Assembly (NCBI GenBank): GCA_000310025.1
Contig: FN649729.1
Span: 2,391,214-2,434,311 of the forward strand
Direction: 5' to 3'
Origin: Ectocarpus siliculosus
Lineage: Eukaryota > Sar > Phaeophyceae > Ectocarpales > Ectocarpaceae
DNA: 43,098 nucleotides
Within the stretch, counting starts at the first letter, position 1; each line of letters opens with the position of its first letter. Below the pieces are notes generated by a model. It was not told the origin of the DNA and did no database searches. It saw only the letters and a list, made by a program, of their open reading frames with translations. Of this stretch, positions 1 to 43,098 are shown in pieces. The position numbers and the translations under genes were made by a program.

Positions 1-26
1 GGGGGGGGGGGGGGGGGGGGGGGGGG
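1..26. repeat. Poly-G run at the window edge
   Basis: Twenty-six consecutive G open the window. Similar long G runs occur at 23.64 and 39.33 kb, so it may be genuine, but such a run at an edge may also mark an assembly break. Confidence 0.8.
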
Positions 27-594
27 ACAAATCATGGCACCGGGTGGGTCCAAAACGCACGAACAAAAGGCCTAATTTACTTATCCAATCCAAAAACTCT
101 GAAAACAAGAGCCGGTTGGCTTTTAGCGGAGTACGTTGATTGCAAATCCGTCCCCTTCAAGTTGGAAGCGAGACTGGTTAGCTGAGAGATGAGGCAGCCG
201 GCGGTAAACTCGGTGGAACCATGGCGGCTGGTTCGATGCCTCGGATCTCCTGCCCCAATCCTGTAGCACCATCCACGATCTCAACGGAGGAAGCAGTCGC
301 GAAACAGGCTTATCCGACCGTATCGCCAGCACCGCGAGTCCCGGAAGTAGGAGGGGAGTCCCGCAGGAAGGGGGTCCCGCAAGAGGGGACGGGGGGAGCG
401 GGGAAAACTGCTGCATGGGGGTTTGTTTGTCCCACTGCATTTGCTGATGCTGTTGACTGTTTTTGTTGTTGTTGCTGTTCTCGCTATCGTATCGTGCTGG
501 CGACTTTCTTTCCTTGTTGGGCCATGTCGCAAACAAACCTGACTTAGTTGTGTTGTTCGTATGCATCACAACAACAACAAAAGATAAAGCTCAC

Positions 595-3402
595 CGCTCG
601 GTCCTCGATGTCCACCTTGTTCCCCAGGATCATCTTCTGCATACGATGCCCGGGCTCCGCATGCGTCTGGATATTCGCCATCCTGTACACATTCAACACC
701 CGCGCGCGAGAAAGAAAAACACGGAAGAACCAGAAAATGAAACGCGAGAGGTTGATGCTATCCGTGTCGTATTGTGGTATACTACGTACCAGGGGCACGT
801 AGAATGCGATTCTCTCCACCTGGTCTTCACTTCCGCGTGCCCCCCCCGCCCCCCGCCCCCGCGGTCCCAACCTCTCACGTAGGTTTATGAGCGTAATCGT
901 GTTAGGCATTGTGAGTCCGTATTGTGGGTTTGTTGTAGTGCATCCATCCAAAAAAAAAATGTTGGGTCTATCGTTCAGGAGCTTTCGACCTCTGCTTCAA
1001 TACCATTCGGTCAGAAAAACCAGCGAGAACAAAAAAAGGGACACGCCGCATGGTGGGTTTCAGCCAGAGTCGAGAAGGCGGTATTCTGGCAGAAGCAAGT
1101 CCCCACGTCACTCGAGACAAAAAAAACTGGACCAAACTATGTCGGAGCTATTGTTGAGAGTGTACATACATAGCTCGTACGACCAAATATGCAACTTTGA
1201 GCTACGAGTATACAACAGCCTTCGAGCATACACAGACAGAATGCTCCGTTTCCTACAGCACGCGCCCTATCGACAATTGATATTTTCAATAGACGAATGT
1301 GTAAAAACAACTGCCTACCGTTGGCAAGAGCTCTCGCAGTCGTTTTAATGCGTTGCCAGGGGCTACGCATTCAACCCCATGTACGTCGCACGCCACACAG
1401 CTACAGGAGTGGACCAAACAACACAAAGCACAAAGGCAGCAAACCCAGCGGTTGCATCTTTATGGCCGGTACCAGCACAACGACAACAAAACCAATCCAG
1501 CGGTTGGGCCTCTCTACGGTCGGTGCCTGGAACAGACACAACAGACCAGACACACGCGGCACTGCCGTCAGAACAGCCCAGCCCAACCCAACCCAACTCG
1601 CCAATGAGACAACCTAGAAGACCCTCTTCATTTCACATCAACTCCTCGCGTCAGCAAAAACACTCAACGTAGTAAAAAAAAAAAAAATGAAGACGCCCTC
1701 ATTTCAACATCAACTCCTACAGCAAAACACCTCACCAGTAGTTGACGTTCTTGAAACTGTCATCATCGGTGACGTCGTAGGCGAGAGCGATCCCGTGAGC
1801 CCCGCGATAGTACGTCCTCGTGATGACATGAAACCTCTCCTGCCCCGCCGTGTCCCAGATCTGGCACCGCACTCTCTTCCCGTTGATGTCTAGAGTTTGC
1901 ACCTGCCGGTCAGAAGGAAGGGCGCGGGGGGGGGGTGAGCGAGCGAGGGAGAATCAACACAAAGAACACTTGCTGTTGTTTATCGCCGCCTTGCGCGAGA
2001 CTGACTCCGTTTCGCCTGAATCACACGAGAAAATTGTGCAAGAACTTCCATAACATTTTATTTTTTCGGCCGGCGGCTCCTGGTTCCTTGTCTAGGTATC
2101 GATTGATCTCCTCCGTTCCTTCGACACAGGAGGCCGGCCCTTCCAATTACTCGCGTCAAGCGGTCACAACCAACTCGTTTTTGCTGCGCCCTAAAGTTGC
2201 AAATCTTGCCCGTCTTTCTTCGTTGGCCGACGGCGGAATCGTAATCCTGGAGTTCCATCCCCAATGGGCCGCGCACTGCCGCCCGTAGGCCGGTTCCGTG
2301 CATTCCATCACCTCAAGCAGAAAACTTGGGAATCATAAAAGGCAACTTCGAATCATAAATGGTACCGTATTCCCCTCTCGTTTACTCGGTAAAGGCCCGT
2401 CGCTTTCCTTCTCGGCGGCTGATACCGTAGATCCATACGGTATGGAATACAGTATGGAATACGGTATGGAATTGGAATACCCACACCGTGGCACTACACG
2501 TACGGTACGTACAGCAGGTACTGTTGTTGCCGCGTCTGAATCGCGCCATCGCCGCCATATTACAACGTGTAGGGCGTACCGCTAACGCACCTTGTAGTCT
2601 ACTCCGGCCGTGCTGATCAAGGTCGGCGCGAACTTGTCCTCAGAAAAGCGGGTCATAAGGCTCGTTTTCCCCACGCCGGAGTCTCCCAGGAGCAGGATGC
2701 GGATCGTGTGGTCGAAGTCGTCCCCCTGATATGTAAGAGCCAACGATGCGATATACGCATGACAGACACTTTTGTGAAACGAGCAACACAAGACAAGCGA
2801 ACACGCAGCAGTACCGACAGACTTGAGAGCAGAGGCAACGGCAATCATCACACCAGCCGTCGCAGAACTGCGCGGCGTATGTGTGATGCGGTGTGGCTTT
2901 CGAGTGGAACGCTTCCGCTTCCGCGTCCTGACCTCCCTCCCACATAGGGCTAGGTGCTCGATAAATTTAATGCTGCAAGAGTTGAGCGCTCGGGGGAAAA
3001 ACTACACGCGCAAGACTCCAGCGAAAAAGGGGATGGACATCTGGCATTTGCCCCACAAAACAAACCTACGCGCGGGAGAGCGATCAACTCTTAGCATCCT
3101 AGCGAGGAACACTGAAAACAAGTCGATATTTCACAATTTAAGTAAGCGGCCAACCTCCCCCACGATCTTCATCCAAGCGCAAGAGATAGATTGGATATTT
3201 CACATTCTGCTGTCCTGTCTTCTCTCCCCGAAGGCAACTACAGCACCAAGCAATTAAATATGTACCTTTTGCCGCAGGTTCTCCTTGAACCGGCGCTCCT
3301 CCTCGGCCAGCCTCTTCTCCTCCTCCAGGTCTTCCATCTCCTCGCGGGACCGGACGTCGGTGGTATGGCTCTAAGGGAGGAGAGAGTGATGAAGAAACGA
3401 GA

Positions 3403-3449
<47 letters not shown>

Positions 3450-3480
3450 CATCAGCGGTAGCGGCAGCCGCAGGAGCGAT

Positions 3481-3511
<31 letters not shown>

Positions 3512-5670
3512 CAGTGCGCCACGAACACATGAATGGCCACACATCGCAACCTAACCCCAACAGGCGCCAGGTACAAACCACGTTCCTACAATACGCGATC
3601 CTTACAAAAACCTTAATCAATGACAAACTGAACAGGCTCAAGACACCCACAAAGTTCAATCCAATCGATCCTTACAAAACACTTAATCGCCCTCGAAACA
3701 AACGGACTCGGTGAAACCCGAGGGGACTACACGTCACCTTGAGGTTGGTGACAATGTTGAGCGTCTTCTTCGAAAGCCCGCCCCTGCCGTTACCGGGACC
3801 CGATCGTCTTCGCCCCCCCCCGAACCTGCCGCCGGTACCGCCGGTACCGCCGGTGACAGTCCCGTCGAACTGCCTCTCTCGGTTGATCCCGCTCGTGCTC
3901 GTGCGCTTTCGCCTCGGCGTCGCCGTGCTCTTCCGTTCGCGAGCCACAAACCCAAGCAAGAAATAAAACCGATGATGCATCAAATCGATGTGGGGGTGGT
4001 GGGAGGGAAGAAGCAAAGTTGATGGATGAAAAAATTTCCTCGCGTCGGCAAGGAAGCCCTTGACGATCTGGCGATGGGAAGAAGGGAAGGGGCATCGGGT
4101 TTGAAAAGCGATACAAATGCTCTTCGTGTCAGCGTAAGCCCGTGATGATCAGTCATGGTCCAGGCAACTTGATTGTGGTGCACCCCACACCCAGTACAGT
4201 ATTTCAGGCCTGCCTCTGCTTGCTTCCGACCTCGCTCGAAGACTTCTGTAATTGATGGTACACAAAAGAGAGAGCGGCTCCGGAGCTTACCCGCACCCCG
4301 TTCGCTGTCACCGCCGAAGCCGCCGCCGGCCCCAGCCCAAGCCCAAGCCCGCCTCCTACCCTCGCCGCTTCTCTCAATCCATCGCCCTCCGCAGCAGAGG
4401 CACCACCGTCTACCCGCCCCGCCCCCCCGCCACAACCACCACCGTAATCGACGTTCCCTGTCCAGGGTGGCGAAACCGCTGTGCGTGACGCAACCGCGCC
4501 AGCGCCCCCCGCCCCCGCCCCCCCGCCGCTTCCCCTGGCCTGAAAGGGCCTCCTTGCCCCCGCCGGAGGTCCCCAGAGCTCGTCGTCCGCCAGCACCGAG
4601 TGGACAACACCGCTGCTGCTGCTGCTGCTGCTGTTGCTGCCTCCGTTGCCGTCCAAGCAGGAGTTGGCGCTGGTGGGGGTGCCCGCCGGTGGCGGGGCTG
4701 GTGTGTCCGGGGCTGCGGTCGGTGCCGGTGCTGTTGAGCGTTTTTTTATGCGAAGAGTGAGAGGGGTGGGAAGCACAGCCATTATGGCACCTACAGATGT
4801 ACTTGCAAACCCAGCGGTTGACTCTTTACGTACAATACACATGAGATATCATATGATGCAACACTCCATCAATGAAAGACGCACCCCAGACAAAGTTCAA
4901 CCCATGTGAGATGGCACTGCTGCTGCAGAGAGAGAAAGATGGCGACAGCCATATGATATATAGAGAGAGGGGCGGGGAGGGAGCCAGCGGGAGAGAGAGA
5001 GAGGGAGAGACTGGTAAGTACAGCAGCTGTACAAATAGAGTAGTCTACACCTCAAAGAAACAAAGAAACATCTTCTGTCGTTGTTGCAAACAAAAGCGAC
5101 CGCAACTAGGATGTTGAAACAAACGCGGTTTGATCATAATAATCACCAAGGCACAGCGGCAGTGATACGTAGGTAGCAACATGTCGTGCATCAGGAGGAA
5201 CGCGAAAAGGCCCGCCTGTCTCCCAACACGCGCGCCAACGAACACCTGATGAAGGCGCGCGCGGCTGAGAGAGCGCAAGACCTACAGAACTGCTGTGTTT
5301 CGCTGCTTGGAAGAACAGAAGATAGATGCGTTCGCTACTGCTGCTGTACATATGCACTTCCTCACCAGACGAAGCCGGCTGGAAAAACACAGCTTGTCGC
5401 TGCTAGCCGCGGTACGCAAACCGTGTCCCACATACCACTTAGACTGGTCTAATAGCCTTGCATAGACAGATAGAGTCATCACCACAACAACACCGGAGGG
5501 AAGAATTGAAGTTGTTTGTCTGGGAGAGGAACAATCGGATGTTGCTGCTCCGCTTTCTCACCGAACACGACGCACTCTGCGCCACGAGGTTGCCCAGGGC
5601 TCTGGAACGAGTCGTCCCCCACGGCAGCCAGCGGCTCCACAAGGCAGAACTCATCCGCCTGGCCGCTCAT
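595..5670 (-). CDS. Rab-family small GTPase with long N-terminal extension (partial, 3' end off window)
   Basis: Seven exons join in phase: 5670-5562, 4790-4291, 3929-3738, 3370-3266, 2725-2591, 1902-1736 and 682-595; the rest lies beyond position 1. The G domain is unmistakable: P-loop GDSGVGKTS, switch I with [32 protein letters not shown] and the guanine-specificity motif GNKVD. By family these switch GTP/GDP states on membranes to control vesicle traffic; the sequence looks Rab1/Rab8-like. Unusually, about 302 residues precede the G domain: a first exon starting MSGQADEF, a Gly/Ala/Ser/Pro-rich exon, a basic exon, and a charged helical exon ([18 protein letters not shown]) likely to form a coiled coil. 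Four consecutive introns are phase 0. The start at 5670 was chosen because its donor (GTGAGA) and the acceptor at 4790 restore the frame exactly; a fallback start is the ATG at 4782. The prenylation tail is not visible. Certain as a Rab domain; the extension rests on splice phase alone. Confidence 0.8.
2435..2478. repeat. 12-bp tandem repeat, three copies
   Basis: Three adjoining copies of a unit close to ATACGGTATGGA (the middle copy has ATACAGTATGGA) lie in the Rab intron between 1902 and 2591. Nothing suggests a function. Confidence 0.6.
3266..3370 (-). CDS. Coiled-coil exon of the extended Rab gene
   Basis: This 35-codon exon is bounded by an AG acceptor (3372-3371) and a GTACAT donor and keeps phase 0 on both sides. 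It encodes an almost uninterrupted run of Glu, Arg, Lys and Leu, typical of a coiled coil or single alpha helix. It sits directly before the exon that opens the Rab domain at 2725. The intron just upstream of it carries two long CAG repeats. A separate upstream gene ending near here cannot be fully excluded, but no stop codon or initiator ATG separates the two exons in the spliced frame. Confidence 0.65.
3404..3512. repeat. Two CAG trinucleotide tracts in a Rab intron
   Basis: CAG/CAA triplets run at about 3404-3450 and again as pure AGC at about 3479-3512, separated by a short interrupted segment. They fall within the minus-strand intron between the exons at 3738 and 3370, so they are not translated in the model given. 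Expected to be length-polymorphic. Confidence 0.85.
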
Positions 5671-6639
5671 AGCAAACTTTTTTCACCAGGACACCGGCCG
5701 GGTGTGTGCGAAAGAGGGTGCAGCATCAGTAGCTGCGCGTCGCAATAAAAGAGTATATGCGGGCAAAACGAAGCCTCCAACGGGAACTACTCCCCCCCCT
5801 GGAAACCCTGACAAGCAAGCGGCGGGCGGCGGAGAGATCCGCGCTCACAGCAGTGCTCTCACCGTACATAAACGCCGACAGAGAGCGGAGCAGGAGCGTC
5901 GGCATCCAATCTCCGACAAAGGTACGCTGGGTAACTCACGCACTAGGACTCGGCACGTCTTTTTGGATCTATTATGCAGCATAGCAGCTTGTATCTGGCT
6001 ACGAGCGTACCACGAAGATACAGCAGCAGGTAGCCACCGACATTATTACCTATCTATTATCATGTTCATACTCTGGCATGACGAAGACACGTTAGGGATG
6101 TGCCACGTACTCAGCTTACATATGCGCCTAGTGCAAAAGCAATGCTTCATCTGGTCCAGAGACACCTAAGCATGACGAGTTTTATTGTTGTTGGATCCCG
6201 CGGGGTGGTGGCCAGCACACACCCACAGAGACCCACCCAGCAGGTGCGAAGCAAAAGTGCCGAACCCAGGCAGGAACCAGAAGCGAAAGATTGACTGACG
6301 AAGTAAGGGAAATCTGCGTTTTGTGAGAAGCGGCAGAAATAATCCGTTGGCCAATCAGAAAGCAGGAAGCGGACGAGCGTGTTGATTCCTGTTTTCAGTA
6401 TATACTCGCTTCGCCGTGTTTACCGGGGGCGAGCGAGAGCACGTGTGTGTGCTTGTGGTGGCCAAGGGTTGTTTCTGCCGTGACAAGCTTGTTGTGAAGT
6501 GAAAGAGGCCCGACGAATAGTCTCGCCCTTCCCGCCTTATTACCCCCGTCTGCGTCACACTACGACTCACCTCTCAGCGGGCAAACAGAGCAAAGGCCGT
6601 GCGTTGTGTACACGCACAGCGTTAGGGGTGTGAGCCGGT
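5671..6639. promoter_or_regulatory. Divergent intergenic region between the Rab and SDHAF1 genes
   Basis: About 970 bases separate the start codons of two genes transcribed away from each other, so both promoters should lie here. Near the SDHAF1 side there is a CCAATCAG element at about 6351 and a TATA-like TATATA at about 6399-6404, some 45 bases apart and about 235 bases before the ATG. Both are ordinary core-promoter motifs; their use is inferred. No further gene is supported here, although a 217-codon plus-strand frame (from 5516) crosses part of it. Confidence 0.45.
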
Positions 6640-8220
6640 ATGTCTGCGAGGCTTTCTGGGGTTCAGCGGGAAGTCAATCAGCTCTACCGCCTTCTGCTGC
6701 GGGCGGCACGGGTGAAAGATGGCGGAGAATGGGCGGGCAGCACGACCGAGCTCGTCAGGGCAGAGTTCCGTGCACAGGTATGCGAGGTGACACAAGATAC
6801 CACACGCCCTGAGGCTGTTTTCAAATCTCGATTTATCCACAACATAATGACTGGGCGCGCCTAAAACGGCGGCGTGGAAGCCGTCTCGTGGAGAGCTTTC
6901 CGATATCGTATCGTTTCGTTTGTGCATCCTCTTCGCCGTGGAGGGATCGAGCTTTGAAAATCGGCCCACGGGGGTGTGGTATCTTGTGTGACCTACATGT
7001 ACGGTCGGTGTGACGCTGGTTTCCAAGACTTTTCTAGAGGCAGTAGAGTGTCAAAGCCAGAGGAAGAGGAAGTAGCATAGAAGTCCTAGGCAGATGCATT
7101 TTCCGACACGCATGCCACTCCTTTCTGCCAATGAGATGCGAGTTCCAATGAGCTGGCCGCGAAAAACATGTGCCCCGGCATCTAGTCCACAGATCGACCG
7201 TACAGCAGGAGTCTACAGCTGCTATCTTTGTACTTAGTATGTGGAAGCGCTTGAGTCTTCAACTGCGTGCACAACTCGCTTGTTGCTGTCCGTGCCGGAG
7301 AGGAGGTACATGTCGAGGATAAAAAATGCGTGGCGAAAAGCCCAGTACGCGGTTACCACTCGGCAGCTCTACAGCAGTAAGTAGAGATGTTACAAGCAGA
7401 TTTGTATCGTTGATACCTCAACGGGTGGGTGCCTCGCCACAGCAGTCCGGTGAATCCTTGTGGTGTGATGACAGCAGTCACTCTCTTTTAGGCGACAAGG
7501 CAAAGACTGCTGTAGTCTTGTAACCGCCCCCCGCCGTGGATGTCACCTTGATCGTTCCGCATGTGCTGCACACGCAGGGCAACTAAGTTTGAGTTTGAAT
7601 GTACGTATTCTTCAGTAAATAACGATACGCCGCCTGCCCGGTACTGCTGGGACACACATGTTGTGTAACGGCCAGCAGTGGCATCCGCGTCTGGCGCTCT
7701 GTTGAGGCCTTGCTATTATTGTTCCGGTATCTGCCGATTTGTGGGTTTTCAAGTCTGTCAGCCGTCCAGCCGCTCGTCGGGGTTCTCTACTGGTGCGTGC
7801 CCCCCCGGCGACGCTGCTGCCCCGTGTTGACGACGCGGTGTTTCCCACTCACGTGCGTTTTATACGGCGACGTTATTAACGACGACTGTGCTGCTGCCGC
7901 TGCCGCTGCCGCTGGTGCTGCTGGTGCTGCTGGTGCTGGATGGAGGCAGGCTCCTCAAGGCACACGATCTACTTGGACCCCTTACTTGCTACATACTTTG
8001 GACTCCTTGTGTCTACAATACGAGTACCGCTGACTTGGAAACTGCATAGTAACTGGAAACCATTCGCTCGTTTGCCGGATCGCTTTTGAAGGCGGAGTCC
8101 GTCGGGCGAACTGACTTCCGCACCATCGAGCACCTCCTGCGCGCCGGAAACAAGAAACTCAAGCTCTTGAAAATGCCCGGCGTCAAGGCGGCGGCGGGCA
8201 TCACGGTGGCGCGCCGATGA
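6640..8220 (+). CDS. SDHAF1: LYR-motif succinate dehydrogenase assembly factor 1 (SDHAF1-like)
   Basis: Two exons, 6640-6777 and 8092-8220, give an 88-residue protein. Exon 1 begins with an ATG and encodes VQREVNQLYRLLLRAARV, the LYR tripeptide inside a basic helix, then RAEFRAQ. Exon 2, entered in phase 0 after TTTTGAAG, encodes the second half with TIEHLLRAGNKKLKLLK and ends in TGA. Order and spacing match animal SDHAF1, including the eleven residues between the RAEFR and IE..L motifs. By family this small mitochondrial matrix protein uses the LYR motif to engage the iron-sulfur cluster transfer machinery and helps insert clusters into the SDH iron-sulfur subunit of complex II. The 1,314-base intron holds a MITE-like element beginning just after the donor GTATGC. 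The gene is divergent from the Rab gene. No clear presequence is visible, which is usual for small LYR proteins. Another LYRM member is less likely. Confidence 0.85.
6786..6993. mobile_element. MITE-like inverted-repeat element, copy 1
   Basis: The two ends are inverted repeats of about 55 bases with an estimated 75-80% match. The outer part reads GGTGACACAAGATACCACAC on the left and the complement of GTGTGGTATCTTGTGTGACC on the right; the inner part carries TTTTCAAA..CTCGAT in both arms. No coding capacity is seen. It lies at the 5' end of the SDHAF1 intron. A related copy in opposite orientation lies at 29349-29554. Target-site duplications are not obvious. Confidence 0.7.
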
Positions 8221-9311
8221 CACGCGGTAGCCCCCGCCCCCCGCGCCTCCGGCCGCGTCCGCCGACAACACCCCGCTGGCGGTGCCGATGGTAGACGCGC
8301 CCTCCATCAGCCGCAAGATAGGTTAGCGTGGTCAACGTGGGTGGGGGAAACTGGCCGGTTGCGGAGGTTGGGGCGTGGAAGGACGGGGACTTTGGTGCGG
8401 GTGAGGGAGCACGCCGGAGGGAGCCAGCTCTGCAGAAGGGCTTGTCGCAAGTGTGTTCGATCCCTCCCTTCAAAAGAGTGATAACCTTCACCGGTTGCAA
8501 CGCGAGGTGAGGTCAATCTCAGGAGAAACACGAAGGGTTTTGTGCACTTCTATTTAGCTTGACGCGGATTATTTGTGGTTGTGTTTGCCGTCCCCGCCGC
8601 GGACGAAGAGATTGCGCGTACGCGCGGAACACGTGAGGAGCCTTTGGTGAACTGATTGATGGGGGGAATCGGCGCAGTTTAGCTCCTCATTCAATCTGCG
8701 TTGGAGTGACGATCACGAACGATGTTTAGGAAGTCTTGACAAAGTCGTGTCGGCGGGGTTACGTGCGGGGTTGTGCCGATCGCTAACGAGTTCGCCAAGA
8801 ATTCAGCTGTGCGATCCGAAACGAGGAACACCTGGGCGCTACGAACGGCCTGAGGAGTGCAACACCGCTGCTGCTGCTGCTATTGGCTCGTTTCTGCGCG
8901 CATGTATGAACAGCAGGTGTCGTCCGTTTTGTGTCGACAAGTATATATAGCTTGGTGGGTCTCATTCGCCAATGCCTGATGCCCCTCACCTCCCATTACC
9001 GGTGCCATCCCGCTATCATGTGTACCGCACAGATTTTCTCGTTACGGTAGCATCGTCCTATGCGTGGGGTTGATGGAAATGTGGCTGCGACACACCACCA
9101 CCGCCTCTGGTACCTTGCGGGAGGAAAGGGATCATGATAAACCTGCTACGAAGACCGCCTGATGTAGAAACCTCTGTTTGCTACTATGTACTCATCTTGC
9201 AATGTTTGGTGTGTTCTAGATGCTGTGCTTGAACGGGAGAAGATGTCGGGTGTACAGGGTAGACTTGGGACTATCCAGCCAGCGGTTTGGGATGATAGTG
9301 TGCTGCCACTC

Positions 9312-9313
<2 letters not shown>

Positions 9314-9383
<70 letters not shown>
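9314..9383. repeat. GA dinucleotide microsatellite
   Basis: About 70 bases of GA with one AAA interruption. It lies in the convergent intergenic region and creates artificial Arg/Glu or Ser/Leu open frames. Confidence 0.95.
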
Positions 9384-9385
<2 letters not shown>

Positions 9386-9933
9386 CTTGCCAGTTTTTAA
9401 CTGGTAGTTGAGGGTCCCCTCACGTAAAAAAGTTACATTGCATTTTCGTGTCCGCTCCATTCCCCCACCGATCGATTCGGACGCGCGCGCGATCATGTCC
9501 ACAGTCTGTTGTCGTGTTTCTTCTCGATCGACGTCGTTTGGGATTCATGTATAGCGTTGGCGGCTTTTTTCAGGTGTGGCCTGTGCGCAGATGCCAACGA
9601 TCTGTCCAAAGAAGTATTCGTGGAGCGCAATGTTCTTGAATGGCATTATTTCCTGTTGTGTGCTCTCACGTGCCCTACTCGATAGTGCCGAGTCACGACG
9701 GGTGGTACGTCGAAAATTCTCCTGTACACACGGCAGAGATTGTGGCGATCCCAACGGAAAACCTGTCCGTTCTCCACATCATGCTGCGGGCCCCCGGTAT
9801 TACAGCACCTATTTAGCTACTGGTCGTCGCCCCCGTGGCCGAATGATGGTTAAACCTCGTAACCTTGCCGGCAGCATGAATTCGGTTCTCATTCTGGAGT
9901 GAAAAGAGTCAAGTTGTTGATGCGTTCAAATTA

Positions 9934-10018
9934 AAAGCCGTTCCGGTCTCCGCTCAGTACCCTCTAATGTCGGTACGACGTACTGCTCCAACTGACGCGG
10001 ACGCCTTCGTGGTCAAAA
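9934..10018 (+). repeat. Dispersed repeat, copy related to 22433-22520
   Basis: The segment from ATTAAAAGCCGTTCC through CGTGGTCA aligns with one at about 22433-22520, sharing CCGTTCC, CAGTACC, TGACGCGG/TCGACGCGG and CGTGGTCA in the same order. A weaker third match (CAGTATCTTC) lies at about 28450-28480. No coding capacity; family unknown. Confidence 0.5.
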
Positions 10019-10581
10019 GCCAACTGGCCCCAATGGGGGTACACACCTTTCTAGAACGAACAATTAGAAAAGGCCGCAGTGCGTTCTTCTGCTGCTCGGC
10101 GAGCGCCCAAGCGATGCGCTTCACGTGCCCGCCCTCGTCTAGTGCGAACCTCATCCAACAAACAACCTTCCAGCTGGAGGCGCATCCTCCAAACGCGATC
10201 GCAGCGTGGTACCAAAAACAAAAAGTAGCCAAGCTGTGAATTTGGCTCCTCTCTGAGGAATGAACAGAGTGAAAAGAGAGCGCAACTTGCCGTGGAAAGC
10301 ACTTCATTTGCGAGAGGACACAAGCCCGACTTCACGGTCGACGAGGGAAAGGGACTGCTGAACCCTTCTCGGAATTAAACGCTGACAACGCAACCACCGC
10401 AGGAGGCAAGGTGGGGCGCAAAAACCAAAAATACCAGAAATAAAAACATCCTGTCTTTGCGACCTACCTGCCTTCCTCCTGTGTCCCCGCCGGCTCATGC
10501 AAACACAAATCGACCAGATGGGACGAACATACAAACACACACAGACCAGACCATGGCCTACAAGCATCATAACCGCAATGA

Positions 10582-10645
10582 GACTGGCTTGTTTTCATCG
10601 GTCAGCCGGTTAGCACTTTCGACTCTAACGTTAAAGACGCACGCA
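10582..10645 (+). repeat. Dispersed TTTTCATTGGTCAG family, copy
   Basis: Contains TTTTCATCGGTCAGCCGG followed by TTAGCACTTTCGACTCTAAC and a CA-rich tail, in the same order as the copies at 16.6, 16.7, 18.5 and 18.7 kb. Confidence 0.6.
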
Positions 10646-11310
10646 CACACGCGTTTTGTGCATGAAGAGAAACGCCTGTCTGTAACGCTTCATGCTAGGA
10701 AACGCACCGACAGGAACGCAAGATGCAGGCAGTACATGAACGGTTTGGTGGACGCGTGCTCTTCTGGAGTCACACCGCTGATGCCGCCGGCGTCTACAGA
10801 ACGCAGCTCACCCAGAACCAACGCTTCCCACCTTGCATCGGAGCCCACTCCGTATGTCCAAAGAGTGCCGCAGAAGAAGGTGCTTCTTCGATGGCAAATG
10901 GTTCGGGACTGACGAGTCTACAGCCGTCCACAGCACAGAAAAACAGTCGCGAGGAAAATCGTGACCCTGGTTCTACCCACACTCACAACAGAAACGGGCC
11001 CTGGTTAAAGTAATAATCCAAGAACTCGAAACCCCAACGTACACCCGATCCAACAAAGCGGGCTGCCCCTTCACGGGGAACAAGCACCGTGACACACAGG
11101 GAACAAATAAGACTGACATTCTTTACGCGGGTTTTGCGCGTTGTGGCCGTTCTCAGGTCAGAGTCCGTTCTGCCCGAAAAAAAACGTAGCTGTCGCTCGT
11201 CGTACGCAGTTCGAGGGGTCACTCCGAACCGGACTACGGAGGAGCAACATTTAGTGGCGGCGCCCCCGTTCAGGCCTGTAGTCGCTCCGAAACCGAACAG
11301 ACTCAGCCAT

Positions 11311-11975
11311 TTACCCGCGTAGCTTGATGACTCTCTGCACCTTGTCGACCACCCTCCTGCATAGGATGCACGGCTTCCCCTCGTAGGCGGAACCGCACCG
11401 CGAGCACGTGCACTGGTGGGCGCACGGCAGGAACAGGATCTGAAGCCAAAAGGGGTACCAGAAGGTGGTGGTGGTGAGGAATGGATGGATGGGAGTGGTA
11501 GGTTTTCGGCTGCTTTCTGGTACAGGGTACCGGAGCGACAAGCCAGTTTGCCCCCCCCCCCAAAAAAAAAAAAAACACTGGTTCATACTTGCCTGGGCCG
11601 GCGAAAACCCGGCATACCGCTCCATGTAGGGATGCGAGGTCAATGGCCTAACGACTCCGGCATGTGCTTGTACAAGTACACCCCCCACACACACAAGGCA
11701 CGAGAGATACGCACCTACATCACCTTGGTTGCAGCAGCAACAGCAACCATACCCCAACGAGACAGCATTAAGCTGACGGCAAAGATAGACAGCATTAGGC
11801 TGACGGCAAAGATAGTCATTCCTCCACTCGAGGTTCTTACGTCCACGAGCGCGTCCAAGCAGATCTTGCACGTGTCCGGGTGGTCCGGGTCCAAGCCGTC
11901 CGAGTCTTCGTCATCGTCATCCATGCCGCCGCCACCACTACCCTTCAGGGCATTCAAGATGCGAATCTGCTCGCC
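11311..11975 (-). CDS. End of SAM domain and C-terminal RING finger
   Basis: Exon 11975-11841 completes the SAM domain with GEQIRILNALKG, passes an acidic linker and starts the RING with CKICLDALVD. Exon 11439-11311 supplies LPCAHQCTCSRC and CILCRR and ends in TAA. The eight metal ligands follow C-x2-C, C-x-H-x3-C-x2-C and C-x2-C, the arrangement of C-terminal RINGs in IAP and MEX-3 proteins. By family this recruits an E2 enzyme for ubiquitin transfer. The position at the very C-terminus, with a short basic tail, is also typical. Confidence 0.9.
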
Positions 11976-13472
11976 CTGTTGACACGGAGCAGAAGGCGGT
12001 GCGTGAACGAGATATAGCGAGAGAGCAGCGACTGCCGTAGAGGGATTACGGCCGCGTGGGTGCAGGCCTTTGCGGCACGAGTACAGGGAAGAGGGGGCAG
12101 CAAACGCACACGAAAAGGGCTTCGGAGTTCACATCGGTTCTGCACCTCTTCTCTCCTCTCCTCTCTCTCGGCGAGTTACGCACACGGGTTGCACAACACC
12201 ACACGTATGCACGTGCCGTGCCAGTGTCGTCTCCTCCTGGCATTGAAAACGCATCCCAATCGTCTTCTCTCCATGCTCTGTGGGGCTGCGGCAAAAAAAA
12301 GGAAACAGCAGAGCCCGGCCGCAATAAACCGCATCCGGCGGCAGTCAAGTCGCAGCTCACCTCGGTGACCCCCATCCTCTCAAAGTCCCTCCTGTCCATC
12401 ATCAGCAGCACCTCCCCATCCAGCTGGTCTTCCCGGAACCTCTCGAGGTGGTGCTCACACCCGGCCACCCTCAACAGCTGCCGCAGCTCTCCCCCCCACG
12501 CGCCATCCTCCACAACCACGGGTGCGGCGCCCCCGCCCCCGCCCCCGCCAGGACCCCCAGTAACCGGTTGCGCGGGGCGGGCTCGGGCACCCTCGGCCTT
12601 GCGGGCGGCGACGGCGGAAGAAGGTGGCGGGAGAGCACTGGGCTGGCAGCCCTTGGAGCGGTAAAACTCCTCTACTAACCTCTTGGCAGTCTGGAGCCCA
12701 GGCGCAAAGCATGAGGCGGTAAGGCGGGGGGGGGGGGCAGAAACAAGCACGGTTTGATGTACGGCGGCGTGACGTTTCGTGTTGGAAAAGGCCGGGTTAA
12801 CAAGACCTTCGTGTAAATATGTATCCCTCCAGTTCCGTTAGCCTTCAGTGGGGTGCTCAGCGAGGAGTTGCAAGAAGAAAGAGGGGCCACGGCTGGCGTG
12901 ACCGCATATGACTGTTACCGGCACTTCGCGCGAGCGGGAGCGTGACAGGATACATTCTACCCTAACGGTGACCCTTCGTGTCATTGGAGGGGGTGGAGAA
13001 GGGAGAGGGCATTGACGACGATGACGCCGCCACTGGCACCAACTCCATCGCAACGACCAACCACCATAGACTGGTATCGCTAAACACCGCACCCGAACAC
13101 AGTTGCGGCAACAATCAAGTGTGCTGCCAAGCACTCGGCTCTTGCTGACCTTGACCGCGTTTGGAGTCCCCGTGATGATCACGTCGTTTCCGCTCCTGTC
13201 AGGATATGGTTTCACTACGATCTTCGCCCTGCTATCCTTCATGAGCTTGTTGACCGTCTGGCCCTGCTTTCCGATGAGTTGCGGCGCGATGTTCTGCGCG
13301 CGAAGAAGAGGGGAGAGGGGAGGAGCCAAAACCGCGTGCCCCACACGCGCGAAAACACCACCAGCAGGGTCAAAACACCCACGGAGATCGCTCGAAACAA
13401 CTACAATTGCAACAGAAGCGACACACCGGGTGCTGCTATCACCACAACCAAGACAACGATAACAGCAGCAGC

Positions 13473-13504
<32 letters not shown>

Positions 13505-16279
13505 CCGCTTGGATAAAAAGAGAATAAAAACGGCAAGATCTAGAAACAAAAGGTGAGTTCATACCGATCACCCCCACAAACCAAAATCCCCCTCGAGACC
13601 CCCCCGCCTACCCCCTCGCGCCTCCTCACGTTTGGACAGAACATGTCGTGCTGAGTAGGCCTCTGAGCCGCTGCTGCCTGCGCCGCCGCGGCCCCCGCCC
13701 CCGCACCCCTTACCGGTGCGGGCTGGCTAGCTTGCTGGAGCTTCTGGTCCTGTTGTCACGATTTGAGTGTTTCGCGGACATGCACCATGCCGGCGAAAAC
13801 GGGGCAGAAAACAAAAGAAGGCATATGCGTGAGTCATATCTATCGACCTCGATATGTACGCGCACAACAATTACCATATACTTTCAAAGTACTACTTGTG
13901 GTTTTTATGTGTGGTACATGTTCACTTCCGGAATACCTTCATGTCAGTCCCCCATGCCGTGCCCCCAGCCCCCTCGTTCCGCGAACCGGTAGTGGCGCGA
14001 GCAAGCAGAAGCGGTCAAGCCTTGTTGCTGTTCTACCCTACATCGAGATGGACAGGGTACATCGCGATGGACAGGGTACAACAAATACACCTGCACCACG
14101 TTCGTTCCATTCACCCCCCGCCAGGGGTAACCTCCTTGAAAAACTAATCTGGCTTGACCACGACGAACCGTGTGGCGTGTGGCCGTCGGCCCGCGCGCAC
14201 TCTCCTCGTGTCAACCTCACTCTATCCGAGCTGGGACTTCGGCGCAAGCCCCCCGCCCCCGTGCATTTTTTTCACACACACTCACCTCCCCCGCCTTCTT
14301 GTTCAGATATCGTTGGCACTTCTTCTTGATCTTCTTCATGCTGGCCCCGGGCGTTTGGTCCGCCTCGTCGTAGATCGACTGGACCGCCAGCGTGTTCTGT
14401 TTCAAGACCCGACGTACACGTTGTTGTTGTTGTTGTTGATGTTGATGTTGTTACTTTTGTTGTTGATATGGTCGTTGATAATGCTGCCACAAACGATGAT
14501 CATCGTTTGCGCATGGTAAGGGTGTCGATTTGTTCTGGGAGACACGACGACGGGGGAAGTCCGGGTGGCTCCTCAAGTTAAGCCATGTTTTGTGTTCCCT
14601 TCCAATACAATACCACGATCGACTGACCTGCGAAAAACAGTCAGCCTTGGCGCAAAAAAACAAAACCTTCGGATGCCCGCGGTCTCCCACCACTTCAGTG
14701 GCTTAACGCCCAACACGATGGCGCGTGTTAGCTGGGGATTTTTGACTGACTACCCTATAAACACTCTGTGCCAGCGTACACCCGTCTAAGCACAGAGCAG
14801 GCAACAGTACCGCCGTGTGTGGCGGACGGTGTCATGGCGCAACCTTCACGATTCGATGAAATCTGGGCAATCAACACCAACATCGCTCGGTGTGGTCGCT
14901 ACAATGCACTCCTCCCGGGGGCTCCCACAATTCTCTCCCGAAGAACTGTGATGATCTCGAACCACCAACCGTACCATCCCCGGCACGACACGCCCGAAGC
15001 ACCACCGTCATCCCTCGCCCACCACAGCCCAATCCTACGCCGATAAAAATAACCCCCGACGGCGACAGGAACCCCCTGGCCAAACAAAACCACACACACA
15101 CAAACGCCAGGGCACGACTATTAGCGCGAGAAACGAGAGCCACCGACGGCCCAGCCCACGGCCTCACTCACTCCGCTGTCGATAGCCTTCTTGAGCCGGA
15201 CCTCCAGCGACATGTCCGCCAAGAGCGCTCCTCCTCCCCCCACCCCGCCGCCCCTCATCGCCGGACCCGTCGCCGCCGCCGCCGCTGCCGTCGCCGCCGC
15301 TGCCGCCGCCGCCTCCTTCTCCTCCCGCTGCGCCTTCTCCGCGGCCCTTGCTTCGTTCGCCGCCTTCGCGTCTGCGACGGCCTTGGCCCGCTCCTGCCTC
15401 TTCGCCCGGTTTGCCTGTTGTAAGTCGGCGCTTTCCTTGGCGGTCTTCTTGGCGGCCTCTTTGGCATCCTTCTCCGCCTTAGCCTGTGCAGCCACCGCCG
15501 CCATGACTCTGAGGGGGACAAAAGAGATCATCCAGCACGGTGAAAGAGGTGGCGGGTTGTGTAAATTTCACGTAAAATGAGGAAAACAAAAAAAGAGCAA
15601 AACACAAACACGGTGGGGGTGTCCTTTATGAGTGAATATTGTGGGTTGGGATGGGTCAATCCGTGAATACAGCAGATGGTCGGAACAAAGTGGGTGTGTT
15701 GTGTGAAATATTGGGGGACAGGTCTTCGGGAAATTTCCGATGACTTTTGCGAGTGAAGGTTGTGGGTGGGGTTGTATAAACCCGTTTCATAAAGAATGCG
15801 GATTGTTGGAAGGGTGTGTATACTGTGTTGTGTGAAATATTGCGGGATAGGTCGTCCGAAAAAATCCGATTGCTTTACGAGTGAAGATTGTGGGTTGGGT
15901 TGTGCCAATCCGTTCAATGAAGAATGCAGATAGTTCCGCAACAGCGGGTGTGCTGCGTGAAATATTGGGGGATAGGTCTTCGGGAAAAAGTCGATGAAGC
16001 GGCCGAGAGTCAGAGGAGAGAAGACGAAGAAAAAGGGGGGTGGGTTCTGTCTTCAATGCCTTACGTTGGCGTCGGAGGATATATGCTTCACAAGGTTAAG
16101 ATTCATGGACAACACGTGGAAAAAACACTTTCGATCGAAGCGCACACCAAATATCAGGTTAGCGCGATCCCTAGATCAACATCTACAGCCGCCGCTGTTT
16201 CGGCACCACCGCTCTTCCCTGTACACGATTGGCCAAACGCAGGAAACCCACAGGAACGACTACAGATCATCTCTCTCTC

Positions 16280-16318
<39 letters not shown>

Positions 16319-16345
16319 GTGTCTGTCTGTCTGTCTGTCTCTCTC

Positions 16346-16413
<68 letters not shown>

Positions 16414-19400
16414 TCTACATTTAACGCTACATTGGGCCGAATGAAAAGTTTGAAACCGTCAGCCAGCGTGGCATTCGGCGCGAACGAACACACCCACTGG
16501 CTGACCTTCTGCCAACCGGTAAGCGCGTACTAATATTCAAGACACGCACACACATATGGCCTTGAGAAACATCTTCTGTTTTCGGACGCACTGAGGCTGG
16601 GACGGACACAATTTCATTGGTCAGCCAGTTGGCGCCGTTGATGCCAATACACAAACACACACATTAGAACACGCGTGGCTTGCGTTTATTATCCCGCAAC
16701 TAGATTGGCGTCTTTTCATTGGTTTTGGACGGTTAGCACGGTCGATGTCATTAACGAAGAACCACACCATTTTTTGCTTGATGAGCCGACTATTTAGCGC
16801 GGTCGACGCAAGAAACAAAAACAACACTAACACGGCACGACTGCACCCACACCTGGCTTCTGTGGCGGCCTTAGCCTCCGCGATCCGAGCAGTCTCTCTG
16901 GCGGCGGCCTCTGCCTTGCTCCGAGCGGCGCCGGCGGCGGTGGCCTCCCTCCTGCGTGCGGCGGCCTCTTTCCTGGCGACGGCCTCCTGCGTCTCCCTGT
17001 CCTCCCTCTCAGCCGCCTCCTCCGCTCGCCTGAGATTGTTTTGTTGGTTTGTACGTAGTCGTAGTTACTAAGATTGTTGGTTTGCAGATGCTGAAGTTAT
17101 TTCGTTGGTTTGTAGTGGATGCGATTTTCGGTCGTTTAGGCATGATCCGTCCGTTTCGACACCTACGTTACCCAGTACCTCTACAAGAAGTATCTGCACA
17201 CCGATCCCAAAATGCATAACCTTGAGTAGTCACAGGCTTTGCCAGATATGAAACCGAGTTCAAGCCCAACGGTCCAAAGGAGGAGAGGTTGGTTCTGGGG
17301 TGGCGTGATTGATTCCCATCAAGTGGCGTATGTATCAAGCCGCTCCCGAAAAGGTACCGAAATACAACCACCGGGTCTAGTTTTCACTCCCTCGTGTGGC
17401 TCGGAGTGGCGACGAAAACAACACCTGGGAAGCCGTGCGTCAGGGAGGCAGGCAGAGAGGCAGGCTTTGGTCAACAGCTCAGACTCTGACGTCCTGCCTC
17501 CTGGCGCAAATAAAAACCGGCATGACCTCTACCTAAGTCCTTCCTCTTGCCTACTCCATTCTTTCATCCCAATGTAGCAGTGAAACGAATGAGTTTCTCT
17601 GATCGCAAGCTCATATAAAATCAAGGTACAATACGCACACAACGATAGCGACCCAGAGTTATCGAGATACAAATGTGCATGGAAGGATTTTGTTGGGCGG
17701 CACAGCCATGGGGTCCTAGAATCTAGGATGACAAATCGCCCGGGCGCGTGACAACTCACCAAAGTGGAACGACACGGGGAATTACACCGCAAAAAAATAT
17801 CGGGGGGGAGGGTAAGGTGAATCCCCCACCCGAAGCGAAAAAGAGAGAGAGAAAGAAAAACGCTACCGAGTTGTGGTGTCGTGTACCTCGCCGCTTTCTT
17901 AGCCTTGGCCGCCTGCTGGCGCTCCTCGGCCGCCTGCAGGTCAGCCATCTGAGCCTCCAGGGTCGCCACGCCGACAGCTCCGGCGGCGGCAGCGCCGACT
18001 TCCTTCTTCCCCGCGCTAGCCCCCGTCTTGAGGAGCTGCTGCTGCTGCGGCGGTTGTTCCGTCGCCTTGGCGGCAGTGGGCTTCTTTGCCACCGCCGCCG
18101 CCGCCGCTGTCTCCTGACCCACCGTCTTGAGACCGGCGGCCTCGACCGCGGGGACCTTCTTCGTCTCTACCGCCGCCGGCCAGGGTACCTGTTGTTCCCG
18201 GCCCGTTGCTGCCCGAGGGATGTCCGATGACCGCACGGCTGCTCTGGCAACACTAACAGCACCACCAGCAGCAGCACCACCACCATCAGCACCACGAGCG
18301 GCGGCACCGCCACTGGCAGCAGCCGCGCCGGCCATTTCGCGTCGATCCTCGCCTACCGCCGCCGCCGCCGCTGCCGCCGCTGCCGCCCCTGCCTGTGGGA
18401 CCTGCACGGCCTGACCCAGGAACACAACGCACAGGGCAGCATGAGGAACACAGAAAGTGAGAGAGCGCACCATGCCCTGGAGAGGGAGCCCGCGAACTAG
18501 AAAAGCGGAAATCACTCGTGTTTTTGACTGCCCCGCCGTAAGAATGACGTCTTTTCATTGGTCAGTCCGGCTAGTCTTTTCATTGGTCAGTCCGGCTAGC
18601 GCAGTCGATGCTCATTCGAAAACACACAGGCACAAATGCACACGCGCGTTCTGTTTTTAACCGCACTGAGAGACTGACGTATTTTCATTGGTCACCCCGC
18701 TAACGCGGTCGATGCTAACAACAAAAAAACACAAAAACACGCACACACGCACACCTCACGCGTTGCCACCGAAGACCCAGGCCACGCCGCGAGGGGCCCG
18801 CGGACGTCGTTTGTCGCACCCCGGGGGCTGTCTTGCACGGGCGCGCTGAACTTCGGCAGGCCGCCACCGCTCTTGCCCTCCTCGCGACGCGTTCGAATCT
18901 CCGACCGCGTTCTCAGGGCGCGGCCCATCCAAGAAGTGAACCGATCGTGGTTGAACCCGCCGGCTTTCCAGCTCGCCGCCATCGAGTCTATGTCCTTCGC
19001 AAGCTGTGAAACTGCTCAACAACAATCGCGTTCAATATGCACACGGCGCCCACCCCGAAAAACTGAAAATAAGAAAACACCTTGTATGCATAAAACAAAA
19101 AAAAGTCCGAAGAAGGAGCTCTTGTTATGGGTAAACAACCCTCGCTATTATAGTCATTTCCTCTTGTGAGAAAATAACCAAATAGACGACATACAGCGGT
19201 GTGGTGCGGGGTCGTATGCACATGAACATTGTAAATATTCGGACTCTCACGTTCTTGATTGCGTGGTGGCGTGTTCTGTACGAAAACAGGTGCAACAACC
19301 CCCCAAAAAACACATCGCAAGCGGAGGTATATCATATCATACGGTAGCGCATACACACGTAGGAGCCAAGTCCCGTCTGCCGCACCGGTCGTGCTGGCGC

Positions 19401-21749
19401 TCGACGATGATTCAGCTCCTCCTTCCGCTCCACCACCCGCCGCGGCCGGGGCTCCTCTAGGCTGCGCCTGCGCCTGCTGGACCTCTCGCAGCCTCCTTTG
19501 CTGTTGCTCGAAAGGGTTTTCCCATGTCTTTCGACATTGCGGGGGCGAGGGATCGGCACTTTAGGAGGCAGGGCATCGACGTAGTAAATCTCAAAAGGTG
19601 GGTCAAGAGAAACCACGGGGTACAACAGCATCCAACGTTATGCTCTATAGTACAACACCACCATAGACTTGGAAAAAAAAAGAAGCTCCTTCCTTTGCCG
19701 CTTTCCTCCTGTGTGGCCCCGGCTGGTGCTTCCAGAAAATGTATCGAAAGGCGTTCAAGCTGGCGTTCAGAATAAAGGGGAAAATATTTTGCAACGACAC
19801 CAGGCATGTCGACGTGCTCCGGTGACGCCAGCAAGAGGCACCTGTTCCAACGCACACCCAACCGCGAGCTAACGCCCCCCTCCCCCCCAAAACAATCGGC
19901 CTTCAGCCACAGCGAGCAAGAGTGCGCTCGATACAAAGGTCGTCGCCGCTACCCCCAACAAAGGTACACGGCTACAATACGCTGCGCTAGCTGAGTCAGC
20001 GAGCAAGAGCATGTTCGTCACAAACGCCACCGCCGCCCCTCAACAACAACAACAACAACAACAACAACAACGCACACGGCTGAGCTACCTGCCCAACTCA
20101 CCGTCTCGTTGTTCTGAGCGTTGTGCCAGTACGGACGGTTGTCGTGGTCAGGCGAGGTGTACATCGTCCACGCCCCGGCAGCGGACGCGGCGTGCTCGTT
20201 CGCGACCACCTGTTCCATCGCCTCCCGGCACTGCTTCAGGGTTTGCCGCACGTCTTCCGAGCCGCCGTGGTACAAATCCACCACGTCTTCGGGGGGATTG
20301 TTGGATCCATCGATCGATAGGGGGGTGGGTGGGTGGGTGGGCAATTCCGTTAACAAAAAAAAAACAGAGCGCGTTGGGGCTTTGGTGATCTGATCGACCC
20401 CCCAGCCGGTCACTACTACACCATGTTCTGAACCACCCTTGGAGCTGAGTTGCCGAGCTCACGCTTACCCTCCCCCCATCTCTCCTTCCCCGTTCATTCC
20501 CCCGCGCCCGTGACCGTACCACCTACCCCGCCGCCGCCCCCACACAAACGACAGGCACCGCGAAGGGGTCGGTCCTCTTTCCAAACCTGGTGCACCAAAA
20601 TACAGGAACGAACACACCTCTCTGGCAAATTCGACGGTTTCACATCGACGGTTCCAACAACGAGTGTAAAGAGTCTGCATCGGATTTGCCTTCACAACCT
20701 TTCTTTCTCTCTAAAAAACACGAAAGGCACACCTGACTCTACCCATCCATAGAAAAGTGCCCTAACCGTCTCCACGCTCGTCACACCCCTCAGCGTCGAG
20801 CGTCGCCCCCGGGCAAGACCCCCCCCCTTCTCCTCCTCCTCCTCCTCCTCCTCCCACATGGCCACCACTTCCCGCACGTGCTCGACGGGAAGCCGCCGAC
20901 CCCCCTGCCCGCCGCCACCCAGCGCCTTCCGCGCTTGTTCGAGCATGCGCAAGACGCTCGCGCCCAGAAGCGAAGATTCGTCGGCCGACTCCCCGACCGC
21001 TGCGCCCCACACGCCTTCGCCGTGACCAGCAGCCCCGGCAGGCACCTTCTCCTCTAACGCCCCTCTACTACTAATAGCGCTCTCCGCAACTCCAGCCGCC
21101 GCAGGTTTGGTGGGCTGGGGGATTGCAGCAGGAGGAGGCTTGGTCTGCAAGGCCTCGGCGGCGTGCGGCACCGGCGTCGACGTGTTAGTGCGGGCCATGT
21201 CCGCCCCCGCAGCAGCAGCACCCATGCCGGCGGCAGCAGGGCCGACATCAGCGGCACCACCAGCAACAACACTGCCACCACCACCGACACCACCAGCAGC
21301 AGCTGCACCACCAGCAGTTGCACCAGCAGCGGCAGCGGCAGCACCGACACCGGCAGCAAAAACAGCACTGCCGGCCCCGACGCCAGAGGCAACATAAGCG
21401 ACACCAGCAGCGGCACCAGCAGCGCCGATACCCGCCCCAAGAACGCCGGTACCAGCACCACCAGCGGCGGCAGCGCAACTACCACCAGCGGACGCGCCAC
21501 GGCCGGCGGCGACGGACATCCAGCGGTGGGTGACCTCCGCGCGCAAGGCGATCGAGCGGGGAGCATGATGCGCCTCCGAAGGGCCCGCCGATGCCCCGGC
21601 GACAGCGGCGACGGACTCCTCCCTCCTCCTGTTGTTCCTTCCCAAGCAGAACTTGGACCACTTCTCGATGAAACCCGCCGTCGACGCCATGTGCTGTTCG
21701 TTTTCGGGTAGGGGAGGGGGGGACAAGGACGGCTTGGGGATGCCGTCAG
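11311..21749 (-). CDS. WW - coiled coil - KH - SAM - RING multidomain protein (3' part of the long locus)
   Basis: Exons joined by splice sites and phase: 21749-20733, 20286-20102, 19527-19357, 19003-18755, 18410-17887, 17029-16853, 15508-15172, 14396-14286, 13749-13714, 13293-13150, 12690-12361, 11975-11841 and 11439-11311, ending in TAA. In order they encode an Ala/Gly-rich region, a WW domain, a segment of unknown nature, Ala-rich and charged helical (coiled-coil) exons, a KH domain with GKQG loop, a SAM domain and a C-terminal RING finger. KH domains bind single-stranded RNA, WW domains bind proline motifs, SAM domains self-associate and RING domains recruit E2 ubiquitin enzymes. The likely role is therefore an RNA-binding ubiquitin ligase; that is inference. 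Nearly every intron is phase 0; the three charged exons use phase 2 and still match. KH+SAM (Bicaudal-C) and KH+RING (MEX-3) proteins are known separately. The 5' end is uncertain: it may continue into the Cys-rich exons at 22639-26200 or begin at the ATG at 21690. Confidence 0.75.
12361..14396 (-). CDS. KH domain and most of the SAM domain
   Basis: Exon 14396-14286 encodes a Lys-rich helix (SMKKIKKKCQRYLNKKAGE). A 36-base micro-exon at 13749-13714 follows. Exon 13293-13150 carries the KH core: NIAPQLIGKQGQTVNKLM, with the invariant GxxG loop as GKQG, and the last strand IITGTPNAVK. Exon 12690-12361 completes the KH helix (TAKRLVEEFYRS), passes through a Gly/Pro-rich linker and gives the SAM domain from LRQLLRVAGCEHHLERF to RMGVTE. 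All junctions are phase 0. The KH domain probably binds single-stranded RNA. One unusual donor (GTCAGC) follows the KH core exon. Confidence 0.85.
13461..13505. repeat. CAA/CAG trinucleotide tract
   Basis: About 45 bases of CAG passing into CAA triplets in the intron between the micro-exon and the KH core exon. Confidence 0.9.
15172..18410 (-). CDS. Ala-rich and coiled-coil exons
   Basis: Three exons (18410-17887, 17029-16853, 15508-15172) are joined by two phase-2 introns, each splitting an Arg codon as AG/G and AG/A. The first is Ala/Gly/Gln-rich and ends in helical LEAQMADLQAAEERQQAAKA. The other two are almost wholly charged helix (EEAAEREDRETQEAVARKEA, then AKAEKDAKEAAKKTAKESAD), strong coiled-coil candidates. 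The last exon is cut at GGA/GTGAGT; read on without splicing it would end 18 codons later at the stop at 15121, an alternative 3' end. Confidence 0.7.
15629..15995. repeat. 120-128 bp tandem repeat, three copies, intronic
   Basis: Copies begin at 15629, 15749 and 15877, each with GAGTGAA..TTGTGGGT and later GTGTGAAATATTG.GGGA.AGGTC. They lie in the intron between the coiled-coil exons at 16853 and 15508. On the minus strand they read as an open frame of 137 codons with repeated PQYFTQH motifs, but it has no splice link to the gene. Confidence 0.8.
16270..16413. repeat. Compound CTGT/CT microsatellite
   Basis: About 140 bases alternate between CTGT and CT blocks and finish in pure CT, inside an intron of the long minus-strand gene. 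All three plus frames and the minus frames are open through it, which produces spurious Cys/Leu/Ser or Arg/Glu proteins. Confidence 0.95.
16580..16840 (+). repeat. Dispersed TTTTCATTGGTCAG family, two copies and a fragment
   Basis: Copies at about 16580-16665 and 16683-16765, and a fragment at about 16784-16815, share CATTGGT, a GGTTAGC or AGTTGGC stretch, and GGTCGATG/GGTCGACG followed by an A/C-rich tail. They sit in the intron upstream of the coiled-coil exon at 15508. Confidence 0.6.
18541..18745 (+). repeat. Dispersed TTTTCATTGGTCAG family, two copies, one with doubled core
   Basis: At 18549-18600 the core TTTTCATTGGTCAGTCCG occurs twice in tandem, followed by GCTAGCGCAGTCGATGCT; a second copy at 18672-18720 has TTTTCATTGGTCACCCCG and CTAACGCGGTCGATGCT and ends in AAAAACAC repeats. 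Both lie in the intron between 18755 and 18410. Confidence 0.7.
18755..19003 (-). CDS. Exon of unknown fold after the WW domain
   Basis: An 83-codon exon with phase 0 at both ends, acceptor TTTCACAG and donor GTGTGC. It encodes LAKDIDSMAASWKAGG and a basic, Arg-rich middle. I recognise no domain. It is assigned to this gene by strand, phase and position. Confidence 0.6.
19357..20286 (-). CDS. WW domain split over two exons
   Basis: Exon 20286-20102 ends with GAWTMY...RPYWHNAQNNET and exon 19527-19357 begins TWENPF. Spliced in phase 0 they form a complete WW domain: first Trp in GAW, the central aromatic pair in PYWHN, the second Trp in TTWENP and the closing Pro. WW domains bind short proline-rich or phosphoserine-proline peptides. 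Before it lies a helical stretch; after it come a Gln/Arg-rich helix and a Gly/Ser-rich linker. The donor used here (CTACGT/GTGTAT) is weaker than most and could lie a few bases away. Confidence 0.85.
20041..20070. repeat. CAA trinucleotide tract
   Basis: Ten CAA triplets in the intron just downstream of the first WW exon. Confidence 0.95.
20733..21749 (-). CDS. Ala/Gly-rich exon before the WW domain
   Basis: A 1,017-base exon follows a strong pyrimidine-rich acceptor (CTCTTTTCCAG). It opens with a Pro-rich stretch, then a conserved-looking segment (STAGFIEKWSKFCLG), a long low-complexity tract of Ala, Gly and Val at about 21.15-21.50 kb, a helix-prone part and a run of Glu before ending at TCAG/GTGTGC in phase 1, which the WW exon accepts. 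Low complexity makes both strands open in several frames here. A candidate extra exon at about 20664-20608 is possible but not phase-compatible with this model. Confidence 0.55.
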
Positions 21750-22394
21750 CTGGAAAAGAGCACAACATCCCGCGCACGCTGCTGCTGTGCTGGAGGATGG
21801 GTCGCGCCGCAAATATGCATACCAGTATACAGGCGTTGCTGTACATAGACGGAAAACAATAAAAAAACTGTCGTGCGCGACAGTAACCTTCCCCTGCCAG
21901 GCACATGAGTTATTCTGCAATCGTTCGACAGCGCGCAGAACCGACTAGCCCACACCTCGCAAGAGCTGGCCCTCAATCGCACGGGGTATTCGAATGGTAC
22001 CACTTTTACTGCAAGTAGTGGTGACATCACATACAGCGGTGGCAGTAGAATCGGAGAAGTGGTAGCGTGAATGCTAAGTAGGGTGAGTAGAGTGTTGCAC
22101 ACTTTGCCAGACACCTCCGACAGAATTCAGGAAGTGCTATGCATACGATATGGCAATTTCATGAATAAATAATAAATATCGATCGTGGCAAGAGACGGAC
22201 CCATCACTTTTTTCTTACAAGAGGAACGCCCACAGGCGCGACAAAAAACGCAAAAAAAATGAGCTATTAGGTGTCTTATTGATAACCCGGGATAGCCGCT
22301 AGCGTCGCGCATATGGTGTGGTTCCGCAAAACTGCTGGCTGGCGCCAACCCCTTCAACCGGCATTCTAGCGCGCGACCGGCATTCTTCAGAATT

Positions 22395-22427
22395 ATTGTT
22401 GTTGCTGTTGTTGTTGTTGTTGTTGTC
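22395..22427. repeat. GTT trinucleotide tract
   Basis: About eleven GTT/GCT triplets, immediately followed by the dispersed-repeat copy at 22433. Confidence 0.9.
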
Positions 22428-22432
22428 TTCAC

Positions 22433-22520
22433 ATTAAAAACCGTTCCGATCTCTCTCTACCCAGTACCTTCGTATGTCCGTACTGATCCAACACTCGACG
22501 CGGTCGATTCCCGTGGTCAC
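22433..22520 (+). repeat. Dispersed repeat, copy related to 9934-10018
   Basis: Begins ATTAAAAACCGTTCCGATC and ends CCCGTGGTCACAGG. It matches the segment at 9.93 kb along about 85 bases with small gaps. It lies in the unresolved gap between the Cys-rich exons and the Ala/Gly-rich exon. Confidence 0.5.
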
Positions 22521-22638
22521 AGGTATGTAACAACATGATTATTTCTACCTGTGTCACGCGGTTTCACCGGCATTATGCAGGGCAACCGACATGATTTCAA
22601 CCGGCATGATAGCGGGAACCACGACTGCATGCACATAC

Positions 22639-24167
22639 CTCTCGCACGCGATCGGCGTTGACGGGGTGCCCGCACATGTCGCAAGGCCTCGATCTCATCA
22701 CACACAACAAACACCTGTCCGCGTTGCACCCCTACAGCAGCACAGTGCAAAGCGGGAACAACGCACAAAGCAACAGGGGGCGTACGTGGGGACCGTGGAA
22801 CAGAAAATAATACCTGAGGGGGGTTGGGTCATCGTGTGCGCCAAAAGCAACACAGTCGGAGGAAAAAAGGATCAACACTTGGAAAACAGAAAAAAAAAAA
22901 ATGTGCGTGTACAAACACCGCCTAAAGTCTGCCTAGAACTCGAGACCTCATGGGCTGTTCAGAAAGGGAGACGTGCACTCTTCAAAACGATGCACCGTGC
23001 TCCAGAACACCACTTTTTTTTTTCGGAACTGCTATATAGTGACCGTACGGTTCGGTTCATCGCGCGATCAACCGTCCTTCCACCGGCGTGGTGGGGTTTT
23101 CATATAACGCCGCTCAGAGTATGCGTGTAACGTCGTCACTACAATAGAGTATTAATAGTACATGTGCTCCCTCCGGAGTCGGTTCATGAAAGACCACCGT
23201 CATCAAGGGGTGATGCGATAAGAACAGGCAGGAGGGCTAGCCCACAGCTGGCTGCCATCTGCCGGCTGCGACGTTTCCCCCAGGCTCGAACAGCTCGCAC
23301 AGCCGACATGTATTTTTTTCTCGAATAGCCCAGCGAACCTTAACGAACTAACAAAAGAAAAAAAAAAGTCAAACTTACAACACGGTCTTATAGGACACGA
23401 TGTGCGCCCCCCCCCAAACCACACCGTACAGCAGTACCTCGCAAAAGTTCTGGACTCGCATGAACCCGAGACACTCCGGGCAAGACACGGTCCGGCAGAC
23501 CTCGCATTCCTGTAATAGTCGGATTGAGAGACAACGCGCACACAAACACACACAGGCGGCCGCAGCGGGCGGAAGGAGGAGCAGGAGCAGGAGCAGTGGC
23601 AAGTTACTCAACAGAACGGGGGTACAGCCGTACACGATGGGGGGGGGGGGGGGGGGGCGAGAGGGGGAAAGGAAGGGGGATGGTCAAATGGAATCCAGGA
23701 GGGGGTCTCGAAGACCATAAGGGGCGGATAAATTGTCATGCATTCAGCTGTGATCTTCGGACGATATCAGACCCCAGCGTTCCTGCGAGAGCCGTTCATT
23801 GACGAGGGGGTGCTAAAACTGCAATCAATGCTACTGCTGCATTATTTGTCCAGACAACCAGATAACGGCCACACGATGTCGGGAATGCTTTCATCTGACA
23901 CGTGTGCGATGATGGCGCTCCTTGCTTGTGACATACGGCCGGATCCTTCCTGTTTTTCGTCGTTGATGCCCTCCGTGTTTAATTCTCCAGATAACATCTC
24001 CACAGATCACGGCTTGCCATAGAGGCAGAAGAGATGCGATGATAAGTTGGAGGAAACATGCTCATTCCTCCCAGTACAGAAATGGGACGGAGCGCACGGT
24101 CTTGTGTCCACTTGCCGTGCAAAGCACCAAACTGGTAGTAAAATACTCCACGACTGCTCGTTCAAAC

Positions 24168-24199
<32 letters not shown>

Positions 24200-26200
24200 C
24201 CCATTCTTTGCGATCTATATCACAACAGCACATCACCTTGCGGCAGTAGTCGCACACCCGGGCGTCGCACACCTCGCAGCCACACCTACCACTCTCGCAC
24301 AGCCGGCAGACCGCCTGACAGCAGCATGGCCGTCCGTCATCGTCCACGTTCGTGTTGAATAAAAAATATAAAAAGAAGGGAATAGGTAAAAGAAATGGAT
24401 GAGAAGATGAGGTCAGATCCCATCCCAACACAAAAAAACACAACTTTATTGGCGTGTCAAATCAGGTTTTTCGTCGCCGTCGTCATCGTATTATTGCATT
24501 TGGCGTCGTCATCGTGCCGCTTTTTTTTCGTACGATCACGGACGCGTGTGTTGGCCAGAGCAAACAAGCGTCGTGGTGGTTGCAAAAAGCCTGGTATCAT
24601 CACAAAACGGGAAATAATCTTTCTGTGACTGTATGCCCCCATGTTCTAATACAAGGCCTGCCTGCTAGAAGCATGCATACATCATACCTCCCGGCACCCC
24701 GGGTGTCCCTGGCAGGGCAGGAGGCAGTCCGTGCCGGGGTCGCCGGTCGGGCGGCAGTGCGGCATCAAGCAGCCAGAGCACTCCGAGAGCGAGAGCCGGC
24801 AGCTCGAGCAGAAAACACTCTGCAGGCAAGCAAGCAGGCAGGGAGGCAGGGGGCGTCAGGAACCCCGTTGGGTGCCATTTTTTTTCATAACTTGGTCGGT
24901 ACAGAAGGATACGTCTTGCAATGAACCAGATCGAAAAAAAAACAACCAAACTGCTGTTGTTGTCTGTTGGGGATCCCGACGGTGGGGCTACTGCTGCTTA
25001 ACAAGGGGCGGAAAGAAGGGCGAAAGGCGCCCAGCGGACGAGCGCAGCTTGCACGCCGGCGGGGCGGAACATTCTTGCGAACGTGGTGGGAAGAAAACGG
25101 TGGGGGAGATCCGTTGCCGTTCGTCCCTGTGTGTCCCCAAAGGCAGCCGAAAAACGCAATGAACATAGGAGGACGAGATAAAAAAACACCAGCCAGACGT
25201 AAGAGGAGACCTGCAGCGAGCAGCACAAAACGCGCACGACAAAAAGTTCGTCCCTACAATTCACAAAGACGGGACTCGACGGCGGTGCTGCCAGCGCTTT
25301 CTCAAGGGGAACACGTAAAACAAACTCGTTCACAACCACCGGAGTCGAGCCATGGGCCTGACGTCTTTTCATCTGCCAGCCGGAGGGCACGTCCGACGTC
25401 AATTAGAGAGAAATACAACCACAAACAACACACAGGTCGCCCACCAAAAAAACTGCGAGATGGGGAATATACTTATAGAAGTACTCCTTACTAAGGTTAC
25501 AAATGAAGGATAGAGTTGTGTCAGCACGAAGTACATAGTTGTGCCATCACGACCTACTGCTCATGTGCGGTTGACATAACGACCAAACTGTCCACACGAC
25601 CCCGAACCACAAACACAACGGCAGGCCCACCGCAAAATTACATACCTCGCAGCTCATGTTGGAGCAGCGCGTCGAGCACTCGGGCCCCGAGCACACGAGC
25701 CTGGCGCACGCGCAGCAGCACACCGCCTCCGCCGCGATCATCTCGTCCACCGAGACTCCGTCGCCGCCGCCGCCGCCGCTCTCGCCGATCGCGCTGAAGC
25801 TCACGGCCCTGGCGCAAGGGTCGCACAGCGGCAGCCTTCCCCCGCACCAGCTGCAAGCGTTCGACAGGTCGGGCGGGCCCAGGTAATCCCCCGCCGCCCC
25901 GCCGCAACCGGCGCACCGGATGGTACCCACCATCTCCGCCGCGGCGTCCATGCCGGAGGCCCCTTCCGCTAGGCCACTGCCGCCGCCGCCGCCGCCGGGG
26001 CCGGGGCCGCCGGGGCCGAGCGGCACGTGAGAATACGGACCCAACATCATTTGGTTATCCATCTGGGCTGCGGGGGCGGGGCGGAGCCTGCTGGGTGGTG
26101 GTATATCACAAGTAGCGATGTCGCTGAAGATGGATGGTCTCCAGGCTTGGTTTTTGCCTATATTGGGGCGCGAAGGGGTGGCAGAGGGTTTGAACGGCAT
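22639..26200 (-). CDS. Cys-rich putative zinc-binding modules (5' part of the long locus)
   Basis: Five exons, all phase 0 at both ends: 26200-25646 (ATG start), 24819-24688, 24314-24237, 23509-23438 and 22731-22639. Each encodes paired cysteines, such as CAGC, CSWC, CCCAC in exon 1, CSSC and CSGC in exon 2, CRLC and CDYC in exon 3, CEVC and CPEC in exon 4, CLLC and CDMC in exon 5. Most exons end in a Cys/Arg/Glu-Glu (or Lys) pair at the donor, suggesting one duplicated module. The pattern resembles treble-clef zinc fingers but matches no family I can name. Exon 2 is closely similar to an exon at 38787-38918. An upstream in-frame alternative to the start is the internal ATG of MDNQMM. The last exon can also start at 22714 in another frame, which would join the Ala/Gly-rich exon at 21749. 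Whether this is a separate gene or the N-terminus of the WW-KH-SAM-RING protein is open. Confidence 0.7.
23638..23657. repeat. Poly-G run
   Basis: About 18-20 consecutive G within an intron on the minus strand (C run in the transcript). Length is likely unreliable in any assembly. Confidence 0.9.
24167..24200. repeat. CTG trinucleotide tract
   Basis: About eleven CTG triplets just past the donor of the Cys-rich exon ending at 24237; untranslated in the model. Confidence 0.9.
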
Positions 26201-26316
26201 TAATGGGTGGGTGGTGGGGGTATAGAGTCAGAGACACGAGGCGCGGTACGTACGCTATGTTCGATCAGCTGGCGCTTTTGGGTCGAAACCTCCGTAGGTT
26301 TGCTTGTGCGTGTGTT

Positions 26317-26402
26317 TCAGCATCAACAGAGCTAACCGGCAGAATAGTGAAAGTACATCGGTCTTAGTGCGGTTGAAAACTTTTGAAAACACAAGATGCG
26401 TG
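26317..26402 (-). repeat. Dispersed repeat, diverged reverse copy
   Basis: Read on the minus strand it contains AACCGCACTAAGACCGATGT, CCGGTTAGC and TGTTGATGCT in the order seen in the TTTTCATTGGTCAG family, but diverged. Assignment is tentative. Confidence 0.4.
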
Positions 26403-26750
26403 TATGCGTGGGTGCATGCGGTGTCGGGGGCACTTTTTTCTTTCCACGAGAGAGAGAGGGAAAATACCACACGAGGGAACCGATATCGACGCGTTCGCGG
26501 CGGGCGCGAGTGAGTGACGCCACAGAACAATTCCACGCCTTCTGAGTGACTGGTGCCGCTGACCAGGTTGCAGCTGTTGGCTGGCAGACAGGGGCGCGCG
26601 CGGGCGTGCCGATCCAGTGCCCAAAGGCACCCAGGAGAAAATCCTCCGCCTTCTTCTCCGAAGGGGATACGAGAGGTAGAGGTGGTGTGTGTTGACGGTT
26701 GTTGCTGTCCGTGACTCCCTCATCGTGCCCTACTAACTGCAACCGCAGAC

Positions 26751-27131
26751 CCCAATCTTCAATTTAAATGCCCAATATTCAATTTAAATGCCCAATCTTC
26801 AATTTAAATGCCCAATATTCGATTTAAATGCCCAATATTCAATTTAAATGCCCATTAGTCAATTTAAATGCCCAATATTCAATTTAAATGCCCAATAGTC
26901 AATTTAAATGCCCAATCTTCAATTTAAATGCCCAATATTCAATTTTTTAAATGCCCAATCTTCAATTTAAATGCCCAATATTCAATTTAAATGCCCAATC
27001 TTCAATTTAAATGCCCAATATTCAATTTAAATGCCCATTAGTCAATTTAAATGCCCAATATTCAATTTAAATGCCCAATAGTCAATTTAAATGCCCAATC
27101 TTCAATTTAAATGCCCAATATTCAATTCAAA
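26751..27131. repeat. 20-bp AT-rich minisatellite with higher-order structure
   Basis: Nineteen head-to-tail units of CAATTTAAATGCCCAATATT type fill about 380 bases. Each unit contains the palindrome ATTTAAAT. Units differ at the bases before TTC/GTC (ATATTC, TCTTC, ATAGTC, TTAGTC). The order of variants in the first ten units recurs, less one unit, in the last nine after an insertion of TTTT at about 26945, showing a block duplication of about 180-200 bases. It contrasts sharply with the GC-rich surroundings. Confidence 0.95.
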
Positions 27132-29348
27132 TGCGGTGGCGATTTGCCAGTTTCCTCGACCCAGAGACCGAGCACTGCGCAAAGGCTCTCCTTGACATAA
27201 AATACGACGGGGATGCATCTATCTGAAAAACGAGAAAATTTGACCGAACGACACAACGACACCTCTGGCATATTAATCGCCCCTTGACTAATAGTAGGCT
27301 CGAGCTTTTTCCCCTAGAAGAGAACATGCGTTCAGGGATCACCTTCACCTTCAACCCCTTGCTTCTCTTCTACATACCAAGATTGTAGATTCCAAGGCTC
27401 GCTTCGGCGCACTGTATACGTTTCGACGTTGGCGAGACGCTCACCGCGGTATCCACCCATCAAGGTAACGCACGGTAAGCTTTTCGCTTATCATTCCGTC
27501 TTCTTGTGCGGAAACAGCCACGCGCGGTGCGCAAGATATTTGTTGGGTGGCAGCTGGCCTTCACCGTATACATGTACTTTGAACGGGAACCTGCCACCAC
27601 GGGTAGCGCACGGTAATTTTCCGATGGTAACTGGCCATCGCGGGGTTTAGTCATACGGGAACCAGCCACGACGATACTTAAGGTATCTTGAGACCTTGGT
27701 TTTCGCTGCTGTGTTGCATATTTCTTTCATGTTGCGACATGCGCACAAAAGGTGTTTCTAGACATCTGAGCAAGACGACATGGTTCTTGTAACTGCAGGC
27801 CTTGTCTACAGAACCACAGACGGCAGACTCCTTTCCGCCGAAATATGGCCTTGAGCAAACACAAAAAAATACGCTGAAAATATATACCAACCCCAACGAA
27901 AGCCAATGAACACCAGTAGCCAGCCCCGTGCTACTACAATATCCACCACGACTTGTTGGTCGACAAAATGGACTCCGTGAGAGATACCGCCACGCTCTTC
28001 TCTCTCTCTCTTCTCGACAGACCGCCGCCGAGGGAGAGAGGGGGAACACTAACACTCGACTTCCAAATCAGTACAGCAGTGGGGGTTCCCGAACAAGGCG
28101 GCCGCCCTGTGCAAAGCGGGCGAAGTTGGCTGTTTAGCGTAGACGGAATAATCAAGTTGATCTACGCATTGTAGGAGGCGGTCATTATCCGCTGCCCCAC
28201 CACCGACATATTTCGGGGACCCTCACTCTATACCATCTCTTCATCTTTGTACAATAGCTGATACACTTCGTTTAAACCCTTGTGCGTACACAGAGGGAAG
28301 AGGGTGCTGCACTCTTCTCGTATTTAAAATCGAAGGCAAAGTGCCGCAGGAGGGTTGGGTGGGGGCCTCAGGGAGAGGAACCCTTCTGTGTGACCACGGG
28401 TTGGAGTGACCGGCACAAACAAGGGCTATTAGCGCTGAGTTGAAGTTCTCTCTGCCCAGTATCTTCTTCTGTCCGCACTAAAAAGTGAAGACATTAAATC
28501 CAAAAAATTCTCAGGTAACGGAGTCCCTAGTACCTGTTACTCCATTAATCCAGGGTCAGTGCACAGAGTTAGGCGTGTCCGCTGCTGCTGCCTCCTTCCA
28601 CCACCTTCCACCCGTCTTCCCCACACAAACAATTACATAGATCAATGAAATCGCAACGGTTCATTGGTTTGCTATATTTCAAGCGAAACGCATTCGAACT
28701 TATCAGGGACCCTTATCTTATCTGTGGATATAGCAAATGAAGTCGTTCTGTGTTTGTATGAAAACAAACAATAAAACAAGAACAAAGAACGCGCGTCCGG
28801 TGGTGGCAAGAAACTCTGATTGTAAAACGACCGGGTTAAGCAGTCCCTTCCCGTGTACTGGCGTGTACACAGCAGGTACAGCAGTATTTACTCAAGAATT
28901 TCAAAGTGTTCACCTCCGAACGAGATTCAAGCCCACAATCGGCTACTATAATACAGCAGTAGGGTTACGACTGATGCAGCTCAAGGTATATCACTGTATA
29001 TAGAGAAGACATGGGGGAAAGGTTGGGAGGTTTGGTACGTCAACCTAGGGAGACGACACCCCCCGTACAAGCAGCGTTCCCACTGCTGTAGATCTACTCA
29101 CGCCTCACACTCCGCGCGTCCGTCGCCGCCGCTTCCACATACATGTTGGGACTCGCTGCACGTATCCTCTGGGACAATGGGAAAATGAATGCCCCGAAAT
29201 TGGAACGATCTTCGCCCTCGGATCGATGGTTTCGAGAAGCGGGCTCTATCTATAGATATATACGTAGCCGAAGGCTGCTGAACGTGAAATCTCCGGCTTC
29301 TTTGAAAAAGGAGGGAGCGCTGCTGTGTATTGGAAGTACTACCGTAGA

Positions 29349-29554
29349 TACGACACATGATAACTGGACCAATTTTCGAAGCTCGATTGCTCTACGACGA
29401 CGAGGATGCATAAACAAAACCATATATTTTCGGAGAGCTCTCCACCAGACGGCTCCAACGCCACCGTTTTTGTCGGCGCCGTTGCCTCTTCCTGCTGTTG
29501 ATAAATCGAGCTTTGAAAATCGGCTCAAGGGGGTGTGTCTTATCTTGTGTCGTA
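29349..29554. mobile_element. MITE-like inverted-repeat element, copy 2 (reverse orientation)
   Basis: The left arm (ACGACACATGATAAC...CAATTTTCGAAGCTCGAT) and the right arm (ATCGAGCTTTGAAAATCGG...TTATCTTGTGTCGTA) are inverted repeats. The centre is the reverse complement of the centre of copy 1 at 6786-6993: GGAGAGCTCTCCGA here against GGAGAGCTTTCCGA there, followed by the TGCATCCTC word in both. Non-coding. Confidence 0.7.
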
Positions 29555-30577
29555 CACGGGTACACACGAACGATCCATGTGGTAAATATCGAAGCACGCT
29601 TGTCGTTTCAGGGATTCGCGACACCAATATATAGGAGCTTCCTGCTGCAGTCTTGGGTATCGATGATTTCTACTCTTTTCCTGTGTGTTGCGCGTAAGAA
29701 TGTCACGAGCCAGCAACATCGGGCTACTACCCAGCAGCGGGAAGCCAGTTTAATCAAAAAGGTGCCGTACAGCAGTAGTATGCCGGAACATGGAAGCGAC
29801 TCCTTAAAAAGTAGCATGTTAGTCATGGACAAAGTTCTCTCCTGCGCCGTGAAAGACACAAAAAGCGCACAATGCACACGTTCCAGCAGCATGATCTCCG
29901 ACAACACGTCTGTCGCGCCAAGCGCCCTACATGCCCCTCTTGGGGAGATGGATATCCCACCGCAATCCTATGTACAATCAGAGACGGAAAGCGCCGGCCG
30001 AAAGGGCCGCGTACCCCGCCCACGTTTTCACATCAATAATACGAGTGTAGTGCGTTCGTTCGCTCTCTGCGCAGGAGTTGAAGCGCGTATAAAACTCACC
30101 CGTCCTCCGTTCCTCTATGCCTATCTCCTTCCCGCTCTCTGTGTTTCTCTCTCCCGCTGGTTGCGGCGCGTCGCTTTTGTCGCGAAGCTCAAGCTGTCCG
30201 CGCTGTCCGGCCAAGGCCAAGCGTATTGGGGGTACTGCAAATAGTAATATTTTCTGTTGATATACATATACCCCGCATATCTCCGGTGGCGGCCCCCCAG
30301 CGGGAGTCCCAAAGGAAGAACAGCCCAACCAGCGGAGGACACGACCGCACGACTCGAAATGGATGCCGGCCTTGGTGGGCGCGGGGGAAGCTCCAACATG
30401 TGGGTCACCAATACCTTGTCGTGAAGTCTAGATAGCTGCTCTCGGGAACCAAAACTGCCTGGTATCGGCTTCTGTTTCGGCAGCGTAGTCGATCTTGGTG
30501 TGCGCCCCCCTCACCGAACACACACCCGTCCACAGGCTTGCTTACACCCCCCTTCGACCCCAACGCACGGCAGGGTT

Positions 30578-30813
30578 ATGGGCACTGTGCGAAAGCAGCA
30601 CATGAATATCGCCCTATGGTTTGGCTTCTTCACAGCCTCGTTTGTGGTCTTCTACCTATTCAGCGACGGCGATTTCTCCTTCCTCATGGTGAGCTACTGC
30701 TGTACGTAATAAATCTACTGAGTTATGCATACATTGCACACGTTGTTGCGCACCTCTCCGCCTTCCCAACGGGGTTGGGTATGCTATGTACACACGTTAT
30801 GCACGGAGGCAGG

Positions 30814-30848
<35 letters not shown>

Positions 30849-32076
30849 CCCCCGTTACAATTATGTTTGCGTCCAGGGTGACGAATCCCACCGAAATTCC
30901 TCGATCTCGGCGCTGCGGTCGTCGGGGAGATTCTCCCCTCCCTCCCTCCGTGTTAGGGAGTAGCACAATAACCTTCGACTACCCAAATTGTAACAGTTGC
31001 AGTAGCAGCGCTCAGAAGTGGGGGCCACGTTGGATATTGCTGTCTTGTAAGCAGATGGACATGCGCACAAAGACGGTACGTGCGCCACTGCTGTATCTTT
31101 TCTTGGCGTCTGCCACCGCACAGTAGTCGGTGACAACATCGACGAAACGATGCTCACAAGCACCGCTGCGGTTGGTTATTGTAGGCACTCGAGATGCTCC
31201 GCCCCTTGTATCATACGTACGAGTTGCTGCCTTTGGAGTCTCCACTGCGCCCACTTTTGTTGAAGCTTACGTCTACTGTACCTACCAACGCCCCCATGCC
31301 CCCCACCCCCTTGTCTTTCGTGCTTTCTTATCACCGCGAAAATCACCACCGCGGCAACTTGATGAAAATCAACCAACACATGCGCCACACCAGACGTTCG
31401 CCTCTTTCACGAGAGGCTTCGGGTTCGCCGTGCTGCTGGGGCTGATGCTTGCGAAGAAGCACGCGCGAGGGGTCTCCATGAAGAGCCTCCAGCTCTACGC
31501 CGTCGTGTTCGCTTCGCGGTTGGTGTCGGTGCTGCAGCACGAAGGGTACCTTCCCTACGACAGGAGCGGGTGAGTTGTCTCGGGAGAGCGCCTCAATGCG
31601 TGTCGACAAACCAGCACCCCCCCACGACAGCGGCAGGTACCGACGGACCGCCTTTCAAACCTCATGTATAGCACCTCGTGGCAAGATGCCGGCATTTGCG
31701 GTGACTCGCCTTTCATGTTTTTGCCTGCGAGGGCGCATGGCTAATAGCAAATGGCGGCCGCGCAAGGCAACACATTCATCTGCTCTTGCCCCCCCCTTCC
31801 TGTCCGTGAACAGCGACTTCGTTTACCACGGGGCCGAGATCGCCTCGCTGGCGCTGGCGGTGGGCTGCGTGGTGCTGATATCGACCAAGTTCAAGTCGAC
31901 CTACCAGCAGGACGTGGACTCGTTCGGTGCGCTGCACGTGCCGACGGAATGGGGCACGCTCTACATCTTTGTCCCTTGCCTGCTGCTGGCGATTGTGAGT
32001 CTCTCGCTCGACGACTCGACTTACGCAATGTCGAACGCGTGGAATTGTTATGCTTTTTTTGTTCCAACCTCCATGG

Positions 32077-32135
<59 letters not shown>

Positions 32136-33856
32136 TCTCTCTGTCCTATCTGTCCGCCTGTCTCTGTCTCTGCCTTCTCTAGCTATGTTAGTCGGCTCTC
32201 CTTCTCTCTTGATTCAGTAGAAATTTTGAACAGCTGAATACACAAGTCCCTGCCCGTGTTTCTTTGTAACGGAGTGTGTTGTTTCCGTCCTGCCGCGGCA
32301 TCTACGGTCTTGTAGGCGTTACTACTCGAAATGTCCTCTCTCATCGATCCGCGGGCGGGCGCACCGCACGCTCAAGAAGGCTTTGGACACGTCGTTTCAA
32401 TGATAATTGCAGCATATGTGGGGAGCACCCGCGAGCGTGACAATGCCCTACAACTCCAAGTGTGCTACCTACCGCGGTGTTTTCTTCGTGTTTCGTTTTC
32501 CATGACGCTCGAGCCCTGTTTGTTCTATCGATGTGACCTTCGATCGATTGATTGATGTTCCTTATTTTCTTCCTACGGCGTGGCGGGGGAGTGCAGGTGA
32601 TGCACCCGAACCTGAACAAGAACTTCCTGTCGGACACGGCATGGACGTTCTCCATGTACCTGGAGAGCATGGCGATTGTTCCTCAGCTGTTCATGTTCCA
32701 GAAGCAGGCGAAGGGAATCGTCGAGGTGTTGGTGAGTGTTCGTCCTTGCGATGCTGTGTTGTTGTTGATCCTGGTGCTGTGGCCGGTGCTCGCGTTGCTG
32801 CCCTGCGGTCGTCCAGGTGTTGGTGAGTTTGCTTGCGGGACGCACCACCATCAAAGGTCGTGGCAAAGTTCAGAGTTGAAAGCTTGTGACTGTACGTATT
32901 TGGTGTCTCAATTTAGGGACTGGGCCACGAATTATGTACTTGACTTCTGCTGTAGCTTTATCCTGAACTCATGTTTTGGTGTCTCGTGGTATACAGTAGC
33001 TGTTGCCATAGTCATGAGATCCTGCCTGTAGTAGCGTCCCCCTGCACCAAGAATAGGCATTAGGCGAATTTTTCTGTTGCCAAGACACTATTGGTGTTGT
33101 CAAGCCCCGGGCAACCTTTTCCCCGTTCTTTGCCCATCTTGTCGATACTTGGCTGTTTGCCACGGGGGGATAGTGCTTCGCAAAACACTTGATCCCTGCA
33201 TGTCTCTTGCCGAAACGATTGCACCCGGACGGGTATAAAACTCTGCGCGCAGGTCACGCACTCGACTTTCGCCTTGGGCTTGGCGAGGGTGCTAGACATG
33301 GTTTTCTGGATGTTCAGCTACAAGGAGCTGACCCACGCGGGCTCGAACTCGGTGGGCATGTTCGTGCTGTTCTCGCAGTTCGTGCACGTCGTCATCATGG
33401 GGGACTTCTTCTACTACTACGCTATCAGGTCTGGTAAATTGTGTTGCTTGTTTTTTTGTTTTGCTGTTGTTTTTGGGTTTGCCGAGGATACATTTTTTTC
33501 CCGCTATGATAGCAAGTACAGAGCGCATGGTCTGAAAGCAAATGTTTCTGCTCGAGCTCGCATGAAACGAACTTCAGCAGTTTTACGTGACACCCTTTTT
33601 GTTGCGGCAAGTAAGGAGCAGGGCGTCAAAAGTGTAGAGTTGCAGCGTAACGGGGCGCTCGACGTCAAGCACTAGACATGCGACCACGAAGAAGTAAGCA
33701 CTCGAGCGTATCTTTGTGTTCTTGTTTGACGGCCCTACAGCTCTTGCCAAACAGCTCTCGTCCGCCGCACGTTTGGGTGTTGTGCTTTTTTTTTGTGGGT
33801 TCTATCTTAAAAGAGCACCAGTCGGACCGCTGGAGACAGGCGGGGAGAATAAGTAA
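30578..33856 (+). CDS. ERD2-related (KDEL-receptor-like) multispanning membrane protein
   Basis: Exons 30578-30688, 31394-31569, 31814-31994, 32597-32731 and 33253-33433 join in phase; a last exon 33741-33856 is phase-compatible and gives about 299 residues. Hallmarks of the ERD2 family are clear: AVVFASRL, LISTKFKSTY, TFSMYLESMAIVPQLFMFQK, FALGLARVLDMVF and GDFFYYYAIRS. Family members are seven-helix Golgi/ER proteins; true receptors retrieve H/KDEL proteins. This one has an extra hydrophobic N-terminal segment with VRKQHMN, as in plant ERD2-related proteins (ERPs). It also lacks the Asp of the RYLD motif (Ser here) and the Tyr before the conserved Arg (ALGLAR). So it is probably an ERP rather than a canonical receptor. 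Introns 1-5 contain CAG and CT microsatellites. The last exon is the least certain part: without splicing, the exon-5 frame stays open to 33675. Confidence 0.85.
30816..30844. repeat. CAG trinucleotide tract in intron 1 of the ERD2-related gene
   Basis: About nine CAG triplets, intronic. Confidence 0.9.
32081..32142. repeat. CT dinucleotide microsatellite
   Basis: About 60 bases of CT in intron 3 of the ERD2-related gene, shortly after the exon ending at 31994. Confidence 0.95.
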
Positions 33857-35744
33857 GGTTGTTGACTCTCTTGGCACACGGAATTGTGTATTTGAGGAGT
33901 TCACACATTGAACACAACTCTAAATAGCAATCAGGTCGGGAGTTAGCCAAACAGACTTTGTTGCTTCCACGCGATCGGATCGGTCAGCGAAAGACAGGCA
34001 CAACAAAAGAGATGTGAAACATCAGTTCAGGTTATTGTGGCTTTCACGGAAACACTGTAAACTTCTTTTGGAGAGCGCTCCTGTGGTCAACGCCCCCTCT
34101 CTCATTTATCTCTCCTGTTTCACTCCCTTGCCCTGTCTCGCCCGCCGACTTGACACCGAAAATGGACTCGCGACACGGTGAACCGACAGCGTGAAGACAG
34201 GGAACATGATGCAGCTGCCATCTCAGCTGTCGGGCATGGTCTGATTTGCTCGAGGTTTCGGTCCATCCTCGACGCGAAGACGCCACTATGTGATGGTGGT
34301 GGTGGCGGGGAATCGCTCTTTTCGACCTAAATCTCCGTCGACGCATGTGGTGGTTTCGCGGCCGAAGATAGACAGGGGGATTCGGCCGAACATTAACATG
34401 ACCACCGACCGAAAAGGCTTGTTTCGTGTGTGCGCCGCTGCGGAGCAGAGGGAGGGAGATAACACTATTTCGGAGGAGGGAGGCAACCTCTTTCGGCCGG
34501 CAGGACGAGCGATAGAAATGAGGGGACCGGTGACTGTACCAGGAATTTTTGTTGTCCCAGCGAGATCACAGGCTCTTTTTTCGGTCTATGGCGCTCTCTT
34601 ATGTACTACTGTAGCTGCGAAACCAAAAACACGATTGGGACGGAGGGGCGCGACTTGTCTTTTTCGGAAGTACTAAAAGTGAGGTACGCAGATATTTTTT
34701 TGAAGAGAACGCCGCAGCGAAATGGCAGTTTTGTTTTCGCACGCATGGGTATGGATGTGGACGAGTGGATGTGTTGACGTGCTTGACCGCCGCTTGGTAC
34801 CGAAGCGTGTATGGATTATGTACCATTTTGTGCTGAATTTCTTTCGTCGTGTTTGGGAGGGGCGGGGGGAACATGCAGTCTCGTGAGCAAGAGATAGTCT
34901 ACTCGTGGGCAATGCAATGCCCTTCGGGTGGCCTCAAAACAGAACTCGATTGGATTGGATTGGACTGGTGAGCATTGGATGCTGACCGCCCCCCCCCGCC
35001 AACGCCGAGCATACCACGGGCGTTGGAGCTCGAGTCCAATCCTAATCTGGTCGTCAATCGCCGGATGGGGTTATCCGTCTCGGCTTTGTGAGGGTACGAG
35101 GCCATTAGTCGGATTACAAGCGTGTCGATCTTTTGGGACCCCCCCCCACGTTGGTCCAACAACTTGAGGCATGCAAAACATGGGTAAGACGACCGGCCTC
35201 GCTCTTCTTGCGTATGATTGGTTTTGGATCTAAAGTCGTGCGTGTGTGTCAGTAGGACGAGCCATTCTTCGAGACATGGTTTCGTGGTAGGTTGGGCGTG
35301 ACGAGACCTTCCCCGGCAGAGACTCTCGTTGTGTTTTTTGTTTTTGTTATTGTTCTGGGAGGAGGCGATGTTGGGTACGTGATCGTTGGTGCTGTTGAAA
35401 CTTGTTCTGGTACTTCATTTCGTGTGTTCAAATTATGTCGTCGTCGCGTTAGAAATTGTTGATTTTGGCACTGCTGTCCTGCCCGGCGTTGTGATGCGAG
35501 CTCCTCTGCTGTGTCTGTTATCTATTTTTTTCCGTCTTGCTGCACGTCTCGTGGATTTGTGTAGTCTAGACTAATGAGCCGGGTCCTATCCTCGCCTTGG
35601 AGCAGGGGCGTATTATGTTGACGCCTGCCCACAGCAGTAGTTTGCAGCGTTGCCGTGCGAAATGTCGCTGCGCATGTATGTGACATCATCCGCAGCCCCA
35701 GAAAACGATCTCTATACTGCTTGGTGCGGGCGCAGTCGGAGGCA

Positions 35745-36035
35745 GCGCAGGAAGAAGATAACACGTTGCGTGAACGTAGAAAGTTTGCAATACATGGCGA
35801 CAGGTGCACTTCTTCGCTTTTCAAAGAGAATCACGCAGTAAGGAGATGGCTTTTTGCGGGGTCGTGAGAAGCCTGCAATGTACACCGCAGTACACAGCAG
35901 CTGGTGCAGTACTTCTTCTCTTTTCAAAAGAATTCGCGCACGAAGAAGATAACATGTTGCGCGGATTTGAAGAGTCTGAATGCACAGCAACCTTGGGTTG
36001 CGCTTCTTCTCCTTAAAAGAATTACGTACCAATGC
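35745..36035. repeat. Degenerate tandem repeat of about 95 bp, three copies
   Basis: GAAGAAGATAACA.GTTGCG recurs at about 35752 and 35946. AGTTTGCAAT, AGCCTGCAAT and GAGTCTGAAT recur in register, and each unit continues into CTTCTTC, TTTTCAAA (the last has CTTAAA) and AGAATT/AGAATC. Units have diverged considerably. Confidence 0.6.
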
Positions 36036-37733
36036 TGTCGTCACCCTACGCGAGTTGTCGTACGAGCATGGCGGGGGAGGGCGGAGTGAAGCGAGAGGTC
36101 ATCCCAGGTGTGCCACACCGACACAGGTGAGGCAGTTTTTCTTTCTGGTGGGGCTTGGTGGAAACTCCGAGTTGCCTTGCCAAGAGTGAGGCGAGTACAG
36201 CTGTAGTTGGTGATGGAAAGCAACGTAGAGTTGGGGAAATAATAGAGTACCCATTTCATGCAAGATGAACCAGCAGCGTCCACCGTGTACAAGACATCTG
36301 GCGTAGTCTATAGCCTATAATGAAGGTGACACCGATGGTACACAAGACAACCATGATTCAACCTCGAGGACTCATTGCATCCATATGCACAAGTATTCAC
36401 CGTCTCGACAAATCAGTTGCCATCGCACAACAGGCTGCTTTCAACCACACGCTCTCTGATCGTGGATCGAACAAGATCCTGTCGTGAACGAAGCCAGAAG
36501 ATGCAACAAGTTGCCTGTTCGGGGCTCCGCGATTTCATCCGGGACTGTCATTTTTGACCACTGCACCGATCTCTTCGCTGGCCGGGGCGAGGGGGAGAGA
36601 GCACTCTGTGTGCGACGTCTACTCTGCGCTCTGTGCCTCTGTGGCTGTCTCTTTCGTTTAAGGTGAGACAGCGATGCAGTGGAGAAGTGGTGCTCGTGAA
36701 AACTAGGACGTAATACTACTGCGTGCGAGCACGCTGGCCGGGGAGCAACACTCTTTTCTAAAAGGCAGCGAGAGACAAAGAGATGATGGTCCTCACGGTT
36801 GCCTTGCCGCCTACACGAACAACTCACACACGCCCTCGAGTGAAAGAGCGAGGATATGCAAAGCCAGGAGTGCTCCATACACCCCCATATGTTTCTTTCC
36901 CATGCTCAGTGCTCCCTTTCGGCATAGCGTCAAGTAGAGTACGGTAGCGCAACTGCTGTGAATACCTGATGCAAGGCCTGGCGGTACCGGGCCAACTTCG
37001 ATGGTGTACAAATACAGGGTTCAGATTTCATGAGGAACCTCGCATGGCAAGGAGTTGTCGCGGAGGATATATCTTACTGTCGTCCGTTGCCTACGCTTGG
37101 CGGTTGGCACATATGGCCTGGTTGCTTGGCTTGTTCCAATCTAGACCGTCTAGCAACGACTGGCAGCATCTCCCGGTGCCCCATCTCTTGTCGATTTCAT
37201 TGGAAGGCACCGCGCAGCAGAGGCAAACGTCGTGTGTGTGGGATGTCTAAATAGAGACTGTGTCGTTGTCTCGCTTCATTGGCATTGATCAGCAAATCGG
37301 CTAACTTTAATGAATAGCTCGTGAGTGGGCCCCAGGAATCGGAGAGAATCAGTGGTCCCAAGTTCCAAGATACGTACGATATGGGTTCTCAATTCAGGCT
37401 GATACACCGTCTTGAGCATTCGCATGTACCGTGACAAAACATGCACTCGACGACGAGAATGTGTAGGGACTGCCCGAAATCGAGGGAGGGAAATCGTACT
37501 CCACGGGATAGAGTCATCTGAACACCGTGAGGCGGCGATGGCAAGACTACCAGAGTTAGCTGCCGCGAGAGTCGCACGTGGCATATTGGTGTGCATCCTC
37601 CATTGCCGATTTTCACCCCACGACGGGTGTTTGCGTGTTACCTACCCCTTTATTACATCGTTTTCTGTCTCCCCTTGTTGTCGCCCGTGCCTACCCTATT
37701 CCCCATCCCTCGCCCCGGAAACAATTCAGCACG

Positions 37734-37760
37734 ACACTAGTGTCAGCACAACACTAGTGT
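37734..37760. promoter_or_regulatory. Twin ACACTAGTGT palindromes upstream of the Cys-rich paralogue
   Basis: The perfect 10-base palindrome ACACTAGTGT occurs at 37734-37743 and 37751-37760, with centres 17 bases apart and about 170 bases before the start codon at 37922. Such spacing could suit a dimeric DNA-binding protein; function is inferred only. Confidence 0.35.
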
Positions 37761-37921
37761 ACGTTCGAGTCGGGAACTTGGGGCGTCAGGGAGAAAAAAA
37801 GCGGCAGTGGAAGAGCGTCAGGGTCCTGCGACGAAACGACCGCGCTTTTTTGAACGGCGGTGTTGCAGCACAGCCACAGCAAGTATTGTAAGCAGGGTGC
37901 GTTACGTTTCGTAGACCAACC

Positions 37922-38918
37922 ATGAGCCTCGACGGCGGTAACGGCGTCGTTGAAGCACTCGCGGGTGATGGCGGTGGCCATCCAAGGCGTGCGGCGTCAG
38001 GGACATCGCTTGCGACGAGCGAAGCGTGCTCCATGTGCGGGAGCAGGAAACTCTACACACCCGGTTCGGTGTGCGCGGACTGCGAGGTACCACAGTTTTT
38101 ATATGCATACCTTGTGTTTTGTTTTCGCCGCCGGTGCTCCGTATTTGTCGAGAGAGAATCGCGCACTTTGTTCCGTCCATCCCGAACACCATTCCGCGCG
38201 GAATACCCATGGTACAGAAACGTGGTTTTGCGCCCGCCGGCTCAAGAGTAGCAGACGGACGCGCTTCCCGCGGGAAAGCTCCTGCGTACGTGGACTGTTC
38301 CTACAATTCTCGTCCGTGAATGCCCCTTGAGCCATCATTCGCTGTATCTCCTACTTTGGATTTAGTAGACAGCCGTAGAACAGCTCCCCCTCTGAAAAAA
38401 TCACGCCTCGAATCCAGGAGAAACACTGGGGGTGATCGTTACAAAATGACGGAACGCCACCAAGCCTTTGTTGTACACTCACCACAAAGTTTTCATGTTC
38501 TGCTCAGGTAGGCGGTGCTCAATCATGGTCTCACACGCAAAGGACGAGTTGATTGATCAACAGGCTCCGGCATGTGGAAGGGTTTGTTGCTAGGGGGCGG
38601 GTCGCAGTGCTTCCAATAATTGCTAGATATTCCTCTTACAATGTTTTATTTCCTACTAGGTAATACAAGTATATTTTCTCGCTTGGCTTAGTGCGATGCC
38701 CTGCTTTGTTGTGCAGGCAACGACCAAAAGCTTGCACTTTGCCCCCCCTGATGGTGACCCCCGCCGCCCGTCCCTTTCTTTCGTAGACCTATGCCTGCTA
38801 CAAGTGTGAGGGACCTCTCCCGGAGTGCTCGAGCTGCTTGATGCCGTTCTGCGAGGGGACGGGTGACCCGGAGACCGACTGTCTCTTGCCCTGTCAGGGG
38901 CAGCCGGGTTGTGGCGAG
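37922..38918 (+). CDS. Cys-rich paralogue of the 24.7-26.2 kb modules (partial)
   Basis: Exon 1 (37922-38086) starts with ATG, runs 55 codons and ends CSMC...CADCE at a GTACCA donor. Exon 2 (38787-38918) is 44 codons, exactly the length and phase (0/0) of the minus-strand exon 24819-24688. The two exon-2 products are identical at 28 of 44 positions without gaps, and all eight cysteines are shared; the block CLLPCQG is common to both. The function is unknown; probably zinc binding. Later exons were not identified: candidate frames at 39051-39180 are not convincing, and a LINE occupies the DNA from 39333. The gene may continue past the window or be interrupted by the element. Confidence 0.7.
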
Positions 38919-38927
38919 GTGGGTGGG

Positions 38928-38962
38928 AGAGAATGACAAGAGAGAGAATGAGAGAGAAAGAA

Positions 38963-39001
<39 letters not shown>
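38928..39001. repeat. GA dinucleotide microsatellite
   Basis: GA-rich tract with a pure core of about 30 bases, in the intron following exon 2 of the Cys-rich paralogue. Confidence 0.95.
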
Positions 39002-39002
<1 letters not shown>

Positions 39003-39332
39003 CTGGTGGACCTGCTGCTGTTGTCGCTGTTGTCCTCATACGGATAGCCGTTACAGACCCTTCACAACAAGCGCGACACCCGGGTGCTGGTCCCAGATGT
39101 CGGCGGGAACACAGTTTTCCTCAGTCGTGGGGCAGCACAACCGCTCAGGCGTGTGCGAAAAGTACATATGCAATGCGCCCGGCAAGCAGTGTTGTGCCCC
39201 TGCCCCTGAGGCTCGGCAAGCTAAACTGCTTTTGAGTCCCCACTGCTGTTGTCGTCGGCTCCTCTTTGAGGGGGGGTGCAGGCTACGTGCGCGCGTGTAC
39301 GCGTCCGTCCCGGATGCTCTATCTGGGAAGGA

Positions 39333-42300
39333 GGGGGGGGGGGGGCGTACTCTTATGCTTTGCATGCCTTAGCGGTTAGACCATTGACCACGCGTCCTCG
39401 AGAGGACGGAGCATTGTTCCCACAGGACCGATCACCGATGGCCAATCGTTCCTTCCTACTTTGCCAAAGGTGGCTCAAAAATGTCTTCCCTAGTCTGTCT
39501 ATCCTACCGATGTCACTTCCCGCCTTTTCAAACCACTTCCTACTCCCCAGTACCGCTACCGTCCTCTCCTCTCTATTCCATGCCTCAAACATCTCCCTGT
39601 ACGTCCCTTGTATTCTTCCCAGCTCAGTCATGTACACTTCCCTCTCCTTTTCGTACCACGGACATTCCGCGACTACATGAACACTGTCTTCGCATTCGAA
39701 GCCGCAATCGCATTTGAACTTGTCGTCTTCGTCGTCTACCGTCCTATGTCTTCGTCGACGTTCGCGAAGGCCTATGTCCCCGGTCCTGAATTTGACCTTA
39801 AGCTTTGTCCCTGCATCCATTGGTCCATGTAGGTAATCCTTGAACCCTATTCCTTCTTTCAACATTCCGTACACTTCTAGACCCTCCTTATCCTTGGGTT
39901 CTTTCCTTAGATTCTGTTCTTCTCTGTCGGCACAAGCAACAGATATCTTCTTCTTGAACCCCTGTAGACCCTCCGTTTCCAGCGTTTCATCTTCGTCGAT
40001 GTCCAATCCCTTCCATACGTTCTCTACAACCTTGACCCATTCCGTGGGTTGTCTACCCCTCTTTTTGTTTGCCCACTTCGCCTCCCATACTTTTCTCGGC
40101 AACCTCTCCTCTCCCATCCCGCACATGCGGTACTGCCATGTCAGCTTCCTTACGTCTCTTCCCGACCGTAGGGATTGGATCCCCAATTCTGCCCTGACTG
40201 CTGCATTACTTGTGCGCTTGGAGCATCCTAGGATGATTTTCGCTGCTTTCATCTGCGCCGCCTCGAGTTCTTTCACTACCTTCTTATTTCCTTCCCATAC
40301 TTCTCCGGCGTACTCCAGCGGCGGTACGATTACGCTCTTCAAAACCGTCAATTTGATGCGTGTATCAAGGTGCCGGTTTGCGAGTATTGGGTGCAGCTTC
40401 CCTGCTCGTGCTTTGCCCTTTTCCGCTACCTTGGACATGTGTGCATTCCACGAGCAATCTTTTGCGATCTCTACTCCGAGGTATGTGTACTGGTCCACTA
40501 CTGCAATCTCCTCGATCCCCCACTTCCATCTATGTTCTACTGGTTCCTCCCTGCCCTCGTTGCATACCATGACGGCACTCTTCGTAACGTTGGCAGACAA
40601 TCTCCACTTATCAGTAAACTTCTTCGCCGCGTCAATTTGCAGTTGCAGTCCCTCAGGGGTGTCCGACATACCAACAAAGTCATCCGCAAACAGCATTCCT
40701 GACACCGAAGTTTCCGTGTCCCCTACTTTTACTCCCTTCCGGACTGCCTCTACGACTTCCAACAGATCGTTGATGAACACCTGGAACAATGTTGGGGACA
40801 GCGTGCAACCTTGTGGGACCCCCTGCTCGATGTCGAAGAATTTAGACAGTTCTCCGTCTAGCATGACCGCGCTTTTCGTACACTCTGTCATCTTCTTCAG
40901 CACCCTCCACATTTTCCCCTTGATCCCGTACTTGAACAATTGTTTCCACAGCCCATTTCTCCATACGGTATCGTATGCCTTTTTCACGTCCAGGAAGAAG
41001 CAGTACGTCCGCTTGCCCGCCCTCTTTCTACCTTGGATGATTCTCCCTGCCGTGAATGCGTGGTCTACGCACCCCCTCTTCTGTCGGAAACCTGCCTGGC
41101 CCTCACTAATGCTACGTTTCTTCTCCAATACTCCCACTATCCTATCGTTCAGCAGCTTACAAAACACTTTTCCTACTGTGTTCAACAGTGTGATACCCCT
41201 GTAGTTTCCTGGGTCAGTCTTGTCTCCTTTCTTAAACAAGTTCACAACCACTCCTTCCCTCCATCTACTTGGCGCATACTCGTTTTTCCACACCCAGTTG
41301 TATAGCAGTACCATCAGCTGGATCATCCCCTTCCCCCCAAACTTCATGAACTCGTTTACTATCCCATCCGCCCCTGCTGCTTTGTGGCACTGCAGCTTGT
41401 TCACACACGCCTCAACCTCGTCCTCAGTGAACTCCTTTTCTAGTTCTACGTTCCCAACGTCTGCCTTCGATGTCTCTTCTTCTTTCTGGGCCCATGCGTC
41501 CACCTCCTCCTTAAACACTTGGTCAAAATCTTCATTCTCCGAAGGCACTCCAAGTCGCTTGTAGTGTCCTGCTAGAACTTCCCTTTTTCCCTTCCCACTG
41601 CTGACTAGTCCACCGTTCACACCTCGCAATGTTGCTACCCCTGTATCCCCCCCTTGCGCGGTCTTTTTTACCATCCCACTAATCCCTTCCCACATCTGCT
41701 TGACGTTCCCCTCCAGGCCTCCGTTGGCCTTCTGCACTATCTCGTCCCAAATGCTCTTTTTCTTCTTTTTCACTAGTCCCTTCACCTGTTTCCTCTTGGC
41801 CCTGTACTTTTCCCAACTCTCTTCAGACCCCTCACCCAGGTACTGCTTGAAGACTTCTCTACGTTCCCCTATTTCTTCTTTCAGCTCGTCACCCCACCAC
41901 TTAACCGATACCCCACATCGTACCACCTTTTTTCCCACTACTCTCTCTGCCGTTGTGTTCACTATGGACTCCCATCCTTCAATCACCCTGTCCCCTGCTG
42001 CCTGTACGTCTACCTTTCCGTCTTCGACGCTTCTCAGCAGTTTCCTGAAGGGTTCTACATTACCAGCCAATCCCTTCTGGAATTCATCGCGTGTCCCCTC
42101 GTCTCCCAAACGCTCTACTTTCCACCGGAACACTTTCCTCTTTTTCTTACTCTCCGTCTTTCTAGATCGGTCGATGTTTGCCCATATGGGGAAATGGTCG
42201 GTCGAGCCTATATCTATCGCACTTACGTGCAGCTCCGGGACCTGTGTGCTCCCCCTATCTACCAGGATGTAGTCGAGGATCGAGTATTCATTGCAAACTG

Positions 42301-43098
42301 CCCTCTGCCTGGTGAACTCTGGCTTATCGCTTTCCCTCCTACCTTTCAACACCATCAGCTCGTTGCTTCCCAAGAATTCAAGCATCCTCACTCCGTTGTC
42401 ATTCACTTTGTCTTCTCCGTGCTGCCCGATCGCCTGTCCTCTACTGCAAGCTTTCCCTACTCTGGAGTTGAAATCGCCCACCATGACAACTTCTCCCTTC
42501 CTACTGAACCTCTGGACATCTTCCCCAATCTGTCCGAAGTTCTCCTGCGCCTTGCTTGCGACTTTCTTCGACGACGGTGGGACGTATACGTTCCCTAGAA
42601 ACAAATCTTTCTCACCCCGCTCCCCAGGTATCTTAAGCCATAGGCTTTCCTCGAACTCCGTTTTCACCACTACTTCCACCACGTCAAACAAGTGTTCCTT
42701 GACCAGGAATCCGACTCCCCCCTCCCCCCTTTTCTTCGGGTCTAAGCCCTTTCTTGCCTTCCCTACCCATCGGTACTTCCCTATTTTGCTTACCACGTCC
42801 CCATCCTTCAGTTCCCACGTCTCTTGGATCCCCACTACATCCAGATCGCTTTGTTCTACTTGGTCCACTATTTCCAACCGCTTGCGCTCACTCCTTGCGA
42901 ACCCGCACACGTTCCACGACCCCACTCTGAGCTTGTGTTTTTCCCTATTGGAGATTTTGCGCACTCTATCCTTCGCCTTCCGCTTCTTCTCGGCGTTCTT
43001 CTGATTTGCCTGCTCGTCTCCCCCGCCCGGTCTCTTCTTCGCCTCTATCGCCCTCGCCTCCTGTCGCCTTACCTTCTCTGTTCCTATCATGTTCGCGA
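39333..43098 (-). mobile_element. Non-LTR retrotransposon (LINE), 5' end off window
   Basis: The element runs on the minus strand from beyond the right edge to a C-run (G-run on the plus strand at 39333-39345), only seven bases after the stop codon. It encodes one long protein with endonuclease and reverse transcriptase. No LTRs are seen. The very short 3' UTR and C-rich end, instead of poly-A, are unusual and may mark the family's 3' terminus. The 5' UTR, any ORF1 and target-site duplications cannot be judged because the window ends eight bases past the ATG. Confidence 0.85.
39353..43090 (-). CDS. LINE endonuclease/reverse transcriptase polyprotein, intact
   Basis: An uninterrupted 1,245-codon frame. 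An N-terminal basic region of about 50 residues precedes an AP-type endonuclease (LRVGSWNVCGF, GIQETWE, VGDFNSRVG, STDHFPIW at about residues 55-305), which nicks target DNA. The reverse transcriptase follows with NYRGITLLNTVGKVF, FLDVKKAYDTVW, GVPQGCTLSPTLF and the catalytic FADD near residue 800. A C-terminal domain has a Cys/His cluster (CDCGFECEDSVHVVAECP near residue 1126), common in LINE C-termini. There is no frameshift or stop, so the copy may be young and active. The antisense strand is also open over 454 codons (39840-41204), a shadow. The clade (for example RTE-, I- or Jockey-like) cannot be fixed by eye. The chosen ATG may not be the true start, as the frame could extend past the window. 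Confidence 0.92.
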   Translation of the reverse strand: MIGTEKVRRQEARAIEAKKRPGGGDEQANQKNAEKKRKAKDRVRKISNREKHKLRVGSWNVCGFARSERKRLEIVDQVEQSDLDVVGIQETWELKDGDVVSKIGKYRWVGKARKGLDPKKRGEGGVGFLVKEHLFDVVEVVVKTEFEESLWLKIPGERGEKDLFLGNVYVPPSSKKVASKAQENFGQIGEDVQRFSRKGEVVMVGDFNSRVGKACSRGQAIGQHGEDKVNDNGVRMLEFLGSNELMVLKGRRESDKPEFTRQRAVCNEYSILDYILVDRGSTQVPELHVSAIDIGSTDHFPIWANIDRSRKTESKKKRKVFRWKVERLGDEGTRDEFQKGLAGNVEPFRKLLRSVEDGKVDVQAAGDRVIEGWESIVNTTAERVVGKKVVRCGVSVKWWGDELKEEIGERREVFKQYLGEGSEESWEKYRAKRKQVKGLVKKKKKSIWDEIVQKANGGLEGNVKQMWEGISGMVKKTAQGGDTGVATLRGVNGGLVSSGKGKREVLAGHYKRLGVPSENEDFDQVFKEEVDAWAQKEEETSKADVGNVELEKEFTEDEVEACVNKLQCHKAAGADGIVNEFMKFGGKGMIQLMVLLYNWVWKNEYAPSRWREGVVVNLFKKGDKTDPGNYRGITLLNTVGKVFCKLLNDRIVGVLEKKRSISEGQAGFRQKRGCVDHAFTAGRIIQGRKRAGKRTYCFFLDVKKAYDTVWRNGLWKQLFKYGIKGKMWRVLKKMTECTKSAVMLDGELSKFFDIEQGVPQGCTLSPTLFQVFINDLLEVVEAVRKGVKVGDTETSVSGMLFADDFVGMSDTPEGLQLQIDAAKKFTDKWRLSANVTKSAVMVCNEGREEPVEHRWKWGIEEIAVVDQYTYLGVEIAKDCSWNAHMSKVAEKGKARAGKLHPILANRHLDTRIKLTVLKSVIVPPLEYAGEVWEGNKKVVKELEAAQMKAAKIILGCSKRTSNAAVRAELGIQSLRSGRDVRKLTWQYRMCGMGEERLPRKVWEAKWANKKRGRQPTEWVKVVENVWKGLDIDEDETLETEGLQGFKKKISVACADREEQNLRKEPKDKEGLEVYGMLKEGIGFKDYLHGPMDAGTKLKVKFRTGDIGLRERRRRHRTVDDEDDKFKCDCGFECEDSVHVVAECPWYEKEREVYMTELGRIQGTYREMFEAWNREERTVAVLGSRKWFEKAGSDIGRIDRLGKTFLSHLWQSRKERLAIGDRSCGNNAPSSRGRVVNGLTAKACKA

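Follow-up and report, generated by a model that had tools for sequence, protein, structure and literature searches.

The window, a 43,098-nt stretch of Ectocarpus siliculosus DNA, contains thirteen minus-strand exons that we rebuilt from the raw sequence and joined between positions 21690 and 11311 into a single frame of 1191 amino acids, the sole stop of which lies at 11313–11311 (Table 1). GT-AG borders at all 12 introns, compatible phases throughout the chain and the single stop agreed with the preliminary description, which had read thirteen exons into one frame. It had also reported that KH, SAM and RING each run across an exon junction at which splicing restores the fold; this held for all three, and the WW domain spans a junction as well. 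Exon boundaries were picked by eye so that the frame stayed open, with alternative AG and GT sites close by; E1/E2 and E3/E4 are examples with such sites nearby, and the N-terminal exon ends are therefore less certain. The ATG at 21690 was taken as a candidate start, the E1 donor being likewise putative. Position 21749, the 5′ limit given in the preliminary description, could be an acceptor upstream of this ATG, with which it shares the open frame. A Cys-rich ORF at 25547–26227, which gave no match in a Pfam scan, was not joined as an upstream exon by way of its most donor-like site (GAG/gtatgt): this site is in phase 0, and the acceptor at 21750, read by eye, would require an exon that ends in phase 1. 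Codon usage pointed to the chosen frame for 12 of the 13 exons when the training set included one frame from the second copy described below and the gene's own introns served as background. With both the second-copy frame and these introns left out, the same was found for 12/13 exons in a first setting and for 13/13 in a second. E13 was the weak exon, its chosen frame being hardly favoured.

Table 1 Exons of the window gene, with positions counted along the window
Exon	Position	Strand	Content
E1	20733..21690	-	ATG at 21690 (candidate start); Ala/Gly-rich N-terminal part; candidate donor G/gtgtgc
E2	20102..20286	-	bulk of WW domain (W359, Y372-W373; Pfam)
E3	19359..19527	-	end of WW domain (W383, P386), which is made whole by joining to E2
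E4	18755..19011	-	no Pfam match; no convincing further copy in the genome
E5	17887..18410	-	low-complexity Ala-rich part, then start of charged Ala-rich stretch
E6	16853..17029	-	charged Ala-rich stretch; highest identity to second copy (50/58 residues)
E7	15172..15508	-	charged Ala-rich stretch; 3′ end is a conserved block running on into E8
E8	14286..14396	-	second part of conserved block (E7 end plus E8, 43/55 residues identical); no Pfam match
E9	13630..13749	-	linker, then start of KH
E10	13150..13293	-	KH core including the GKQG loop
E11	12361..12690	-	end of KH, linker, most of SAM
E12	11841..11975	-	end of SAM, acidic linker, RING zinc ligands 1-2 (C1140, C1143)
E13	11311..11439	-	RING zinc ligands 3-8 (C1155, H1157, C1161, C1164, C1173, C1176), C-terminal tail, stop

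Pfam, run on the spliced product as the preliminary description had proposed, placed three domains above their cut-offs in the whole 1191-aa protein, in the N- to C-terminal order KH, SAM, RING. KH_1 occupied exactly one stretch, residues 942–1002 (2.2e-12, 47.0 bits against a cut-off of 21.5), with GKQG at 954–957; SAM_1 was a modest match at 1063–1116 (3.1e-6, 27.9 bits against 23); and the RING was recognised as zf-C3HC4_3 at 1138–1183 (2e-10, 40.7 bits against 27). When profiles were compared with the PDB, the KH matched Nova-1 (4.3e-12) and IGF2BP1 (1.6e-11), the SAM weakly matched L3MBTL3 (5e-5), Sfmbt, DGK-delta and tankyrase-2 (0.01), and the nearest solved RING by sequence was that of XIAP (9.6e-8). 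The C-terminal tail of the RING reads VIKLRG. Nothing in Pfam corresponded to the conserved block of E7/E8, and its sole match, a weak one to Xrn1 (0.015), was taken as chance. The coiled coil proposed for the charged Ala-rich stretch was not confirmed: a 3.5-residue periodicity in hydropathy was absent (the observed value was equalled or exceeded in 1680 of 2000 shuffles), a/d positions rarely held large residues, and by this measure of periodicity the stretch showed no heptad hydrophobic pattern.

The same contig (C4) carries a diverged second copy at a distance of ~29 kb, in the opposite orientation. Its nine readable exons, the first of them partial, are the counterparts of E5–E13 in the same order and phases, and both copies carry KH_1, SAM_1 and zf-C3HC4_3 by Pfam, with the two GxxG glycines of the KH identical between them. 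The two copies share 343 of 510 aligned residues, with dN of 0.22, dS of 0.71 and an overall dN/dS of 0.31 for this one sequence pair, low-complexity stretches included. Length differences in the eight fully read exons were 0 or multiples of 3, and all ten blastn matches between the loci sat on exons with an overhang of at most 7 bases, touching each of the nine exons E5–E13. Because the second copy repeats the order, phases and domains of E5–E13, we regard the predicted presence of KH, SAM and RING within one gene as real.

The WW domain (residues 358–386) scored 23.2 bits in the whole protein, under the Pfam cut-off of 26.9, and 30.4 bits, over it, when a 40-aa piece was scanned alone. The WW domain named in the preliminary description is thus upheld for the isolated piece and falls below cut-off in the full protein, in one copy only. 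The WW exons are known from the window copy alone because the sequence upstream of the second copy is partly N. The case for the WW and N-terminal exons as part of the KH-SAM-RING gene is correspondingly weaker, and is made by the frame, the codon usage and the short introns (344–574 nt) of one copy. We consider it rather unlikely, while giving it some weight, that E1–E4 form an N-terminal WW gene of their own, with a KH-SAM-RING gene beginning separately near E5. Such an arrangement would fit the visibility of E1–E4 in the window copy only, the upstream region of the other copy being partly unreadable, and the genome searches with E1–E4, which found no other copy and returned just a WW match on C411 and a match with E=0.099 on C26. 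However, the E4–E5 gap of 344 nt, next to gaps of 446, 574 and 347 nt within E1–E4, leaves scant space for a gene end and a promoter, phases agree across E1–E5, and codon usage was best in the chosen frame in all four exons E1–E4, for E3 by a narrow margin. The C411 match (53% identity over 34 aa) was rejected as a relative, since the gene around it is Gln-rich and, judged by eye, seems unrelated.

We lean towards the reading that this Ectocarpus siliculosus nuclear gene encodes a KH-SAM-RING protein, with WW nearer the N-terminus, which would be an RNA-bound, SAM-linked RING ubiquitin ligase. At the level of the gene model, an RNA-binding domain and a RING reside in one predicted polypeptide, as in the RNA-binding RING ubiquitin ligases (RBULs) described as a class in PMC5707401. 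Judged from the domains only, the likeliest function would be that of an RNA-binding RING ubiquitin ligase clustered by its SAM. A lone KH domain is usually a weak RNA binder, the SAM domains of DGK-delta and tankyrase polymerise, and IAP-type RINGs work as dimers. In the proposed mechanism, the single KH would make a modest RNA contact, and the SAM would join several molecules, adding up their weak KH contacts and also drawing the IAP-like RINGs together. The RING would then recruit an E2 and direct ubiquitin onto proteins on the same RNA, or onto itself, which may alter the fate of the bound mRNA, while the WW may recruit a proline-rich partner. That the protein is instead an RNA-binding scaffold with a RING devoid of ligase activity appears unlikely. 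Inactive RING-like folds do exist, and ligase activity is here a prediction from sequence; however, all eight zinc ligands are identical between the two copies, and in each copy an arginine comes after the final ligand, as is often the case in active RINGs. In the same direction, the RING had the lowest dN/dS of the three domains in this one sequence pair (0.27), though KH (0.28) and SAM (0.31) were close behind.

The window protein resembles several known systems in part. The MEX-3 family (MEX3A-D), like the window protein, combines KH with a RING that follows it at the C-terminus of the same polypeptide, and the two likely have mRNA-linked ubiquitination in common. MEX-3C links the binding of mRNA with an mRNA decay that requires its RING (PMC3625108, PMC4617606), and has two KH domains (PMC6194269), whereas the window gene codes for one KH together with a SAM and probably a WW. 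Bicaudal-C (BICC1) shares the succession of KH and SAM. According to PMC6056059, BICC1 is stabilised in cytoplasmic foci by self-polymerisation of its SAM, silencing of its target mRNAs requires the same SAM surfaces, and the ligase that BICC1 encounters, the CTLH complex, is a separate one that keeps BICC1 levels in check; in contrast, the window protein carries its own RING. Several KH domains and a C-terminal SAM characterise Bicaudal-C, whereas the window protein has one KH and places the RING after the SAM. Thus, the protein resembles MEX-3 and Bicaudal-C in logic and falls under the definition of neither. It is very unlikely to be an ordinary member of either family that gained or lost domains, despite the domain types in common and a Bicaudal-C-like region elsewhere in the genome, on contig C37, where a separate KH occurs together with two SAMs (genome tables, E ≤0.001). 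Apart from the single KH, sequence ranks in the PDB argue against such membership: MEX3C matched with E=0.17 for the RING and E=0.44 for the KH, neither significant and both far behind the IAP RINGs and Nova/IGF2BP KHs, and none of the 17 PDB matches to the window SAM was a Bicaudal-C SAM.

LRSAM1 (TAL), which acts in TSG101 sorting, likewise has a SAM followed by a C-terminal RING; it differs in having an LRR where the window protein has KH, and Pfam found no LRR in the latter at E ≤1. The RINGs of XIAP and cIAP are similar in sequence and C-terminal position, but the window protein is without a BIR by Pfam at E ≤1.

A split of the locus into a gene that ends at 15121 and a further one that begins at ~14.4 kb was named in the preliminary description as an outcome that would undo its one-gene claim, and can be virtually dismissed: an in-frame stop does follow E7 when the frame is left unspliced, but the E7–E8 junction (15172/14396) is kept at the same position and phase in the second copy, the 55-aa block across it is 78% identical between copies, and blastn conservation extends no more than 7 bases past the splice sites. 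Since the junction is conserved, the stop at 15121 is intronic, and we reject a gene break at this place.

KH-RING (MEX-3) and KH-SAM (Bicaudal-C) proteins represent separate routes of mRNA control in animals, which the window protein would join. Kept as two copies in a distant lineage, such a joined protein would let one test, in a natural setting, whether polymerisation driven by RNA can gate a ubiquitin ligase, and would suggest that RNA-linked ligases were invented independently. More tentatively, the copies may represent a lineage-specific class of RNA-dependent ligases, in which a SAM polymer resembling that of Bicaudal-C in RNA silencing and its own RING share one chain, RNA-driven assembly switches on ubiquitination directly, and the WW tunes at least one of the two diverged copies; we think this possible, though doubtful.

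Each part of the protein is known, and their combination in one protein looks unusual. Among the literature matches listed (titles and abstract starts), no protein with these domains together was described. Searches by tblastn identified no relatives among 57 pattern-matching stretches in IMG/VR or 583 in a collection of bacterial and archaeal genomes, as expected because the gene is eukaryotic. Co-occurrence of domains was read by eye from genome tables at E ≤0.001 (20 KH, 11 SAM, 34 RING and 75 WW matches). These tables under-count domains split over exons; the SAM and WW of the window gene itself are missing from them. In these tables, KH and RING lay close together on one strand only in the two C4 genes.

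The window gene, rebuilt on the minus strand from 21690 to 11311, consisted of 13 exons (E1–E13, numbered from the 5′ end) with 3576 coding bases within 10380, and all 12 introns, 336–1344 nt long, were bounded by GT-AG. Its 1191-aa product carried a sole stop at the end of the frame, which bore out the single thirteen-exon frame of the preliminary description. Richness in introns marks the source as a eukaryote, and size and style suggest a brown alga. Exon boundaries were AG/GT sites picked by eye so as to hold the frame, and other possible splice sites were present at some N-terminal junctions (E1/E2, E3/E4). The splicing was supported because KH, SAM and RING, as proposed, and also WW all span exon junctions. 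KH, SAM and RING each exceeded the Pfam cut-off when the full protein was scanned, confirming all three in one frame. The proposed WW domain scored below its cut-off of 26.9 bits in the full protein (23.2 bits) and above it as an excised piece (30.4 bits), with the two tryptophans, the Tyr-Trp pair and the closing proline all in place. WW domains were common in this genome (75 matches at E ≤ 0.001), so one in a gene here is unsurprising in itself.

Domains and conserved block of the window gene and its product
Feature	Position	Strand	Basis
WW	aa 358–386 of window protein		Pfam
KH_1	aa 942–1002 of window protein		Pfam
SAM_1	aa 1063–1116 of window protein		Pfam
zf-C3HC4_3 (RING)	aa 1138–1183 of window protein		Pfam
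55-aa block over E7/E8 junction	window 15172–15225 + 14286–14396	minus	conserved between copies

Searching the 189-Mb assembly (492 contigs; window at C4:2391214–2434311) with the KH domain identified a second place on the plus strand of contig C4, 56% identical, with SAM and RING pieces matching beside it in the correct order. The second copy, rebuilt at C4:2442164–2451008, contained nine exons, the first cut by hand short of its true 5′ end, that were counterparts of E5–E13 with phases agreeing throughout and length differences of 0 or multiples of three in the eight fully read exons. Seven of its eight introns were GT-AG and one was GC-AG: at the end of exon P10 (C4:2446413) the second copy appears to have a GC donor (CTG|gcaaga), against GT in the window copy. 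The copies shared 343 identical residues over 510 aligned codons, with dN of 0.222 and dS of 0.709 (Nei-Gojobori, own script; single pair, no significance test), and dN/dS by exon ranged from ~0.11 in E12 to ~0.57 in E7. Between the loci, 10 blastn matches touched all nine exons E5–E13 and overhung introns by at most 7 bases. Given this agreement in exons, phases and matches, a chance chain of frames would be very unlikely. Two genes split at 15.1/14.4 kb, the alternative originally named against a single gene, were ruled out by the second copy with its same exon chain E5–E13. The second copy is uninformative on E1–E4 because part of its upstream region reads N, and genome searches gave no convincing further copy of these exons.

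In a first codon-usage test (16 training loci, including one frame of the second copy, with the window gene's own introns as background), 12 of the 13 exons scored best in the chosen frame. With both left out, 12/13 exons favoured the chosen frame when training took the longest frame of either strand (20 loci, 9092 codons), and 13/13 did so when it kept to the plus strand (23 loci, 8378 codons), the training frames being long open frames without proof as genes. The Cys-rich last exon, E13, was weak in every codon test, and E3 was ahead by a narrow margin. We regard the window gene itself as solid.

The coiled coil of the preliminary description was not upheld. Residues 675–835 (42% Ala, 15% Glu, 22% Lys + Arg) showed hydropathy power at period 3.5 that was reached by 1680 of 2000 shuffles, not above chance, and at period 3.6 by 175/2000, not clearly above chance; period 3 was above shuffles (13/2000). 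Even in the register richest in hydrophobic or Ala residues, the a/d positions held at most two large hydrophobic residues in each of ten 28-residue windows. This test of hydropathy periodicity points to a charged Ala-rich stretch, probably helical, rather than to a demonstrable coiled coil. E6, part of this stretch, was strongly conserved between copies (50/58 residues identical) and is therefore more than mere filler. The block running from the end of E7 into E8 (43/55 identical) had genome matches at E ≤ 1 only in the two copies and matched no Pfam family; it could represent a small, so far undescribed domain belonging to the gene pair.

Two-sequence profiles compared with PDB, giving sequence ranks only, revealed likeness of the KH to Nova-1, IGF2BP and FUBP, of the RING to XIAP and other IAP RINGs, and weakly of the SAM to L3MBTL3, Sfmbt, DGK-delta and tankyrase-2. 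MEX3C ranked at E = 0.44 for KH and at E = 0.17 for RING (best 60 of 68 matches); for SAM, where matches were taken to E = 10, none of the 17 came from Bicaudal-C. Domain logic, on which all functional steps rest, points to a RING ligase that would bind RNA and be assembled through its SAM domain. Published work describes animal precedents: MEX-3C combines two KH domains with a RING (PMC6194269), KH + RING as in the window protein, and mediates RING-dependent HLA-A mRNA decay (PMC3625108). BICC1 forms self-polymers via SAM; a separate ligase, the CTLH complex, contacts its SAM surfaces and limits BICC1 (PMC6056059). In humans, putative RNA-binding ligases of the RING type number at least 26 and, sorted by their RNA-binding domains, make up five families; 'SAM domain' has no occurrence in the main text of that source (PMC5707401). 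Among the literature matches listed, with subscription papers mostly outside, nothing on point described KH+SAM+RING in one protein, one search yielding two papers with four or more of five terms and another the BICC1/CTLH paper alone, and none in the literature searched paired the combination with Ectocarpus or a brown alga. The KH-SAM-RING(-WW) combination is unusual and provisionally new; the protein would be a variant, likewise provisionally new, of RNA-binding RING ligases, with predicted function. A separate Bicaudal-C-like region (C37:474513–478441) carried a KH domain and a pair of SAM domains, all on the same strand, and RING had no match on that contig.

An open frame at window 25547–26227 (minus strand), rich in Cys and containing several CxxC pairs, had no Pfam match and is possibly a separate gene upstream of the window gene. 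In the second copy, the intron that separates the SAM exons from the RING exons contained a LINE-like retrotransposon (about 3839–5813 of L004, the extracted stretch) whose 663-aa open frame, counted from the edge of that stretch, includes a reverse transcriptase domain (RVT_1, 6.8e-34). Another copy at window 39333–41307, minus strand, was 99.5% identical over 1975 bp, indicating that the element moved recently.
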